Shown here one piece after another: positions 1-61,333 of a DNA stretch of 61,333 bases. The DNA comes from Solirubrobacterales bacterium (GTDB lineage: Bacteria; Actinomycetota; Thermoleophilia; Solirubrobacterales; 70-9). The number at the start of each line of letters is the position of its first letter. The stretch's first letter is position 1. The stretch lies in NCBI GenBank assembly GCA_035573435.1, contig DATMZR010000017.1, positions 1-61,333 on the forward strand, read 5' to 3'. A model generated the notes under the pieces. The model was given only the letters and a program-made list of their open reading frames with translations, was not told the DNA's origin and searched no databases. The position numbers and the translations under genes are program-made.

Positions 1-729
1 CAGGAGTGCCGCGATCTGTCGCTGAAGATCAGCCTCCTCCCGGCGCACGTCGACGCAATCGGCCCGTCGGTGGAGGTGGACGACATCGAGGGGATCGCCG
101 TGCTGGGGCTCAACCCGTTGACGCTCCCGCGCTCCTCGCGCTTCATGAAGCGATCCATGGACATCGTCGGCGCGACTGTCGGCCTGCTGCTCCTGATTCC
201 CGTGATCGCCTCTGTGGCCGTCGCGGTCAAGCTCGGCTCGCGGGGGAGCGTTCTCTTCAGGCAGCGGCGGATCGGCAGGAAGGGCCGGGGCTTCCAGATG
301 CTCAAGTTCCGCACAATGGTCCCCGGGGCCGAGCGCCAGGTCGAGGAGCTGTTCGAGGAGAGCGACGACCCCAACTGGCTGAAGCTCGATCACGACCCTC
401 GGATCACCCGAGTCGGCAGGGTCCTGCGCCTCACCAGCCTCGACGAGTTGCCGCAGCTCTGGAACGTGTTGCGAGGGGACATGAGCCTGGTCGGCCCTCG
501 CCCGCTGGTCGAGACGGAGGACGCCACGGTCAGCGGCTGGGGCCGCACGCGACTCGACCTCGCGCCCGGGATCACAGGCCTGTGGCAGGTTTTGGGCCGG
601 ACCAGCATTCCGTTCGAGGAGATGGTCAAGCTCGACTACCTGTACGTGACGAACTGGTCGCTGTGGCTGGACGTCAAGCTGTTGCTCCGCACGTTCCTCG
701 TCGTGGTGCATCGGCGCGGAGCGAATTAG
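1..729 (+). CDS. Polyprenyl-phosphate sugar phosphotransferase, 5'-truncated
   Basis: This is the C-terminal part of a membrane sugar transferase that would load the first sugar-1-phosphate onto undecaprenyl phosphate for polysaccharide assembly. The frame is open to the window edge, so the N-terminus lies outside; 242 residues are visible. One hydrophobic segment (about residues 53-78) precedes the conserved catalytic domain, with [28 protein letters not shown] and PGITGLWQ motifs typical of the bacterial sugar transferase family. The Asp-Glu pair in DELPQ is the expected catalytic pair. The protein ends normally with a basic tail. It sits beside aminosugar genes on the opposite strand, which suggests one exopolysaccharide or glycan locus. 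The sugar specificity cannot be read from sequence. Confidence 0.93.
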
Positions 730-756
730 GAGTCCGCACATCCATGTACGCTGCTC

Positions 757-1260
757 ATGGAGATGGCCGCAATCTTCAGGCGACACCGGCGCGACTTCGA
801 GCGCAGCGCGGCGGTCACTGGCGAGGAAGCGCCCACCAATGCGGCGGCAGGGCCCGCACTGGCGTTCGAGCCTCCGAAACGCGCCGCCGCGCCCCCTGCG
901 CGGGATAGGACGGGCGGAACCGCCCCAGCCTCGACCCCGTCGGTGCGCGCCGATGCTGAGCGCGGCCACGCCCCTGAACTTGCACGGCTGAGAGATGAGC
1001 TGAGCCGCGAGCGGGCCGAGAAGGCGCAAGCGCTGGCCGAAGCCGAACGGCGCCTGGTGAGGGCGCTTGCCGAGCAGCGCGCGGAGATGGAGGAGGAGGT
1101 GCGTGAGCATCTCGCCGAGGTGGAGCAACTGAGAGAGGAGCTGGCGCGCGAGCGGACTGAGCTCCAGGCCGAGCTGGCCGCCATCCGCCGCCAGCGCTCC
1201 GAAGCCGAGCCGCACATTGCGGCCGTCGTGCAGCCGTCAGCTCGCGCCGCCCACGGTTAG
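757..1260 (+). CDS. Hypothetical coiled-coil protein
   Basis: This gene is not recognised. The predicted 167-residue product has a basic N-terminus, an Ala/Pro-rich linker (about residues 25-75), and then a long charged heptad-like stretch rich in Glu, Arg, Leu and Ala (about 80-155) that should form a coiled coil. There is no signal peptide or membrane segment. It follows the sugar transferase by 27 nt, and its 3' end overlaps the 3' end of the convergent DUF354 gene by 24 nt. An AGGAG-like sequence lies about 24 nt before the ATG, too far to be ideal, so the start is uncertain. It could be a polysaccharide chain-length or scaffold partner, but nothing in the sequence proves this. Confidence 0.5.
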   Translation: MEMAAIFRRHRRDFERSAAVTGEEAPTNAAAGPALAFEPPKRAAAPPARDRTGGTAPASTPSVRADAERGHAPELARLRDELSRERAEKAQALAEAERRLVRALAEQRAEMEEEVREHLAEVEQLREELARERTELQAELAAIRRQRSEAEPHIAAVVQPSARAAHG

Positions 1261-2307
1261 CACGGCCCGCGCGAAGAGATCTCGGGCTTCCCGCCCGGAC
1301 GTTCGCAACTCGTCGATCGGGCGGGGATCGCGATCGCGGCGCTCGATGGTGGCCAGCTGCTCGGCTGAGGTGAGCCGCTTCAGCAGGCCCCGGTCCTCGA
1401 GCCACCGGTCCACGGCCGGTGGCTGGCCGGCGAACAGCGTGAACGTGGGGATGCCGATGAGGGCCGCCTCCCGGGTCATCGTTCCGCCGGCGCCGATCAG
1501 CAGATCGGCCTCGTAAAGGAGCGACCGAGAGTCGATTGCCGCAGAGGGGATGGTGCAGTTGGGCAGGTTCATCTGGGTCAGCTCGGAGACCTGCTCGGGA
1601 TGGCGGGCCAAGACGACGGATTCCACGCCCGGCTGTTGCGAGACCACTCTCAGCGCCTCGATGAAGAGCGGATTGCCGAACCGGTGATAGAGGGCGCGCG
1701 CCGGCGGAGTGCGCGCGACGACAAGCGCTCGTTCATCCGAGCGCTTCAGGCCGAGCTCAGCGAGGACGTGTGGATCGGGCTCGAAGTCGCCCAGGTAGAT
1801 GGCCTCCTTGAGGCCCGGATAGCGCCAGACCTTGCGCTTCGTCGCGCCCCGGCGGCGGGCGATCCCCTCCGGAAACGCCTCAGGCAGGAGCACCAGCGTG
1901 GCGAGCCGAAAGGCGAGGTGGTTGGCCGGCTGATGCTCGAAATCCATCCCGGTGACGATCGGCATGCCCAGCGTGCGAGCGGCGACGATCTGGGCGTATG
2001 AGTTGTGGGACAGGGCGACGTCAGGCCGACGCTTGGAAGCCCACGCCCGCAGGGCGCCGATGCGGTCGCGAAGCGAGCGCGCCTTGCCGAGCCGGCCAGC
2101 CGGGCTCTCGCCCCCCACGACCGTGAGCTGCGGCCAGATCCCCCGTGCGAGCTCGACCGTCTGGGCGTGATCGCGGGCCGTGACCAGGACTCTGTCGCCG
2201 AGTTCCTCCAGGCGCCGAGCCACGGGCGCAAACAGCAGCGGGTGCGGCGAGTTGGCGAGGTCGATCCAGACGTCCAGCGTCCGGCTGGTCTCCGGGAGGT
2301 CGCTCAC
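1237..2307 (-). CDS. DUF354 family glycosyltransferase-like protein
   Basis: The 356-residue product resembles the DUF354 family, whose members have the two-Rossmann-domain look of GT-B glycosyltransferases and occur in polysaccharide loci. Visible features are an N-terminal DVWIDLANSPHPLLFAPV segment, a central HNSYAQIVAARTLGMP stretch, and a C-terminal LIGAGGTMTREAALIGIPT segment like the nucleotide-sugar site of GT-B enzymes. It is the last gene of a three-gene minus-strand operon; its start overlaps the stop of the aminotransferase gene by 4 nt (ATGA), which implies translational coupling. Its acceptor and donor are unknown. Confidence 0.85.
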   Translation of the reverse strand: MSDLPETSRTLDVWIDLANSPHPLLFAPVARRLEELGDRVLVTARDHAQTVELARGIWPQLTVVGGESPAGRLGKARSLRDRIGALRAWASKRRPDVALSHNSYAQIVAARTLGMPIVTGMDFEHQPANHLAFRLATLVLLPEAFPEGIARRRGATKRKVWRYPGLKEAIYLGDFEPDPHVLAELGLKRSDERALVVARTPPARALYHRFGNPLFIEALRVVSQQPGVESVVLARHPEQVSELTQMNLPNCTIPSAAIDSRSLLYEADLLIGAGGTMTREAALIGIPTFTLFAGQPPAVDRWLEDRGLLKRLTSAEQLATIERRDRDPRPIDELRTSGREARDLFARAVLTVGGAS

Positions 2308-3416
2308 CGCCCCAGCGCGTCTGCGACCGCGGTCGTGACGGCCTGGACCGCCTGGGTGTCGAGGGCCGGCCCCATCGGGAGCGCCAGCCCTTCGTTGGCG
2401 AGCCGTTCCGCCCCGGGAAGGGAGCCTTCGCGCGCGTACGCCGCCATCGCGGGCTGTCTATGGAGCGGCGGGGTGTAGTAGGCGCGCGACTCGATGCCGG
2501 CCGCATCCAGCGCGTCGATGACGCGATCCCGCTCCGGCGTCCTGACCACGTACAGGTGGTAGGCGTGTTCCGCGCCCGGGGTCTCAGGAGGCAGCTCGAC
2601 GAGCGCTCCCAGGCCGGACTCGGTGTAGAGGGAAGCCACGCGCCGTCGCGCGGCGTTCCACTCATCCAGGTGGGGGAGAAGGACCCGCAGCGCCGCGGCT
2701 TGGAGGTCGTCGAGACGGGAGTTGAAGCCGACCTCGCTGTGGACCCACCTCCGGTCCGAGCCGTGATCACGCAGGCGGCGCGCCGCCGCGGCGACCTCGT
2801 CCTCATCGGTCAGGAGCGCCCCAGCGTCGCCGAAGGCGCCCAGGGGCTTGCCGGGGTAGAAGCTGAAGCAAGCCGCGTCGCCCAGCGCCCCTGCCGCCGT
2901 GCCCTCGAGCCGTGCGCCCGCGGCCTGGGCGGCATCCTCCAGCACGAGCAGCCCGCGAGAGCTCGCAAGCTCCGACAGCTCGGCCATCGGCGCCGGGTTG
3001 CCGAACAGGTGCACTGGGACGATCGCGCGCGTGCGGGACCCGATCACGCCCTCCACGGTCTGTGCGGTGACGCAGTTGGTTTCCAGATCGATGTCGGCGA
3101 AGACCGGACGCGCTCCGGCGTTCACAACCGCCTCCGCGGTGGCGAAGAAGGTGAAGGCGGGGACGATCACCTCGGCCCCTGGCTCGACCCCAAGCGCGCG
3201 CAGGGCGATCGTCAGCGCGTCGGTGCCGTTCGCCACCCCGACGCAGTGCTGCCGCCCGACGTAGGCCGCGAACTCGTGCTCGAACTCCGCCAGCTCGGGC
3301 CCGAGCACGTAGCGACCCGAGTCGAGCACCGCGCGCTGGCGCTCGGCGACCCGAGGCAGCAGTGGCTCCAGCGCGGCACGGTGGGCAAAGAGTGGAATCG
3401 ACGCTGCGGGGCTCAC
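2304..3416 (-). CDS. DegT/DnrJ/EryC1/StrS-family sugar aminotransferase
   Basis: This is a PLP-dependent aminotransferase that would convert a keto-sugar nucleotide to an amino sugar. It has 370 residues, normal for the family. The expected internal aldimine lysine is Lys190 in SFYPGKPLGAFGDAG; the cofactor-binding EDAAQAAGA (161-169) and the substrate-loop GTDAL (64-68) are present. It overlaps its neighbours by 4 nt on both sides, between the hexapeptide acetyltransferase (upstream) and DUF354 (downstream). That order recalls WbpE/WbpD-type pathways making 3-acetamido-3-deoxy uronic acids; the exact substrate is inferred from context only. Confidence 0.93.
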   Translation of the reverse strand: MSPAASIPLFAHRAALEPLLPRVAERQRAVLDSGRYVLGPELAEFEHEFAAYVGRQHCVGVANGTDALTIALRALGVEPGAEVIVPAFTFFATAEAVVNAGARPVFADIDLETNCVTAQTVEGVIGSRTRAIVPVHLFGNPAPMAELSELASSRGLLVLEDAAQAAGARLEGTAAGALGDAACFSFYPGKPLGAFGDAGALLTDEDEVAAAARRLRDHGSDRRWVHSEVGFNSRLDDLQAAALRVLLPHLDEWNAARRRVASLYTESGLGALVELPPETPGAEHAYHLYVVRTPERDRVIDALDAAGIESRAYYTPPLHRQPAMAAYAREGSLPGAERLANEGLALPMGPALDTQAVQAVTTAVADALGR

Positions 3417-4132
3417 TGCCAGCGCTCGATCAGGTCCTCGGCCGAGACCTCGCGGACCTGGCGGGCGGGGACGCCCATCACCACGGCGCGCGGGGGCACC
3501 GCGGCGACCACTACCGCTCCGGCGGCGACGAAGGCTTCCTCGCCCACCTCAACGCCGGGGCAGAGCACGGCTCCGCCGCCGATCCGGCAAGCCCGCCGCA
3601 GCCGGACCCCCTCGAGGGACGCCCCGCGCGGATGGCGGGCCATCGTCTGGTCGTTGGTCGTTGTGACCCCGGGCCCGACGAACACGTCGTCCTCGATCTC
3701 CGAGTGGGCGGTGAGGTAGCAATTGGTGTTGATCCGGACGCGTTCTCCGACTCGCACGTCGTTGTCGATCGCCGACCCGCGGCCCACCACCGTCTCCACC
3801 CCCAGTACCGCTCGCTCCCGGACGTGCGCCTGGTCGCCCGCGATCGCTCCCTGACCCAGCTCGACACCGGCGAAGACGACGGTCCCGGCGCCGATCACGG
3901 CGTCATCGCCGATCACCGCCGCCGGCGGGGGCTGACGCGGAGCGCTCGAGCGCTTGCCAAGGCGCGGGCGCTTGCCAACCACAGCCCCATCCTCGATCAC
4001 CACCCGGTTGCCGACCCTGGTGCCCGGATGGATGACGACGTTGCCGGCGATCTCGACGCCTTCACCGAACTCGACGCCCGCGCCCAGCAGGAGCCCGGGA
4101 GCCAGATCGGATGGTGTGAGCTCGCCGGCCAT
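3413..4132 (-). CDS. Hexapeptide-repeat N-acetyltransferase (WbpD/WlbB-like)
   Basis: The 239-residue product is almost entirely made of hexapeptide repeats ([LIV]-G-x4), which fold as a left-handed beta helix. The core segment INTNCYLTAHSEIEDDVFVG, then VTTTNDQTMARH, resembles WbpD/WlbB enzymes that N-acetylate the 3-amino group of UDP-3-amino-uronates. It ends with the usual GVPARQVREVS-type cap. It is the first gene of the minus-strand operon, overlapping the aminotransferase by 4 nt. A GCGAGGG sequence just before the ATG is a plausible ribosome site. Acyl-donor and sugar identity are inferred from family and neighbours. Confidence 0.88.
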   Translation of the reverse strand: MAGELTPSDLAPGLLLGAGVEFGEGVEIAGNVVIHPGTRVGNRVVIEDGAVVGKRPRLGKRSSAPRQPPPAAVIGDDAVIGAGTVVFAGVELGQGAIAGDQAHVRERAVLGVETVVGRGSAIDNDVRVGERVRINTNCYLTAHSEIEDDVFVGPGVTTTNDQTMARHPRGASLEGVRLRRACRIGGGAVLCPGVEVGEEAFVAAGAVVVAAVPPRAVVMGVPARQVREVSAEDLIERWQ

Positions 4133-4178
4133 CCCTCGCTCGTTCGATGCCGGTGCAGGGCCGCGAGCCCAGCCGGCG

Positions 4179-4193
4179 CGGGTAAGTTACCCG
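4179..4193. promoter_or_regulatory. 15-bp palindrome in the divergent promoter region
   Basis: CGGGTAA and TTACCCG are perfect inverted arms around a single G. The palindrome lies between the divergent acetyltransferase (start 4132) and fused dehydrogenase (start 4250) genes. Each strand carries a possible -10 box inside it (TAAGTT on plus, TAACTT on minus), so a protein bound here could control both. The regulator is unknown. Confidence 0.45.
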
Positions 4194-4249
4194 GTTCGTG
4201 TCCTGCATCGCGCGGAACCCAAACCGGTAGCCTGGCCCCTGGGTCCCCC

Positions 4250-6406
4250 ATGCGACAGGTCGCCCGACGGCTAAAGGATGGACGCCTCGAGCTGGTGGAG
4301 GTCCCCGACCCGGCTCCCGGACCCGGCATGGTTTCGGTGCGGCTCGAGGCTTCGGTGCTCAGCGCGGGCACGGAGCGGGCGGCGCTCGAGATTGGCCGCA
4401 AGAGCCTGGTGGGCAAGGCGCGGGCGCGCCCCGACCAGGCGCGCCAGGTGCTGAACCGCATGCGAACGGAGGGAGTGCGCTCCACCATGGAGCTGGTTCG
4501 CAACCGGCTCGAGGAGCTGGGGCCGATCGGCTACAGCGCAGCCGGGACGGTCATCGAGGCTGGGCCGGCGACGCGCGAGCTGGCCCCGGGCGATCGGGTC
4601 GCGATCGCAGGCGGCGGGTTCGCAGGGCACGCCGAGGTGGATGTCGTCCCCTCGCTGCTCTGCGCGCGAGTGCCGGATGGAGTCGACGCCGAGGAGGCGG
4701 CGTTCGCCACCCTGGGCGCGATCGCGATCAACGGGTTCCGCCGCGGTGAGACCGAGCTGGGGTCGACTGTGGCCGTGGTCGGCCTGGGCTTGATCGGACA
4801 GCTTGCCGCGCGCGTCGCGCGGGCGGCGGGCTGCAGAGTCCTCGGCGTGGACCTGCAGCCCGAGCTGCTCGAGCTCGCGAGGCGCGCCGGCGCCGAGGTG
4901 ACGCCGCGCTCCGAGCTGGATGAGGGCTCGCGCTGGGAGGGAGCGGCCGATGCCGTTCTCGTCTGCGCCGCCACGGCCTCCAACGACCCGATCCTGCTAG
5001 CTGCCAGGCTGGCACGCGATCGGGCCCCGGTGGTGGTCGTCGGGGACGTGGCCATGGATCTGCCCCGCGCGCCCTTCTACGAAAAGGAGCTCGACCTTCG
5101 CCTGGCTCGGTCGTACGGCCCGGGCCGCTACGACCCGAACTACGAGCTCCACGGGCTCGACTACCCGATCGGCTATGTCCGCTGGACCGAGCAGCGGAAC
5201 ATGGCCGCCTTCCTGGGCCTGATCGCCGATCAGAAGATCCGGCCGGCCGAGTTGATCACGCACCGCTTTGCGCTCGGCGAGGCAAAGCGCGCGTTCGAAG
5301 TTCTCGAGGGAGAGGAGACCACCGTCGGAATCGTGCTCGGCTACGCCGCGCCTGACGACGGAGGAACCGTCCCGGCGAGGCCCTCGCCCGCGGGCAGACG
5401 GGCGCAGCCGGCGGCCCGTGAGGGGCGTCGCCTGGGGGTCATCGGTGCGGGCTCGTTCGCCACCGCGACCTTGATCCCGGGGCTCGTGCGGGCCGGTTTC
5501 GAGCCGGTCGCGGTCGCCTCCGCGGCGGGGCTCTCGGCGGAGGGCGCCCGCCGGCGCTTCGACTTCGAGACCGCCCACGCCCGGGTGGAAGAGATCCTGG
5601 AGAGGGACGACCTCGATCTGGTCGCGATCGCCACCCGGCATGACTCCCACGCCGAGCTCGCCGCCCGGGCGCTCGAGGCGGGCCGTATGGTCTACGTCGA
5701 GAAGCCCCTCGCCCTCGATTGGGATCAGCTGCGGCTGGTCATGGACGCGCAGCTTCGCGCCGGCTCGCCGCTTCTGGTCGGCTTCAATCGCCGCTACGCG
5801 CCCCTCGCGGGCGAGCTGCGGAACCTGTCCGGGCCGCGGCTGATGGCGTACCGCGTGAACGCCGGCCGACTGGACCGCGATCACTGGCTCAACGACCTCG
5901 CGCAGGGGGGCGGGCGCCTGAAGGGCGAGGGCTGCCACTTCATCGACTTCCTCTGCGATCAGGCGGGCGCCGACCCGCAGTCAGTCGTCGCGAACGGCTT
6001 CCCGTCGGATCCGGAGCTGTCGCTGGGGGCGAGCGACAACTTCAGCGTGCAGATCACCTTCGCCGACGGCGGAGTGGGCACGGTCAACTACGCGGCCGAT
6101 GCTCCAAGCGGCCCGGGCAAGGAGCGCTTCGAGACCAGCGCCCCCGGGGCCTACGCCGTGATCGAGGACTTCAAAAGCGGAAGCGTCTGGAAGGGGGGGA
6201 GGAGGCGCAGCCTGGGCGGACGCCGTCAGGACAAGGGCTTCTCCGCGCACTTCGAGCTCCTGCGCGATGTGGCCAGGGGCGAAGCCGAGGCGCCCGGTCC
6301 GGAGAGCTTCTACCTCTCTACCCTGGCGACCCTGGCCGCTGCTCGCTCGCTCCAGACGGGCCGGCCCGAAACGGTTACGGAGCCCGCCGCGGTCGCGGAC
6401 CAGTGA
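4250..6406 (+). CDS. Bi-domain oxidoreductase: Zn-type ADH-like plus Gfo/Idh/MocA
   Basis: One 718-residue chain joins two dehydrogenase modules. Residues 1 to about 370 look like a medium-chain alcohol dehydrogenase, with a GYSAAGTVIEAG segment and the nucleotide fold VAVVGLGLIGQLAARVARAAG. A Pro/Arg/Ala-rich linker follows, then from about 390 a Gfo/Idh/MocA domain with LGVIGAGSFATATLIPGLV, VEKPLAL (the conserved EKP motif) and GEGCHFIDFLCDQ. This fusion is known from polysaccharide clusters. The Gfo/Idh half could supply the 3-keto-uronate needed by the divergent aminotransferase and acetyltransferase, as WbpB does; that is inference. The ATG at 4250 was chosen because homology begins there; the open frame extending upstream is antisense to the acetyltransferase. 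Confidence 0.9.
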   Translation: MRQVARRLKDGRLELVEVPDPAPGPGMVSVRLEASVLSAGTERAALEIGRKSLVGKARARPDQARQVLNRMRTEGVRSTMELVRNRLEELGPIGYSAAGTVIEAGPATRELAPGDRVAIAGGGFAGHAEVDVVPSLLCARVPDGVDAEEAAFATLGAIAINGFRRGETELGSTVAVVGLGLIGQLAARVARAAGCRVLGVDLQPELLELARRAGAEVTPRSELDEGSRWEGAADAVLVCAATASNDPILLAARLARDRAPVVVVGDVAMDLPRAPFYEKELDLRLARSYGPGRYDPNYELHGLDYPIGYVRWTEQRNMAAFLGLIADQKIRPAELITHRFALGEAKRAFEVLEGEETTVGIVLGYAAPDDGGTVPARPSPAGRRAQPAAREGRRLGVIGAGSFATATLIPGLVRAGFEPVAVASAAGLSAEGARRRFDFETAHARVEEILERDDLDLVAIATRHDSHAELAARALEAGRMVYVEKPLALDWDQLRLVMDAQLRAGSPLLVGFNRRYAPLAGELRNLSGPRLMAYRVNAGRLDRDHWLNDLAQGGGRLKGEGCHFIDFLCDQAGADPQSVVANGFPSDPELSLGASDNFSVQITFADGGVGTVNYAADAPSGPGKERFETSAPGAYAVIEDFKSGSVWKGGRRRSLGGRRQDKGFSAHFELLRDVARGEAEAPGPESFYLSTLATLAAARSLQTGRPETVTEPAAVADQ

Positions 6407-6418
6407 CGCCCACAAGTC

Positions 6419-6892
6419 CTACGGCAGCAAGAGCTTGCTCTGCGACCCCTGCCGCGCCGGCCCGACGCTGACGGTTTCGGGTTTGGCGCTCGCTGCGTCG
6501 CCGGCGCTCGCCTGGTAGCTGCCCTCGGGAAGCTCGACCTTCAGTGTGCCCGCCGTGGGCACGCTCGAGTCGGGCGAGCTTGTGGAAGCGCCGGCCGGGA
6601 TCTCCTCGCTGATCGCTTCCTTCGGCCCGCTGAGCGTGAACCGGACCGGTTTGTCGGAGAAGTTGGTGATCGTGAAGTTCACCAGGCCGGCCCCGAAGTG
6701 GTTGGGCTGGACGACGACCTGGCGCTGGTCCACTTTCGCCGCCACGTTGATCTGGGCTGCGGCGCGAGGCGGCTCGTTCGTGAAATCCTCCTCGCCGCAC
6801 CCCCCAAGCACGATCGCGACCAGGCCGCCGAGCACCGCGAAGGCCGCCTGGCGCGCACGCCGCGGTCCTCTCCCCGCGCCCTGGGTGCTCAT
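6419..6892 (-). CDS. Small predicted lipoprotein
   Basis: The 157-residue product has a basic N-terminus, a hydrophobic stretch and a clear lipobox (IVLGGC), so the mature protein should be lipid-anchored at about Cys32. The rest is a beta-rich, Ala/Ser/Val-rich domain with a VNFTITNFSDKPVRFTLSGP segment, similar in style to cupredoxin-like or Ig-like secreted domains, but no copper ligands are evident. A TAGGGT box lies 7 nt before the ATG, which suggests a leaderless message. It is convergent with the fused dehydrogenase, 12 nt apart. No function can be assigned. Confidence 0.75.
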   Translation of the reverse strand: MSTQGAGRGPRRARQAAFAVLGGLVAIVLGGCGEEDFTNEPPRAAAQINVAAKVDQRQVVVQPNHFGAGLVNFTITNFSDKPVRFTLSGPKEAISEEIPAGASTSSPDSSVPTAGTLKVELPEGSYQASAGDAASAKPETVSVGPARQGSQSKLLLP

Positions 6893-6899
6893 TGGCGCA

Positions 6900-6905
6900 A
6901 CCCTA
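6900..6905 (-). promoter_or_regulatory. Putative -10 box of leaderless lipoprotein gene
   Basis: TAGGGT on the minus strand, 7 nt before the ATG at 6892. Confidence 0.5.
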
Positions 6906-6938
6906 GCCTAAGAGCAGCAGCTGCGACGCAGCCCGCGC

Positions 6939-7883
6939 TCAGAACGGGAGCTCCACCACCTGCGCGCGCACCCCCTCTTCGCCCACCTCCACCTGGGTGC
7001 CGGGCTCAGCCTCGCGGCGGATCACGGCCAGCGCGATTGGGCCGTGGGCGGGGGAGGTGACGGCCGTCCCGATCCGGCCCACCTCGCGAGCCTCGTATGC
7101 GATCACCTCGTCACTCGAGACCGGCGCCTCCAGTCGAAGCCCTCGCAGGTGGCGGTTGGGCTTGCCCTTGTAGTGAAGGCGCGCGACCGTCTCCTGGCCG
7201 ATGTAGCAGCCCTTGGTGAAGCTGACGGCCCGCGCATCGATCCCCGCCTCCTGGGGGATCGTCGCGTTGGACATCTCGTGGCCGAAGCGCGGGCGCCCCG
7301 ACTCCACCCGCAGGATCTCGGCGGCATCTTCCGAGACCTCCACGGCGGCGGACTCCTCCAGCAGCGCGCGCAATTCGCTCTCCTGCTCGGCGCGCGTGAT
7401 CAAGTCGAAACCGAGGTCGGTGGCGACTGCGAGCACCTCGACGCCCTGGCGCTCGAGGAAGCGCTGGGCGTGCTCGGCGGGGAGGGGAGCAGTGTCGGCC
7501 GCCTCGCCCGCGCCGGGCCCGATCAGCGAGGTCACCGCCCAGGCGCCCGTGGCGTCCTCGATCTCGACCTCGCGGCCCACGCTGTACATCCGCAGGTGTC
7601 GCACCACGGGCTCGATCGCGTCGGTCTCGGTATCCAGCCAAGTCTCCCCGTTGCTCAGCCGCAGGACCCGCATGTCGGCTTGCATGTGCCCCTTGCGGTC
7701 GAGCAGCGCCGCGTAGCAGCCCTCGTTCGCTGCCAGGGCCTCCACGTCGTTGGTGAGCTGGCCCTGCAGGAACTCAGCGCCGTCGGGGCCCTTGACGAGG
7801 ACCACGCCACGCCGGCGGGCAAGGAAGCCGGCCTCTTCGCGCAGGGCCCGGTACTGCCCGTCCAGCTCGATCGCCGTTTCCAT
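6939..7883 (-). CDS. ygfZ: YgfZ/GcvT-domain folate-binding protein
   Basis: The 314-residue product belongs to the YgfZ family of tetrahydrofolate-binding proteins that assist iron-sulfur cluster enzymes. The diagnostic KGCYIGQE motif is at about residues 224-231, and the N-terminal FLQGQLTNDV typical of YgfZ/GcvT folds is present. The start at 7883 was chosen because TACAAT, a near-consensus -10, sits 8 nt upstream, predicting a leaderless transcript, and because family homology starts there. An upstream in-frame start would read through the 37-nt hairpin element, which is unlikely to be coding. It stands alone between the lipoprotein and the divergent metal operon. Confidence 0.9.
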   Translation of the reverse strand: METAIELDGQYRALREEAGFLARRRGVVLVKGPDGAEFLQGQLTNDVEALAANEGCYAALLDRKGHMQADMRVLRLSNGETWLDTETDAIEPVVRHLRMYSVGREVEIEDATGAWAVTSLIGPGAGEAADTAPLPAEHAQRFLERQGVEVLAVATDLGFDLITRAEQESELRALLEESAAVEVSEDAAEILRVESGRPRFGHEMSNATIPQEAGIDARAVSFTKGCYIGQETVARLHYKGKPNRHLRGLRLEAPVSSDEVIAYEAREVGRIGTAVTSPAHGPIALAVIRREAEPGTQVEVGEEGVRAQVVELPF

Positions 7884-7891
7884 CTCCACCG

Positions 7892-7897
7892 ATTGTA
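7892..7897 (-). promoter_or_regulatory. Putative -10 box of ygfZ
   Basis: TACAAT on the minus strand, 8 nt before the ATG at 7883; five of six match the consensus. Confidence 0.6.
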
Positions 7898-7934
7898 GGA
7901 ACGGCCCTCGACCGTCGCGCGATCCCCCCGCCGT

Positions 7935-7971
7935 TGGCGACTTTATGGCGGTATCCGCCACAAAGTCGCCA
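7935..7971. repeat. 37-nt intergenic hairpin element, copy 1
   Basis: Two nested perfect stems: TGGCGACTTT pairs with AAAGTCGCCA (10 bp), then an A/C mismatch, then TGGCGG with CCGCCA (6 bp) around a TAT loop. A second copy at 54607-54643 has the same length and layout, with paired changes that keep both stems. This copy lies between divergent genes (ygfZ and the oxidase), so it is not a simple shared 3' terminator. Confidence 0.85.
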
Positions 7972-7996
7972 CCACCTCCCTCAGCCCGGTCTGACC

Positions 7997-8012
7997 TTTT
8001 GATATGTCAAAA
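7997..8012. promoter_or_regulatory. Putative operator of the metal operon
   Basis: TTTTGA and TCAAAA form a perfect inverted repeat around TATG, 8 nt before the GTG of the multicopper oxidase gene. It overlaps a possible -10 box (CAAAAT, 8008-8013). A/T-rich palindromes of this size are typical operators for DtxR/MntR-family repressors, and such a regulator is the third gene of the operon. Binding is inferred. Confidence 0.6.
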
Positions 8013-8020
8013 TTTCCGTT

Positions 8021-9112
8021 GTGGCGGATCGAAAAGAGAGGCGCCTCAGCCGCCGTCAACTCCTCGTGGGCGGGGCGGCCGCAGCCCCGGCGCTTGCCCT
8101 CCTGCACGAGGTGGTTCCCCACCAGGGGCTGCACCACGCGCTCAGCGGCGGCCAGGCCTCGGCGGCCGGGGCGTCGACGGCCGGACATCCCGGGCATGGG
8201 GGCGCCGGCGGCGGGTTGGCTCACGCGAGCTTCGCCGGGGGCACGGTCGATCACCACGCCAACGGATTTGACCCCACCGAGATCCTGCGCGACTTCGAGC
8301 GCGGAAAGACGCGGCGGCTCGCGAGCGGCCGGGTGCTGCGCGAGTTCGAGCTGGTGGCCCACGACAAGGAGATCGAGGTCGCACCAGGGGTCAAGTTCGC
8401 GGCCTGGACCTACAACGGGCGCGTCCCGGGTCCCACTTTGCGCTGCCGCGAGGGCGAGCGCCTGCGGATCAGGTTCGCCAACGGCTCAGCGCACCCGCAC
8501 ACGGTGCACTTCCACGGGATCCACCCGGCCCACATGGACGGGGTGCCGGGGGTCGGCGAGCGAAGCGGCGGTGGGCTGATCGAGCCGGGCCAGAGCTACG
8601 CCTACGAGTTCGACGCCACTCCATTCGGCCTTCACCTCTACCACTGCCACGTGATGCCCCTCGAGTCCCACATCTCCAAGGGCCTGTACGGGGCATTCGT
8701 GATCGATCCACGGCGTGGCCGTCCGGACGCCGACGAGCTGGTGATGGTGATGAACGGCTTCGACACGAACTTCGACGCCTCGAACGAGGTGTACGCCGTG
8801 AACACGGTCGGCTTCCACTACATGGAGGAGCCAGTCCGCGTGCGGCGTGGCGAGCTGGTGCGGATCTACCTCGTCAACGTGCTCGAGTTCGACCCCGTCA
8901 ACTCCTTCCACATCCACGCCAACTTCTTCCACTACTACCCGACCGGCACATCGCTCGAGCCGACCGAGCTCACGGACACGGTCGTGCAGGCGCAGGGGCA
9001 GCGAGGGATCCTCGAGCTGCGGTTCCCGGAGCCGGGCCGCTACATGTTCCACGCCCACGTCAGCGAGTTCGCCCAGCTCGGTTGGATGGGCTTCTTCGAG
9101 GTGCTGGCCTGA
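8021..9112 (+). CDS. Tat-exported multicopper oxidase (nitrite-reductase-like)
   Basis: The 363-residue product has a Tat-type leader (SRRQLLVGG then a hydrophobic stretch) and two cupredoxin domains. Copper motifs are HFHG (163-166), YHCHVMPLESH (207-217), FHIHANFFH (296-304) and FHAHVSEF with a later Met (343-356), which gives both type 1 and inter-domain copper ligands. A His/Gly/Ala-rich spacer follows the signal. The substrate is not shown by sequence; oxidation of Mn(II), Cu(I) or Fe(II), or nitrite reduction, are all possible. It heads a four-gene operon with ZIP, an MntR-like regulator and Nramp, which favours a metal-handling role. The GTG start follows the putative operator closely. 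Confidence 0.88.
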   Translation: MADRKERRLSRRQLLVGGAAAAPALALLHEVVPHQGLHHALSGGQASAAGASTAGHPGHGGAGGGLAHASFAGGTVDHHANGFDPTEILRDFERGKTRRLASGRVLREFELVAHDKEIEVAPGVKFAAWTYNGRVPGPTLRCREGERLRIRFANGSAHPHTVHFHGIHPAHMDGVPGVGERSGGGLIEPGQSYAYEFDATPFGLHLYHCHVMPLESHISKGLYGAFVIDPRRGRPDADELVMVMNGFDTNFDASNEVYAVNTVGFHYMEEPVRVRRGELVRIYLVNVLEFDPVNSFHIHANFFHYYPTGTSLEPTELTDTVVQAQGQRGILELRFPEPGRYMFHAHVSEFAQLGWMGFFEVLA

Positions 9113-10326
9113 TGGAGGCACGTGCCGGCACCGAGCGCCCGCCTCCCGCCGCGCGCCTACCGGCTTGGGCGCTCGGCCTCATTCCCCTTTCCCTGATCGC
9201 CGGCACCGCGGCGCTGCTGGCGCTCCTGGGTGCTCCCGGGCTTGGCGATCGCACCGGGCCGCCCGTCGAGGAGCTCGCGGTGGAACGCACCGTCCTCCGA
9301 CCCGGCGAGATCGAGCTCACGGTGCGAAACGACGGCCCGGACCCGGTCGACGTTGCCCAGGTCGTGGTCAACGACGCCTTCGTCCCGTTCACGGCCAGTG
9401 ACGGGAACAGAGTCGGCAGGCTCGCAGCGACGACGCTCGACATCACCTACCCGTGGATCGAGGGCGAGGCTTACGAGATCTCCATGATCACGTCGACCGG
9501 CGCCACGATCGATCATGAGATCCCCGTGGCGGCCGAGACGCCCGAGCAGAGCTCGAGCTTCTTTGCGCTGATGGCCCTGCTCGGCCTCTACGTCGGCGTG
9601 ATCCCGGTGGCGCTGGGGATGCTGTGGCTTCCCTTCGTGCGGCGGATCGACCAGGGCTGGATTCGGCTCTTGATCGCGTTCACCGTCGGCTTGCTGACGG
9701 TCCTCGGCGTGGATGCGGCCCTGGAGGGCCTCGAGATCGGAAACGCGGCGCCGTCGGCGTTCGGGGGGCAGGCCCTCGTCCTGCTGGGCGCACTGGGCTC
9801 GTATCTGGTCCTCGCAGGGGTGGACTCCTACCTCTCCGCCCGGTCGCGGGCCTCGGTGCCCGGCGCCGCAGCCGGCGGAGGGGCGTATCTCGCGTTGCTG
9901 GTGGCGATCGGGATCGGTTTGCACAACCTCGGCGAGGGACTGGCGATCGGCTCGGCCTACGCCGTCGGCGCGCTCGCTCTGGGGACCTTCCTGGTGGTCG
10001 GCTTCGCGCTTCACAACACCACGGAGGGCCTCGCGATCGTGGCACCCCTGGCCAAGGGGACGCCGAGTCTCGCACGCCTCGGGGCCCTCGGTCTGATCGC
10101 GGGCGCCCCAGCGATCCCAGGTGCGTGGATCGGCTTCGCCGCGTTCAACCCGAGCGTCGCGGCGCTGCTGTTCGGCGTCGGAGCGGGAGCGATCGCCAGG
10201 GTCATATGGCAGCTGGTCCCGGCGATGCGCGATGGACGAGGACGGGCCCTCCATCCGGGTGCGGTGGCGGCGCTCCTCGCCGGGATGCTGGCGCTGTACC
10301 TGACAGGGCTCGTGGTGCCGGTCTGA
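9112..10326 (+). CDS. ZIP-family metal transporter with extracytoplasmic domain
   Basis: The 404-residue membrane protein has one N-terminal transmembrane segment, an extracytoplasmic beta-type domain of about 100 residues (ELTVRNDGPDPVDVAQVVVND), and then a ZIP core. The two signature helices are present: HNLGEGLAIG (near residue 270) and HNTTEGLAIVAPL (near 301), which carry the His/Glu metal ligands of ZIP transporters. It would bring Zn, Mn or Fe into the cytoplasm. The start ATG overlaps the oxidase stop by 1 nt (TGATG). The extra outer domain next to a secreted copper oxidase could let them work together, which is inference. Confidence 0.87.
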   Translation: MEARAGTERPPPAARLPAWALGLIPLSLIAGTAALLALLGAPGLGDRTGPPVEELAVERTVLRPGEIELTVRNDGPDPVDVAQVVVNDAFVPFTASDGNRVGRLAATTLDITYPWIEGEAYEISMITSTGATIDHEIPVAAETPEQSSSFFALMALLGLYVGVIPVALGMLWLPFVRRIDQGWIRLLIAFTVGLLTVLGVDAALEGLEIGNAAPSAFGGQALVLLGALGSYLVLAGVDSYLSARSRASVPGAAAGGGAYLALLVAIGIGLHNLGEGLAIGSAYAVGALALGTFLVVGFALHNTTEGLAIVAPLAKGTPSLARLGALGLIAGAPAIPGAWIGFAAFNPSVAALLFGVGAGAIARVIWQLVPAMRDGRGRALHPGAVAALLAGMLALYLTGLVVPV

Positions 10327-11042
10327 TGGCGACCGACAACCGCCACTCCGGCTTTCGGCACAGTCCCGCTGCCGCCAACTCCGAGGCGGTGGAGGACTAC
10401 ACGAAGGCGATCTATGCGCTCGCCCGTCGCTCGAAGCGGCCGGTGTCGACCACGGCGCTCGCGTCGAGGCTTGGAGTTTCCCCCGGCTCGGTGACCGCGA
10501 TGCTGAAGCGGCTCGACCAGATGGACCTGGTCCGCTACCAGCCCTACCACGGAGTGGCGCTGACGCCGGCCGGCGAGAAGGTGGCGCTGGAGGTGATGCG
10601 CCATCACCGCCTGCTGGAGTCCTTCCTCTCCGAGGCTCTCGAGATGCCCTGGGACCGAGTGCACGACGAGGCGGAGGTTCTCGAGCACTACATATCCGAG
10701 GACCTGGAACGCCGGATCGCCGAGAAACTCGGCAACCCGGAGCTGGATCCGCACGGCGATCCGATCCCAACGTCGGAGCTCGACCTGGCTGACGACAGAA
10801 CGACCGGCCTCACCGAGCTCGAGGAGGGCCAGGCGGCAACCTTCGCGCGGGTCTCCGACTCAGATCCGGAGATGCTCCGTTTCCTCGCTGAGCGCGGCAT
10901 CCGCCCGGGCGCGCGGCTGCGGCTCACCGGCACGCAGCCCTTCGGGGGGCCGCTGTTCGTCGAGGTGGAGGGGCGCGAGCATGCCCTGGGCGGCGAGCTC
11001 GCGGAGAAGATGCGAGTCGAAGTCGAGGAGGGGGCAACGTGA
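10326..11042 (+). CDS. DtxR/MntR-family metal-dependent regulator
   Basis: The 238-residue product has the DtxR layout: N-terminal winged helix (STTALASRLGVSPGSVTAMLKRL), a dimerisation/metal domain, and a C-terminal FeoA/SH3-like domain (about 165-238). Metal ligands point to manganese sensing: Asp24 replaces the Met of iron sensors, and Glu117 replaces the Cys at DtxR position 102 (EAEVLEH), as in MntR; His94, Glu120 and His121 are conserved. So it has IdeR-like length but MntR-like ligands. It overlaps ZIP by 1 nt and Nramp by 4 nt, and probably acts on the palindrome at 7997-8012. Metal choice is inferred from ligand comparison. Confidence 0.9.
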   Translation: MATDNRHSGFRHSPAAANSEAVEDYTKAIYALARRSKRPVSTTALASRLGVSPGSVTAMLKRLDQMDLVRYQPYHGVALTPAGEKVALEVMRHHRLLESFLSEALEMPWDRVHDEAEVLEHYISEDLERRIAEKLGNPELDPHGDPIPTSELDLADDRTTGLTELEEGQAATFARVSDSDPEMLRFLAERGIRPGARLRLTGTQPFGGPLFVEVEGREHALGGELAEKMRVEVEEGAT

Positions 11043-12397
11043 ACCGGGCGCTCGATTCGACCCTCGAAACGCCGGCCCCTCTTTCCACGGCGCGAATGGA
11101 GGCGGGCCAGGCGACCGTCGAGGACGTTATGCCCGGCGAGGCGGCCGTCGCCCGCGCGGCGCGGCGATCGCTCGACGGCCACGTCCGCGGGCCGGCGCGA
11201 GTCTGGCCCTTCCTCGGTCCGGCGTTCATAGCCGCGGTCGCCTATATCGACCCGGGCAACTTCGCCACCAACATCGCCGGCGGAGCGCAGTTCGGCTACC
11301 TGCTGCTGTGGGTGGTGGTGGCCGCGAACCTGGTCGCGATGGTGATCCAGACCCAGTCGGCGAAGCTGGGCATCGCGACTGGCAAGAACCTCCCGGAGCT
11401 GTGCCGCCAGACCTTCTCGCGGCCGGCCTCGATCGCTCTCTGGATCCAGGCCGAGGTCGTCGCCATGTCGACCGACGTTGCCGAAGTCGTCGGCGCTGCG
11501 CTGGGCCTTTACCTGCTGTTCGGCATTCCGCTCTTCGAAGCCGGGCTGATCGCGGGCGCGGGCGCGTTCGCCATCCTCGGCCTGCAGCAACTGGGGTTTC
11601 GGCGGCTCGAGGCCGGCATCGCCGTGCTCGCCGGGGTGGTGCTCGTCTCCTTCGCGCTCGAGATCATGTACGCGAGCCCGAACGCGGGCGACGTGGCCGG
11701 CCATCTGGTGGTGCCGGGATTCGGCGGCACCGAGAGCGTGCTGCTGGCCACCGGGATCATCGGCGCGACGGTGATGCCGCACGTCGTCTACCTGCACTCG
11801 GCGCTCACCCAGCGCCGGATCGTGGGCCGGGACGACGACGAGCGACGCCGCATCCTCGGCTTCGAGAAGGTCGACGTGGTGATCGCGATGACGATCGCGG
11901 GCGTCGTCAACCTGTCGATGATGATCATGGCGGCGGCCCTGTTCAATCAGGGTGGCCTGGCCGGGATCGATAGCATCGAGGGTGCGTTTCAGGGCCTTCA
12001 GCAGACGGTCTCGAATCACGCGGCAACGATCTTCGGAGTCGCCCTGCTTGCGTCGGGATTCGCATCCTCCTCGGTCGGGACGATGGCCGGACAGGTCGTC
12101 ATGCAGGGCTTCATCCAGCGCCGCATCCCGATCTTCGTGCGGCGGGCGATCACCCTGGCACCGGCGCTGATCGTGCTGGGAATCGGCCTTGCGCCGAGTG
12201 ACGCGCTGGTGGTCAGCCAGGTCGTGTTGTCGTTCGGGATCCCGTTCGCCCTGGTTCCGTTGCTCCTGCTCGCTCGCCGCCGCGACGTCATGGGCGTGTT
12301 CGCCAATCCGCGGTGGTTGACGGTGGTCGTAAGCGTCATCGGCGGGCTGATCATCGCCCTCAACGTCTTCCTGCTACAGCAGGTGTTTCTGGGCTAG
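11039..12397 (+). CDS. mntH: Nramp-family divalent metal transporter (MntH-like)
   Basis: The 452-residue product is an Nramp proton-coupled metal importer. The TM1 motif DPGN is at 71-74, and the TM6 motif MPH is near 246, in VMPHVVYLHSAL. A hydrophilic N-terminus of about 50 residues precedes TM1. The start is GTG, overlapping the regulator stop by 4 nt (GTGA). As the last gene of the oxidase-ZIP-regulator operon it is most likely a Mn(II) importer controlled by the MntR-like protein. It converges with the GGDEF-EAL gene, with only 14 nt between stops. Confidence 0.93.
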   Translation: MNRALDSTLETPAPLSTARMEAGQATVEDVMPGEAAVARAARRSLDGHVRGPARVWPFLGPAFIAAVAYIDPGNFATNIAGGAQFGYLLLWVVVAANLVAMVIQTQSAKLGIATGKNLPELCRQTFSRPASIALWIQAEVVAMSTDVAEVVGAALGLYLLFGIPLFEAGLIAGAGAFAILGLQQLGFRRLEAGIAVLAGVVLVSFALEIMYASPNAGDVAGHLVVPGFGGTESVLLATGIIGATVMPHVVYLHSALTQRRIVGRDDDERRRILGFEKVDVVIAMTIAGVVNLSMMIMAAALFNQGGLAGIDSIEGAFQGLQQTVSNHAATIFGVALLASGFASSSVGTMAGQVVMQGFIQRRIPIFVRRAITLAPALIVLGIGLAPSDALVVSQVVLSFGIPFALVPLLLLARRRDVMGVFANPRWLTVVVSVIGGLIIALNVFLLQQVFLG

Positions 12398-12411
12398 AGG
12401 TCGCCTCTCGC

Positions 12412-14424
12412 TCAGCTGACCAGGGCGGGTGACGGGCGGAAAAGGGCCAGGATCACCGAGCCGAACTGGTTGGAGATGATCCGGGCTCGATTGATCTCGG
12501 CGCGCGTCCAGGGCCGCTCGACCTTGCTGTACGCCTCCACGATTCCCAGGCTTTCGCCTCGGCTGACAACCGGCATGATCAAGAGCGAGCCGTAGTCGAG
12601 GGAGAGCAGGAGCTCGACCTCGCGGCGGTCGGACTGCGGATCGCCGACGAGGACCTGCACCGCCTCCTGGTCGCGCAGGACCCGGGCGGTCAGCGGATAC
12701 TGGTCCACCGAGAAGCTCTCCTCGCCGGTCCCGCCGCTCTCGGCCAATGTCTCGACTATCCCCTGCTCGGGGCGCCAGTGGGACAGGCAGACCATGTCGG
12801 CGTTGAGCTCGGCCGCGATCACGGCCATCGCGCCCTCGAGGTCGGTCCGGGAGCGGGCGCTGGCGAGTTGGGCGCTGAGGTACTCGAGCCTGCGGTCGCC
12901 GGCGGCGATCCTTCCGCCGGCCCTCGAGCCGGAACGCAAAGCCGTTGCGAGCCCTGCGCGGCAGACCTCGGCGGCCGCCGGCGAAACGAGGACCCAAGGC
13001 GCCTCTGGACGGCCGAGCGCGTAGCCCTGTCCCCATTGGACGTCGAGGTCGCTGACGACCTCCAGGTCGTCGAGGCTCTCGATCCCCTCGGCGCAAACCG
13101 TGGCGCCAATGCGTCGGGCGAAGCGGACGAAGGACTCGACCAGCGCCATCCGGGCGGGATCCGCGTGTATTCGCCTCACCAGGTCGCGGTCGAGCTTCAC
13201 GATGTCCGGCTTCATCCGCATCATCTGCTTCAGGCCCGAGTAGCCGGCTCCGGCGTCATCGATGGCGATCAGCGCCCCGCGGTCGCGCAGTTCCGCGACG
13301 GATCGAGCCAGGTTCTCATCTCGCGGCACGAATTCGTGCTCGGTGATCTCGATCACGAGGCCCGAGAGGTCGGCGGGAAGCGCCTCGACCACCGGGGCCG
13401 AGGTGAGGGCCGAGGGGCTGACATTCAGGGCCAAATGGGTGCCCATTGGACGGCCTACGGGCTCCAGGGCCGCGCGGATCGCCGCCCCGTTCAGCTCCGG
13501 TCCGAGGCCGAACGCGTGAGCCCTGGCAAACATCACCTCGGGGGAGGGCTCACCCGGGCTCGCGAAGCGTGCCAGCGCCTCGTAACCGACCAGGTGCCCG
13601 CTCGCCAGGTCGACGACAGGCTGGAAGACGGGCTTGATCCCCTCCGGGTCGGCGATCAGGGCGGCGATCTCGGTGGCCTGGTCCTCGGAGTCCGACGCCA
13701 CCTGCTCGGGATCCGATCGGCGCGTGCGCTGCTTGCCCTGACGCTTCGCGCAGTACAGAGCACCATCGGCGAGCTGGCAGAGGCGGGAAGCGTCCTCCGC
13801 GTCGACCGGGGAGATGGCGATACCCGCCGAGAACGAGAGCGTCAGTCCGCGGGCCGAGACCTCACCAACGGCTTGCCGGGCCCGCTCGGCGATCCAGTAC
13901 GCCGTCTCGCCGTTGGTTCCGGGGAGGATGAACGCGAATTCCTCGCCGCCCACCCGGGCAGCGGTGTCGGTGCCGCGGATCACCCCTCGCAGCTTCTTGG
14001 CCACCGCCCTCAGCACCTCATCCCCAAACGGGTGCCCGTGCGTGTCGTTCACCAGCTTGAAGTTGTCGAGGTCCATCGTCACCAGGGCGAGCGGCAGGTT
14101 GGCGCGGCGGGCGCGGTCGAGCTCGGTTGCCAGAACCTCTTGGAAGCCTCGATGGTTGGTGAGCCCGGTGAGCGCGTCGGTTGCCGCCAGGCCGCGCAGC
14201 TTCGTCACCTGCTGATGATGAGCCGCGGGGAGGAGACCCACCGTGCCCAGCAGGCCGATGGCGCTCAGCACGAGCACCGGCTGGCCATTGATCCCGACCG
14301 TCGCCAGCGCGATCACGCAGAGCCAGAGCATGCCGAGGCCCAGCGCCGCGGCACGCAGGAGGCCGCCGCGACTGGCCTTCGGCCGCGTCCGCATCAAACG
14401 GGTCGGAATCGCCCTGACAAGCAA
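12412..14424 (-). CDS. GGDEF-EAL-GAF cyclic-di-GMP enzyme
   Basis: The product (about 670 residues) has two N-terminal membrane segments, then GGDEF, EAL and a C-terminal GAF-like domain. The diguanylate cyclase site GGEEF (about 159-163) is intact, and RGTD five residues upstream matches the RxxD inhibitory site. The EAL domain keeps YEALARF, ALNVSP, ITEHE, the IDDAGAGYS loop, KLDRD, CAEGIES and GQGYALGRP, so it may also be active. The start is uncertain: the TTG at 14424 is preceded by GGGAGG at a good distance, but a downstream ATG at 14394 is possible and an upstream TTG at 14499 would overlap the divergent gene's start. Confidence 0.88.
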   Translation of the reverse strand: MLVRAIPTRLMRTRPKASRGGLLRAAALGLGMLWLCVIALATVGINGQPVLVLSAIGLLGTVGLLPAAHHQQVTKLRGLAATDALTGLTNHRGFQEVLATELDRARRANLPLALVTMDLDNFKLVNDTHGHPFGDEVLRAVAKKLRGVIRGTDTAARVGGEEFAFILPGTNGETAYWIAERARQAVGEVSARGLTLSFSAGIAISPVDAEDASRLCQLADGALYCAKRQGKQRTRRSDPEQVASDSEDQATEIAALIADPEGIKPVFQPVVDLASGHLVGYEALARFASPGEPSPEVMFARAHAFGLGPELNGAAIRAALEPVGRPMGTHLALNVSPSALTSAPVVEALPADLSGLVIEITEHEFVPRDENLARSVAELRDRGALIAIDDAGAGYSGLKQMMRMKPDIVKLDRDLVRRIHADPARMALVESFVRFARRIGATVCAEGIESLDDLEVVSDLDVQWGQGYALGRPEAPWVLVSPAAAEVCRAGLATALRSGSRAGGRIAAGDRRLEYLSAQLASARSRTDLEGAMAVIAAELNADMVCLSHWRPEQGIVETLAESGGTGEESFSVDQYPLTARVLRDQEAVQVLVGDPQSDRREVELLLSLDYGSLLIMPVVSRGESLGIVEAYSKVERPWTRAEINRARIISNQFGSVILALFRPSPALVS

Positions 14425-14485
14425 GAAGCCCTCCCGTAGAGCAGATCGGCGCCTGAGGCGGTTCCCTTGAGCGTGCGACCGCCGG

Positions 14486-14491
14486 TACGCT
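14486..14491 (+). promoter_or_regulatory. Putative -10 box of a leaderless gene
   Basis: TACGCT, 7 nt before the ATG at 14499. Confidence 0.5.
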
Positions 14492-14498
14492 GTCGTCA

Positions 14499-14861
14499 AT
14501 GGGGCTGGCAGAGGCCTTTCAGGAGATCCTCGATTCGCTTCCCGACGACTGGACCGATCTGGAGATCGACCTGCGCCTCGAGGACGAGGACCGTTATATC
14601 GACGCCGCGGTCATGCTGACCCAGGTCAACGCGCAGCCTTACTCGAAGGCGGACTGGCACTGGCGGCTGCTGGTTGCCCACCGGTTTGGCCATGCCGCGG
14701 CGGCCGAGACGGTGAAGGGGACGCTGGCCCTGCTCGACCAGGAAGGAATCGGGGGCCAGATGGTGCTGCGCGAGGTTCGCGAGGGCCGCGCCGAGGTTGT
14801 CCAGATGTGGGGCCGCCCGGAATCGGTGCGTCGAGAGTTTCGCCGCAGCCGAAGCCTGTGA
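14499..14861 (+). CDS. Hypothetical protein
   Basis: This gene is not recognised. The 120-residue product is soluble, acidic at the N-terminus (SLPDDWTDLEIDLRLEDEDRY) and basic at the C-terminus (RREFRRSRSL). It looks like a compact alpha/beta protein with no signal or membrane segment. TACGCT lies 7 nt before the ATG, suggesting a leaderless start. It is divergent from the GGDEF-EAL gene and is followed after 4 nt by the next small gene, so the two are probably co-transcribed. Confidence 0.72.
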   Translation: MGLAEAFQEILDSLPDDWTDLEIDLRLEDEDRYIDAAVMLTQVNAQPYSKADWHWRLLVAHRFGHAAAAETVKGTLALLDQEGIGGQMVLREVREGRAEVVQMWGRPESVRREFRRSRSL

Positions 14862-14865
14862 TCGC

Positions 14866-15186
14866 GTGGCGCGCGTAGTCGCGCTGGTCGGCGACCTGAT
14901 GCTCGCCAGCCGCGTCGAGGCGACCCTCGCCGGCGCCGGGCACGAGGTCATGCTCACCCGCCTCGACGCCGAGCCCAACGCCGGCGCCGACCTGATCGTC
15001 GCCGACGTGGACGAGGTGGATCCCGCGTCTGTGGTCAGCCTTGGCAAGCCCGTGCTGGGCTTCTACCGGCACACCGACCCCGAGAAGCGCCGGCGCGCCG
15101 AGGCTGCGGGAGTGGACCTGGTCGTGCCGCGCTCGCGACTGGCCCGCGAGCTGCCCGAGCTCGTGGAGGGGCTGCTGCGCTCTTAG
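14866..15186 (+). CDS. Hypothetical receiver-like small protein
   Basis: The 106-residue product, read from the GTG at 14866, has alternating strand/helix pattern: VARVVALVGDLMLASRV, then GADLIVADVDEVD, GKPVLGFY and GVDLVVPRSRL. This resembles a CheY-like alpha/beta fold, with an Asp in LIVADVD and a later GKP Lys, but the first acidic pair of receivers is missing, so phosphorylation is doubtful. The GTG was chosen because it lies 4 nt after the previous stop; an earlier in-frame ATG lies inside the preceding gene. It is convergent with the THI5-like gene. Function is unknown. Confidence 0.65.
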   Translation: MARVVALVGDLMLASRVEATLAGAGHEVMLTRLDAEPNAGADLIVADVDEVDPASVVSLGKPVLGFYRHTDPEKRRRAEAAGVDLVVPRSRLARELPELVEGLLRS

Positions 15187-15199
15187 CCCCTCGCGGGGC
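15186..15199. terminator. Bidirectional hairpin between convergent genes
   Basis: GCCCC and GGGGC form a 5-bp stem with loop TCGC, flanked by TTA and CTAA, exactly between the stops of two convergent genes. It is short, but its placement fits a shared terminator. Confidence 0.45.
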
Positions 15200-16183
15200 C
15201 TAATCGCCGAGGTCGAACGTCGCCTGCAGGTCGGGCCTCGCGTCGAGAATGCCGTGGGCCACATCCCATCGGCCCCAGGCGCTGAGCGCCTTCGGGTCGA
15301 ACCGGCCGGCCGGCTCGAATGCGTGCGCCGCCATCAAGGCGTCGAGCTGGTTGCGCTGCACGTCACGGTCGAGACCGGAGGTTCCGGCGAGCAGGTCCGA
15401 GAGACTGGAGCCCGAGCCGGCTCCGGATCGATAGTTGGAGACGGCGAAGCGATACCCGCGTGCGGTGGCCTCGGCCATCGACGCGGTCAGATCGGGTTCC
15501 CTTTCGATCAACTCACGAGAGGTGACGAGGACGAGCTCCGGGTATCGCGGGGCCCCGTAGTCGTCGACGCGAAAGGCGCCGATCGGGATGCCCTGGCGTT
15601 TCAACTCCACGCCCTCTGCGTTCCAAAAGGCCGTTGCCGCGTCGACGCGTCCCGCCGCCAGCGAGGCGACGGCGTTGAAGCCGATCGTCACCCGGTCGAC
15701 GGCCTCCGGATCGGCCCCGTCCGCCTGGAGCACCGAATCGAGAACCGCATCGTCGGAGGGAAGGCCGGTCACGCCCACCTTTCGACCCTCCAGGTCTCGA
15801 GGCCGGTGAACGTCGGCCGGGTCCACCAGAACCGCAGCCAGCGGGCGTTGCACGATCGGCGTGATCCCGACGACGTCGAGGCCACGCTCCCGCGCCAAGC
15901 CCAGGTCGTGGATGTCGAGGATCGCGAACTCGGCGCGGCCGGCCTCGAGCAGCTTCGGGGCGTCGGTCGAGGCCGATGGCTCCTGCACCCGCAGGTCGAT
16001 TCCCGCGTGGCGGTAGAAGCCGCGCTCGAGAGCCGAATAGATGCCGGCGTGGACGGCGTTGGGCTGGAAGTCGAGGACCAGGGTCGCTTCCCTGGAAGCG
16101 CCCGGTTCAGCGCCATCCCCGCCACAGCCGGCAACGGCGACCGAGGCGAGGATGGCCGCCAGCAGCGCGGCGACCCATCGCAT
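15200..16183 (-). CDS. NMT1/THI5-like substrate-binding lipoprotein (ThiY type)
   Basis: The 327-residue product is a secreted lipoprotein with lipobox VAGC near residue 18. The mature part resembles the NMT1/THI5-like domain of ABC substrate-binding proteins for thiamin-pyrimidine precursors: LVLDFQPNAVHAGIYSALERG, AKLLEAGRAEFAILD-type segments, EGRKVGVTGLPSDDAVL and FWNAEGVELKRQGIP. No ABC permease or ATPase gene is adjacent, so its partner must be elsewhere. The start at 16183 is set by the signal peptide; the longer open frame runs antisense through the aquaporin gene. Confidence 0.86.
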   Translation of the reverse strand: MRWVAALLAAILASVAVAGCGGDGAEPGASREATLVLDFQPNAVHAGIYSALERGFYRHAGIDLRVQEPSASTDAPKLLEAGRAEFAILDIHDLGLARERGLDVVGITPIVQRPLAAVLVDPADVHRPRDLEGRKVGVTGLPSDDAVLDSVLQADGADPEAVDRVTIGFNAVASLAAGRVDAATAFWNAEGVELKRQGIPIGAFRVDDYGAPRYPELVLVTSRELIEREPDLTASMAEATARGYRFAVSNYRSGAGSGSSLSDLLAGTSGLDRDVQRNQLDALMAAHAFEPAGRFDPKALSAWGRWDVAHGILDARPDLQATFDLGD

Positions 16184-16258
16184 CGAGGCGCCAGGATAAG
16201 GCCCGTCCGCGAAGGCTGTATAGACTCCCGCGCCACATTTGCCCGCCGACGACCCCGC

Positions 16259-16265
16259 AAGGAGG
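16259..16265 (+). promoter_or_regulatory. Strong Shine-Dalgarno deciding the aquaporin start
   Basis: AAGGAGG, 9 nt before the GTG at 16275. It favours this start over the in-frame TTG at 16239. Confidence 0.7.
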
Positions 16266-16274
16266 TTGCCCGCA

Positions 16275-17060
16275 GTGCAGGATCGAGGACTTGCCGCATA
16301 CATCGCCGAGCTGATCGGGACGCTGTTCTTGACGTTCGCCATCTGCACGGTGGTGGTGCTCTTCGTCGCCACCTCCGCCGACGCGCAGACCGGCTCGGAC
16401 TTCGCGGTCGTCGGGCTCGTGCACGGGATCGTGCTGTTCGGCTTGATTATCACCTTCGGGGCGGTCAGCGGGGGCCACTTCAACCCCGCGGTGACCTTCG
16501 CCGCCGCCGTCACCCGGCGCATCGACCCGGTCGACGCGGTGGTCTACATGCTCGCCCAGCTCTCCGGCGGCGTTCTGGGCGCTCTGCTGGTCAAGGGGCT
16601 GCTGCTCGACGAGGGGCGCGCCGCCAACTACGGCGCGGTCACGGTCAGCCCGCTGCTCGCCGGCGACTTCGCCGGGGCGGTGGTGGAAGGGATCGGAACC
16701 TTCCTGCTCGTGCTCGCAGTATGCGCTGTGGCCTTCAATCCGAGGGCGAGGAAGGAGTGGGCCCCGCTCGCGATCGGGCTCACCCTCGGCCTCGACGTGA
16801 TGATCTTCGGCCCGCTCACCGGCTCCGCCGTCAACCCGGCGCGCTGGTTCGGCCCCGCCCTGATCGGCAACGAGTGGGGGGGCGTCTGGCCCTACCTCGT
16901 CGGCCCGCTCGTCGGTGCTCTCGCGGCGGCGGCCGTGTACCGGTTCGTGATCGCCGGGGGCCAGTACGCGCTCGGCCCCGAGCCTCCCACGAGCGGCGCG
17001 GAAGTGGTCGAGAACGTCGCAGCCGACGTCTCGACGGTGGCGCGCGAGCAGCGCAAATAG
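16275..17060 (+). CDS. MIP-family aquaporin/glycerol facilitator
   Basis: The 261-residue product has six transmembrane helices and both NPA boxes: HFNPAVTFAAAV after the first half-helix and AVNPARWFGPAL after the second. It would pass water or small neutral solutes across the membrane. A 35-residue hydrophilic C-terminal tail follows the last helix. The GTG at 16275 is chosen because a perfect AAGGAGG lies 9 nt upstream. A TATAGACT sequence near 16219 is a possible -10. It is divergent from the THI5-like lipoprotein and followed 32 nt later by FO synthase. It is a different paralog from the aquaporin at 51.9 kb. Confidence 0.92.
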   Translation: MQDRGLAAYIAELIGTLFLTFAICTVVVLFVATSADAQTGSDFAVVGLVHGIVLFGLIITFGAVSGGHFNPAVTFAAAVTRRIDPVDAVVYMLAQLSGGVLGALLVKGLLLDEGRAANYGAVTVSPLLAGDFAGAVVEGIGTFLLVLAVCAVAFNPRARKEWAPLAIGLTLGLDVMIFGPLTGSAVNPARWFGPALIGNEWGGVWPYLVGPLVGALAAAAVYRFVIAGGQYALGPEPPTSGAEVVENVAADVSTVAREQRK

Positions 17061-17080
17061 TGCGCAGCCCCGCGCTGCGC

Positions 17081-17086
17081 TAGCTT
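17081..17086 (+). promoter_or_regulatory. Putative -10 box of FO synthase gene
   Basis: TAGCTT, 6 nt before the GTG at 17093; the expected transcript start falls on the start codon. Confidence 0.6.
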
Positions 17087-17092
17087 CAAGGC

Positions 17093-19291
17093 GTGCGGCG
17101 CGTCACCTTCTCGCGCAACTACACGCTCTCGCTGTCACGGACCTGTCGCTGCTACTGCAAGTACTGCGCGTTCGCGACACACCAGGCTCACCTATATGAG
17201 CCCCACCAGGTGGAGAGCCGGCTCGACGAGGCGGTGCGCCGCAACGCCAAGGAGCTGCTGGTCCTGACGGGCGAGCGGCCCGAGGTCCATCCGGAGGTCG
17301 CCGCGCGGCTTCGGTCCTGGGGCCACCCCGACTTCGTTTCCTACGTGGCATGGGTCTGTGAGCGTGCGCTCGAGCGCGGCCTTCTGCCCCACACGAACCT
17401 CGGCGTCCTGAAGCCCGCGGACCTGGCCCGGCTGCGAGAGACCACCGCCTCGCAGGGGTTGATGCTCGAATCGATCTCGGAGCGCCTGATGGAGACGGTG
17501 CATGCCGGTTCGCCCAGCAAGCATCCGGCCGAGCGGTTGAAGACGATCGAGGCGGCCGGCGAGCTTCGCATCCCGTTCACCAGCGGCATCCTCGTGGGCA
17601 TCGGAGAGACCGATGAGGAGCGGATCGCCTCGCTCGAGGCTCTGGCGGCGGTGAACCAGCGCCACGGGCACATCCAGGAGGTGATCCTCCAGAACTTCGT
17701 CCCCCATCCGAGCTACTACGGCCGCGAGGTGGCCGAGATCGCCGACGAAGCCGCCCGCGAGCGGTGGAGCGACGCTGCGCCGGCCGAGGATGTCAGCGGA
17801 GCGGGTCTTCCCGACTGGGCGACGCCGATCACGCTCGATGACATGAAGCTCCTCGTACGGGAGTGCCGGCGGCTGATGCCGGAGGTCGGGGTCCAGGTCC
17901 CGCCAAACCTCTCAGACTGGTGGGGCGAGCTGGTGCGTGAGGGCGCGACCGACCTCGGGGGGCTGTCCGCCAACGGGGACCACATCTCCCCGGAGCAGCC
18001 GTTCCCCAGCCCGCACCAGGTCCGCAAGCAGCTCAAGGAGCAGGGCTACGCGCTGACCGAACGGCTGTGCGCGTATCCCCAGTATCTGGATCCCGGCTGG
18101 ATGGACCAGGGCGTGCTCGACCTGGTGAAGCTCAAGTACTGGAGCTTCATCCCGCGGAAGGGGTCGGGGCGGCGGACCGAGCGGCGGATCTCGGGGGACG
18201 TGGCTCCGCGGGCGATCGAGAAGGGTCGCCGAGGAGAGGCGCTGAGCGAGGAGGAGCTGACTGCCCTCTTCGCGGAGACGCGCCCGGAGGTGGTGGAGGA
18301 GATGCGCGTGGCGGCGGACGAGCTGCGCGTCGAGCTCGCGGGCGAGCGGGTGACGTTCGTGATCAACCGCAACATCAACTTCACCAACATCTGCATCGTC
18401 GGCTGCGCCTTCTGCGGCTTCGGCCAGGGCCGTCGCTCGCCGGACGCCTACCACGTCGCCCCCGACGATTTCCAGGCCCGCGTGCAGGAGGCGGTCGACT
18501 ACGGCGCCACCGAGGTCTGCATGCAGGGCGGGATCCATCCCGACTACACGCTGGAGCACTACGGGCGCTGGCTGCGGCTGGTGAAGGAGGTGGCGCCGCA
18601 GATTCACCTGCACGCCTACTCGCCGATGGAGATCCACTTCATGTGCGAGCGCTCGGGACAAAGTCCTGAGGCGGTCTTCGACTACCTGCTGGAGTGCGGA
18701 CTCGGGTCGACGCCCGGAACGGCGGCGGAGGTGCTCCACGACGGCGTCCGGGCGCGGATCTCGCCGAACAAGCTTCCCGTCGCCCGCTGGGTCGAGATCA
18801 TCGAGGCCTGCCACCGCTCGGGGCTGCGCTCCACGTCGACGGTGATGTTCGGCCACATCGAGGAGCCGTGGGAGCTGGCCCAGCACATGCGTGTCGTTCG
18901 GGAGCTTCAGGAGCGGACCGGCGGCATCACGGAGTTCGTCCCGCTCAGCTTCATCCCCTTCAACACGCTTCTCGGCCGCACTCACGGGGTCGAGGAGATC
19001 TCCCGGGATGAGAACCTCAAGCACACCGCGGCCTTCCGGCTGGCCCTCGGCAGGACGATCACCAACCTTCAGGCGAGCTGGGTGAAGATGGGGCTGGACG
19101 CCGCGACCGAGAGCCTCCGCTGGGGGGTCAACGACCTCGGCGGCACCCTGATGGAGGAGAACATCTCCCGCATGGCCGGCTCGTACCACGGCGTCCGCCT
19201 CGACCCCCCGGAGCTGATCGCCGCGGCCCGCGCCGCCGGCCGCCAGCCGGCCCAACGCACCACCCTGTACGAGATCGTCGAAACGTACTGA
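17093..19291 (+). CDS. fbiC: Bifunctional FO synthase (CofG-CofH fusion)
   Basis: The 732-residue protein fuses the two radical-SAM enzymes that build FO, the deazaflavin chromophore of coenzyme F420, from a ribityl-aminopyrimidine and tyrosine. The N-terminal CofG half has CRCYCKYC (a CxxxCxxC cluster motif) at about residues 19-26; the C-terminal CofH half has CIVGCAFCGFG near residue 435. Both motifs are complete. The N-terminus is very short before the first Cys motif, and the GTG start with TAGCTT 6 nt upstream suggests a leaderless message. The later F420 genes lie 2.4 kb downstream on the opposite strand. Confidence 0.96.
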   Translation: MRRVTFSRNYTLSLSRTCRCYCKYCAFATHQAHLYEPHQVESRLDEAVRRNAKELLVLTGERPEVHPEVAARLRSWGHPDFVSYVAWVCERALERGLLPHTNLGVLKPADLARLRETTASQGLMLESISERLMETVHAGSPSKHPAERLKTIEAAGELRIPFTSGILVGIGETDEERIASLEALAAVNQRHGHIQEVILQNFVPHPSYYGREVAEIADEAARERWSDAAPAEDVSGAGLPDWATPITLDDMKLLVRECRRLMPEVGVQVPPNLSDWWGELVREGATDLGGLSANGDHISPEQPFPSPHQVRKQLKEQGYALTERLCAYPQYLDPGWMDQGVLDLVKLKYWSFIPRKGSGRRTERRISGDVAPRAIEKGRRGEALSEEELTALFAETRPEVVEEMRVAADELRVELAGERVTFVINRNINFTNICIVGCAFCGFGQGRRSPDAYHVAPDDFQARVQEAVDYGATEVCMQGGIHPDYTLEHYGRWLRLVKEVAPQIHLHAYSPMEIHFMCERSGQSPEAVFDYLLECGLGSTPGTAAEVLHDGVRARISPNKLPVARWVEIIEACHRSGLRSTSTVMFGHIEEPWELAQHMRVVRELQERTGGITEFVPLSFIPFNTLLGRTHGVEEISRDENLKHTAAFRLALGRTITNLQASWVKMGLDAATESLRWGVNDLGGTLMEENISRMAGSYHGVRLDPPELIAAARAAGRQPAQRTTLYEIVETY

Positions 19292-19339
19292 GTTCCTTTA
19301 CGCCGCGGCAGAACGACCGGGCCGGGGCACCGAAGTCGA

Positions 19340-19379
19340 GTGCGGGGTTGGGGACCATATGCGTCCTCAATCCCCACAC
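19340..19379. promoter_or_regulatory. Imperfect 16-bp inverted repeat upstream of AbiEi relic
   Basis: GTGCGGGGTTGGGGAC (19340-19355) and GTCCTCAATCCCCACAC (19363-19379) can pair with a few mismatches around a CATATGC loop. It ends 7 nt before the GTG of the AbiEi-like relic, so it may be the old operator or promoter hairpin of that gene. Confidence 0.5.
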
Positions 19380-19386
19380 TCACGCC

Positions 19387-19485
19387 GTGGATCAGGCCAT
19401 CGCGACGCTTGCAAGCCGCCAGCACGGCGTCGTCGCCAGGCTGCTTCGGGCTCTGGAGCTTGCGGGCTACCCAGCGACCGGTTGA
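19387..19485 (+). pseudogene. Relic of AbiEi/DUF559-type antitoxin-like gene
   Basis: A 32-residue frame from GTG encodes DQAIATLASRQHGVVAR followed by a diverged tail and a stop. This matches the conserved N-terminus of AbiEi-type antitoxin-domain/DUF559 proteins (pattern DxxIAxLAxRQHGVV), which are usually about 280-330 residues. Only the first roughly 20 residues are recognisable, and the frame runs into the 3' end of the neighbouring membrane gene, so the rest has been lost. The upstream inverted repeat is still present. Confidence 0.55.
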
Positions 19486-20150
19486 TCCACCCTCCCCGCG
19501 CGCTGCACGAGCGCGCCGCTCAGGACCAGGATCGCGACGGCAAAGCCAGCGACCGGCAGGACGAAGCCGAGCACCCCGTCGCCGGCGAACGCGCCGCTGT
19601 CGGTCAGCATCGCGCCGACCCCGAACAGCTGGGCGAGTGCCGCGAGCGCGAGCAGCCACCCGATTGCGGGCGAGAACGCCCCATAGCGGAAGGCGACCTT
19701 GGCGCTGGCGGCGAAGAGCGCCGTCAACCCGGCCAGCGCCGGTCCGGCCGAGACCACCGCCAGGTCGTTGATCGCCTGGCTCACCTCCGGCGTCGACTGG
19801 TCGGGGTGGAAGGCCGCGCCCGCGAGCAGGGTGACCAGCACGAAAAAGGCTGACGCGCTGACCACGCCGCCGGCGAAGGCGATCGAAGAGACGCGACCGG
19901 TACCGCCCTCGGCCACCCTCAGCGCGCTGCGGAGGCTGCCCAGGAACCAGATGAAGAAGAAGAGCGCGCCGGTGAGGAGCACCAGCGCCGCTTGGACGCC
20001 GCTCTGGTGATCGGCGTAATAGGTCTGGATCTCCGTGGCCGGGGCATCGATGTCGGGCGGTGCCGGGAAGATTCCAAACCCGATGATGAACAGGAGGACG
20101 GAAACGGCGCCCGTCGCCGCTCCGAGTCGTTCCCAATCACGATCACTCAT
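19467..20150 (-). CDS. Membrane protein of unknown function
   Basis: The 227-residue product has six predicted hydrophobic segments, with a small outer loop (IFPAPPDIDAPATEIQTYYADH) after the first. The pattern loosely resembles DUF4386-type membrane proteins, but I cannot name it with certainty. No catalytic motif is seen. A GGGAG ribosome site precedes the ATG. It is divergent from the alcohol dehydrogenase gene, and its 3' end overlaps the AbiEi-like relic by 19 nt. Confidence 0.75.
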   Translation of the reverse strand: MSDRDWERLGAATGAVSVLLFIIGFGIFPAPPDIDAPATEIQTYYADHQSGVQAALVLLTGALFFFIWFLGSLRSALRVAEGGTGRVSSIAFAGGVVSASAFFVLVTLLAGAAFHPDQSTPEVSQAINDLAVVSAGPALAGLTALFAASAKVAFRYGAFSPAIGWLLALAALAQLFGVGAMLTDSGAFAGDGVLGFVLPVAGFAVAILVLSGALVQRAGRVDQPVAG

Positions 20151-20278
20151 GGCAAGGCTCCCTTCGTCTCGAGTGCGGGTGAACCCTCTCGCCCCTCGGG
20201 CCGAGCGTCAACCGTGACTGGTCAAGCCTCTGTTCGAGATTCCCGCACGTTGCGCGGTCCAGGCGCGATGATTGGCGA

Positions 20279-21316
20279 GTGCAGGCGATGGTCCTCGAGC
20301 AGCAGCGCGAGCCCTTGCGAATGTCCCAGGTGCCCGTCCCGCAGCCTGGGCCTGGCGAGGTGCTGGTGCGGGTGCACGCGTGCGGGGTTTGCCGGACCGA
20401 TCTCCATGTGGTCGACGGAGACCTGCGCGAGCCGAAACTGCCTCTCGTGGTCGGCCATCAGATAGTCGGCACGGTCGAGGCGGCGGGGGAGGGGGCGGAG
20501 CGCTTCGCCGGCGGGCAACGGGTGGGGATCCCGTGGCTGGGGTGGACAGACGGCGAGTGCCGCTACTGCCGCTCGGGTCGCGAGAACCTCTGCGAGCGGG
20601 CCCGGTTCACCGGGTATCAGCTCGACGGGGGTTACGCGGAGCAGGTCGTTGCCGACGAGCGCTACTGCTTCTCGATCCCCGAGGGCTATCCGGACCTTCA
20701 GGCGGCGCCGCTTCTGTGCGCCGGGCTGATCGGCTTCCGGTCGCTGCGACTCTGCGGCGAGGCGGCGCGGATCGGGTTCTACGGCTTCGGCGCCTCCGCC
20801 CACATCGTCTGCCAAGTTGCATCGCACCAGGGCCGGCGCGTGTTCGCCCTGACTCGGCCCGGCGACTCCGAGACGCAGCGGTTCGCGCTGGGCGTCGGCG
20901 CCGCCTGGGCGGGTGACACCGAGGGCGGCTCGGAGGTCTCCGAGCCCGGCGCCGGGGGGCCGCCCGAGCCACTCGATGCGGCAATCATCTTCGCCCCCGC
21001 GGGGGAGCTGGTGCCGGTCGCGCTGCGTGCCGTCGCACCGGGCGGAACGGTGGTCTGCGCGGGCATTCACATGAGCGACATTCCCTCCTTTCCCTACGAG
21101 ATCCTTTGGGGAGAGCGCACTCTGCGCTCGGTGGCCAACCTCACTCGGCGAGACGGTGAGGAGTTCATGGCGCTGGCGCCGCAGGTCCCGGTGCGGTCCG
21201 AGGTTGCCGAGTATCCGCTCGAGCAAGCCAATGCCGCCCTCGACGATCTGCGCGGCGGTAGGGTTCGTGGCGCGGCCGTCTTGGTCGTGGATCGAACATC
21301 GAGAGAGGACGTCTGA
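20279..21316 (+). CDS. Zinc-dependent alcohol dehydrogenase family protein
   Basis: The 345-residue product is a medium-chain dehydrogenase acting on an alcohol or aldehyde with NAD(P). Catalytic-zinc residues are visible: Cys38 in GVCRTDLH and His60 in VGHQIVG. The structural-zinc lobe reads DGECRYCRSGRENLC, where the first of the four usual cysteines is Asp91, so zinc binding there may be altered. The nucleotide-binding turn is GFYGFGASAHIV, a variant of GxGxxG. The start is GTG 20279 or ATG 20288. It overlaps the cupin gene by 1 nt and so forms an operon with it. Its proximity to the F420 genes does not show that it uses F420. Confidence 0.9.
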   Translation: MQAMVLEQQREPLRMSQVPVPQPGPGEVLVRVHACGVCRTDLHVVDGDLREPKLPLVVGHQIVGTVEAAGEGAERFAGGQRVGIPWLGWTDGECRYCRSGRENLCERARFTGYQLDGGYAEQVVADERYCFSIPEGYPDLQAAPLLCAGLIGFRSLRLCGEAARIGFYGFGASAHIVCQVASHQGRRVFALTRPGDSETQRFALGVGAAWAGDTEGGSEVSEPGAGGPPEPLDAAIIFAPAGELVPVALRAVAPGGTVVCAGIHMSDIPSFPYEILWGERTLRSVANLTRRDGEEFMALAPQVPVRSEVAEYPLEQANAALDDLRGGRVRGAAVLVVDRTSREDV

Positions 21317-21726
21317 TGGCGGATGTGACCGTGAAGCGGCTGGAGGAGTTCGAGGCGATCTTCGGAGGTGGCTTCCGGCGCGTCCGGGCCGGGCTGGGCG
21401 TGAGCTCGTTTGGGCTCGCGATCATGGATCTGCCGGCCGGCTTCAGTGAGTACCCGGAGCATGACCACAGCCTCGACGGGCAGGAAGAGGTGTACACAGT
21501 GCTCGCCGGCAATGCCACCTTGACGGTGGACGGCCATAGCTACGAGCTCGAGGCCGGGGTCTTCGCCCGCGTCGGCCCGCAGGAAGCTCGCAAGATCACC
21601 ACCGGAGACGAGGGAGCGCGGGTGCTGGCGATCGGGGCGGCGCCGGGGAAGCTCTACGAGCCCCCGGAGTTCACCGAGGAGGGACAACCCGACCCGATGA
21701 CCGCCGCCGGCGGACCGGTCGGCTAG
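21316..21726 (+). CDS. Cupin-domain protein
   Basis: The 136-residue protein is a single cupin barrel. Metal-site residues are seen in EYPEHDHSLDGQEEVYTVLAG (His, His and Glu) and in the second motif region around LEAGVFARVGP. It could bind a metal and a small ligand, or act as an accessory enzyme. It is translationally coupled to the alcohol dehydrogenase (TGATG, 1-nt overlap), and its 3' end overlaps the convergent cofE by 4 nt. The substrate is unknown. Confidence 0.85.
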   Translation: MADVTVKRLEEFEAIFGGGFRRVRAGLGVSSFGLAIMDLPAGFSEYPEHDHSLDGQEEVYTVLAGNATLTVDGHSYELEAGVFARVGPQEARKITTGDEGARVLAIGAAPGKLYEPPEFTEEGQPDPMTAAGGPVG

Positions 21727-22487
21727 CGGAAGAGGTCCTCGACCTCGGGCCGCTGGATCGCGCGCGCTCCCGGTCCGTCCTCTGCGCTCACGAAGCGTCC
21801 CAGGCCTCGCACCAGGCAGACGGGAACGCCGGCGTCCTTGGCACGCGCCAGGTCGGCCGCTGACGCCGCCTGATCGGCAACCGCGACCACGGTCGCACCG
21901 AGCTCCCTGTCCTCGCGGTCGGTGCGGCCGCGCCAGTCATCGAGTGGCGTTAGCCCCGCGGATCCGATCGCGACGTCGACCTGGCCGAGCCGCCAGGGCC
22001 GCCCGAAGCTGTCGGTGACAACCACCGCGGGCCGCACGCCCGTCGCCGCGGCGAGCTGCGCCCTGATGCGCCGGGCCGAGCCATCGGGGTCCTCGGGCAG
22101 CAGGGTGACCTGATCGGCGCCGGGCACATTCGACGCGTCAATCCCCGCGTTGGCGCAGATCCAGCCGCTCAGCGTCTCCACGATCAGGAGATCGCGCTCC
22201 GCGCGGATGACCGCGCGGCTCTGGCTCAGGATCAGCTCGACCAGGCGCGGGTCCTTGCCGAGCTGCTCCGCCAGCCGTTGCGCCTTCGGGCCCGGCGCCA
22301 CGTCGCCGAGCGAGCGCACCTGTCCCTCCGCCTTCGAGACCGTCTTCTGGGCGACGATGACGACGTCGGCGTCCAGCGGCTCCACGCCCGCGCCGGGCAG
22401 TCTTCCGGCGATCAGCTCGCCGAGTGGGTCGCCGGGGCTGATCTCGGGCAGGCCTTCGATGGGGATGACCTCGAGGCCGTCTCTCAT
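21723..22487 (-). CDS. cofE: Coenzyme F420-0:L-glutamate ligase CofE, single-domain
   Basis: This enzyme adds gamma-linked glutamates to F420-0. The 254-residue length matches the single-domain CofE; motifs include VVIVAQKTVSKAEG, VIRAERDLLIVETLSGWICANAGID and VVVTDSFGRPWRLGQVDVAIG. In many actinobacteria this domain is the N-terminal half of FbiB, which carries a C-terminal FMN-reductase domain; here that domain is absent. It overlaps cofC by 4 nt as the last gene of a four-gene minus-strand F420 operon. Confidence 0.95.
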   Translation of the reverse strand: MRDGLEVIPIEGLPEISPGDPLGELIAGRLPGAGVEPLDADVVIVAQKTVSKAEGQVRSLGDVAPGPKAQRLAEQLGKDPRLVELILSQSRAVIRAERDLLIVETLSGWICANAGIDASNVPGADQVTLLPEDPDGSARRIRAQLAAATGVRPAVVVTDSFGRPWRLGQVDVAIGSAGLTPLDDWRGRTDREDRELGATVVAVADQAASAADLARAKDAGVPVCLVRGLGRFVSAEDGPGARAIQRPEVEDLFR

Positions 22488-23173
22488 GCGGGAGCCACGC
22501 CTCTGAGACGACCCAGCCGGGCGAGCTCGGCCGCCGTCGCGCGGGCTCGATGAGGCGCTCGCTCCAGCGCCTCGGCAAGGGCGTCGAGATCGTCCGGAGT
22601 GTCGACGTCCAGCCCGAGCGAGTCGAGCGGCTCAAGAGCCACCTCGTGCCCGGCGCGACGCGCCCGGTCGGCATGGCGGGCCGAGCTGCCGGGGCCGAAC
22701 GCCGGTGCGATCGCGTTCGGTGGCGAGAGCAAGAGTGCGTTGGTGCCGGTGCCGTGGCGATCGGGGACGATCGCCACCCGGCCGGGTCGCATCCGCTCGA
22801 GCGCTGAGCCGAGCTCTGCCGGGTCGAGCAGCGGACAATCCCCGGGGAGCAGGACGACGCAGGAGGCACCCAAGGCCTGCGCGCGGACGATCCCCAACGT
22901 CGCTGCCTCCGAATGGCCGATATCGCGGGGGTCTCGGAGAACCTCCAGTGGCTTGGAAACGCCGCGCTCGCCGCTCAGTGCAATTCGCTCGGCCCGCCGC
23001 TCTCCAGTCACCACGATCACCCGCTCGGTCAGCCCGGCGCTGGAGGTCGCCGCCAGAACGTCGGCGAGCATCGCCCTGACCAGCCCGGCTCGGCCGGGCC
23101 CGTCGAGGGCCGCGAGAAGCCGCTGCTTGGCGGCTCCGAAGCGCTTGACCGGAATGATCGCGGTGGCTAGCAC
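22484..23173 (-). CDS. cofC: 2-phospho-L-lactate/PEP guanylyltransferase CofC
   Basis: The 229-residue product is the nucleotidyltransferase (FbiD in mycobacteria) that activates 2-phospholactate or phosphoenolpyruvate with GTP for F420 assembly. The N-terminal AIIPVKRFGAAKQRL matches the GTP-binding motif of this MobA-like fold, and LLPGDCPLLDP supplies the metal-binding Asp. Which phospho-acid it prefers cannot be told from sequence. It lies 3 nt after cofD and overlaps cofE by 4 nt. Confidence 0.94.
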   Translation of the reverse strand: MLATAIIPVKRFGAAKQRLLAALDGPGRAGLVRAMLADVLAATSSAGLTERVIVVTGERRAERIALSGERGVSKPLEVLRDPRDIGHSEAATLGIVRAQALGASCVVLLPGDCPLLDPAELGSALERMRPGRVAIVPDRHGTGTNALLLSPPNAIAPAFGPGSSARHADRARRAGHEVALEPLDSLGLDVDTPDDLDALAEALERAPHRARATAAELARLGRLRGVAPA

Positions 23174-23176
23174 CGT

Positions 23177-24097
23177 TCAGCGCAGCACCCGCGCGAACTC
23201 CAGCACCCGCTCGGCCAGCTCTGTCCTGCCCCGGGCACCCTCCATCAAGGTGGGGCAGGAGAGGATCCGCAACCCCTCCGGCTCCGGGTCGGGGTCGTCG
23301 GCGTCGACCACCATCGCCTCGATCAGGCCCTCGTACAACGAGGCCACGCCGGCCGCGGTGGAGGGCCGGCCGACCGCCTTGACGAACTGCTCGGTTGGAC
23401 CCTTGACGGCCCGGCCGGCGACCAGCGGACTGACGGCGATCACCGGCGCCTCGGCCGCGAGCATCGCCTCCCGCATGCCCGGCACGGAGATGATCGGCCC
23501 GATGGAGATCACCGGGTTGGACGGGCCGACGACGACTGCCTCGGCGGAGGACAGCGTCTCGCGGACCTCTGGGGTCGGAACTGCGCGATCCAGCCCCTCG
23601 ACCTCGATTCCCTCGATGGGTGGCTGCGACGCGTCGACGATCAGGAATTCCTGCAGCCCGCGCCAGCCATCCGGTGTCCGCACCCGCGTGTGGACCGACT
23701 GCTCGCACATCGGCAGCACCCGGGCGCGCACGCCGAGAGCCCGCGCGATCTGCTGCTGAGCGGCCGTCAGGGTTCCTCCCTCGGCGACGAAGTGGGTCCG
23801 GTACAGACAGGTGGCGAGATCGCGATCCGAGAGCTGGAACCAGTCCGGAGCACCGAGCTTGACCAGCCGCTCGTGGACGGTGAACGAGTCGCCCTTGATC
23901 CCCCAGCCACGCTCCTCGTTGATCTCCTCAGCCAGCCAGTAGGTGATCAGGTCGGGATCCGGCGATACGTGAAGTCCGTGGATCCGCAGGTCATCGCCTG
24001 TGTTGGCGATCACGGATAAATCGTCGCCCAAGAGCTCCTGCATCCCGGCGGCCAGCTTCGCCCCGCCGGTCCCACCTGCGAGCAGCGCCACCCGCAT
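23177..24097 (-). CDS. cofD: FO 2-phospho-L-lactate (or PEP) transferase CofD
   Basis: The 306-residue product (FbiA in mycobacteria) transfers the activated phospho-acid to FO, giving F420-0 or dehydro-F420-0. The N-terminal LLAGGTGGAKLAAGM and NTGDDLRIHGLHVSPDPDL motifs are the CofD substrate sites, and VGPSNPVISIGPI is the conserved C-terminal motif. It sits 40 nt downstream of the F420:NADP oxidoreductase gene and 3 nt before cofC, all on one strand. Confidence 0.95.
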   Translation of the reverse strand: MRVALLAGGTGGAKLAAGMQELLGDDLSVIANTGDDLRIHGLHVSPDPDLITYWLAEEINEERGWGIKGDSFTVHERLVKLGAPDWFQLSDRDLATCLYRTHFVAEGGTLTAAQQQIARALGVRARVLPMCEQSVHTRVRTPDGWRGLQEFLIVDASQPPIEGIEVEGLDRAVPTPEVRETLSSAEAVVVGPSNPVISIGPIISVPGMREAMLAAEAPVIAVSPLVAGRAVKGPTEQFVKAVGRPSTAAGVASLYEGLIEAMVVDADDPDPEPEGLRILSCPTLMEGARGRTELAERVLEFARVLR

Positions 24098-24137
24098 CAG
24101 CGGTCCCGATCAGCGGCTGAGCTTGCGGAGCCCACGA

Positions 24138-24824
24138 CTACTCCCAGAGGGCGCCTTCCGGGAGCCCCGTGATCCGGATTCCCGCCCGCCGCTTGTAACG
24201 GGCGTTGATCGAGATCAAGAGCGGGGTGAGCTGCTCGACGATGCGCGCCATCTCGAGCACGCCTGCGTTAACCGCTCGCAGGCCCGGGACGAGCTCCAGG
24301 ATCTTCGCCACCCGCGCCTTGTCGGCCCGCCGGTCCCCGCAGATCAGCACGTCCTCGTCGAGCTGCGCATCGAGGTCACCCATGACCGGGGCACTCACGG
24401 TGTGCAGGGCAGCCACCACGGTAACGCCATCGGGAACCATCTCCTGGGCCTGCTGGGCAGCCGACCCCTGCCAGACCCCGAGCGAGCGGGTGGCCTTTCC
24501 GCTCACAGCCGCCGCGGTCGGGACCGTGCAGTCGACCAGGATCTGCCCCGGCTCCAGTGCATCCCGAAGGTTCAAGAGGTTCTCCGACTGGGCGCGAAAG
24601 GGAACCGTGAGAAAGACGATCGGTCCGACCCGCGCCGCTTCCTGGTTGACCAGCCCCTCGGCCGCGGCATCGGGCGCGGCCGCCAGCAATCGGTCTGCGG
24701 CCTCGCCTGCTCGCTCGGCACTTCTGGAGCCGATCACCACCGGCCGCCCCGCGACGGCCAGGCGGAGCGCCAAGCCCCAGCCCAGCGCGCCGGTCCCGCC
24801 GATGATCGGAATGCGCTCGGGCAT
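24138..24824 (-). CDS. F420H2:NADP oxidoreductase
   Basis: The 228-residue product resembles Fno/NpdG enzymes, which exchange hydride between F420 and NADP. It has the N-terminal Rossmann motif IGGTGALGWGLALRLA, followed by VIGSRSAERA, whose Ser/Arg residues fit the 2'-phosphate of NADP. Later FLTVPFRAQSENL and VDCTVP are typical. The ATG at 24824 is supported by TACACT 8 nt upstream, suggesting a leaderless first gene of the npdG-cofD-cofC-cofE operon. A longer open frame upstream is antisense to the SDR gene. Confidence 0.93.
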   Translation of the reverse strand: MPERIPIIGGTGALGWGLALRLAVAGRPVVIGSRSAERAGEAADRLLAAAPDAAAEGLVNQEAARVGPIVFLTVPFRAQSENLLNLRDALEPGQILVDCTVPTAAAVSGKATRSLGVWQGSAAQQAQEMVPDGVTVVAALHTVSAPVMGDLDAQLDEDVLICGDRRADKARVAKILELVPGLRAVNAGVLEMARIVEQLTPLLISINARYKRRAGIRITGLPEGALWE

Positions 24825-24832
24825 GGCGGCGC

Positions 24833-24838
24833 AGTGTA
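24833..24838 (-). promoter_or_regulatory. Putative -10 box of the F420 operon
   Basis: TACACT on the minus strand, 8 nt before the ATG at 24824. Confidence 0.55.
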
Positions 24839-24896
24839 TTTCGAGTTTGTCCGTGGCCCGCGGCGCGCCCGTGTGCGCATATGCTCCGCGCCGCGG

Positions 24897-25631
24897 ATGA
24901 GGCTCGAAGGTCGCAAGGCATTGGTCACGGGCGGGGCCAGCGGAATCGGCGCGGCGATCGCACGGCGGCTCGCCGCGGAGGCGGCAAGCGTCGTCATCGG
25001 CGACCTCAACACCGAAGGGGCGGGGAAGGTCGCCAACGAGGTGGGTGGCGAGGCCGTGGGGCTCGATGTCACGGAAGTTGCCTCGGCCGCTGCGGTGGTC
25101 GAGCAGCTCGGGCCATTCGAGATTCTCGTCAACAACGCCGGCACGGACGAGTTCGGCTTCTTTACCCAGACCGATCCCGAGATGTGGGAGCGGGTGATCG
25201 CCGTCAACCTGAAGGGCGTCCTGGCCTGCACGCACGCGGTGCTACCGGGGATGCAGGAGTTGGGCTACGGCCGCATCGTCAGCATTGCCTCAGAGGCGGG
25301 GCGGGTGGGCTCGAAGGGCTCGGCCGTCTATTCGGCCGCGAAGGGCGGCGTGATCGCGTTCACGAAGACGATTGCGCGCGAGAACGCTCGCTTCGGGATC
25401 ACGGCGAACGCGATCGCTCCGGGGCCGATCGACACCCCGCTGCTCCGACGCGCCACCGAGCTCGGGGAAATCGGCGACCGGGTGATCGAGAAGATGACAG
25501 ACGCCACCCAGCTGCGCCGCCTCGGCGAGCCGGAAGAGGTTGCTGCGGCAGTGGCCTTCCTGGTCTCGGATGAAGCGTCCTACGTGACGGGCGAGACGCT
25601 GGGTGTCTCCGGCGGGCTGGGGATGGTCTGA
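24897..25631 (+). CDS. SDR-family oxidoreductase
   Basis: The 244-residue classical short-chain dehydrogenase has TGGASGIG (11-18), NNAG, a catalytic Ser in VSIASEAG and the YSAAK catalytic Tyr-Lys motif. It resembles 3-oxoacyl-ACP or 3-hydroxyacyl-CoA dehydrogenases; the substrate is not fixed. A TATGCT box lies 11 nt before the ATG. The thioesterase gene overlaps its stop by 1 nt, so the two form an operon that may work on acyl-CoA. Confidence 0.92.
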   Translation: MRLEGRKALVTGGASGIGAAIARRLAAEAASVVIGDLNTEGAGKVANEVGGEAVGLDVTEVASAAAVVEQLGPFEILVNNAGTDEFGFFTQTDPEMWERVIAVNLKGVLACTHAVLPGMQELGYGRIVSIASEAGRVGSKGSAVYSAAKGGVIAFTKTIARENARFGITANAIAPGPIDTPLLRRATELGEIGDRVIEKMTDATQLRRLGEPEEVAAAVAFLVSDEASYVTGETLGVSGGLGMV

Positions 25632-26074
25632 TGGCGGAAAGACGCGGCTGGCCTAAGCCGCTGAGGGACACGGTTCCGGCTTCCGAGCGGCCCATAGAGG
25701 CGACCGTGGAGGCCGGCATCGAACGGGTGGACGAGTTCGTGGTCGAGGACCGTCTGGTCACCGATGTCGGCGGGACGATCGGCGTTCGCGTGCTGTCCAC
25801 GCCCGGCATGATCGCCGTCATGGAGCGCAACTCCGCAATCCTTTCCTACGAGAACCTGCCGGAGGGGAAGGCGACGGTCGGCTTCGAGGTCTGCGTCAAG
25901 CACGTCGCCGCCGCCCCGGAGGGTGCGGTGTGCCAGGTGCGCTCCGCCCTGCGGAGGATCGTCGACGGCCGCAAGCTGCGGTTCGAAGTCGAGGTCCGCG
26001 AGGGCGATCGAACGATCGGGGTCGGCACCCACGAGCGCCGGGTGATCGAGGTGGGTGCCGTGAAGTCGAGCTAG
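25631..26074 (+). CDS. Hotdog-fold thioesterase (FlK-like)
   Basis: The 147-residue product resembles the fluoroacetyl-CoA thioesterase-like hotdog family: a STPGMIAVMERNSAI helix with a Glu, VGFEVCVKHVAAAPEG with the conserved His, and VGTHERRVI near the end. It would cleave a short acyl-CoA. It is coupled to the SDR gene through TGATG. Its 3' end overlaps the convergent hypothetical gene by 4 nt. Confidence 0.82.
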   Translation: MAERRGWPKPLRDTVPASERPIEATVEAGIERVDEFVVEDRLVTDVGGTIGVRVLSTPGMIAVMERNSAILSYENLPEGKATVGFEVCVKHVAAAPEGAVCQVRSALRRIVDGRKLRFEVEVREGDRTIGVGTHERRVIEVGAVKSS

Positions 26075-26526
26075 GAAGGCGTCCCCGCGTCGCGGCCGAC
26101 CGCGGCGGCGATCTCGGCGATCGCTGCGCGCTCGGCCTCGGAGGCGGGCTCGTCGCCCTCCTTCTTGGCGGCGGCCGCGTGCTCGGCGACGGAGATGACG
26201 AAACCCCGATAGTCCTCGACCTCGTCCGGCCCGGCCTTCGTCTCGAGCAAGGCCACGGCGTCCCGTAGGTGCCCGAGCGAGTGCTGCTTCAGCTCGTCGA
26301 GTGACGAGTGTCGAGTGCGGTCCACCTCGGGCTTGGCGGAGACGATGGCGTCCAGCAGCTCGCTGCTGCCCTGTTGCTTTCGCGCCTCGGCGTAGGCCTT
26401 TGCGATCGAGAACGCCTCGCGGATCGTCCCGCCGCGTTCGGCGGTCGAGACCATCTGGCCTGCCGCCGGCGGCCCCTCCAGCACCAGGTCCCACTCCTCC
26501 TCGGTGAAGTCCGCTCTCGACGTCAT
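26071..26526 (-). CDS. Hypothetical protein, FTEEEW family
   Basis: The 151-residue soluble product begins SRADFTEEEWDLVLEGPPAAG, a start shared by a conserved but uncharacterised helical family in actinobacteria. The rest is helical, Ala/Glu-rich, with no catalytic motif. The ATG at 26526 is chosen because AAGGAGGA (26531-26538) sits just upstream; the TTG codon at 26529 would be too close to it. It converges with the thioesterase gene. Confidence 0.72.
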   Translation of the reverse strand: MTSRADFTEEEWDLVLEGPPAAGQMVSTAERGGTIREAFSIAKAYAEARKQQGSSELLDAIVSAKPEVDRTRHSSLDELKQHSLGHLRDAVALLETKAGPDEVEDYRGFVISVAEHAAAAKKEGDEPASEAERAAIAEIAAAVGRDAGTPS

Positions 26527-26608
26527 CAACTCCTCCTTCGCAGTCGCCGTGGACGACCAGTATTCACCAGCCGTATGCTGCTCTGGTTCCCGACCGAAGG
26601 AGATGGCG

Positions 26609-26902
26609 ATGGCAGTCGTGCTGGTTCATCAGGGCCCAACCGTCACGCAGGAGAGCTACGAAGCGGTGGTCGGCAAGCTCACCGGCGGCAAGACCCGCGT
26701 GGAGTCGCCATCCGATTGGCCCGTCGCGGGGCTTCTGGTGCACGCAGCCGGAGAAGGCCCGGACGGCTTCCGCGTTGTCGACGTCTGGGAGTCGGAGGAC
26801 GCCTGCAACCAGTTCGGCGAGGTCCTGGCGCCCCTCCTGCAGGAGGTCGGCATCGACGAGCAGCCGCAGCTCTACCAGGCGCACACGTTCGTCTCAGCCT
26901 GA
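26609..26902 (+). CDS. Small ABM-like (dimeric alpha/beta barrel) protein
   Basis: The 97-residue product (AVVLVHQGPTVTQESYEAVV at the start, FRVVDVWESEDACNQF in the middle) has the length and strand-helix order of small dimeric alpha/beta-barrel proteins, such as antibiotic-biosynthesis monooxygenase-like families. No catalytic residue can be named. AAGGAG at 26597-26602 favours the ATG at 26609 over the one at 26603. A TATGCT box near 26571 is a possible -10. Confidence 0.68.
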   Translation: MAVVLVHQGPTVTQESYEAVVGKLTGGKTRVESPSDWPVAGLLVHAAGEGPDGFRVVDVWESEDACNQFGEVLAPLLQEVGIDEQPQLYQAHTFVSA

Positions 26903-26912
26903 TAGCCCAGGC

Positions 26913-26931
26913 TCGCCGTCAGTGACGGCGA
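26913..26931. terminator. Perfect hairpin between convergent genes
   Basis: TCGCCGTCA and TGACGGCGA are perfect 9-bp arms around a single G. It lies just after the stop at 26902 and before the convergent gene ending at 27051, so it fits a terminator; there is no long T-tract. Confidence 0.55.
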
Positions 26932-27050
26932 CCCCAGCCGGCGAGGAGCCAGGTCCAGGAGCGCTTCCCGCACCGTTGACAACGCGTCCAGGAGCGCGGC
27001 AGCGTTGCACCGCAATGCCGGCAAGCCGGTTGCATCTTGACGACCATCCC

Positions 27051-27470
27051 TCAGCTCTCCCCTGACCCGGCCTGCTCCGAGAGCCCGGCGGCTTCGAGCG
27101 CCTCCTCCCAGGAGAAATAGACCTGGATGCGCACGCCCTTCCCGTCTCGCACCTCCCACAGGTAACCGGTTCGTTGCTCGATCGGATCGTGGCTTCCCTT
27201 GATGCGGCCGCGCTGGAAGACGAGCCCAACGACCTGGTGGCCTGCGTCCATGAACTCGTGCGGATCAAGGCGATACTCGTCGAAGTTCTCGTCCCACTGG
27301 GACGCGAGCCTGCGGATACCCTCATGCCCCTTGTAGAGGCGTTCCTCTAACCACTCGGGAGGGGCCAGCCACTCGACCTCGGGGTCCAGGTACTCGAGCG
27401 CGGCATCAAGGCCATCGCGGTTGAAGGCCTCAATGGTCTGCCGGACGACCTCCACGTCCTCGTGCGACAT
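27051..27470 (-). CDS. SnoaL/NTF2-like protein
   Basis: The 139-residue product begins SHEDVEVVRQTIEAFNRDG and continues LEYLDPEVEWLAPPEW, the hallmark N-terminus of SnoaL-like NTF2-fold proteins. The fold hosts many small enzymes and binding proteins, so no reaction can be assigned. It follows the methyltransferase gene by 2 nt and is likely co-transcribed with it. A similar protein is encoded at 43948-44346. Confidence 0.82.
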   Translation of the reverse strand: MSHEDVEVVRQTIEAFNRDGLDAALEYLDPEVEWLAPPEWLEERLYKGHEGIRRLASQWDENFDEYRLDPHEFMDAGHQVVGLVFQRGRIKGSHDPIEQRTGYLWEVRDGKGVRIQVYFSWEEALEAAGLSEQAGSGES

Positions 27471-27472
27471 CG

Positions 27473-28279
27473 CTACCGCTGGACCGTCACCCGCAGAAAG
27501 GTCGCCGGGATCGAAGTGGCCTGATCATCCGTGTTCTGCTCGTTGAACAGCACCTCCAGCTCAGCCTGGAGCTCAGCTTCTCGGCCGTCGGCTGCCGCCG
27601 CCTCGAATGCGTTCATGGTCGGCCCGTAGTAGCCCCTGAATACAGCCACCAGCTCGGACGGCGGACCAGGGTAGTTGAACACGTAGGCGTCTCTCTCGAA
27701 CGAGATTCTCTCTTCGGGCACACCGGCTGCCGTGAACCGCTCGGTCACGTCGTCCTCCACACCCCAGGTCATCGGGCTGACGAAGCCCTTTGGAGGCGGA
27801 GGTGAGTACGAAGAGCTGATCTTCAGGATCTGGGCCACCAAGGTCGGGTCGTTCGGGATCCAGTTCCCCATCACGATCCGCCCTCCCGGTTTGGTGACCC
27901 GGACCATCTCCTTGGCCACATCAAAGGGCTTGGGAGCGAACATCGCGCCGAAGATGCTGACGACGAGGTCGAAGCTCTCGTCATCGAGCTCGTGCAGATC
28001 CGTTGCATCGCCCTCCTTGAACGTGAGGTTTGCCAGGCCAAGGGACTCGGCGCGAGCGTTGCCCGCCGCGACGAGATTGCTGGCGATGTCAACGCCAAGA
28101 ACATCCGCACCCAGCTGAGCGGCGGGCACCGCGGTGGTCCCGTCGCCGCAACCGAGATCGAGCACCCGGAGCCCCTCGCTGATGTCCAGCTTCCGGACCA
28201 GCGCCTCTCCGCTCTCTCGCATGCCCTCCGCGATCCGCGTGAAGTCGCCCTTCTCCCACAAAGCTCTGTTCGCGTTCAT
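27473..28279 (-). CDS. Class I SAM-dependent methyltransferase
   Basis: The 268-residue product has the SAM-binding motif VLDLGCGDGTTAVPAAQLG (about 39-57), followed by GVDIASN (motif II acidic residue), FKEGDATDL and FDLVVSIFGAMFAP. This fits a UbiE/arsM-like class I methyltransferase, but the substrate is unknown. There is no cysteine triad suggesting arsenic methylation. It lies between an ICMT-like membrane methyltransferase and an NTF2-like gene on the same strand. Confidence 0.9.
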   Translation of the reverse strand: MNANRALWEKGDFTRIAEGMRESGEALVRKLDISEGLRVLDLGCGDGTTAVPAAQLGADVLGVDIASNLVAAGNARAESLGLANLTFKEGDATDLHELDDESFDLVVSIFGAMFAPKPFDVAKEMVRVTKPGGRIVMGNWIPNDPTLVAQILKISSSYSPPPPKGFVSPMTWGVEDDVTERFTAAGVPEERISFERDAYVFNYPGPPSELVAVFRGYYGPTMNAFEAAAADGREAELQAELEVLFNEQNTDDQATSIPATFLRVTVQR

Positions 28280-28289
28280 CAGCGTCTTC

Positions 28290-28862
28290 TTACCAAATGC
28301 CCGGCAAGAGACGGGCCGTCCGCTTGGCGTACGCCTCGTAGGGCTCGCCGAGCTCGCGCCGCAGCATCGCCTCCTCGTAGCGAATCCGGATCACGACCGC
28401 CGCCAGCGGCAGGAACAGGGCCGCGGCGGCGGAGCCCCAACTGTCGAGCGCGATGCCGAAACCAAAGATTGCCATGAGCATCCCCGTGTAGCTCGGGTGG
28501 CGCACCAGCGCATACGGACCGTCGTCGATCAGGCGCTGATCTGCGGCGACGGTCACATCGACGGTGAAGAACTCACCGAGGGTTCGGACCGACCAGGCCC
28601 TGACGGCTATGCCCAGCCAGGCCACCGAGAGGCCGATGACCACCGGCAGCCAGCCGGGCCCTGGCAGCGTCCCACGGCCGGCAAGGACGAACGCAAGCGT
28701 GACCCCTCCGACGGACCCGGCGAGCATCCCGAGCCGGCTTGGATCGGACTCGCCTGAAGCCTGGTTGCGCACCTGGAGCACCAGCTCCCCGAGCGCCCAC
28801 ACGCCAAAGGTCGTGAAGAACAGCGTCGCTGCCACCGGCGAGTGGTAGACGAGCGGTCGCAC
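28290..28862 (-). CDS. Isoprenylcysteine carboxyl methyltransferase-family membrane protein
   Basis: The 190-residue membrane protein has four to five hydrophobic segments and the family signature GPYALVRHPSYTG, followed by EEAMLRRELGEPYEAYAKR. These form the SAM-binding C-terminal region of ICMT/PEMT-like methyltransferases. The start is GTG with TACGCT 6 nt upstream, so it may be leaderless and divergent from the gene at 28942. The methyl acceptor is not known; bacterial members are diverse. Confidence 0.85.
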   Translation of the reverse strand: MRPLVYHSPVAATLFFTTFGVWALGELVLQVRNQASGESDPSRLGMLAGSVGGVTLAFVLAGRGTLPGPGWLPVVIGLSVAWLGIAVRAWSVRTLGEFFTVDVTVAADQRLIDDGPYALVRHPSYTGMLMAIFGFGIALDSWGSAAAALFLPLAAVVIRIRYEEAMLRRELGEPYEAYAKRTARLLPGIW

Positions 28863-28868
28863 GACGTG

Positions 28869-28874
28869 AGCGTA
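28869..28874 (-). promoter_or_regulatory. Putative -10 box of ICMT-like gene
   Basis: TACGCT on the minus strand, 6 nt before the GTG at 28862. Confidence 0.5.
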
Positions 28875-28928
28875 TTCGCGCAGCGGTGGTCGGTCTTCTC
28901 GCGCGAGGGAGGAGTAGATCGAGAAGGC

Positions 28929-28934
28929 TAGGCT
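28929..28934 (+). promoter_or_regulatory. Putative -10 box of hotdog-like gene
   Basis: TAGGCT, 7 nt before the GTG at 28942. The context TAGGCTTCAACGCGTG closely resembles that of FO synthase. Confidence 0.55.
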
Positions 28935-28941
28935 TCAACGC

Positions 28942-29664
28942 GTGACGACGCTGAGCTTCGGAAAGAGGTTCCGTGGGTTCGAGAGCGGCGCGCTTGGCGG
29001 CTACGCCGCCGGGGCCGTGGTGGCGGGCCGGATCGAGGGCCCGGTGGAGGTCAACCTGCGCAGCCTGCCGCCGATGGGGCGGGAGTTGAAGCTGAGCGAG
29101 CAGGGCCACGACGGTGGGCTTGCGCTGCTTGACGGGGAGACGCTGGTGCTGGAGGCGAAGCCGGCACCGTTCGAGCTCAAGATCCCGCCGACGCCGGGTC
29201 TGGCCGAGGCGAAGGAAGCGGGTCATCGCCTGATGCATGATGAGCTCGGGCACCCCTATCCGAGCTGCTTCACCTGCGGGCCTGACCGCGAGCCGGGCGA
29301 CGGCTTGCGGCTGTTCATGGGCAGGACCGGCGCAGATGCAGATTTCCTCGTGGCGGCCTGGACGCCCGATCAGGCACTGGCAGAGAGCGGAGACGCGATC
29401 CCGACGGAGGTGGTCTGGGCGGCGCTCGATTGTCCGTCGATCTGGGCTGTTGGCGAGTTCCCCGAGGGTGGCTTCAATGTCCTCGCCCGCCAGCGGGTCG
29501 AGTCGCTGGGGCCGGTACCCGTCGGCGAGCCCTCGATCGTGACCGCCTGGCCCATCGAGCACGACGGGCGCAAGCATCTCACCGGGGTCGCCATCCACGG
29601 GGGAGACGGCCGTCTGCTGGCCCGCGGCGAGTCGCTGCTGGTCGAGGTACCGCGGCCCGAGTAG
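28942..29664 (+). CDS. Hypothetical protein, possible hotdog fold
   Basis: The 240-residue soluble product is not firmly recognised. A central HPYPSCFTCGPDR segment with two Cys, and the strand-helix pattern VVWAALDCPSIWAV, recall uncharacterised hotdog-fold thioesterase-like proteins in actinobacteria. The gene sits next to HMG-CoA lyase (10 nt apart), so an acyl-CoA role is possible. The GTG start with TAGGCT 7 nt upstream suggests a leaderless transcript. Confidence 0.75.
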   Translation: MTTLSFGKRFRGFESGALGGYAAGAVVAGRIEGPVEVNLRSLPPMGRELKLSEQGHDGGLALLDGETLVLEAKPAPFELKIPPTPGLAEAKEAGHRLMHDELGHPYPSCFTCGPDREPGDGLRLFMGRTGADADFLVAAWTPDQALAESGDAIPTEVVWAALDCPSIWAVGEFPEGGFNVLARQRVESLGPVPVGEPSIVTAWPIEHDGRKHLTGVAIHGGDGRLLARGESLLVEVPRPE

Positions 29665-29674
29665 CTGCTGGAGC

Positions 29675-30592
29675 ATGACCGAGTTGCCGATGAGCGCGCG
29701 CATCCGAGAGGTGGGCCCTCGGGACGGCTTTCAGAACGAGCCCGAGGTGATCCCCACGGACCAGAAGATCCGCCTGATCCGAATGCTCGCGGCATCCGGC
29801 CTGCGGCGGCTCGAGGTGACCTCGTTCGTTCGCCCGGATGTGATCCCGCAGCTCGCCGACGCCGAGCAGGTCCTGGCGGGCTTGGAGCGGCGCGACGACG
29901 TCGCCTACTCCGTCCTGATCCCGAACGAGAAGGGCCTGGAGCGAGCGCTCGCCCACCGCGACCGGTTCGACGAGATCAACCTGTTTCTGTCGGCCTCCGA
30001 GACCCACAACCAAAAGAACGTCAACAGCTCGATCGCCGACTCGCTGGCCGGGCTCGAGCGAACGATCACGCGCGGCCTTCGGGAGGGGCTCCGCTGCGAG
30101 GGGGTGATTGCGGTCTCGTTCGGCTGTCCCTACGAGGGCGAGGTGCCGGTTGATCGGGTGCTCGAGACTGCCGGAAGACTCGCCGAGGCCGGCTGCGAGG
30201 AGGTGGGGTTCGGCGATACCACCGGAATGGCCAACCCGCGGCAGGTGGGCGAGTTCTTTGCGGCTGCGCGGGAAAGCCTGCGTGGGGTGGAGCTGACGGC
30301 CCACTTCCACAACACACGCGGGCAGGGCCTCGCCAACGTCGTTGCCGCGCTGGAGCAGGGCGTGGAGTCGTTCGAGTCGGCCTTCGGCGAGCTGGGCGGC
30401 TGCCCTGTGCCACCGGGCTCGACCGGGAACATCGCCACCGAGGACCTGGTGTCGATGCTCCACGAGATGGGCACCGAGACCGGGGTAGACCTGCCGAAGC
30501 TGATCGAGGCCTCGAGCGCCGTGCAGGAGCTCCTCGGCAGGCCGCTCGGGGCCCACGTGCTGCGCGCCGGGCCGGTGGACTGGCACAGATAG
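29675..30592 (+). CDS. mvaB: Hydroxymethylglutaryl-CoA lyase
   Basis: The 305-residue product has the HMGL-like TIM barrel: REVGPRDGFQNE at the N-terminus (metal and substrate site), LRRLEVTSFV, LSASETHNQKN, HFHNTRGQGLAN (metal His pair) and the C-terminal GGCPVPPGSTGNIATED, which holds the active-site Cys of HMG-CoA lyase. It cleaves HMG-CoA to acetyl-CoA and acetoacetate in leucine breakdown. Acetoacetyl-CoA synthetase at 40.7 kb could reuse the acetoacetate. A GGAG site precedes the ATG. Confidence 0.94.
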   Translation: MTELPMSARIREVGPRDGFQNEPEVIPTDQKIRLIRMLAASGLRRLEVTSFVRPDVIPQLADAEQVLAGLERRDDVAYSVLIPNEKGLERALAHRDRFDEINLFLSASETHNQKNVNSSIADSLAGLERTITRGLREGLRCEGVIAVSFGCPYEGEVPVDRVLETAGRLAEAGCEEVGFGDTTGMANPRQVGEFFAAARESLRGVELTAHFHNTRGQGLANVVAALEQGVESFESAFGELGGCPVPPGSTGNIATEDLVSMLHEMGTETGVDLPKLIEASSAVQELLGRPLGAHVLRAGPVDWHR

Positions 30593-30595
30593 GCT
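30590..30595 (+). promoter_or_regulatory. Putative -10 box overlapping a stop codon
   Basis: TAGGCT, 8 nt before the ATG at 30604; its TAG is also the stop codon of the HMG-CoA lyase gene. Confidence 0.45.
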
Positions 30596-30603
30596 CCCGG
30601 GCG

Positions 30604-31002
30604 ATGAAGTACGACGCGTTCACCGCCGCGATCGAGGCGGAGGACCCCGAGGCGCTCACCGAGACGCTCGCAGACGATGTCGTCTTTCGCAGCCCGGTGG
30701 TGTTCAAGGCCTATGAGGGAAAGCCGGTCGTGTCGGCGATCCTCACCGAGGGCGCGATGAACGTTTTCAAGGACTTCCGCTACGTCGCGCGGTTCGAGGA
30801 GGGCGACGCGGCGGCGCTGATCTTCAAGGCGAGGGTCGGTGACCGGGAGGTCGACGGGCTCGACCTGCTGCGCTTCGACGGCGACGGCAAAGTGGCGGAG
30901 CTCATGGTGATGGTGCGGCCCATGAGCGGGCTCAACGCCCTCGCCGAGGCCATGGGCCGCGAGTTCGAGCGGCTCGGGATCGCGCCGCCCGCGAGCGCGT
31001 AA
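30604..31002 (+). CDS. NTF2-like/SnoaL-like protein
   Basis: The 132-residue product has the NTF2-like pattern: YDAFTAAIEAEDPEALTETLADDVVFRSPVVF at the start, then DGLDLLRFDGDGKVAELMVMVRP. No catalytic residue is clear. It follows HMG-CoA lyase by 11 nt, but its own TAGGCT box suggests it can also be transcribed alone. Confidence 0.78.
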   Translation: MKYDAFTAAIEAEDPEALTETLADDVVFRSPVVFKAYEGKPVVSAILTEGAMNVFKDFRYVARFEEGDAAALIFKARVGDREVDGLDLLRFDGDGKVAELMVMVRPMSGLNALAEAMGREFERLGIAPPASA

Positions 31003-31250
31003 GGGGCCTGACAACGAGTCGCCTTCGCCTGCCGATCGTTCGCCGGAAATTGCGGCAAGGTGATTAAAGAATTGTGAAATATTCGTCTAGGGCGGTTCAC
31101 ATCCAGCGCCGAATCCGCAATCCTGAACACTCTTGAGCCTTCCCCTGGGCTCTGAGCAACCTCGAGACCCGAGACCCGAGACCCCTACGAAAGCAGAGGA
31201 CGGGGTGCCATCCGGCGCCGCGGACTCTTGGGTAGCGGAGGTGAAGAGAT
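31003..31250 (+). other. 248-nt intergenic leader upstream of WS/DGAT
   Basis: No gene is visible here. It holds an unusually A/T-rich stretch (31060-31085), a GAGCC/GGCTC hairpin near 31136-31152, a short tandem repeat of CGAGACC units (about 31163-31183), and a good GGAGGTG ribosome site at 31237-31243. I compared it mentally with c-di-AMP and SAM riboswitch patterns and saw only fragments, so it remains an unassigned structured leader. Confidence 0.4.
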
Positions 31251-32648
31251 ATGACCGTCACGCGCCTATCGCCGCTGGACGCCTCGTTTTTAGCGGTGGA
31301 GACCCCAAACGCACACATGCACGTCGGCTGGGCAGCGGTCTTGGAGCCGCCCCGCGACGGAGCGAGGCCGAGCTTCGAGCAGTTGCGCGAGCACATCTCG
31401 CGCCGGCTGCCGCGGGCGCCGCGCTACCGGCAGACCCTGAGGTCGGTGCCGTTCGGGATCAACGCCCCGGTCTGGGTCGATGACCTCGACTTCGACGTTG
31501 CCCGCCATGTGGTGCGCGCGAAGTCCGACCGGCTCGGCGAGGTGGTCGAGCAGTGCATGTCGAAGCCACTGCCCCGACAGCGCCCGCTGTGGCAGGTCTG
31601 GATCGCCGACCGGCTGGACGACGGGCGGATCGGCGTGGTCGGCAAGGCCCATCACTGCATGGTCGATGGGATCGCCGCGGTGGAGCTCGGCAGCCTGCTC
31701 CTCGATCCGGACCCCGTCCCGCCTCCACCGCCGCCGGACGAATGGGATCCGGAGCTGCCCCCCAGCAGTCCGAGGCTGCTCGGCCGTGCACTTACGGACT
31801 TGGCGCGCAGCCAACTCGACCTCGCGGCGATTCCGGCCCGCGCGGCCGGCTCGCCCCGCCGGGCGCTCGAACTTGTCTCGCGGGCTCGGAGGGCGGTGCC
31901 CGCGCTCGTCGACGCCGCGCGTCCAGCACGACCCGCTCCGCAGCTGAACCCGCCCATCTCGCCCCTGCGGCAGCTTGGCCTGCTGGCCCGGCCGATCGAC
32001 GACCTGACGCGAATCAAGCGAACCTTCGGCGTCAAGCTCAACGACGTCCTGCTGGCCGCCTCCGCCGGAGGGGTCCGTGCGTTCCTCAGGAAGCACGGCG
32101 AGAGCCCGATCCGCCTCAAGACGATGGTCCCGGTCAACGTCCGTGGTTCGAACGGTCTCGATGAGCTCGGCAACCGGATCTCGTTCATGTTCGTCGACCT
32201 TCCCTGCGACGAGCCCAACCCGGTGCGTCGCCTGCGCGAGATTCACGCTTCGACGAGCGATCGCAAGCGCGCCGGGAAGCCCGAAGGTGCGGACGACGTG
32301 GTGCGCTCGCTGGGATTCGTGCCGTCGCCGATCCAGCGCATGGTCTCGCGTCTGATCGCGAGCCCGCGCACCTTCAACCTCACCGTTTCCAACATTCCCG
32401 GTCCTCCCGAGCCGCTTTTCATGCGCGGATGTCGTCTCGTGGAGGCGTACCCGGTGGTTCCGCTCCCCGATCGGCACGCCCTTTCGATCGGCCTCACCAC
32501 GGTCGGGGACCGAGCCTTTTTCGGTCTCTACGCCGACCCTGAGTCGCTTCCCGAAATCGACGGGCTCGCCGGCGAGATCAACGAGGCGATCGACGAGCTC
32601 GCCGAGCTCAGCCCGGTGATCGAGCAGCGCCAGGCGATCCTCGCCTGA
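31251..32648 (+). CDS. Wax ester synthase/diacylglycerol acyltransferase (WS/DGAT)
   Basis: The 465-residue product transfers fatty acyl-CoA to an alcohol or diacylglycerol to make storage lipids. The catalytic HHCMVDG (HHxxxDG) lies at about residues 132-138, and the C-terminal FNLTVSNIPGPPEPL is typical of the family, as is LNDVLLAASAGGVRAFL. The N-terminus LSPLDASFLAVETPNAHMHVGW is also diagnostic. GGAGGTG precedes the ATG. Its likely acyl-CoA supply comes from neighbouring beta-oxidation and carboxylase genes. Confidence 0.95.
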   Translation: MTVTRLSPLDASFLAVETPNAHMHVGWAAVLEPPRDGARPSFEQLREHISRRLPRAPRYRQTLRSVPFGINAPVWVDDLDFDVARHVVRAKSDRLGEVVEQCMSKPLPRQRPLWQVWIADRLDDGRIGVVGKAHHCMVDGIAAVELGSLLLDPDPVPPPPPPDEWDPELPPSSPRLLGRALTDLARSQLDLAAIPARAAGSPRRALELVSRARRAVPALVDAARPARPAPQLNPPISPLRQLGLLARPIDDLTRIKRTFGVKLNDVLLAASAGGVRAFLRKHGESPIRLKTMVPVNVRGSNGLDELGNRISFMFVDLPCDEPNPVRRLREIHASTSDRKRAGKPEGADDVVRSLGFVPSPIQRMVSRLIASPRTFNLTVSNIPGPPEPLFMRGCRLVEAYPVVPLPDRHALSIGLTTVGDRAFFGLYADPESLPEIDGLAGEINEAIDELAELSPVIEQRQAILA

Positions 32649-32679
32649 TCACATGGGGCGCCCGCGGCGGCGCCCCGTG

Positions 32680-32685
32680 TAGGCT
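32680..32685 (+). promoter_or_regulatory. Putative -10 box of 3-hydroxybutyryl-CoA dehydrogenase gene
   Basis: TAGGCT, 9 nt before the ATG at 32695. Confidence 0.5.
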
Positions 32686-32694
32686 GCCGCTCGC

Positions 32695-33579
32695 ATGGAG
32701 ATCAGCAAGGTTGGTGTTGTTGGCTGTGGCTTGATGGGCCACGGGATCGCCCAGATCTGCGCTCAGTCAGGTTGGGACGTCGTGGTGCGCGAGCCGAGCC
32801 AGGAGAAGCTCGACGGCGGCATGGGCAAGATCGAAAAGCAGCTTGCCCGCGCGGTCGAGAAGGGCAAGGCGGAGCAGAGCGAGGCCGACGCCGTACGCGG
32901 GCGCATCGAGCCGACGCTCGACTACGCGGAGCTCGCCGACTGCGACGTGGTGATCGAGGCGATCACCGAGGACCTGGGAATGAAGCTCGAGATGTGGAAG
33001 GAGGTGGACGGCGTGGTCAAGAACGAAGCCTCCTTCGCCACCAACACCTCCTCGCTGTCCGTGGCCGAGCAGGCCGCGGCGACCTCCCGGCCCGAGCGTT
33101 TCCTCGGGCTCCACTTTTTCAACCCGGCCCAGGTGATGCCTCTCCTGGAGGTGGTGCGCGCGGAGGGAACCAGCGACGAGACGGTGGGCCTCGGCTTCGA
33201 GCTGGGCCAGAAGCTCGGCAAGACCACGGTCGCTGCAAACGACAACCGGGGGTTCATCGTCAACCGGCTCCTGGTCCCGTACCTCCTCGACGCGATTCGC
33301 GCCTGCGAGCAGGGCGTCGGCTCCGTGGAGGACGTCGACACGGGAATGAAGGCAGGCGCCTCGCACCCGATGGGGCCGCTGACCCTGGCCGACTTCGTCG
33401 GGCTGGACACCCTGGCCTCGATCGCCGACGTGATGCACGAGGCCTACGGAGAGGACCGGTTCGCGCCGCCTGCCACGCTGACCAAGCTGGTCGAAGGGGG
33501 CCACTACGGACGCAAGTCGGGCCGGGGCTTCTACGACTACTCGGGTGAGCAACCCACTCCGGCCGACCTGGGGTTATAG
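32695..33579 (+). CDS. 3-hydroxybutyryl-CoA dehydrogenase
   Basis: The 294-residue product has the NAD-binding motif VGVVGCGLMGHGIAQ, TNTSSLSV, HFFNPAQVMPLLEVV (catalytic His) and the C-terminal domain GNRxxxPyl-type NRGFIVNRLLVPYL and GPLTLADFVGLD. It interconverts 3-hydroxyacyl-CoA and 3-oxoacyl-CoA. Length is normal for the single-function enzyme. It lies between WS/DGAT and the acyl-CoA carboxylase gene, on the same strand. Confidence 0.94.
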   Translation: MEISKVGVVGCGLMGHGIAQICAQSGWDVVVREPSQEKLDGGMGKIEKQLARAVEKGKAEQSEADAVRGRIEPTLDYAELADCDVVIEAITEDLGMKLEMWKEVDGVVKNEASFATNTSSLSVAEQAAATSRPERFLGLHFFNPAQVMPLLEVVRAEGTSDETVGLGFELGQKLGKTTVAANDNRGFIVNRLLVPYLLDAIRACEQGVGSVEDVDTGMKAGASHPMGPLTLADFVGLDTLASIADVMHEAYGEDRFAPPATLTKLVEGGHYGRKSGRGFYDYSGEQPTPADLGL

Positions 33580-33680
33580 CGGCTAGCCGGACACACGATC
33601 TGCAGGGGGCGCTGGAGGCCGCCCTATCCGGCGGTCCGGAGCGCCATCATCGGAAGACCGCCGAGCAGGGCAAGCTGCCG

Positions 33681-35111
33681 GTGCGCGAGCGCGTCGCCCG
33701 CCTCGTCGACCCGGAGTCGTTCGCGGAGGAGGCGTTGCTGGCCAACTGGGATCAGGAGGGCCTGGGCGCCGACGGCGTGGTCACCGGGTTGGCGCTGATC
33801 GGCGGCCGCAGGTCGGCGCTGATGGCCAACGATCCCACTGTGAAGGCGGGCTCCTGGGGGCCGAAGACAGTCGAGAAGATCCTCCGGATCCAGGAGCGGG
33901 CGCTGCGGCTCGAGCTGCCGATGGTCTATCTCGTGGACTCGGCCGGCGCCCGGATCACCGACCAGGTACAGATGTTTCCCGGGCGCCGCGGCGCGGGGCG
34001 CATCTTCTACAACGAGGTGCTCCTCTCCGGCAGGGTTCCGCAGATCTGCCTGCTCTTCGGCCCCTCTGCCGCCGGCGGCGCCTACATCCCGGCGTTCTGC
34101 GACCTGGTGATCATGCGGGAGGGGAACGCCTCGATGTACCTGGGCTCGCCGAGGATGGCGGAGATGGTGATCGGCGAGAAGGTGGACCTCGAAGAGATGG
34201 GAGGGGCGGCGATGCACACCTCCGTTTCGGGGTGCGGCCACCTGCTCGCGCGCTCGGACACCGACGCGATCGACCTCGGGAAGCGCTACCTCTCCTACAT
34301 GCCCAAGAGCTGGCGGGAGGCGCCCCCCGCGGCGCCGCCGGCCGAGCCCGCGGTCGACACGGCGATCTCGGCGATTGTTCCAGCCGACGAGAATGCTCCC
34401 TTCGACGTTGCCGATCTGATCGAGGCGCTGGTGGACGCCGACTCGTGGTTCGAGGTCCACGACCGCTGGGCGAAGGAGGTTGTGGTCGGGTTCGCCCGGC
34501 TGGACGGCCGGGCGATCGGCGTGGTCGCCAACCAGCCGAAAGTGAAGGGCGGCGTCCTGTTCGTCGACTCCTCCGACAAGGCTGCACGCTTCATCTGGAC
34601 CTGCAATGCCTTCAATGTGCCCCTGCTCTTCCTCGCCGACGTGCCCGGCTTCATGATCGGGACCCAGGTTGAGCGCCAGGGGATCATCCGCCACGGCGCG
34701 AAGATGATCTCGGCCGTCTCCGAGGCGACGGTGCCGAAGCTGTCGGTGATCGTTCGCAAGGCTTACGGCGCCGGCCTCTACGCGATGGCCGGCCCCGCCT
34801 TCGAGCCGGATTGCTGCCTCGCCCTGCCAACCGCCTCGATCGCGGTGATGGGCCCGCAGGCGGCGATCAACGCGGTCTTCTACAACCAGATCCAGGAGAT
34901 CGAGGACCCGGCGGAACGCGAGGAGTTCGTGCAGCGCAAGCGCGCCGAATACGCCGCGGACATCGACATCCTCCATCTGGCTTCGGAGTTGGTGGTGGAT
35001 GCCGTCATCGAGGCCGACGAGCTGCGTGCCGAGCTGATCCGTCGCTTTGCGCTGGCGGACGGCAAGGACCGCCGCTTCTCGGAACGCCGCAATCCCATTA
35101 CCCCGGCTTAA
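33681..35111 (+). CDS. Acyl-CoA carboxylase, carboxyltransferase (beta) subunit
   Basis: The product, at least 476 residues, has both halves of a biotin-dependent carboxyltransferase: VDSAGARITDQVQMFPGRRGAG and GPSAAGGAYIPAFCDLVIM in the N-half, VKGGVLFVDSSDKAARFIWTCNA and VERQGIIRHGAKMISAVSEA in the C-half. It carboxylates an acyl-CoA with a biotinyl subunit that is not in this window. GTG 33681 is the first canonical start in frame, but the family-like sequence PERHHRKTAEQGKLPVRERV begins upstream of it; the frame is open back to a stop at 33546-33548 with no ATG, GTG or TTG. Translation may begin at CTG 33600 or ATA 33576, the latter overlapping the previous stop. Confidence 0.9.
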   Translation: MRERVARLVDPESFAEEALLANWDQEGLGADGVVTGLALIGGRRSALMANDPTVKAGSWGPKTVEKILRIQERALRLELPMVYLVDSAGARITDQVQMFPGRRGAGRIFYNEVLLSGRVPQICLLFGPSAAGGAYIPAFCDLVIMREGNASMYLGSPRMAEMVIGEKVDLEEMGGAAMHTSVSGCGHLLARSDTDAIDLGKRYLSYMPKSWREAPPAAPPAEPAVDTAISAIVPADENAPFDVADLIEALVDADSWFEVHDRWAKEVVVGFARLDGRAIGVVANQPKVKGGVLFVDSSDKAARFIWTCNAFNVPLLFLADVPGFMIGTQVERQGIIRHGAKMISAVSEATVPKLSVIVRKAYGAGLYAMAGPAFEPDCCLALPTASIAVMGPQAAINAVFYNQIQEIEDPAEREEFVQRKRAEYAADIDILHLASELVVDAVIEADELRAELIRRFALADGKDRRFSERRNPITPA

Positions 35112-35121
35112 GAGCGCCCGG

Positions 35122-35127
35122 TACCGT
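35122..35127 (+). promoter_or_regulatory. Putative -10 box of PAP2 gene
   Basis: TACCGT, 6 nt before the ATG at 35134. Confidence 0.5.
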
Positions 35128-35133
35128 TTTGGG

Positions 35134-35973
35134 ATGCACCCCAGCGTCAAATCGCTGTTGTGGGCGGCGGCAGCCTGCTTTCTAGCCTTCGCGGTGGTCC
35201 TCGCCTGCGCTTACGGGATTGCGCCAGTTGAACAATTGGACGCGAGGGCGCTCCACTGGATGAGGGCGTTCGACGGCGGCCCGCCGTCCTCGCCAATCAT
35301 CCTCAAGATCACGCACTCCGCCGACCCGCGGCCGCTGCTGCTCGCGCTTGCTGTGCTGTTCGCCTGGGGATGGGCGCTTGGCCGGCGTTGGGAGGCAATC
35401 GGAGCGATCGCGCTGGTGGCCGGGGCCAACCTGACCGCCCTGATCCTGCAGGTGGCGCTGGCGCACCCCCGCTACCACTTCGTACTCGGAGCGAACCAAG
35501 TGGGCGCCGAGGCCTTCCCGAGTGGGCACGCTACCGGGGCGGCGTCCATTGCGCTGGCCGCTGTACTGGTGGCTCCGCCGCGGCTACGAATTCCCGTCGC
35601 CGTCGGGGCTGGGGCCTACGTGATCGCGGTGTCGGCCTCGCTGATGATGCTCGGTTGGCACTTCGGTAGCGACGTGCTTGGGGGGGTGCTGGTCTCCTGC
35701 GGCTTCTTCTTTTTGGCGGTTGCCGCCATCCGAGTGGGAACCGCAGCCCCCGCGGGTATCGCAGCCAACAGAGCCACGTTAGGGCTCTGGCTGGGGCTTG
35801 GAGGAGCCTCCGTTGCGGCGCTGGCCACAGCCGGCCTGATCGCCCGCGACGAGCTGCTGGAATTCGCGCGCCTGCACACGGGGGCAACCGCGGCCGCGCT
35901 CGCCATCATGGCGATCTCTGCCGCGCTGGTCGCGAGCACCACACTGAAGTCTGATCTGAACTCTGATCGCTAG
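35134..35973 (+). CDS. PAP2-superfamily membrane phosphatase
   Basis: The 279-residue membrane protein has the PAP2 signature motifs: AHPRYHF (part of motif 1), FPSGHATG (motif 2, with the catalytic His) and GWHFGSDVLGG (motif 3, His and Asp). It probably removes phosphate from a lipid or isoprenoid phosphate at the membrane. The start was set at 35134, where a signal-like hydrophobic segment begins and TACCGT lies 6 nt upstream; an earlier in-frame ATG is inside the carboxylase gene. C-terminal helices beyond motif 3 are extra compared with minimal PAP2 proteins. Confidence 0.88.
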   Translation: MHPSVKSLLWAAAACFLAFAVVLACAYGIAPVEQLDARALHWMRAFDGGPPSSPIILKITHSADPRPLLLALAVLFAWGWALGRRWEAIGAIALVAGANLTALILQVALAHPRYHFVLGANQVGAEAFPSGHATGAASIALAAVLVAPPRLRIPVAVGAGAYVIAVSASLMMLGWHFGSDVLGGVLVSCGFFFLAVAAIRVGTAAPAGIAANRATLGLWLGLGGASVAALATAGLIARDELLEFARLHTGATAAALAIMAISAALVASTTLKSDLNSDR

Positions 35974-35977
35974 GCCG

Positions 35978-36625
35978 ATGGCCCGGCTTGCAGTCTGCGG
36001 CGGGAGCGCTGTCAGGGGCCTGGATGTTTCGCTGCCAGAGGTCGTGTACCTACAGCGCCACGGCACCGACCGCTACCTGCTGCCTCACAAGATCGACCAC
36101 GTGGCGAATATGCGATCCCTCGCCGAGGCCGGCTGCGACCGGGTGCTGGCGCTCGGCTCGGTCGGTGGCTTGCAGCCGGACCTCGGTCCGGGCACATTCG
36201 TCTGTCCGGCCGACTTCATCGCCCTCGGTGCGGGCCCGGCAGCCTTCGACGACGAGCGTGCACACAGGGTGCCCGCATTCGACCCCGGCTGGCGCGGGCG
36301 CGTGGTCGACACGTGGCGGGATGGGATCGGCCTTCAACTCGTGGACGGCGGCATCTACTGGCAGGCCCGCGGCCCGCGGTTGGAGACACAGGCGGAGATC
36401 CGCCTGATGGCCTCACACGCGCAGATGGTGGGGATGACGATTGGCTCCGAATGCATCGCCGCCTGCGACGCCGGCCTGGCCTACGCGGCGATCTGCGTGG
36501 TCGAGAACCTGGCCAACGGGGTCGGCAAGCGCGAGCTGACGATGGAGGAGCTCCTGGCGGGGCGGGCAGCGAACCGCGAGGCCGTGGCCCAGGCACTCGA
36601 GCGGCTGGTGCCGGGGCTGACATGA
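35978..36625 (+). CDS. MTA phosphorylase / purine nucleoside phosphorylase family
   Basis: The 215-residue product is a short member of the MTAP/PNP family: LPHKIDHVANMRSLAEAGCDRVLALGSVGGL, then YWQARGPRLETQAEIR and VGMTIGSECIAACDAGL, which matches the substrate loop of 5'-methylthioadenosine phosphorylase. It is shorter than typical MtnP (about 260). It overlaps by 4 nt with the deaminase that follows, so the pair should act in methylthioadenosine salvage. Confidence 0.87.
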   Translation: MARLAVCGGSAVRGLDVSLPEVVYLQRHGTDRYLLPHKIDHVANMRSLAEAGCDRVLALGSVGGLQPDLGPGTFVCPADFIALGAGPAAFDDERAHRVPAFDPGWRGRVVDTWRDGIGLQLVDGGIYWQARGPRLETQAEIRLMASHAQMVGMTIGSECIAACDAGLAYAAICVVENLANGVGKRELTMEELLAGRAANREAVAQALERLVPGLT

Positions 36626-37875
36626 GTCTGGCGGTGACGGGGGCCCGGCTGGATGGCGAGCCCGTTGGCCTGCGCGTCGAGAAAGGGATCATCGTCGCGC
36701 TGGGGGAGGGGGTGGTCGCGAAGCCCGGGGACGAGGTGATCGACGCCGCGGGAATGGCTCTGTCCCCGGGGCTCGTCAACGGCCACACCCACGCTGCGAT
36801 GACCCTCTTTCGGGGCCAGGGCGGCGACCTACCCCTGATGGAGTGGCTCGAAGAGGTGGTGTGGCCGGTCGAGGCGCGACTGGATGGCGACGACGTCTAT
36901 TGGGGTGCGCGGCTGGCCTGCTTGGAGATGATCCGGACCGGCACGGTCCGCTTCTGGGACGGGTACTGGCAGCCCGGCGCGACCGCGCGGGCGGTCGAGG
37001 ACGCCGGGTTACGGGCCTCGATCGCCGCCCCCCTGATCGACCTGGGCGCCGCGGCCAGCCCCGAGGGCCTGCGCCAAGCCGCCGAGCAGAGCCTGGAGCA
37101 GATCGGGCCGCCGCGGGAGCTGATCGCGCCGGCGCTCGCACCCCACGCCGTCTACACGGTCAGCGAGCCCTCCCTGCGGTGGATTGCCGAGCTCGCCGCC
37201 GAGCGCCGGCTGCCGGTGCACATTCACCTGTCGGAGACCGAGGACGAGGTGACCCGTTGCGTCGAAGAGCACGGCGCACGCCCGGCGACCTACCTGGAGC
37301 GGCTCGGCCTGCTCGGTCCGCAAACCCTGATCGCGCATGGGGTGTGGCTCGACGACGCCGAGCTGGAGCTGATCGCCGCGCGGGGCGCGACCGTGGTCAC
37401 GAACCCGGTCGCGAACCTGAAGCTGGCGGTTGGCCGGGCCTTCCCCTACCCGGCGGCGCGCGAAGCCGGCGTTCACGTCGGCCTGGGCACTGACGGCCCC
37501 GGATCGAACGACTCCCTCGACCTGTTCGGCGATTTGAAGACCTTTGCCCTGCTCGTGAAGCACGAGGCGCAGGATCCCGCCGCGGTGAGCGCCGCCGAGG
37601 CCTGGCAGATCGCCACCGGCCGTCGCTCGCCGCTCCTGGGGGGAACCGCCCTGGCCGAGGGGGAGCCGGCCGACTTCCTGCTCTTGCGCTCCGGTGGGCC
37701 CGAGCTCAGCTTCGGGGACTTCACGGCGGGCCTGGTCTATGCGGCGTCGGGCGCGGTCGTGGACACGACCGTCGTCAACGGCCGGGTCCTGATGCGCGGG
37801 GGCGAGGTCGAAGGCGCTGACGAGGTATTGGCGCGAGCGGTGGAGCGGGCGCGAAGGGTCGGGCTCGGCAGGTAG
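36622..37875 (+). CDS. MTA/SAH deaminase-type amidohydrolase
   Basis: The 417-residue product is a metal-dependent amidohydrolase that deaminates 5'-methylthioadenosine, S-adenosylhomocysteine or a similar nucleoside. Metal and substrate motifs are NGHTHAAMTLFRG (HxH), VHIHLSETEDE, LIAHGVWLDDAEL and GLGTDGPGSNDSLD (Asp). The ATG overlaps the phosphorylase stop by 4 nt. The frame extending upstream is a shadow of the phosphorylase gene. Confidence 0.9.
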   Translation: MSLAVTGARLDGEPVGLRVEKGIIVALGEGVVAKPGDEVIDAAGMALSPGLVNGHTHAAMTLFRGQGGDLPLMEWLEEVVWPVEARLDGDDVYWGARLACLEMIRTGTVRFWDGYWQPGATARAVEDAGLRASIAAPLIDLGAAASPEGLRQAAEQSLEQIGPPRELIAPALAPHAVYTVSEPSLRWIAELAAERRLPVHIHLSETEDEVTRCVEEHGARPATYLERLGLLGPQTLIAHGVWLDDAELELIAARGATVVTNPVANLKLAVGRAFPYPAAREAGVHVGLGTDGPGSNDSLDLFGDLKTFALLVKHEAQDPAAVSAAEAWQIATGRRSPLLGGTALAEGEPADFLLLRSGGPELSFGDFTAGLVYAASGAVVDTTVVNGRVLMRGGEVEGADEVLARAVERARRVGLGR

Positions 37876-37899
37876 GGCGCCCAATCCGAGCGCGAGTGG

Positions 37900-38865
37900 C
37901 TAGTCCTCGCGCGCCCCCACCTTGGCCCAGTGGGTTGGGGTCGGGGCATGGCCGTTCGCGGCCGCCGGCTGGAGCTTCGCGCCCACTCCAGCCCAGCCCG
38001 GTCGCTCGGTGGCTCGGTGGAGCGCCGCGTCCAGGTAATCCTCGAGGATCGTCAGGCCCTCCAGGCCGGGCACGTCCGAGATGGTGCGGTCGATTTCGCG
38101 GATCTGCTCGCGACCCTCGGGGCTGTCGCCAAACAGATAGATGGCCAGCGCATCGACCTCCTCCTCGCTCTTGACGCCGGCTCCCACCGGCGTCCACAGG
38201 GTTGACAGCACCCAGCGGACCAGCCGGCGGGCGGAGCGGCTGCGCTGCATCCGAGCCTTGGCCTGGGCCCGGTAGAAGGCAAAGTGGCGACGCTCGTCGC
38301 GGATCACCTTGTGGAGGAGCTGGTGGAGGACGGGGTGATCGCAGCGCCGAATCAGGGCGTGATAGCTGGTAAGCGTCGTCAGCTCGTTCACGGCCCCCCA
38401 CATCATGTGGATGGCGGCGAAGTCGCGGCTGATCAGCGAGCCCAGCATCGTCGGGAAGATCCCCAGCCCGTTGCCGACGCCGGCCTTGACCCGTAGCTGT
38501 CGCCAGCGACCGGGGTGCGTGGGCATCGGAGTCGAGCCGTCCGGGAGCTTGGGCTCCGCCGGCACCTCGATTCCGTAGGAGCGCAGAAAATCCGAGAACG
38601 CCTCACCGTGCCACAGCTCCTCGTACACCCAGCAGCTCAAGAAGGCGGTGATCTGCGGGTCGGCCGCCACGCGGGTGGCGAGCAGGTCGCGTAGGTAGAT
38701 GACGGTGTGCGTCTCGATGTCCATCATGTAGTGCAGACACATCACGTCGCCTTCGGACAGAGGGTGATCCGGAATCGCCTCCCAGTCGATCCCGCTCAAA
38801 TCGAGCTTCTTCGAGTTGCGCAGGTAGCGGTCGAGGTCGAACTCGACCATCGTCGGCTCGCTCAT
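37900..38865 (-). CDS. Ferritin-like diiron protein (acyl-ACP desaturase-like)
   Basis: The 321-residue product has a four-helix diiron pattern: MDIETHTVIYLRDLL (first Glu), WVYEELWHGEAF (ExxH), MMWGAVNELTTLTSYHALI (Glu), and IRDERRHFAFYRAQA (ExxH). The EELWHGEAF segment recalls EENRHG of acyl-ACP desaturases, so a desaturase or oxygenase role is plausible, though the substrate is unknown. The start at 38865 is set by GGAGAGG just upstream. It is divergent from the GGDEF-HD-GYP gene. Confidence 0.82.
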   Translation of the reverse strand: MSEPTMVEFDLDRYLRNSKKLDLSGIDWEAIPDHPLSEGDVMCLHYMMDIETHTVIYLRDLLATRVAADPQITAFLSCWVYEELWHGEAFSDFLRSYGIEVPAEPKLPDGSTPMPTHPGRWRQLRVKAGVGNGLGIFPTMLGSLISRDFAAIHMMWGAVNELTTLTSYHALIRRCDHPVLHQLLHKVIRDERRHFAFYRAQAKARMQRSRSARRLVRWVLSTLWTPVGAGVKSEEEVDALAIYLFGDSPEGREQIREIDRTISDVPGLEGLTILEDYLDAALHRATERPGWAGVGAKLQPAAANGHAPTPTHWAKVGARED

Positions 38866-39014
38866 TTGCCTCTCTCCTGTGATCTGATGTTGGTACAAGG
38901 AATGGGCCGACCGGTGCCCACATCAAATCTACGAGGTTCGAGTGGCTTCGGCTCACTATTGGCGCCGCGCCCACCGATGGTGTGCCGACGACCCCGGTTC
39001 TCCCAGACGGACCG

Positions 39015-40727
39015 ATGAGTAGCCGCTCGTTCAAGGACCGCGTCACGGTCACCGGGCGCGCGCTGGCCGACCGAATCGCCTGGCGTGAGCAGGGGGAGCC
39101 CGTGAGGGTGTTCGAGGACCCGGCCACGATGGCACGGACGTTCACCTACCTCTTCGGGATCGGAGCGACGCTCCTGCTCCTCAGCCTGGCGCTACCGCAT
39201 GCGGCTGGTCGCGACACGGTCGGGCTCGTGGCGGTTGCGATCGCGGCCTACCTGGCAGCCGCGGCCTTCCTGGTTCTCTTCGACCGGCTGCCGCTCTGGG
39301 CATATGAGGCGACCCCACTGCTGGGCACGATCCTGGTCAGCCTGGCCGTCTACTTCGGCGGCGGCGCCGCCGCCGCCGCATATGCCGTCTACTACTTCTG
39401 GGTCGGGCTGGCCGCGTGTTACTTCCTGAGGCCGGCCGTAGCTGCCTCGCATCTCGCGCTCGCCTCGGCGGGATACGGGATCGCGCTCATTGCCAGCGAC
39501 AACGTCGACGTCCCTGCCTTGACGTGGGCGCTGGCGACGGGGTCGCTGTTCGTCGTGGGCTTTCTGATCGCGGCGCTTCGCGGCCAGATGGAGAGGATGG
39601 TTTCCGAGCTGGGCGCGGCGGCACGCACCGACTCTCTCACCGGGCTGGCGAATCGTCGCGAGCTCGAGCGCCGGTTCGCCGACGAGCTCGAGCGGTCGAC
39701 CAGGGGCGGGCGGTCGCTGGCGATCCTGGTGCTCGACCTGGACTGGTTCAAGGAGTTCAACGATCGGTTCGGCCACGCCGCCGGCGACAGGGCCCTGGCC
39801 AAGCTCGGCGAGGCGCTGAGGCGTGGGACGCGCACCAGCGACGTGGTCGCGCGCCTGGGAGGAGAGGAGTTCGCCGTGCTGGCGCCCGAGACTGACGAGG
39901 AAGAGGGCTTCCGGCTTGCCGAACGGCTTCGCGCCGAGGTCAGAGCAACCTTCGCCCGCCAGGAGGAGAAGATGACGGTGAGCTGCGGTGTGGCTGGCTT
40001 TCCGATGCATGGCATCACCACCGGCGAGCTCCTGCACTCGGCGGATCGCGCGCTGTATGAGGCCAAGGAGTTGGGAAGGGACAGGTCGGTCCTGTTCCAC
40101 CAGGAGACCGCGCCGGCGGAGGCGGCCGAGGAGATCACGGCCGAGCAGACGAGCCCGCGCCTCGCGTCGCTTGTCTCGCTGGCGGAGGCGGTAGATCGTC
40201 GCAAGGGCTCTCCGGCCAACTCCCGCAGGGTTGCCGACTATGCCGGAAAGCTGGCCCGTCGTCTCAACCTGCCCGAGGAGGAAGTCGAGCGCGTACGGAT
40301 TGCCGCGCTCCTGCGCGACGTCGGGGAGGTGGGCGTCGCGGAGTCGATCCTCAACAAGCCGTCCACGCTCAGCGACGAGGAACGGCGGGAGGTGGAGCGC
40401 CATCCCGAGATCGGTGCGCGCATCGTGGGGGCTGCCCAGCTCGGTCGCGTGAGCGAGTGGATCCTGACCCATCACGAGCGTCCAGACGGCACCGGCTATC
40501 CACGGCGCCTGCACGAGCACCAGATCCCGCTGGAGGGCAGGATCCTAGCCGTCGCCGACGCCTATGCCGCGATGACCGTGGACCGGCCGTACCGCCGGCG
40601 CTTCACGGCGAAGCGGGCCAGAGCCGAGCTTCAGGCGCGCGCCGGGAGCCAGTTCGACCACGATGTGGTCGCCGCCTTCCTAGCTCTTGCTGAGCCTTCC
40701 GGCCAGGTCCACGAAGTAGTCGAGTGA
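39015..40727 (+). CDS. Membrane GGDEF protein with degenerate HD-GYP domain
   Basis: The 570-residue product has about six membrane segments (42-185), a GGDEF domain and a C-terminal HD-GYP domain. The cyclase site GGEEF (282-286) is intact, with RTSD (273-276) as an RxxD inhibitory site. In the HD-GYP domain the expected HDxGK reads RDVGE (near 432-440), so the metal-binding His and Lys are lost, while HHERPDGTGYP is kept. It is therefore probably a cyclase with a sensory or inactive HD-GYP part. The ATG at 39015 is preferred; a GTG at 38982 is possible. Its last 48 nt overlap the convergent acetoacetyl-CoA synthetase gene. Confidence 0.9.
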   Translation: MSSRSFKDRVTVTGRALADRIAWREQGEPVRVFEDPATMARTFTYLFGIGATLLLLSLALPHAAGRDTVGLVAVAIAAYLAAAAFLVLFDRLPLWAYEATPLLGTILVSLAVYFGGGAAAAAYAVYYFWVGLAACYFLRPAVAASHLALASAGYGIALIASDNVDVPALTWALATGSLFVVGFLIAALRGQMERMVSELGAAARTDSLTGLANRRELERRFADELERSTRGGRSLAILVLDLDWFKEFNDRFGHAAGDRALAKLGEALRRGTRTSDVVARLGGEEFAVLAPETDEEEGFRLAERLRAEVRATFARQEEKMTVSCGVAGFPMHGITTGELLHSADRALYEAKELGRDRSVLFHQETAPAEAAEEITAEQTSPRLASLVSLAEAVDRRKGSPANSRRVADYAGKLARRLNLPEEEVERVRIAALLRDVGEVGVAESILNKPSTLSDEERREVERHPEIGARIVGAAQLGRVSEWILTHHERPDGTGYPRRLHEHQIPLEGRILAVADAYAAMTVDRPYRRRFTAKRARAELQARAGSQFDHDVVAAFLALAEPSGQVHEVVE

Positions 40728-42680
40728 CTCGGGGTTGACCAGGGAGTCGCGGCTTGCGGCCTGCTCGGCCGGCGTTCCCGAAAGGATTCTCTTCACGGGC
40801 ACCTCGAGCACCTTGCCGCTCAGCGTGCGCGGCACCTCGCGGACCTGAAAGACGTCGTTCGGGACGTGCCGGGGCGAGCACTGCTCGCGGATCCGGCGCT
40901 TGATGGTCTCTGCCAGCTGCTCGTCGAGGTCCGCGCCCGGCTCGAGGACCACGAAGAGTGGCATCCATCCATCCGTCCCCGGACGCGGGACATCGACCAC
41001 CAGGGCATCGAGAACCTCGGGCACCGCCAGGACCGCCCTGTATATCTCGCTTGTGCCCATGCGCACGCCTTGGCGGTTGATGGTCGAGTCGGAGCGGCCA
41101 TAGATCACCGCGGTGCCGCGCGACGTGATCTCGATCCAGTCTCCGTGCCGCCAGACACCGGGGAAATGCTCGAAGTAGCTCGCCCGGTAGCGCGAGCCGT
41201 CCTCATCCCCCCAGAAGAACAACGGCATCGAGGGCATCGGCTCGGTGATCACAAGCTCGCCCACCTGGTCGGTGACCGAATTTCCCTGCTCGTCGAATGC
41301 CTCCACCGCGGCGCCCAACGCGCGCGCCTGGAGCTCCCCGCGGTAGACCGGCAGCAGTGGAACGCCCCCGACGAACGCGGTGCAGACGTCGGTCCCGCCG
41401 CTGGTCGAGAACAGCCAGGTGTCGCGGCCGACGTGCTCATACACCCACTCGAAGCCCTCGGGTGAAAGGGGCGAGCCGGTGGAGCCCACGGCGCGGAGGC
41501 GCTCGAGGTCGCGCCCCGAGGCTGGTTCGACCCGCTCCTTGACACAGCCGGCCAGGTAGCTGGCGCTGGTGCCGAAGCAGGTCATCCCTGTTCGCTCGGC
41601 CAGGTCCCAGAGCACTTCCATGTCCGGGTGGACGGGGCTGCCGTCATAGAGGACGATCGAGGCGGGCGTCAGCAGCACCCCGACGAGGAAGTTCCACATC
41701 ATCCAGCCGGTCGTCGTAAACCAGAAGATGCGGTCTTGGTCCTGCGCGTCCAGGTGCAGATGCAGCTTCTTCAGGTGCTCGAGCAGGATGCCCCCGTGGC
41801 CCTGCACGATCGCCTTCGGCAGGCCCGTGGTCCCCGATGAGTACAGGACCCAGAGCGGATGGTCGAAGGGAACCTGCTCGAAGCGGAGCTCCGCGCCCTC
41901 GCCCGCCGCGAGCAACTGCACCCAGGTTGTGGCACCCCGTACCGGGGGGAGCTCGGGGGTCTCCTCGAGGTAGGGGACGAAGATCGTGTGCTGGATCGTC
42001 GGCATCTCCCGAACGAGACCGGCGACGGTGTCCCTCCGGTCGAAGTCCTTGCCGTTGTAGCGGTAGCCGTCGACGCAGAGCAACACCTTAGGCTCGATCT
42101 GCGCGAAGCGGTCGGCGACGCTCGAGGCGCCGAAGTCGGGCGAGCAGCTCGACCAGATGGCGCCGATCGACGCTGTCGCCAGGAACGCGATCAGCGTCTC
42201 CGGGATGTTCGGCAGATAGGCGACCACCCGGTCACCGCGCTCAACGCCCAGCTCGCGAAGCCCGGCCGCCGCCGCGGCGACCTGCTGCCGGAGGTCTCCC
42301 CATCGGAGCTCGCCGAGCTGTCGCAGCTCCGACGCGTGGAGTACCGCGACGTCGGTGTCTCGCTTGCCGCGGAAGATGTGCTGCGCGTAATTCAGCTCGG
42401 CCCCCTCGAACCACCTGGCGCCGGGCATGACGCGCTCGGCCAGGACCTCCGAGTACGGCGCCGAGGCCTCGACTTCGAAGAAGTCCCAGATCGAGGCCCA
42501 GAACTCCTCCAGCTCGGCGACCGACCAATCCCAGAGCGCTTCGTAATCGTCGAACGATCGCCCACGCTCGGCCGCCAGCCAGCGCATGTAGCGGGTCATC
42601 GTCGCGCGCTCCACGCTCGCGGGCGAGGGCTCCCAGAGGAGTTCCCCGCGCTGGTTCGTGTTCGCGGCCGGGCGCGCCAC
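40680..42680 (-). CDS. Acetoacetyl-CoA synthetase
   Basis: The 666-residue product is an ANL-family ligase that activates acetoacetate with ATP and CoA. The phosphate loop is LYSSGTTGLPKAIVQGHGG; GSTGSPLSPEGFEWVYEHV and FSTSGGTDVCTAFVGG follow, characteristic of AacS; the final TLSGKVLEVPVKR carries the adenylation Lys. The GTG start has TATAAG 6 nt upstream, which begins just after the stop of the M28 peptidase gene. It may reuse acetoacetate from HMG-CoA lyase. Confidence 0.95.
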   Translation of the reverse strand: MARPAANTNQRGELLWEPSPASVERATMTRYMRWLAAERGRSFDDYEALWDWSVAELEEFWASIWDFFEVEASAPYSEVLAERVMPGARWFEGAELNYAQHIFRGKRDTDVAVLHASELRQLGELRWGDLRQQVAAAAAGLRELGVERGDRVVAYLPNIPETLIAFLATASIGAIWSSCSPDFGASSVADRFAQIEPKVLLCVDGYRYNGKDFDRRDTVAGLVREMPTIQHTIFVPYLEETPELPPVRGATTWVQLLAAGEGAELRFEQVPFDHPLWVLYSSGTTGLPKAIVQGHGGILLEHLKKLHLHLDAQDQDRIFWFTTTGWMMWNFLVGVLLTPASIVLYDGSPVHPDMEVLWDLAERTGMTCFGTSASYLAGCVKERVEPASGRDLERLRAVGSTGSPLSPEGFEWVYEHVGRDTWLFSTSGGTDVCTAFVGGVPLLPVYRGELQARALGAAVEAFDEQGNSVTDQVGELVITEPMPSMPLFFWGDEDGSRYRASYFEHFPGVWRHGDWIEITSRGTAVIYGRSDSTINRQGVRMGTSEIYRAVLAVPEVLDALVVDVPRPGTDGWMPLFVVLEPGADLDEQLAETIKRRIREQCSPRHVPNDVFQVREVPRTLSGKVLEVPVKRILSGTPAEQAASRDSLVNPESLDYFVDLAGRLSKS

Positions 42681-42686
42681 GAGCCG

Positions 42687-42692
42687 CTTATA
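42687..42692 (-). promoter_or_regulatory. Putative -10 box of acetoacetyl-CoA synthetase gene
   Basis: TATAAG on the minus strand, 6 nt before the GTG at 42680. Confidence 0.45.
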
Positions 42693-43907
42693 TCACCGGG
42701 GCGTGCGCCGCCCGATATCGCGATCGAGGGCTCGCACAAGCTCGAGCGCGAAGCCGTGGGCGCGGTCGAGCGCCGCCTTATCGATTCGGTCCGGGGTGTC
42801 GTTCCAGGCGTCGCGTCCGGCCCCCTGGTTCAGATCGTTGCCACAGGAGATCGTGGTCGCCGGGTAGCCGGCGATGCGGGCCGGCATGGAATCGCCGGCA
42901 TACCCGTGGACCACCGAACGCGCCTGGTAGCGGTCCGTGTTCTCGTGGTCGGCGGTGGCAATTGCGGCGCACAGCTGCACCAAGCGCCGGTCCAGGTCGT
43001 AGGTGATGATCCAGCCGGCGCCGGTCTCGAAGCGGACGGTGCCCTGGCCAACTGTGTCGACGCTGACGAAGTAGGTGGTCTCCCGATCGAGGGCAGCGCG
43101 GTGCGCGCGAACGAAGGAGCGCATGCCCTCCTGCAGGGACCCTTCGCCGCCGACCAGGAGGACGCAGACGTCGAGGTTCGCGGGCGGCTCGGTGTCGAGC
43201 TCCTCGGCCACCGAGAGCACGGTCGCGACGCCGGATGCGTTGTCGTTGGCGCCCGGGGCCACGTCGGAGAGCTCGCTGCCCGTGAGCAGAAAGGCACCGA
43301 CCATGAGGACCAGGGTGGGGGGGAGCTGGAGAAACGCGATCAGGTTGGACTCGAGGCCGGCCATACGGGCGCCGATGATCGGCAGCAAAAGGGCGAGCGA
43401 CCAGAACAGGACCCGAAAGGGCCCCACGGGGATCGAGAGGCGAGCGGACAGTCGCGCCCAGCGCGCGGCCTGTCTCGGACTGAACGCGGCTCCGGCCCGG
43501 ACGGCGTCGTAATGGGCACACAGGAAGATGCGCGCCGCGGCATCGGAGCGCTTGCCGGGCGAGACGACGTTCTGGGAGGCGCGGCGGAAGAACAGCCGGC
43601 GCAGCAGGTAGGCGCGGTAGTTGAGATCGAGGTACATCGATACCGCGGTGGCCAGCACGATCGCGAATCCGATTGCGGGCTGGACTGTGGCGAGCAGGCT
43701 GCCCGCGAGCCCCAGCACGCAATGCCCGGCGTGGACGAGTCCGTATCGCGGGTGGACGTAGGTCGGCTCGACCTCGACTCGCCGTCCGCCCGCGCTGAGG
43801 CGGGTGGCCAGCCAGCTCGCCGCCCTGCGTTCGGCGTCCGTGCCCGCCGCGCGACTCTCGAACGAGCACAGCGTGCGAATCAGGTCCATGCGCGCGGCGG
43901 CATCCAC
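42693..43907 (-). CDS. M28-family zinc peptidase, membrane-embedded
   Basis: The 404-residue product is an M28 aminopeptidase-like protein interrupted by membrane helices. Zinc-site motifs are CAHYDAV and GANDNASGVATVL (His and Asp), LLVGGEGSLQEG (Glu region) and FVSVDTVG (Asp). Two hydrophobic regions (about 60-100 and 160-210) place it in the membrane. The GTG at 43907 is chosen because GATAAT lies 9 nt upstream; an ATG at 43889 is the next option. The last motif is atypical (AGDSMPARIAG), so activity is probable but not certain. Confidence 0.8.
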   Translation of the reverse strand: MDAAARMDLIRTLCSFESRAAGTDAERRAASWLATRLSAGGRRVEVEPTYVHPRYGLVHAGHCVLGLAGSLLATVQPAIGFAIVLATAVSMYLDLNYRAYLLRRLFFRRASQNVVSPGKRSDAAARIFLCAHYDAVRAGAAFSPRQAARWARLSARLSIPVGPFRVLFWSLALLLPIIGARMAGLESNLIAFLQLPPTLVLMVGAFLLTGSELSDVAPGANDNASGVATVLSVAEELDTEPPANLDVCVLLVGGEGSLQEGMRSFVRAHRAALDRETTYFVSVDTVGQGTVRFETGAGWIITYDLDRRLVQLCAAIATADHENTDRYQARSVVHGYAGDSMPARIAGYPATTISCGNDLNQGAGRDAWNDTPDRIDKAALDRAHGFALELVRALDRDIGRRTPR

Positions 43908-43916
43908 GGGCGCGGG

Positions 43917-43922
43917 ATTATC
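43917..43922 (-). promoter_or_regulatory. Putative -10 box of M28 peptidase gene
   Basis: GATAAT on the minus strand, 9 nt before the GTG at 43907; five of six match the consensus. Confidence 0.5.
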
Positions 43923-43947
43923 GCCGGACGCCGGACGCGTACCGCGC

Positions 43948-44346
43948 CTACTCCCGCAGCCCGGCGGCTTCGAGAGCCGCGGAGCGGTCGCTGAAGTTCC
44001 TCCAACGTGTGACCTTCCCGTCGCGGAACGTAAAGACGTGGGCATCGGTCTCGTCCATCTCGATCCCGCTGCCCGAGCCTCGCCCGATCAGGTGGAGGAT
44101 CGCCACGATGCTGTGATCTGCCTCGATCAGCTCCACGACCTCCGCGTGATGAGACTCCCACGCCGCGAGGAACCCCTCAGCCCATTCTCGAAGCTCGGTA
44201 TGGCCGTGGAAAGGCCCTGGCTCCGGTACCTCGGGCGGGAAGATGACCTCGCACTCGGGGTCAAAGAGGGCAAGCATCCCCTCGACGTTCGCTTGATTCC
44301 AGGCGTCCACGAGCCTCGCAACCATCGCCACGTTCTCCTGCGACAT
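43948..44346 (-). CDS. SnoaL/NTF2-like protein
   Basis: The 132-residue product starts MSQENVAMVARLVDAWNQANVEG and continues LALFDPECEVIFPPE, a SnoaL-like NTF2 fold related to the protein at 27051-27470. It has no assigned function. GATACT lies 9 nt before the ATG at 44346. A longer open frame upstream translates the tRNA-Leu gene and is not real. Confidence 0.8.
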   Translation of the reverse strand: MSQENVAMVARLVDAWNQANVEGMLALFDPECEVIFPPEVPEPGPFHGHTELREWAEGFLAAWESHHAEVVELIEADHSIVAILHLIGRGSGSGIEMDETDAHVFTFRDGKVTRWRNFSDRSAALEAAGLRE

Positions 44347-44355
44347 CGCTCGCGC

Positions 44356-44361
44356 AGTATC
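44356..44361 (-). promoter_or_regulatory. Putative -10 box of SnoaL-like gene
   Basis: GATACT on the minus strand, 9 nt before the ATG at 44346. Confidence 0.45.
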
Positions 44362-44437
44362 TCGCAGCGCGGACGTCAGTCCAGGTGGTCGAGGACCGCC
44401 AAGCCAAGGGCGAAACTGAAGCCCGCTCGTTCCCGGA

Positions 44438-44520
44438 TGCGGCGGGTGGGAGTCGAACCCACAAGCCCTTTCGGGCAATGGATTTTGAGTCCATCGCGTT
44501 TGCCGTTTCGCCACCGCCGC
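44438..44520 (-). tRNA. tRNA-Leu (CAA)
   Basis: 83 nt, minus strand. The acceptor stem GCGGCGG pairs with CCGCCGC; the anticodon loop is CTCAAAA, giving anticodon CAA; a long variable arm (class II) fits leucine; the T-loop GGTTCGACTCC is normal. Discriminator A; no CCA is encoded. Confidence 0.95.
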
Positions 44521-44544
44521 GGGTGGGTTCGGTGCATTGTGCAC

Positions 44545-44550
44545 TAGCCT
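44545..44550 (+). promoter_or_regulatory. Putative -10 box of SRAP gene
   Basis: TAGCCT, 9 nt before the ATG at 44560. Confidence 0.5.
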
Positions 44551-44559
44551 CGAACGGCC

Positions 44560-45258
44560 ATGTGCGGGCGCTTCACGCTTACCGACCCGGACCCGGCGAG
44601 GATCCGCGCGCGCTTCGGTCTGCCCGAGTTCGAGCTCAGCGAGGACGAGGTACCCCGCTACAACATCGCCCCCACCGATCCGGTGCTGGCGATCCGCCGC
44701 GGCGAGCGCGGCGAGCGCGAGGTGGGCCGTCTTCGCTGGGGACTCTTGCCCGGCCGGTGGGCGGAGCGCCGCTCGGGCGCGCCTCTGATCAACGCCCGGG
44801 CCGAGACGCTCGATGGCCAGCCCGCCTTCGCCGAATCGTTTCGCGAGCGCCGCTGCCTGATCCCGGCCGACGGCTTTTACGAGTGGCGGGGCGAGGGTTC
44901 AGCGAAGACGCCGTACTGGATCAGCCGCGCGGACGGCGAGCTGTTCGCGTTCGCGGGCATCTGGGCATCGTTGGCCGCGCGGGACGGTGAAGGGGAGCTG
45001 GTCAGCTGCGCGATCGTCACTTGCGAGCCCAACGAGCTCATTCGGCCGCTTCACGACCGGATGCCGGTCGTGCTGATGCGGGACGCCGAGGCACGGTGGC
45101 TCGACGCGGGTGCGGGCGCGGAGGAGCTGGGTTCGTTGCTGGCACCCGCGCCGGAGGATGTGCTCGCTCTGCGCGAGGTCGTCGACGCGGTCAACAACGT
45201 CCGCGAGGATGGCCCCCATCTGCTCGAGCCGCGCGAGGCGCGGCCGCAACTCTTCTAG
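44560..45258 (+). CDS. yedK: SRAP/HMCES-family abasic-site protein (YedK)
   Basis: The 232-residue product belongs to the SOS-response-associated peptidase family, which crosslinks abasic sites in single-stranded DNA through Cys2 to shield them. The sequence begins MCGRFTL, with the catalytic Cys2 exposed after Met removal; NIAPTDPVLAI, INARAET, CLIPADGFYEW and HDRMPVVL (with the active-site His) are all conserved. It stands alone just downstream of tRNA-Leu and converges with a membrane gene (4-nt overlap). Confidence 0.94.
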   Translation: MCGRFTLTDPDPARIRARFGLPEFELSEDEVPRYNIAPTDPVLAIRRGERGEREVGRLRWGLLPGRWAERRSGAPLINARAETLDGQPAFAESFRERRCLIPADGFYEWRGEGSAKTPYWISRADGELFAFAGIWASLAARDGEGELVSCAIVTCEPNELIRPLHDRMPVVLMRDAEARWLDAGAGAEELGSLLAPAPEDVLALREVVDAVNNVREDGPHLLEPREARPQLF

Positions 45259-45833
45259 CGCCGGTCGCGGGAGGACGGCGGCGGTGGGATCGGCTCGTAC
45301 CTGACGTGGGGGAGATCCTCGTCGAGCTGCTCCTCTTCGGTGCCCTCACCCGCCAGCGGAACCCCGCCGACCGGCCGCTCCTCCTCGACGTGCCAGTTCT
45401 GGTTGAAGCCGATCATCGCGACCGTGATCAAAAGCAACTGCACGGGCACCACCAGGATGGTCAGCAGCCCGAGGAGGTCGTCGGGGAGAGGCGGGGGATC
45501 GAGCCCATCCTTGGAGCGAGCAAACCAGTCCGGCGCGGCGACGGCGGCGAAGATCGCGAGGATGATCGCCAGGGCAGATGCCACGGGCAGGATGCCGCGT
45601 TGCCAGCGCGCCACGAGCAGGGCGAAGGCGATGTAGATCGCCGCCCAGAGCAGCGACATGACGGCAACGCTGGTGCCCTCGAGGCGCGTCCAGCCGCCGA
45701 TCGTGATCACGATCAGAAGAGCGGCGGAGACGAGGAGCACGAAGGACACAGCCGCCTTCGTCGTCTTCGCTTCAGGCTTCTCCCTGTTCGGTCGCCAGAT
45801 CTCGTAGCCGGGCCGAGCGGTTGTGACCTCCAT
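45255..45833 (-). CDS. Small membrane protein of unknown function
   Basis: The 192-residue product has about four membrane helices (residues about 25-130) with a short charged N-terminus and an acidic C-terminal tail ending in PPPPSSRDRR. No family motif is seen. The start at 45833 has TAGACT 7 nt upstream. A longer frame upstream would read into tRNA-Leu (UAG) and is rejected. Confidence 0.7.
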   Translation of the reverse strand: MEVTTARPGYEIWRPNREKPEAKTTKAAVSFVLLVSAALLIVITIGGWTRLEGTSVAVMSLLWAAIYIAFALLVARWQRGILPVASALAIILAIFAAVAAPDWFARSKDGLDPPPLPDDLLGLLTILVVPVQLLLITVAMIGFNQNWHVEEERPVGGVPLAGEGTEEEQLDEDLPHVRYEPIPPPPSSRDRR

Positions 45834-45840
45834 CACGACA

Positions 45841-45846
45841 AGTCTA
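45841..45846 (-). promoter_or_regulatory. Putative -10 box of membrane protein gene
   Basis: TAGACT on the minus strand, 7 nt before the ATG at 45833. Confidence 0.5.
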
Positions 45847-45897
45847 GAATCTTCCCGCGCCGCGCGCGGCGATCCACGAGGCGGCAGTGGGAGTCGA

Positions 45898-45983
45898 TGC
45901 GGGCGGTGGGACTCGAACCCACACGCTCTTTCGAGCACCGGCTCCTAAGGCCGGCCTGTCTACCCAGCTTCCAGCACGCCCGC
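45898..45983 (-). tRNA. tRNA-Leu (UAG)
   Basis: 86 nt, minus strand. The acceptor stem GCGGGCG pairs with CGCCCGC; the anticodon arm CCGGC-CTTAGGA-GCCGG gives anticodon UAG; a long variable arm is present. Discriminator A; CCA is not encoded. Confidence 0.95.
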
Positions 45984-46031
45984 GAAGCCGAAATTTTACG
46001 ATCGTTCGCTGATTAGACTGACCGCGGGCTC

Positions 46032-46102
46032 GGGGGACTGGTGTAACGGCAACATGGCGGTCTCCAAAACCGCCGCTCGAGGTTCGATTCCTCGGTCCCC
46101 CG
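46032..46102 (+). tRNA. tRNA-Trp (CCA) with a D-arm like tRNA-Gly/Gln
   Basis: 71 nt. The acceptor GGGGGAC pairs with GTCCCCC; the anticodon arm GCGGT-CTCCAAA-ACCGC gives anticodon CCA; T-arm CGAGG-TTCGATT-CCTCG; discriminator G. The D-arm GGTGTAACGGCAAC is the kind seen in actinobacterial tRNA-Gln and in the neighbouring tRNA-Gly, not the usual tRNA-Trp form. A TTAGACT sequence about 14 nt upstream may be its -10. No CCA is encoded. Confidence 0.85.
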
Positions 46103-46128
46103 CTGATCTGGCGTCTGACTGCCGCCGC

Positions 46129-46134
46129 TAACCT
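46129..46134 (+). promoter_or_regulatory. Putative -10 box of first CAP gene
   Basis: TAACCT, 8 nt before the ATG at 46143. Confidence 0.5.
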
Positions 46135-46142
46135 GGTCCCGG

Positions 46143-46742
46143 ATGGCCAGGGTTGGAACGAGGCCGGGGCGGCGGACCCCAAGGGCGCTTTGGGCCACGG
46201 CCCTGCTCGCGTCGGCGGCGGCCGGCTTGTCGCTGGCTCTCAGCCTCGGGCCCGGGGCCACCGCGGCTGCGGCCGCGTGTCCACACGCCAAGGCCCACCC
46301 CCATCAGGTCGCGCTGCCCAAGATCCGCGAGGCCATCACCTGCCTGGTCAATCGCAGGCGCGCGAAGCACGACCGCCACCTGCTCGATCCCAACGACCGG
46401 CTGGAGCTGGCCGCTCGCCAGCACACCAGGACGATGCTCGCCCAGGACTGCTTCAGGCACCGATGCGACGGCGAGCCCGGCCTTCATCGGCGGATCAAGA
46501 GGTCCGGCTACACCAAGGGGCGCAGGAGCTGGGGATTCGCCGAGATCCTGGGCTACGAGAACACCCCGAGCCAGATGATCGCGCGGTGGATGCACTCGAG
46601 GTTCAACCGCCGCAAGGTGCTCGACCGGGACTTTCGCGACCTGGGCGTCGGGGTGGGCTGGGGAACCCCGGTAACCGGCTTGGACGACGGCGACTTCGCC
46701 GCCTACACGATCGTCTTCGGCTGGCGCAGACCTCGAAGGTAG
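46143..46742 (+). CDS. Secreted CAP/SCP-domain protein 1
   Basis: The 199-residue product has a signal peptide (to about residue 40) and a CAP domain: CLVNRRRAKHDRHLL, LAARQHTRTMLAQDCFRH, LGYENTPSQMIARWMHS and a final YTIVFGW. CAP proteins are secreted and may bind lipids or metal ions; no enzymatic role is shown. The usual second His-containing motif is only partly kept. A similar gene follows within 80 nt, so this is a tandem pair from duplication, though they are now quite divergent. Confidence 0.85.
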   Translation: MARVGTRPGRRTPRALWATALLASAAAGLSLALSLGPGATAAAAACPHAKAHPHQVALPKIREAITCLVNRRRAKHDRHLLDPNDRLELAARQHTRTMLAQDCFRHRCDGEPGLHRRIKRSGYTKGRRSWGFAEILGYENTPSQMIARWMHSRFNRRKVLDRDFRDLGVGVGWGTPVTGLDDGDFAAYTIVFGWRRPRR

Positions 46743-46820
46743 CCGGATGTTCGAATCCCGCCCCGCCTGGCGCCGGTGGCGGTTTGATCGCTCGGGCCGC
46801 GGAGCCGAAGCCGAGGTTGA

Positions 46821-47402
46821 ATGGTGCTTCGGACACGCAAGCTTGCGTTCGTTGCGTCGGCAGCACTCCTGGCGACTGCCCTTCTCCTCCTCCTCGCCGG
46901 GCCCTTGACAGAGGCGGCAAGCGCCAGCGCCTGTACGCGCTATGGCAAGGACAGCCCGCGGCAGCTCAGCAAGCGCCAAGCTCGGATGGCGGTTCGCTGC
47001 CTAGTGAATCGAAAGCGACAGAGCCACGGACTGAAAGGGCTGGACAAGAGCCCTCGGCTGAAGAGCTCTTCCCAGTGGCATACGAACTACATGCAGGACC
47101 ACAGGTGCTTTGCGCACGAGTGCCCCGGCGAGCCATCCGTGCTGTCTCGCCTGAAAACCGCCAACTACATCGTCGGTGGGCTGAGCGCGTGGGCCTACGG
47201 CGAGAACATCGCGTACGGCGAAAGCCGCACCGGGACGCCGAAGGCGATCGTCCGCGCCTGGATGCACAGCGCCGGGCACCGCTACAACATCCTCAACCCG
47301 CAGTTCCGCCAGATCGGGGTCGGCTTTGCCCGCGGCACCCCGCCGGAGCCCGGCGCCGGCGGCAGCACGATCACGACCGACTTCGGGATGCGGAAGCGCT
47401 AG
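46821..47402 (+). CDS. Secreted CAP/SCP-domain protein 2
   Basis: The 193-residue product has a signal peptide ending near residue 31 and a CAP domain: CLVNRKRQSHGLKGL, SSQWHTNYMQDHRCFAHECPG, YGENIAYGESRTGTP and HSAGHRYNILNPQFRQIGVG, a more complete set of CAP motifs than in its upstream partner. Both proteins start with a Cys-containing segment after the signal. The role is unknown; they stand between tRNA genes. Confidence 0.88.
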   Translation: MVLRTRKLAFVASAALLATALLLLLAGPLTEAASASACTRYGKDSPRQLSKRQARMAVRCLVNRKRQSHGLKGLDKSPRLKSSSQWHTNYMQDHRCFAHECPGEPSVLSRLKTANYIVGGLSAWAYGENIAYGESRTGTPKAIVRAWMHSAGHRYNILNPQFRQIGVGFARGTPPEPGAGGSTITTDFGMRKR

Positions 47403-47464
47403 CCCCAGAGCGGCGCTGCACCCTCCGTGCGTCGCAACGGCCGAACCTATAATCCGCCATTCGG

Positions 47465-47535
47465 GCGGGCGTGGTGTAACGGTTGCACAAGAGCCTTCCA
47501 AGCTCTCGGTGCCGGTTCAAGTCCGGTCGCCCGCT
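47465..47535 (+). tRNA. tRNA-Gly (UCC)
   Basis: 71 nt. The acceptor GCGGGCG pairs with CGCCCGC; the anticodon arm AGAGC-CTTCCAA-GCTCT gives anticodon UCC; T-arm GCCGG-TTCAAGT-CCGGT. The D-arm GGTGTAACGGTTGCAC resembles that of the tRNA-Trp at 46032. Discriminator U; no CCA. Confidence 0.93.
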
Positions 47536-47585
47536 CTTTTAAGTCATCATTCCGTTGAGGACGGCACCAAGAGCCGTTCGCACAT

Positions 47586-47659
47586 CGGGGCGTGGCGCAG
47601 CTTGGTAGCGCGTTCGGCTGGGGGCCGAAAGGTCGCGAGTTCAAATCTCGCCGCCCCGA
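47586..47659 (+). tRNA. tRNA-Pro (GGG)
   Basis: 74 nt. The acceptor CGGGGCG pairs with CGCCCCG; the anticodon arm TTCGG-CTGGGGG-CCGAA gives anticodon GGG; T-arm GCGAG-TTCAAAT-CTCGC. Discriminator A; no CCA is encoded. Confidence 0.95.
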
Positions 47660-47746
47660 CTGCTCAGCGCATATGATGGCGGCCGACTTAGCGCAACCCG
47701 ACGAGTGAACGACGCTGCGAGTGCAAAGACAGGGGAGGTTACGAGC

Positions 47747-49939
47747 ATGAAGTCGAAGGCCCTGGTCGCCCGCTTCGCCGCGCTGGGGACCAGCGCGGCC
47801 CTTGCTGTCGCCCTCTGTCTACTGGCCGCCGCGCCGGCGGGCGCCGCCAGCGGGCCCATCAAGATCTCGGTGCTGTCGAGTCGCGCAGACCTCGTCAGCG
47901 CTGACAATGCCCTCGTGCGCATCGGCGGCGTGAGCTCGACGCAGGGGCTCACGGTCACCGTGGACGGCGCGAACCGCACGAGCGCCTTCGCCAAGCGCGC
48001 CGACGGCACGGTTCTCGGGGTCTTGCGCGGGCTCAAGCTCGGGCGCAACACGATCATCGCCCGAGCCGGCGATCGCGCCGCGCGGTTGACGGTCACGAAC
48101 CACCCGAGGAACGGCCCGGTCTTCTCCGGTCCGCAGCTGAAGCCGTGGAAGTGCCAGGAGACTGCGACGAACCTTCAGTGCGACCAGCCGCCGAAGTTCA
48201 CCTACGTCTACAGGTCAACTGACCCGAGCAAGTCCGGCTTCCAGCCCTACGACCCGGACAACCCGCCGTCGGATGTCGCCACGACCGAGACGGACAACGG
48301 CCATACGCTGCCGTTCGTCGTGCGGATCGAGACTGGCTACCTCGACCGCGACCAGTACCAGATCGCCGTGCTGTTCCAGCCGGGCAAGGGTTGGGGCGGC
48401 GTGGCGCCGCAGCCGCAGTTCGACCACAAGCTGCTGATCCATCACGGCGCCTCGTGCGGCGCCGACCACCAGACGGGCACCGCGCCGGCGGTCACCGACT
48501 CCGAGGCTGAGCAGGCACTCGGGCTGGGGTTCGCGACGATGTCGCACGCGCTGGACAACGCCGGGCACAACTGCAACCTGGTGTCCCAGGCCGAGTCCCT
48601 GATCATGACCAAGGAGTACCTGATCGAGCACTACGGGACGCTGCGCTACACGATCGGCACCGGGTGCTCTGGCGGGTCGTTGGCCGAGCAGTGGATCGCC
48701 AACGCCTACCCGGGCGTCTATCAGGGGATCATGCCGACCTGCTCCTTCCCCGACGCGTGGAGCACGGCGACGCAGTTCCTGGACTACCACCAGACTCTGC
48801 GCTACTTCAAGGACCCGAGCCTGTGGGGCGCGGGCGTGGCGTGGACGCCAGCGCAGATGAATGCGGTCGAGGGCGGTCCCAATGACGGCCTCGCGAACGC
48901 GCAGGTCTCGGACAGCGCGCAGTTCCACGTCGTGATCCCGACCGATCCGTGCAAGGGCGTCACCGACGAGCAGCGCTACGACCCCGCGACCAACCCGGGC
49001 GGTGTGCGCTGCACGATCCAGGACGCGGCGATCAACGTCTTCGGACCACGGCCGATGTCGGCTTGGACTCCGCAGGAGAAGCAGATCGGGCACGGATTCG
49101 CCGACGTACCGGTGGACAACGTCGGCGTGCAATACGGCCTCCGCACGCTGCAGAAGGGCAAGATCACGCCGGCCCAGTTCGTCGACCTCAACCAGAAGGT
49201 TGGCGGCCTCGACGCGGACGCGAACCACACATCCCAACGGGCGCTCGGCCACAGCACGGTGCTCGCCAACGCCTACCGCAGCGGCATGATCAACGAGACC
49301 AACAACCTCAACCGCACGGCGATCATCGATTGCCGCGGGCCCAACCCGGGAGTCTTCCACGACGCCTACCGGGCGTTCGCAGTCCGCTCCCGGCTGAACC
49401 GCGAGCACGGCAACCACGCCAACCAGCTCATCTGGGAAGGACCGGTGGCGTTGACCGCCGACAGCCAGTGCGGGCTCAATGCTTTCTTGGCCCTGGACCG
49501 CTGGCTCACCGCCGTTGAGAAGGACAAGGCCAACGGCACGTACGCCCAAAAGATCGCCCGCGACAAGCCCAGCGACCTGACCGACCGCTGCTACAACGGG
49601 AGCGGCCAAAAGCTCTCGGACGGCCTCTGCCCGGCTGGCGTGGTGAACGTCGAGGGCACCCCCCGCACCGTGGCCGGCGACGCGATCACCACCGACGCCA
49701 ACAAGTGCCAGCTCAAGCCCCTCAACCGCAGCGACCACTACGGCCCGGTTCCGTTCACCAACCCACAATGGACGCGGATGCAGGCGATCTTCGCCAACGG
49801 CGTCTGCGACTTCTCCAAGCCGGGCGTCGCTCAGCAGGGGACCGTCCCCTGGATGACCTACCAGGACGCTCAGGGGAAGGTCATCTACGGCGGCCGGTCG
49901 CTGGGTGCGGCACCCACGAGCATGGTGCTGAGCCCGTAG
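47747..49939 (+). CDS. Secreted DUF6351-family protein with alpha/beta-hydrolase-like motif
   Basis: The 730-residue protein has a signal peptide ending PAGAAS near residue 35 and a long extracellular part. It matches DUF6351-type proteins: an Ig-like N-terminal domain (RADLVSADNALVRIGG), then a large alpha/beta domain with TIGTGCSGGSLAEQWIANAY, where GCSGG has the form of a nucleophile elbow, and a late DYxxxxGPVPFTNPQW segment. A hydrolase role, perhaps on a polymer or ester, is possible. The ATG at 47747 is favoured by GGGGAGG upstream over an earlier ATG at 47705. Confidence 0.85.
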   Translation: MKSKALVARFAALGTSAALAVALCLLAAAPAGAASGPIKISVLSSRADLVSADNALVRIGGVSSTQGLTVTVDGANRTSAFAKRADGTVLGVLRGLKLGRNTIIARAGDRAARLTVTNHPRNGPVFSGPQLKPWKCQETATNLQCDQPPKFTYVYRSTDPSKSGFQPYDPDNPPSDVATTETDNGHTLPFVVRIETGYLDRDQYQIAVLFQPGKGWGGVAPQPQFDHKLLIHHGASCGADHQTGTAPAVTDSEAEQALGLGFATMSHALDNAGHNCNLVSQAESLIMTKEYLIEHYGTLRYTIGTGCSGGSLAEQWIANAYPGVYQGIMPTCSFPDAWSTATQFLDYHQTLRYFKDPSLWGAGVAWTPAQMNAVEGGPNDGLANAQVSDSAQFHVVIPTDPCKGVTDEQRYDPATNPGGVRCTIQDAAINVFGPRPMSAWTPQEKQIGHGFADVPVDNVGVQYGLRTLQKGKITPAQFVDLNQKVGGLDADANHTSQRALGHSTVLANAYRSGMINETNNLNRTAIIDCRGPNPGVFHDAYRAFAVRSRLNREHGNHANQLIWEGPVALTADSQCGLNAFLALDRWLTAVEKDKANGTYAQKIARDKPSDLTDRCYNGSGQKLSDGLCPAGVVNVEGTPRTVAGDAITTDANKCQLKPLNRSDHYGPVPFTNPQWTRMQAIFANGVCDFSKPGVAQQGTVPWMTYQDAQGKVIYGGRSLGAAPTSMVLSP

Positions 49940-50028
49940 CTGGCCAGAACGGTTTCGCCTCGTAGGGGACTCCTCCGGTTTGACACGTCCCGGGATCCGT
50001 GAGAGGCTCGCCCTCGCCCGGAGGGAGC

Positions 50029-51855
50029 GTGTTGCAGCCAATCGGATACCGGCCTAGGTGGTGTGTGAGCGCCGGCCTTCTCATGGCTGTGCTGTTCGCG
50101 CTCGTGCTCCCGGCCCCCGCCGGCGCCGGCACGATCTCGGTCACGACCACCTTCGATCAGCTCGACGGCTCAGTACCGTGCTCGCTGCGCGAGGCGGTGA
50201 ACACCGCGAACGCGGACGCCAATAGCGGCGGCTGCACTGACGCCAACCCGGCCGCCGCCGACACGATCAGGCTCGCCGCGCACGACTACAACCTCCAGCG
50301 CAGGGGCGCCGAGCATGCCAACGCCGCGGGCGATCTGGACGTCACCGAGAGCCTGGCGATCGCCGGCGAAGGTGCCGAGGTGACCGGGATAAACGGCAAC
50401 GGTTCGACCACCAACGATCGGGTTGTTCAGGTCAGCTCCGGGACTCTGACGATCTCGGGGCTGACCATTCACGACGGCGCGGCGGGGGCGGCGGGCGGAG
50501 GCATTCAAGCTGCTCCGGGGACGACGCTGACGCTAATGGACAGCACTGTGAGCGGCAACGACGCCGGCTACGGCGGCGGAATCTACGCCGCCACCGTCAA
50601 GCTCACCGACAGTACCGTGGGCGACAACACGGCGGTTGGCGGCACGGGCGGAATCCAGGCCGGCGCCGCCACGCTCATACGTAGCACGGTGAGCGCCAAT
50701 CGCGGCGACGGGATCTCCGCGGCCACCGCCAGGTTCACCGATAGCACGGTGAGCGCCAACATCGGCGGTGGGATCGCGGCCAACGTCGCCAGCCTCATCA
50801 ACAGCACCGTCAGCGATAACACCGGCGCTGCCTACGGCGGCGGGATCCTCGTCCGCAGAGCCGCCACGCTGACGGACAGCACCGTGAAGGACAACGAGTC
50901 CGGCTTGCAGGGCGGCGGCGGGATCTACGTTGAATCGGGATCGCTGACAGTTGCCCGTAGCACTGTCTCCAACAACTCCTCCAGCGGCTACGGCGGCGGG
51001 ATCTTTTTCAGGGGTCTTGGCGGAACGCTGAACATCACCAACTCGACCCTGACTGGAAACGAGTCAGGCAGGTCTGGCGGCGCGCTCTCGACCGAGGAGG
51101 GAACCACCAACCTCAAGAACGCGACTATCACGCGAAACATCGCGGACGCCGACGCCTTCTCCGACGACGGCTCAGGCGGTGGTCTCGACGCGCGGAGCTC
51201 GGCGACCGTGAACCTCAAAAACACGATCCTGGCCGGCAACCTCGACCGGCGCGCTCCGGATTTCCCCGACTGGAACTGCTCGTCGCTGGCGCAAAACGGC
51301 AGGGTCGTCTCGCAGGGCTACAACCTTTACTCCAGTACAGCCGGCTGCACGGTCGCCCCGGCCACTGGCGACCAAACCGCAGCCGACCCGGGGCTGGCGC
51401 TCTTGGCCAACAACGGCGGCGCCACGCTCACGCACGCGTTGCTCTCGGGCAGTCCGGCGATCAACACCGGCACCCCAGCGGCGCCCGGCTCGGGCTCGGG
51501 CGCCTGTCGCGTCACCGACCAGCGCGGCGTCCCGCGCTCGCTCGGCGGGCGCTGCGACAAGGGCGCCTACGAGCGGGTGAGCTGCCAGGGCAAGCTCGTC
51601 AACCGGGTCGGCACCGGCGGCGCCGATCGGCTGGTCGGCAGCCAGGCCGGCGACGGCATCCTCGCCTTGGGCGGCAACGACGTCCTCTTGGGCCGTTCCT
51701 CCGGCGACGGCCTCTGCGGTGGAGACGGCAACGACCAGCTCTTCGGCGGGTCGGGTCCCGACCTGCTCGACGGTGGTGGCGGCACCGACGCCTGTGACGG
51801 TGGCACGGAGTCCGATCAGGCCGTGCGCTGCGAAACGAAGGTCTCGATTCCCTAG
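50029..51855 (+). CDS. Secreted CSLREA-type beta-helix protein with RTX-like C-terminus
   Basis: The 608-residue product has a signal peptide and begins, in its mature part, with a CSLREAVNTANA motif (CSLREA domain). About 300 residues of right-handed beta-helix repeats follow, marked by DSTVSxN-type units (for example LMDSTVSGNDAGYGGGIYAA). The C-terminus carries hemolysin-type glycine/aspartate repeats (GGDGNDQLFGGSGPDLLDGGGG), which usually bind calcium. It is probably a surface or secreted adhesin or sugar-binding protein. The GTG at 50029 is preceded by GGAGGGA. A GTG at 49999 is less likely. Confidence 0.85.
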   Translation: MLQPIGYRPRWCVSAGLLMAVLFALVLPAPAGAGTISVTTTFDQLDGSVPCSLREAVNTANADANSGGCTDANPAAADTIRLAAHDYNLQRRGAEHANAAGDLDVTESLAIAGEGAEVTGINGNGSTTNDRVVQVSSGTLTISGLTIHDGAAGAAGGGIQAAPGTTLTLMDSTVSGNDAGYGGGIYAATVKLTDSTVGDNTAVGGTGGIQAGAATLIRSTVSANRGDGISAATARFTDSTVSANIGGGIAANVASLINSTVSDNTGAAYGGGILVRRAATLTDSTVKDNESGLQGGGGIYVESGSLTVARSTVSNNSSSGYGGGIFFRGLGGTLNITNSTLTGNESGRSGGALSTEEGTTNLKNATITRNIADADAFSDDGSGGGLDARSSATVNLKNTILAGNLDRRAPDFPDWNCSSLAQNGRVVSQGYNLYSSTAGCTVAPATGDQTAADPGLALLANNGGATLTHALLSGSPAINTGTPAAPGSGSGACRVTDQRGVPRSLGGRCDKGAYERVSCQGKLVNRVGTGGADRLVGSQAGDGILALGGNDVLLGRSSGDGLCGGDGNDQLFGGSGPDLLDGGGGTDACDGGTESDQAVRCETKVSIP

Positions 51856-52574
51856 CGGCGGTCAACCTCGGGCACGGGCCCGGCGTGCTCGCCACGAACC
51901 ACCTGGTAGGCCAGGGCGCCAAGAACTGTCCCAAGAACGGGCCCGATCACGTAGATCCAAAATTCGTGCCACTGGCCGGACGCGAGCGCCGGGCCGAAAG
52001 AGCGAGCGGGATTCATGGACGCGCCCGTCACGGGCCCGCCGAAGAGCGCATCCAGCCCGACCGTGCCGCCGATTGCTATCGCCGCGGCAGCGCCCACCGC
52101 CCGCGTGTCGGTCGCGACGGCCATGATCACAAACATCAGAAAGGCGCTCAGCAGCGCTTCGTAGATGAGGGCGCTGCCCACGCCTACGGATGGAACGGTC
52201 GCGCCGAGCTCGGCGGGTTCGCTCGTCCACACCGCCAAGAGGCACAGCGCCGCGAGCGTGGCTCCGATGAGCTGCGCGGCGATGTAGGCGAGCGCCGCGC
52301 GGGCCGGGAAGTGTCGGGTGACCGTGAAGGCGACCGTCACGGCCGGGTTGATGTGGCCGCCGGAGAGGTGGCCTGTCGCGTAGACCATCACCATGATCAC
52401 CAGACCGAAGACCAGGGCCTCTCCCAGGTTGCCGAGGGTGCCCGGGTATTGGGAGCTGGCCACAATCGCTCCGCAGCCCGCAAAGACAAGCGCAAACGTG
52501 GCGAGTCCCTCGGCCGCGGCGCGGCGTCTCAGGTCCGGCCGCTCCAACTCAGTCGTCGAGGAGTTCGCCGACAA
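51852..52574 (-). CDS. MIP-family aquaporin in the arsenic locus (AqpS-like)
   Basis: The 240-residue product has six membrane helices with HINPAVTVAFTV and SMNPARSFGPAL NPA boxes. In arsenic operons such as arsR-aqpS-arsC-arsH an aquaglyceroporin lets arsenite leave the cell; its position just behind arsC suggests the same here, as inference. The TTG at 52574 overlaps the end of arsC by 26 nt; a later TTG at 52547 is possible. Its 3' end overlaps the secreted protein gene by 4 nt. Confidence 0.88.
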   Translation of the reverse strand: MSANSSTTELERPDLRRRAAAEGLATFALVFAGCGAIVASSQYPGTLGNLGEALVFGLVIMVMVYATGHLSGGHINPAVTVAFTVTRHFPARAALAYIAAQLIGATLAALCLLAVWTSEPAELGATVPSVGVGSALIYEALLSAFLMFVIMAVATDTRAVGAAAAIAIGGTVGLDALFGGPVTGASMNPARSFGPALASGQWHEFWIYVIGPVLGTVLGALAYQVVRGEHAGPVPEVDRR

Positions 52575-52956
52575 GCCTTTGGACCCGCGCTTCGATCTCG
52601 TCGCGGATCCGCCGCACGGTCTCGAGGTCCTTGCCAGCTGGGTCCTCTAGATCCCAGTCCTCGTAGCGCTTGCCGGGATAGATCGGGCAGGCATCGCCGC
52701 AGCCCATCGTGATCACGACATCGGCGGCGTGGACCGCGTCGTCCTTCAGCGGCTTCGGGAAATTCTTCGAGAGATCGATGCCGCGCTCTGCCATGGCCTC
52801 GACGGCCCGTGGGTTGATCTCCTCACCGGGCTCAGAACCCGCCGATCGCACCGACACGCGCCCATCCGCCAGCTTGTCGAGGAACCCAGCCGCCATCTGG
52901 CTGCGCCCCGCGTTGTGGAGGCAGACGAAGAGGACCTCGGGCACCTCAGAAGCCAT
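52549..52956 (-). CDS. arsC: Arsenate reductase ArsC (low-molecular-weight phosphatase type)
   Basis: The 135-residue product reduces arsenate to arsenite. It has the P-loop FVCLHNAGRSQ (Cys12 to Arg18) at the N-terminus and later TMGCGDACPIYPGKRYEDW with Cys86 and Cys90, the redox Cys pair of the thioredoxin/mycothiol-linked class. TATCGT lies 7 nt before the ATG at 52956, so it is probably leaderless and shares a divergent promoter region with arsR. The aquaporin follows on the same strand. Confidence 0.94.
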   Translation of the reverse strand: MASEVPEVLFVCLHNAGRSQMAAGFLDKLADGRVSVRSAGSEPGEEINPRAVEAMAERGIDLSKNFPKPLKDDAVHAADVVITMGCGDACPIYPGKRYEDWDLEDPAGKDLETVRRIRDEIEARVQRLVGELLDD

Positions 52957-52963
52957 TGTATTG

Positions 52964-52969
52964 ACGATA
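52964..52969 (-). promoter_or_regulatory. Putative -10 box of arsC
   Basis: TATCGT on the minus strand, 7 nt before the ATG at 52956. Confidence 0.55.
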
Positions 52970-52974
52970 GCCAA

Positions 52975-52992
52975 TTGAATTGATATCTTCAA
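52975..52992. promoter_or_regulatory. Putative ArsR operator
   Basis: TTGAA and TTCAA form an inverted repeat around 8 nt (TTGATATC), a layout common for ArsR-family operators. It covers the arsR -10 box (TATCTT, 52984-52989) and lies between arsR and divergent arsC, so both could be repressed together. Confidence 0.6.
52984..52989 (+). promoter_or_regulatory. Putative -10 box of arsR
   Basis: TATCTT, 7 nt before the ATG at 52997. Confidence 0.55.
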
Positions 52993-52996
52993 ATAG

Positions 52997-53350
52997 ATGG
53001 CTGTCGATCTGGAGCTCGCTCCAAAGCACAAGCGGCCGGCCGGCGAGCCGTGCTGTGAGCCGGTCGTCTATCCCGACATCGAGCGCGAGCAGGCCGAGCG
53101 GATGGCCACGGCGGCCAAGGCCCTCGGAGATCCGATCCGCATGCAGCTCGTCGACGTCTTGCGAAAGCATGCCGGCAAGGTCTGCGTCTGCGAGCTCGTG
53201 CCGCTCTTTGAGCTCTCCCAGCCGACCGTCTCGCACCATCTGAAGGTTCTGCGCCAGGCCGGCATCGTCGGCTCCGAGCGCCGAGGGCTCTGGGCCTACT
53301 ACTACGTCAACCCCGAAGCACTGGAGGAACTGAGCGCATGGCTGTCCTGA
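52997..53350 (+). CDS. arsR: ArsR-family arsenic-responsive repressor
   Basis: The 117-residue winged-helix regulator has the ArsR fold (ALGDPIRMQLVDVLRK, LSQPTVSHHLKVLRQAGIV). The metalloid site is Cys63-Val-Cys65-Glu-Leu on the DNA-recognition region, as in classical ArsR; a further Cys19-Cys20 pair lies in the N-terminal extension. It should leave the operator when arsenite binds. Its 3' end overlaps arsI by 13 nt. It is probably transcribed as a leaderless mRNA together with arsI and the R2-like gene. Confidence 0.94.
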   Translation: MAVDLELAPKHKRPAGEPCCEPVVYPDIEREQAERMATAAKALGDPIRMQLVDVLRKHAGKVCVCELVPLFELSQPTVSHHLKVLRQAGIVGSERRGLWAYYYVNPEALEELSAWLS

Positions 53351-53769
53351 GGCCCCACCTAGCTCTCACCGTGTCGGACGTCGATCGTTCGATCGAGTTC
53401 TATCGCGCCCTTTTCGGCATCGAGCCGTCCAAGGTCCGGCCTGGCTACGCGAAGTTCGAGGTTCGGGTACCGGGGCTGAATTTCACTCTCAACGAGGGCG
53501 AGCGCAATGGGGAGCTCGGCGCCTTCAATCACGCTGGGATCCAGGTCGCGTCGACTGACGACGTCCTACGCGCTCGAGCGCGTCTGGTCGAGGCCGGCCT
53601 TGCCACCTTTGATGAGATGGACACGACCTGTTGCTACGCGAAGCAGGACAAGATCTGGGTGACCGCTCCCGATGGTGAGTCCTGGGAGGTGTTCGTGACC
53701 CACGCCGAGAGCGACGAGCACGCGACAGCGGTCGCGAGGGACGGCGACCGGGTCGCCTGTTGCGGCTAG
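53338..53769 (+). CDS. arsI: ArsI/CadI-family C-As lyase
   Basis: The 143-residue glyoxalase-fold protein matches ArsI, an Fe(II)/O2-dependent lyase that splits the C-As bond of methyl- or aryl-As(III). The metal ligands are His7, His65 and Glu117, and the vicinal pair Cys98-Cys99 in DTTCCYA is the organoarsenical-binding site. A C-terminal CC pair (residues 141-142) follows. CadI-type cadmium proteins share much of this sequence, but the ars context and the TTCCYA motif favour ArsI. It overlaps arsR by 13 nt, and the next gene by 10 nt if that starts at 53760. Confidence 0.92.
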   Translation: MAVLRPHLALTVSDVDRSIEFYRALFGIEPSKVRPGYAKFEVRVPGLNFTLNEGERNGELGAFNHAGIQVASTDDVLRARARLVEAGLATFDEMDTTCCYAKQDKIWVTAPDGESWEVFVTHAESDEHATAVARDGDRVACCG

Positions 53770-54605
53770 GCGCCTTGGCCGAGATCCAGCTCAACGATCC
53801 GCAGACGCTCTACCGCCGCTGGGAGGACCAGCAGTGGAGCCCGTTCGACGTGGATCTGAGCACCGACACGGAACAGTGGCCGGGACTGTCCGCCGGCGAT
53901 CGCCGGCTCATCTATTGGGCGCTCTCGTCGCTGATGGTCGCCGAGGAGCGGATCACGACGAAGTTCTCCGGGCTGGTCGGCGCTGCGGACACCGAGGAGG
54001 AGGCCACCTTCCTCTCGACCCAGCAGGTCGACGAGGCGCGGCACATGCAGTTCTACGCCCGGTTCCGAGACGAGGTGATCGGGGAGCCAGCCGTGATCGC
54101 CGCCCACATCGAGAAGGCGCGGGAGGAGGTGAGCCCCGCCTTCCGGAAGATCTTCGACGAGGCGCTGGTTGAGGCACACGAGGCCCTTGTGGCCTCGCCC
54201 GGCGACCTCTCATTGAAGGTCCGGTTCATCACGCTCTACCACCTGGTCCTGGAGAGCACGCTGGGCCTCACCTCGTTCCGTTTCATCACCGACTACCTGA
54301 AGCGCGACGGTCTGCTCCCGGGCTTCGTCGACGGCTACTCCAAGATCCACCACGACGAGACGCGCCATATCGGCTACGGCGTCTGGTTTCTCCGCGAAGC
54401 CGTCCGCGGTGACGAGCAGGCGGCCGAAGTGATTCGCGACACCCTTGCTGACCTCTTGCCGGCGGTGGCTGAATCGCTCAGTCCGCCGAGTGTCAACGGC
54501 GCCGGCGACTTCGACGCGCTCGGAACCAGCGCCGAGGAGGTTCGTGAGTTCGCGCTCGGCGGCCTCACGCGCCGGCTCGAGATCATCGGGGCGCCGCTGC
54601 AGTAG
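53760..54605 (+). CDS. R2/R2lox-like dimetal ferritin-superfamily oxidase
   Basis: The 281-residue product has the six metal ligands of the ribonucleotide-reductase R2/R2lox superfamily: Glu62 (AEER), Glu92 and His95 (DEARHMQFY), Glu165 (LYHLVLEST) and Glu200 and His203 (HHDETRHIGYG). By alignment with R2lox, Tyr160 matches the crosslink tyrosine, while Ile65 takes the place of the crosslink valine. Tyr99 sits four residues after His95, where class I R2 proteins have the radical tyrosine and R2lox has Phe. No R1 gene is nearby. It may be an oxidase acting with ArsI, as inference. The start is TTG 53760 or TTG 53775; it is the last gene of arsR-arsI-R2. Confidence 0.85.
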   Translation: MRLGALAEIQLNDPQTLYRRWEDQQWSPFDVDLSTDTEQWPGLSAGDRRLIYWALSSLMVAEERITTKFSGLVGAADTEEEATFLSTQQVDEARHMQFYARFRDEVIGEPAVIAAHIEKAREEVSPAFRKIFDEALVEAHEALVASPGDLSLKVRFITLYHLVLESTLGLTSFRFITDYLKRDGLLPGFVDGYSKIHHDETRHIGYGVWFLREAVRGDEQAAEVIRDTLADLLPAVAESLSPPSVNGAGDFDALGTSAEEVREFALGGLTRRLEIIGAPLQ

Positions 54606-54606
54606 C

Positions 54607-54643
54607 TGGCGAGTTTATGGCGCATAGCGCCACAAACTCGCCA
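54607..54643. repeat. 37-nt intergenic hairpin element, copy 2
   Basis: TGGCGAGTTT pairs with AAACTCGCCA (10 bp), then an A/C mismatch, then TGGCGC with GCGCCA around ATA. Compared with copy 1 (7935-7971), two pairs differ, and both changes are compensated on the other arm. Here it lies 2 nt after the R2-like stop, between convergent genes. Confidence 0.85.
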
Positions 54644-54673
54644 AAGGTCACGATATCTCCCGGCGGAGCGGAG

Positions 54674-55330
54674 TCAGGCGGCGGCCATCGCTCGGCGCTG
54701 ATCGCGTCGGGCGGTGACGGACAGAAACGCGTCCACGACGGCCACGTCGAACTGGCTTCCGGCACCCCGCCGGAGCTCGTCGCATGCCTCCTCGTGAGTT
54801 CGCGCGGCGCGGTACGGACGGTCACCTCTCATGGCCGTATAGGCGTCGATCACCGCCACGATTCGAGCTTCCAGCGGGATCTGGTCGCCGACCAGGCCGC
54901 GCGGATAGCCGTGGCCGTCGGGACGCTCGTGGTGACAGCGGATCCACTCGCGGATGTCGTCGAAGCTGACATCGCTGAGGAGGGCCGCGCCCAGATCGGG
55001 CTGGCCGCGGACCCGTGCCCACTCCTGATCGTTGAGCGGCCCCCGCTTCTTGAGGATCTCGGGGGGAATCTGATCCCGCCCGACGTCGCATAGCAGCGTC
55101 GCCAGGCGAACTCGGGCCACCGTGGGCTCACTGAGGCCCAGCTCGCGGGCCGTCAACTCGGCCAGGTGCCCGTCGACGCACCGCGCCTCAGGCCGATACC
55201 CGATCCTCTCCAGCTCGGCGCACTCGGCTCCGCAGGCATCGCAGACGAGCAGGAGCCGCAGCTCGCCCGCGTCGCGCAGGTATCGGGCCTGGCCATTGTG
55301 GGCTCCGGAGTGATCGCAGGCCACAACCAT
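54674..55330 (-). CDS. Zinc-ribbon protein with degenerate HD-GYP domain
   Basis: The 218-residue product has an N-terminal Cys/His segment (ACDHSGAHN, later LLVCDACGAECAEL) that may bind zinc, and a C-terminal HD-GYP domain. The HD signature is altered: LLCDVGRDQIP replaces LLHDxGKxxIP, losing the His and Lys, while CHHERPDGHGYPRGL is intact. So phosphodiesterase activity is doubtful. The ATG at 55330 is chosen; a TTG at 55375 is possible. It is divergent from the GGDEF-HD-GYP gene. Confidence 0.82.
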   Translation of the reverse strand: MVVACDHSGAHNGQARYLRDAGELRLLLVCDACGAECAELERIGYRPEARCVDGHLAELTARELGLSEPTVARVRLATLLCDVGRDQIPPEILKKRGPLNDQEWARVRGQPDLGAALLSDVSFDDIREWIRCHHERPDGHGYPRGLVGDQIPLEARIVAVIDAYTAMRGDRPYRAARTHEEACDELRRGAGSQFDVAVVDAFLSVTARRDQRRAMAAA

Positions 55331-55432
55331 CCATCGGCAGGACGGGCGTAGGGCACGCAAAAGACCTGCAACCAACGGACGACTTGACGGGCGCCGCGGC
55401 GCGCTGACTCAAGGCACCAGCCATGCCTGCCG

Positions 55433-58078
55433 ATGCCGAACACGAGCATGTCCAGCGCCGGCGCACCAACATTCCGCGGGCTTCCCGTTGGTGCCCGGAT
55501 CTACATCCCGGGTGTGGTGGTACTCGCCGCCGGTGCGCTCGCCGTCGAGCTGGCAGTCGGCGCGGGTCCCCAGCTGGACCCGACCTTGCTCGTCGTCGCC
55601 GCCGCGCTCTGCGCGGTGGGCAGCCTGTTCGAGGTCTTCGCCCCGGCGCATTTCTCGTTCCAGCCGAACCTGATCATCTTCCTGGGCGCCTCCCTGCTCG
55701 TGCCGCCGTGGTCGGTGGGGGTCCTGGCGGTGGCCTGCTTCCTGCCTGCCTGGCTCGTGCACCGGTTCCGGTGGTACATGGTCATCTTCAAGATCGCGAG
55801 CTACACGCTGGCCGGATTGGCCGCTCACGAGATCGTGCGTCAGGCGGGATTCCTCGGAGCCGACTGGTCGCCGGACGCGGGTGGCGCGGCGGCACTGGCC
55901 GCCGCCTCGGTGGCGTTCGTCGTCATCAACCACACCTTGAGCGTCGTCGTCGTCACCCTGGTGGACGGCCGCTCGCTGCGAAACAGCGTCGAGGACATGC
56001 AGGGCTGGATCCCCATGGATCTCGCCCTCGCCCTGACCGGAGCCTGCATGGCGGCGCTTTGGGCATCCGCTCCCACGCTGGCATTGCTGGTCGTGGGGCC
56101 GATGGCGTTGGTCTACCGGGCCCTGTGGGTCCCGGTGCTCGAGCACAAGTCCAGGACCGACTCCAAGACCGGGCTCCAAAGCTCCGAATACCTGACCGGC
56201 GAGCTCGAGAACGCCTTGGCGTGCGCGAAGCGTGATGAATCCGGGCTGTCCCTGGTCATGATCGACCTGGATCAGCTGCGCGGGATCAACAACCGCCGCG
56301 GCCACCTGGCGGGAGACAAGGTCATCCGCGCCGTCGCCGAGGTGGTGTCCGAGGCAGCAGCCGCGCACGACGGGATCGCCTCTCGCTTTGGGGGCGACGA
56401 GCTGTGCCTGCTTTTGCCGGGCAAATCGCTGGATCCGGCCACTGAGATCGCAGAGGACGTCCGTACGCGAATCGGTGACATCAGACTGAACTTGAAGGGC
56501 CGCCAGGGGCCGCTCGCGGTCACGGCCAGCGTCGGAATCGCCTCCTATCCCGAGCATGCCGCCACCGTCGAGAGCCTGCTCGCAGCGGCAGATGTGGCCG
56601 TCTACGACGCCAAGCTGGGAGGCCGCAACCGTACGCGCATGCCTCTGCCGTCCGACCTCCGGGAGGCCTTGAAGCTGGAAGCCGAGGAGCGCGCTTCGCA
56701 ACAGCACGCCCCCGCAGTGCTTGGCGATGCCGAGGAGGCAGTCAACGGGCACGCCGCCGAGGAAACGCCCGCTCCCGCGCCCGAGGATGCTGGCCCCGCC
56801 ACCAGGTCCAGCCTGGTGACGCCGTATGTAGGGATGCTGTGCGCGGCGGCCGTGCTGGTGGGAGTCCTCTCATCGCATACGGCGATCTGGACCGATCCGT
56901 GGCTCTTTGCCTGCCTCGTCAGCTCGGGGGTGCTGCTCGACGCAATACGCCTGGACGTGTTCGAGCGGGCCAAGCTCTCCCCGACCGGGGTGCCAGTGAT
57001 CGCACTTGCCTGCTTCTTCGGGCCGCTCGGCCCGATCGTGGCAGGGGCGGCGATCGCCCTGGTGCGGCTGGTCCGCGGCGACCCCCTCATCAAGGCAGGC
57101 TTCGACTTCGGCGCTCTCTCCCTCGCGGGCGCCGCGGCAGCCGGTGCTTTCAGTGCCTTTGCCGACCCGTCCAACGGGCTCCTTCTCGGCGTCGCGGGGC
57201 TCGCCGGGGTCGCCTACTACGCGGTGAGCTCTTCGTTGCTGGCGGTGGCCATGGCCATGGCCGAGCGCCGACGGCCCCTGGCCGTGTGGCGCGAGCGGCT
57301 CGCTTGGATGGTCGACAGCTCGCGCGAGACCGTGACCGAGCTGGAAATGAGCAATGACGAGCTCGAGGCCGCGAACATGCGCCTGCTACAGCTGCTGGAC
57401 GAGAACCGACAGCTGCTCGGTCGCATGCAGCGCTCGTACCTTTCGACAATCACCTCGCTGGCGCGGACCGCCGAGGCAAAGGACCCGTACACGGGCGGCC
57501 ACACCGAGCGCGTCGCGGAAATGGCGTTGCTTCTGGCCCGTGAGCTTGGCTTCGACGAGTCGGAGCTGCCGGCGATCAACGTGGGGGCGATCATCCACGA
57601 CATCGGAAAGGTGGGCACGCCGGACCAGATCTTGTCCAAACCGGGCGCCCTGACGGCCGAGGAAATGAGGGAGATACGCAAGCACCCCGAGCTGGCCAGC
57701 CACATCGTCGCGGAGCTCGAGCTTCCAATCGTGGTCAAGCAGATGGCCCGCAGCCACCACGAGCGCTACGACGGCGACGGGTATCCAGATGGGCTGATCG
57801 GCGAGGAGATTCCGCTCGCCGCGCGCATTCTCGCCGTGGCGGACGCGCTCGACGCGATGACGAGCGACCGGCCGTACCGGGACGCGATGCCCCTTGGGGT
57901 GGCCTGTGCCGAGATCCGGGAGAACACCGGTACGCAGTTCTGCCCGCGCGTCGCGGCGGCGCTGATGAAGTCGCTCCAGAGCCGGAACCCCTTCTGGACG
58001 ACCTTCGGCCAAACCGCCGGCGACCGCGACCTGACAGCGGACGAGGACGGCCGGGAGTCCCCGATCACCTCCCCGTGA
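55433..58078 (+). CDS. Large membrane GGDEF / membrane / HD-GYP protein
   Basis: The 881-residue product has seven hydrophobic segments (about 20-230), a GGDEF domain (about 240-400) with site GGDEL, a linker rich in Ala, Pro and Glu, a second membrane region (about 465-610), a short coiled-coil linker (about 620-670) and a canonical HD-GYP domain (HDIGK near 722-726, HHERYDGDGYPDGL near 775-788). Because GGDEL differs from GGDEF at one position, the cyclase may be weak or inactive, whereas the HD-GYP site is complete. Two separate membrane modules in one protein is unusual. The start could also be at 55445. Confidence 0.9.
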   Translation: MPNTSMSSAGAPTFRGLPVGARIYIPGVVVLAAGALAVELAVGAGPQLDPTLLVVAAALCAVGSLFEVFAPAHFSFQPNLIIFLGASLLVPPWSVGVLAVACFLPAWLVHRFRWYMVIFKIASYTLAGLAAHEIVRQAGFLGADWSPDAGGAAALAAASVAFVVINHTLSVVVVTLVDGRSLRNSVEDMQGWIPMDLALALTGACMAALWASAPTLALLVVGPMALVYRALWVPVLEHKSRTDSKTGLQSSEYLTGELENALACAKRDESGLSLVMIDLDQLRGINNRRGHLAGDKVIRAVAEVVSEAAAAHDGIASRFGGDELCLLLPGKSLDPATEIAEDVRTRIGDIRLNLKGRQGPLAVTASVGIASYPEHAATVESLLAAADVAVYDAKLGGRNRTRMPLPSDLREALKLEAEERASQQHAPAVLGDAEEAVNGHAAEETPAPAPEDAGPATRSSLVTPYVGMLCAAAVLVGVLSSHTAIWTDPWLFACLVSSGVLLDAIRLDVFERAKLSPTGVPVIALACFFGPLGPIVAGAAIALVRLVRGDPLIKAGFDFGALSLAGAAAAGAFSAFADPSNGLLLGVAGLAGVAYYAVSSSLLAVAMAMAERRRPLAVWRERLAWMVDSSRETVTELEMSNDELEAANMRLLQLLDENRQLLGRMQRSYLSTITSLARTAEAKDPYTGGHTERVAEMALLLARELGFDESELPAINVGAIIHDIGKVGTPDQILSKPGALTAEEMREIRKHPELASHIVAELELPIVVKQMARSHHERYDGDGYPDGLIGEEIPLAARILAVADALDAMTSDRPYRDAMPLGVACAEIRENTGTQFCPRVAAALMKSLQSRNPFWTTFGQTAGDRDLTADEDGRESPITSP

Positions 58079-58284
58079 TCGGAGTAATTGCTTCTGGGTG
58101 GTGCCGATGGCACCCCGACGCCTGAGGCGTGCCTCTGTGGACATCTGTTCTACCCAGAAAACGTAGTAGTCGCCCCCGAAATGTAGTAGGCGCCGCGAGT
58201 TGCCGGCGCCTCCAGGCTGTTGATGCTCCAGTGGGTCACGAGGACCCGCTCACGGACGAGCCGAACGACCAAGGAGTGTCGACC
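58079..58284 (+). ncRNA. Candidate branched RNA leader
   Basis: This intergenic region can fold with an outer 8-bp stem (TTCTGGGT 58092-58099 with ACCCAGAA 58152-58159) enclosing two perfect hairpins, GGTGCC-GAT-GGCACC (58100-58114) and ACGCC-TGA-GGCGT (58118-58130). Downstream are a direct repeat (GTAGTAGTCGCC and GTAGTAGGCGCC, 58163-58192) and a GGCGCC pair. It is followed by an AAGGAG site and a short ORF. No known RNA family is recognised; a riboswitch or leader is possible. Confidence 0.4.
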
Positions 58285-58431
58285 TTGACCTTCACCACCA
58301 CCGCGCCTTACGGATGCTCGCAATGGTTCGTGGCCCCACCGCTTGTCTACTCCCTCGGTGGCAAGATCACCCGGAAGCTGCCGTTCATCGCTGCTCTCGG
58401 CGTGCGCCTGTCCACCAGCTTCGACAAGTAG
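58285..58431 (+). CDS. Possible 48-residue small protein
   Basis: A TTG start with AAGGAG 8 nt upstream (58271-58276) opens a 48-residue frame: TFTTTAPYGCSQWFVAPPLV in the first half, then KITRKLPFIAALGVRLS. About 80 percent of its codons end in G or C, as in real genes here. It ends before a perfect hairpin at 58455. There is no known family. A GTG at 58276 would lie inside the AAGGAG site. Confidence 0.45.
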   Translation: MTFTTTAPYGCSQWFVAPPLVYSLGGKITRKLPFIAALGVRLSTSFDK

Positions 58432-58454
58432 GAGGAGGCAGCAAGGGGGCGAGG

Positions 58455-58473
58455 GCCCGGCTTCGAGCCGGGC
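58455..58473 (+). terminator. Strong intrinsic-type hairpin after the small ORF
   Basis: GCCCGGCT and AGCCGGGC are perfect 8-bp arms around TCG. It lies 24 nt after the small-ORF stop and upstream of the ABC transporter gene. Confidence 0.65.
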
Positions 58474-58615
58474 GTTCGCCGTTCTGTGCCGCGAATCACG
58501 GGGCCTGCGGCACACTCCCTGCTAGAAATGGTCGGGTGCGTCTCGCTCTGATCCTCGCCGGCACCTGCCGGGCGACGTGGATTCCGAATCCGCCACGGTA
58601 GAGGGGAGCGCCGGC

Positions 58616-59503
58616 ATGGCGTCCGCGGTCAAGCTGCGGGGGCTCGTGAAGCGGTTCGGACCGATCACCGCGGTGGACGGCCTCGACCTGGAGGTCCCGT
58701 ACGGGACGTGCGTTGGCCTGCTCGGCCCAAACGGCGCCGGGAAGTCGACCACCATGAAGGCGCTCACCGCCCAGGTGATCCCAGACGAGGGAGACCTCGA
58801 GGTGCTCGGGTACCGGCTGCCCGGGGACTCGAAGCAGGCGCGCGCCCAGATGGGGGTGGTGCCCCAGCTCGACAACCTCGACGTCGCGCTGACGGTCGAG
58901 CAGAACCTGCTCGTGTTCGCCTACCTCTACCGAGTGCCGGCTCGCGAGCGAAGGTCGGCGATCGAGCGCGCGCTGGAGATCGCCTATCTGGGCGATCGGC
59001 GCCACTCCAAGGTCGACCAGCTAAGCGGGGGCATGCGACGACGGCTCTTGATCGCTCGTGCCCTGCTGCATCGTCCCCGGCTTCTCCTGCTCGACGAGCC
59101 CACCGTCGGCCTGGATCCGCAGGTGCGTCAGGGGCTGTGGGCGCTGATCGACCGGATGCGCTCGGAGGGTGTGTCGATCCTGATGAGCACCCACTACATC
59201 GAGGAGGCGGAACGGCTCTGCGACACGGTTACGATCATGTCCCACGGCACGGCCGTCGCCGTCGGGCCGCCGCGCGCGCTGATCGCCGAGTACGCGGGGC
59301 CCCAGGCGATCGAGGTCTATGGGCCCCCGGCGCGGTTGACCGAGGTCGAGGCCATCGCCGGCCAGCGGGGTTGGCGCACCCGCCGCACCGGGACATCGGT
59401 GTCGATCCTGGACGCGGACGGCGACTTTGATCTCGACGGCCAGCGCCGGGTCACGAACCTCGAGGACGTCTTCGTCCTGCTCACCGGCGAGGAGATCAGC
59501 TGA
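58616..59503 (+). CDS. ABC exporter ATPase subunit
   Basis: The 295-residue ATPase has Walker A GPNGAGKST, Q-loop VVPQLDNL, signature LSGGM and Walker B LLLLDEPTVGLD, with the H-loop ILMSTHYIEEAE. The family resembles the DrrA/NodI type that powers ABC-2 exporters. The ATG at 58616 is preceded by GAGGGGAG; an earlier GTG at 58577 is less likely. It overlaps the permease gene by 1 nt. Confidence 0.94.
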   Translation: MASAVKLRGLVKRFGPITAVDGLDLEVPYGTCVGLLGPNGAGKSTTMKALTAQVIPDEGDLEVLGYRLPGDSKQARAQMGVVPQLDNLDVALTVEQNLLVFAYLYRVPARERRSAIERALEIAYLGDRRHSKVDQLSGGMRRRLLIARALLHRPRLLLLDEPTVGLDPQVRQGLWALIDRMRSEGVSILMSTHYIEEAERLCDTVTIMSHGTAVAVGPPRALIAEYAGPQAIEVYGPPARLTEVEAIAGQRGWRTRRTGTSVSILDADGDFDLDGQRRVTNLEDVFVLLTGEEIS

Positions 59504-60297
59504 TGGCGGTCGCCAGGGCCCAGCGGCGCCTTCACCGGCTGGAGCCGGCAGCCCTGCGGGGGATGATCATGCGCGAGGTCGTCAACTTCTCCTCGTTCTG
59601 GCGCTCGTCGACCTTCTCATCCACGGTGGATCCGACGATCTATCTGCTGGCGTTCGGGTTCGGATTCGGCTCACTCGTCAGCTCGGTCGCCGGGTACGAC
59701 TACGTGGACTTCGTCGGCACGGGGATCGTGGCCACGACGGTGCTCTTCGCAGGCGCCTTTCCCGCCATGTACTCGACCTTCGTCAAGTACGAGTTCCAGC
59801 ACACCTACGACGCGATCCTGGCCGCGCCGGTCGACACCGAGGAGCTCGTCACGGGCGAGGCCCTGTGGATCGGCGCCCGAACCGGGGTTTATGGGTGCGT
59901 GCCGATGCTGGTCGCGGTTGCCTTCGGCCTCAACCTGAGCTGGGGCATGCTGCTGGTGCCCGGAATCGCGGGCCTGGCAGGGCTGGGTTGGGCGGGATTT
60001 GGGATCTTCATCGCCGCCAAATCGGACAAGATCGAGAGCTTCTCCTACTGGCAGAGTGGGCTCTTAACGCCGATGTTCCTCGTCGCGGGCACCTTCTTCC
60101 CGCTCGACGGGCTGCCCACTTGGGCGCAGGTGCTCGGACACCTCAACCCCCTGTACCACTGCGTAGAGCTCGTGCGGGATGCCGTGTTCGGCCTCGAGGG
60201 CTGGGCCGACGTCGGGCACCTCGCGTTCCTGATCGCGTTCGCGCTGGTCTCGTGGCGCTTGGCGGTCCGCTTCATGGAGCGCAAGCTGATCCACTGA
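59503..60297 (+). CDS. ABC-2 type permease
   Basis: The 264-residue membrane protein has six hydrophobic segments. The C-terminal GTFFPLDGLPTWAQVLGHLNPLYH is the ABC-2 motif of NodJ/DrrB-like permeases. It is coupled to the ATPase gene (TGATG) to form a two-subunit exporter; the cargo (lipid, drug or polysaccharide) cannot be read from sequence. It converges with the GGDEF-HD-GYP gene. Confidence 0.92.
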   Translation: MAVARAQRRLHRLEPAALRGMIMREVVNFSSFWRSSTFSSTVDPTIYLLAFGFGFGSLVSSVAGYDYVDFVGTGIVATTVLFAGAFPAMYSTFVKYEFQHTYDAILAAPVDTEELVTGEALWIGARTGVYGCVPMLVAVAFGLNLSWGMLLVPGIAGLAGLGWAGFGIFIAAKSDKIESFSYWQSGLLTPMFLVAGTFFPLDGLPTWAQVLGHLNPLYHCVELVRDAVFGLEGWADVGHLAFLIAFALVSWRLAVRFMERKLIH

Positions 60298-60310
60298 GGC
60301 GGCGCGGGCT

Positions 60311-61333
60311 TCAGCTCAGATGGCGCGAAGCGATCTCGGCGCCATGGGCCTCCGGATGCCGCTTGCGCTCTTCCCGCGTGACCACTGCGCAGAAGAGGTC
60401 CACGAGCTGCGGATCGAACTGAGTGCCCGCCCCGCGCCGTATTTCCGCAAGTGCCAGCTGCTGCTCACGCGCCGGCGAGGCGGCATGCTCCTTGCGCATC
60501 GCGTCGAAGGCGTCGCAGATGAAGATGATCCGGGCCCCGACCGGGATGTCCTCGCCGGCCAGGCCGTCCGGGTAGCCCTCCCCGTCCCAGCGCTCGTGGG
60601 AGGAGCGAACCAGACGGGCCACCGGGGCGAGCGACGGGGCCGTGCCCAGAATCCGCTCACCGACCAGCGTGTGCTTTCGGATCAGCTCCCACTCGATCGC
60701 GTCGAGCGGCTCAGGCTTGCGGAGGATCTCGTCGGGGATCGCGATCTTGCCGAGGTCGTGGAGCTCGGCCGCGCGCCGGAGCACGTCGATCTCCTCTGAA
60801 TCCATGCCCAGCTCGCGGCCCATCGCGACGGCGATGCGGGACACGTCCTCCTGGTGATCCGCTGGCTCGAGCTGGCGGTCGCGCAGGATGCTGACCAGCA
60901 GGTCATGGGTCCGGGTTTCGAGGCGGCCGGTGCGAACGCCCTTCTCCTCGTACATGCGGCGGTCGGCGATCCGCAGCGCCTCGCTGGGTACCAGGGCCTC
61001 GTCGGAAAGCGTCACGGCGCCCGCCGAGGCGCTGATGCGAAATCCCTCACCCTCTTCTGTCAGAGCGGCTCGCCCGGCTTCGACGATGGGCCCCACGCGC
61101 CGGCCGCGCAACTGCGCGAGGATGCAGAATTCGTCGCCGCCCAGGCGGTAGGCGCAGCCGCCGGGCTCCACAGCGGCCGCCAGGTTCGCGCCCAACCGGC
61201 GAAGCAGGCTGTCGCCGGCGGGGTGGCCGAAGCTGTCGTTGTAGAACTTGAACCCGTCCAGATCGTAGAGAGCGAAAACGTGGCCACCCCGTGGGCCAGC
61301 CCCCGAGCCCAGGGCTGATTCGAGGTCCGTCAT
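60311..61333 (-). CDS. GGDEF-HD-GYP protein, 5'-truncated at window end
   Basis: At least 340 residues are present; the frame reaches the window edge inside the GGDEF domain, so the N-terminus is missing. The site LGGDEFCIL is canonical. After a linker comes an HD-GYP domain with LHDLGKIAIPDEIL (canonical HDxGK) and SSHERWDGEGYPDGL, where the first His of the usual HHE is Ser. It probably makes and/or degrades cyclic di-GMP. It is convergent with the ABC exporter. Confidence 0.9.
   Translation of the reverse strand: MTDLESALGSGAGPRGGHVFALYDLDGFKFYNDSFGHPAGDSLLRRLGANLAAAVEPGGCAYRLGGDEFCILAQLRGRRVGPIVEAGRAALTEEGEGFRISASAGAVTLSDEALVPSEALRIADRRMYEEKGVRTGRLETRTHDLLVSILRDRQLEPADHQEDVSRIAVAMGRELGMDSEEIDVLRRAAELHDLGKIAIPDEILRKPEPLDAIEWELIRKHTLVGERILGTAPSLAPVARLVRSSHERWDGEGYPDGLAGEDIPVGARIIFICDAFDAMRKEHAASPAREQQLALAEIRRGAGTQFDPQLVDLFCAVVTREERKRHPEAHGAEIASRHLS

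What the first reader, a model, noticed from the sequence alone, without database searches (positions are those of the whole stretch)
7935..7971. Two-copy 37-nt hairpin with covarying base pairs
The copies at 7935-7971 and 54607-54643 share length, mismatch position and loop size. Two base pairs differ, each compensated on the opposite arm, and the loop is TAT versus ATA. Compensatory change implies selection on the folded form. One copy is between divergent genes, the other between convergent genes, so it is neither purely a terminator nor a fixed promoter part.
Basis: seen in the sequence. Interest (0 to 1): 0.75.

Follow-up and report, generated by a model that had tools for sequence, protein, structure and literature searches.

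The report
Dispersed hairpin repeat after genes
The 37-base hairpin is one of at least 41 near-identical palindromes scattered between genes, mostly just after gene ends, in one uncultured actinobacterial genome; it looks like a new, lineage-specific family of the known 'repetitive extragenic palindrome' kind, and the base-pair compensation that drew attention to it disappears once all copies are compared.

Summary
The two hairpins are real and exactly as described. They belong to a family of at least 41 copies in this 2.58-Mb Solirubrobacterales genome, plus at least one decayed copy. The edges are sharp at 37 bp.

The claimed covariation fails. At the four variable pairs (6/32, 7/31, 11/27, 17/21) Watson-Crick pairing is no better than chance over 41 copies; the window copies differ at two of these positions. 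Between species the fold is kept while pairs change, including four changed pairs between true orthologues at one locus.

The copies are intergenic, usually 0-50 nt after a gene's 3' end. They are enriched between convergent genes (17 of 41, against 11 of 146 ordinary gaps), have no U-tract, and share no theme among neighbouring genes.

The expansion is lineage-specific: 41 copies here, 7 and 5 in two congeners, almost none elsewhere. A sister species instead carries 26 copies of an unrelated palindrome, absent here, with the same TAT-type loop and the same siting.

Best reading: an untagged REP-like repeat, transcribed as a 3'-UTR hairpin. Mobiliser unknown. New member of a known kind.

The parts
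7935..7971 (.). copy 1 of the 37-bp palindromic repeat, between divergent genes (A.C on + strand, G.T on - strand at pair 11/27)
54607..54643 (.). copy 2 of the 37-bp palindromic repeat, between convergent genes, 1 nt after the left gene's stop codon
6939..7889 (-). neighbour of copy 1: GCV_T / folate-binding YgfZ-like protein, 5' end towards the repeat (start codon uncertain)
   Evidence: Pfam PF01571, PF08669; gene call
8021..9112 (+). neighbour of copy 1: multicopper oxidase, 5' end towards the repeat (start codon uncertain; the gene caller prefers about 8066)
   Evidence: Pfam PF07732, PF07731
53760..54605 (+). neighbour of copy 2: ribonucleotide-reductase small-chain/ferritin-like protein, 3' end towards the repeat
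   Evidence: Pfam PF00268
54674..55375 (-). neighbour of copy 2: HD-domain (HD_5) protein, 3' end towards the repeat
   Evidence: Pfam PF13487

Best explanation
The element is a lineage-specific, dispersed, untagged REP-like palindromic repeat of 37 bp with consensus TGGCG-NN-TTTR-TGGCG-N-ATA-N-CGCCA-YAAA-NN-CGCCA. It spread to at least 41 intergenic sites in this genome. SHOWN: copy number, sharp edges, siting after gene 3' ends with convergent enrichment, absence of U-tracts, lack of a shared gene function, restriction to this genus, retention at some orthologous sites and absence at others, and a different palindrome expanded in a sister species. INFERRED: copies multiplied as a small mobile or copied hairpin (agent unknown). 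They survive where insertion is harmless or useful, that is in 3' untranslated regions, where the transcript folds a 25-30 kcal/mol hairpin that can end or protect the mRNA 3' end and limit read-through between convergent genes. The repeat appears to be recognised through a long stem with a fixed TAT/ATA-type loop, because stems differ freely between families and species while the loop and architecture recur.
For: 41 copies and none for the reversed control pattern. 37-bp limits with unrelated flanks. All copies are intergenic or overlap a called gene end by less than 20 nt; the nearest 3' end is within 52 nt in 30 of the 35 copies that have one. Convergent gaps hold 17 of 41 copies against 11 of 146 gaps over 60 bp in 400 kb (Fisher p about 3e-7, computed with 18). 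Neighbouring genes are functionally mixed. 41 copies here, 7 and 5 in congeners G001 and G002, 0-1 in nearly all other relatives. Orthologous sites occupied in two or three species, with four pairs changed compatibly at G000 C19 / G002 C72; other syntenic junctions empty in G001. The sister species G001 has 26 copies of CCGAGTTGCGCT-N9-AGCGCAACTCGG, 0 in G000, G002 and G003, sited near gene 3' ends, with CTAT/ATAG in 16 of 26 loops (0.9 expected); TAT/ATA sits in 37 of 41 loops here. Published REPs show the same siting between convergent and unidirectional genes, and untagged REP-like families are known (PMC3733652).
Against: No mobilising enzyme is linked to the repeat. The only Y1 transposase in the genome is cut by a contig end and has no copy in the 1.3 kb upstream; G001-G003 have none. 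No target-site duplication was found. Mobility has not been seen: empty junctions may be losses, since intergenic DNA there does not align. Transcription and any RNA effect are untested: G.U over A.C on the transcribed strand is only 11 vs 4 in single-direction gaps, p=0.12, and 6 vs 6 in convergent gaps. Six copies, including window copy 1, are not known to follow any gene. Gene calls are home-made. Congener genomes are only 72-84% complete.
Confidence: 0.66

Rival explanations
1. A dedicated set of bidirectional transcription terminators: the hairpin alone (no U-tract), or with a host factor, stops RNA polymerase in both directions. The shared sequence is due to recognition by that factor.
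For: Siting 0-50 nt after stop codons and strong enrichment between convergent genes; very stable hairpin; retention of a hairpin at several orthologous junctions although flanks have diverged, with pair changes that keep the fold.
Against: No T-run follows: mean 1.3 T in 10 nt, never 5 or more. Only about 41 sites, and most gene ends in the 461 kb examined carry no comparable long hairpin. Several syntenic junctions in G001 lack it. Five copies lie between divergent genes. A sequence shared over 37 bp is far more than a hairpin terminator needs.
Confidence: 0.22
2. A classical REP moved by a RAYT (TnpA-REP, Y1 tyrosine transposase) that cuts the folded single strand.
For: Palindrome size, intergenic siting and lineage-specific families match REPs. 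One Y1_Tnp gene exists in the genome. Loop recognition is documented for some TnpA-REPs (PMC8266576).
Against: No GTAG or CGTC tag at either edge; flanks beyond the 37 bp are only weakly biased to R-Y. The Y1 gene is not preceded by a copy. G001, which has its own 26-copy family, has no detected Y1 gene, although it is only 84% complete.
Confidence: 0.07
3. A double-stranded DNA operator: four TGGCG pentamers in symmetrical order, each inner/outer pair 11 bp (about one helical turn) apart, bound by an oligomeric protein such as a nucleoid organiser.
For: Fixed TGGCG/CGCCA blocks with free NN positions that show no pairing look like protein contacts separated by non-contacted bases.
Against: Sites lie after genes rather than at promoters. 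Neighbouring genes have no common theme. The invariant sequence is far longer than such sites need. The sister species uses an unrelated sequence at the same kind of place.
Confidence: 0.05

Closest known systems
Untagged REP-like palindromic repeats (reported in M. tuberculosis, Deinococcus radiodurans, Bordetella, Brucella and Cyanobacteria; cited in PMC3733652)
   Same: Short palindrome, intergenic, dozens of copies, no conserved terminal tag, no known mobiliser
   Different: Confined to one Solirubrobacterales genus in the searches made here; perfect-length 37-mers; the sister species carries another family with the same loop type. The published sequences were not aligned to it here
GTAG/CGTC-tagged REP elements and REPINs with RAYT transposases
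   Same: 20-40 bp palindromes, preferred siting between convergent and unidirectional genes and downstream of coding regions, lineage-specific families (PMC3733652, PMC2817692)
   Different: No GTAG/CGTC tag; no flanking RAYT found; single copies rather than BIME pairs in this genome (tight pairs or triplets of different hairpins do occur in G001)
Intrinsic (hairpin) terminators, bidirectional type
   Same: Stable hairpin shortly after stop codons, compensatory change between orthologues, as described for B. cereus terminators in PMC5381666
   Different: No U-tract, one repeated sequence, few copies, empty orthologous junctions

Membership tests
REP-like dispersed intergenic palindrome | 20-40 bp (imperfect) palindrome present in many dispersed copies | tested here: met
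   41 copies of 37 bp in 2.58 Mb, 0 for the control pattern
REP-like dispersed intergenic palindrome | located between genes, preferentially convergent or unidirectional and downstream of coding regions | tested here: met
REP-like dispersed intergenic palindrome | lineage-specific families with different sequence in related species | tested here: met
Tagged REP (GTAG/CGTC) | GTAG or CGTC tetranucleotide at one end of the palindrome | tested here: not met
   GTAG follows only 2 of 82 ends; no tetranucleotide dominates
REP with RAYT | Y1 transposase gene flanked by inverted copies of the repeat | tested here: inconclusive
   One Y1_Tnp at the end of contig C9, no copy in the 1.3 kb upstream; downstream side is beyond the contig
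Intrinsic terminator | GC-rich hairpin followed by a U-run | tested here: not met
   hairpin present; no U-run, maximum 4 T in 10 nt
Intrinsic terminator | ends transcripts in vivo | not testable with these tools
   no RNA data
Known structured RNA (Rfam) | match to a curated family | tested here: not met
   cmscan of the window found only five tRNAs

The most novel reading that the evidence does not exclude
Sibling species in this genus each amplified a different long-stem palindrome that shares only a TAT/ATAG-type loop and 3'-end siting. One loop-recognising agent, not a Y1/RAYT transposase, would then copy or homogenise hairpins in these actinobacteria: an undescribed way of mobilising REP-like elements.
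Probability: 0.15. Interest if true: 0.65.

Novelty: new member of a known kind. Interest (0 to 1): 0.34.

Why it matters
It adds a clearly bounded REP-like family in a lineage (Solirubrobacterales) for which the searches made here found no description. It also gives a clean example of two sister species with unrelated palindromes in the same role, useful for asking what spreads REP-like hairpins without a RAYT. And it is a caution: two-copy 'compensatory changes' can vanish when 41 copies are counted.

Tried and rejected
(1) Selection on pairing inside the genome: rejected by permutation of 41 copies and by pair counts on the 34 distinct sequences of alignment A3. (2) RAYT link: one Y1 gene, unflanked on the readable side. 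(3) GTAG/CGTC tag and target-site duplication: none. (4) U-tract terminator: none. (5) Regulon by gene function: 28 neighbouring proteins and frames scanned, no theme. (6) Viral origin: exact pattern absent from 2.9 million viral contigs. (7) Rfam: no match. (8) Named Solirubrobacterales/Conexibacter genomes holding the adjacent gene: no copies in six genomes. (9) G.U-versus-A.C strand test for transcription: right direction in single-direction gaps but not significant. (10) A first search for the sister-species family used the wrong spacer (N7) and found nothing; corrected to N9.

Full report
OBSERVATION. Both hairpins are present at the stated coordinates with the stated differences. They are the only strong small-loop palindromes in the 61-kb window. 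They fold to about -26.5 kcal/mol, z about -7 to -8. The pattern is not expected by chance.

COPY NUMBER. The window is contig C17 of a 2.58-Mb, 43-contig genome. A pattern with the paired blocks fixed finds 41 places, and the reversed control pattern finds none. A covariance model built from the copies adds one 36-nt decayed copy in 461 kb of this genome (the same copy is aligned). The neighbouring YgfZ-like gene has its best matches in Solirubrobacterales and Conexibacter MAGs at 48-58% identity, so this is a Thermoleophilia-type genome.

ANATOMY. Alignment of all copies gives TGGCG-NN-TTTR-TGGCG-N-ATA-N-CGCCA-YAAA-NN-CGCCA. Similarity stops exactly at 37 bp on both sides apart from a weak R-Y preference in the next two bases. 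There are no target duplications and no GTAG/CGTC tag.

THE COVARIATION CLAIM. At pairs 6/32, 7/31, 11/27 and 17/21 the observed Watson-Crick counts are 19, 20, 19 and 20 of 41, against 20.7, 17.8, 22.3 and 20.2 expected with shuffled partners. Counting only the 34 distinct sequences in alignment A3, the covariation score is 0.067 against a shuffled mean of 0.075. So inside the genome these positions are simply free. Between species the picture differs. In 20 sequences (one from this genome, 19 from relatives) 11 pairs show changes on both sides and the covariation score is 0.252 against 0.090 in shuffles. That set was gathered with palindrome-requiring searches, which favours pairing, so the stronger case is orthology. 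At G000 C19:97718 and G002 C72:853 the same intergenic site holds TGGCGAGTTTGTGGCGCATAGCGCCATAAACTCGCCA and TGGCGCTTTCCTTGCGCATAGCGCCAGGAAAGCGCCA: pairs 6, 7, 10 and 11 all changed and all still pair (pair 11 being G.U in the first). The long hairpin is kept, while individual within-genome variants are not under pairing selection.

PLACE. With a simple codon-bias gene caller, every copy lies between genes or overlaps a called gene end by less than 20 nt. For 35 of 41 copies a gene ends towards the repeat, in 30 of these within 52 nt. 17 copies are between convergent genes, 18 in one-direction gaps, 5 in divergent gaps and 1 at a contig edge. Ordinary gaps over 60 bp in 400 kb are 94 tandem, 41 divergent and 11 convergent; Fisher p is about 3e-7 (computed with 18 convergent). 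No U-run follows. Neighbouring genes span phosphoglycerate mutase, FtsX, GNAT, MarR, TldD, an amino-acid kinase with a PUA domain, methylmalonyl-CoA mutase and others, with no theme.

DISTRIBUTION. The strict pattern is found 41 times here, 7 and 4-5 times in congeners G001 and G002, not in G003, and 0-1 times in other relatives. In 399 genomes sampled across the class only G000, G001 and G029 match. No viral contig matches exactly. Synteny with G001 and G002 shows four sites occupied in more than one species (three in two species and one in all three) and several junctions where the relative has none.

A DIFFERENT FAMILY IN THE SISTER SPECIES. G001 carries 26 copies of CCGAGTTGCGCT-N9-AGCGCAACTCGG, and the other 20 genomes searched, G000 included, carry none. 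The copies in fetched DNA lie near gene 3' ends, in convergent or tandem gaps. Like the family here it shows no within-genome covariation. Its loop holds CTAT or ATAG in 16 of 26 copies, against 0.9 in shuffles; the family here has TAT/ATA in 37 of 41. Some G001 and G029 gaps hold two to four different long hairpins side by side.

INTERPRETATION. The combination of a short palindrome, dozens of copies, siting after genes, species-specific families and turnover between species is that of REP-like elements. REP surveys report the same siting, and untagged families without a known mobiliser (PMC3733652). Classical RAYT-linked REPs are flanked by the transposase gene's own repeats (PMC2817692); that feature was not found here, but the one Y1 gene sits at a contig end. 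The most likely working is as a transcribed 3'-UTR hairpin that is tolerated, and at some junctions kept because it protects or ends mRNAs. This last step is inferred and needs RNA data. A pure terminator reading is weakened by missing U-runs, the small number of sites and empty orthologous junctions.

VERDICT. Observation confirmed; covariation argument refuted as stated; the element is a new lineage-specific member of a known kind of repeat. The shared loop in two unrelated families is the one part that could be new.

Noticed in passing
L189, L183, L218, L222, L238 and others (G001 stretches); L243-L245: Sister species G001 holds 26 copies of an unrelated palindrome CCGAGTTGCGCT-N9-AGCGCAACTCGG with a CTAT/ATAG loop, absent from the 20 other genomes searched.
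   Followed up: partly
L195:9446-9920 (G029): Four long, nearly perfect palindromes of different sequence lie side by side in one intergenic gap, one of them of the family studied here.
   Followed up: no
L187:10384-10558 (G001): Three different long hairpins in one gap that is about 290 bp longer than the orthologous gap in G000, which has none of them.
   Followed up: partly
L215 about 1211-1426 and L206 about 12376-12543 (G001): A shared non-palindromic stretch GCGAGTACGACCTGCCGCCC in two unrelated intergenic gaps where G000 has the 37-bp repeat.
   Followed up: no
window 7997-8012: AT-rich inverted repeat TTTTGATATGTCAAAA between the divergent YgfZ-like and multicopper-oxidase genes, a possible operator near copy 1.
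   Followed up: no
window 8019-8031: TTGTGGCGGATC resembles the inner half of the repeat, perhaps a decayed half copy next to copy 1.
   Followed up: no
window 44438-47659: Five tRNA genes within about 3.2 kb.
   Followed up: no
L141 (G000 contig C9): A Y1-type (RAYT-like) transposase gene with an HFH motif, cut by the contig end; the only one found in this genome.
   Followed up: partly
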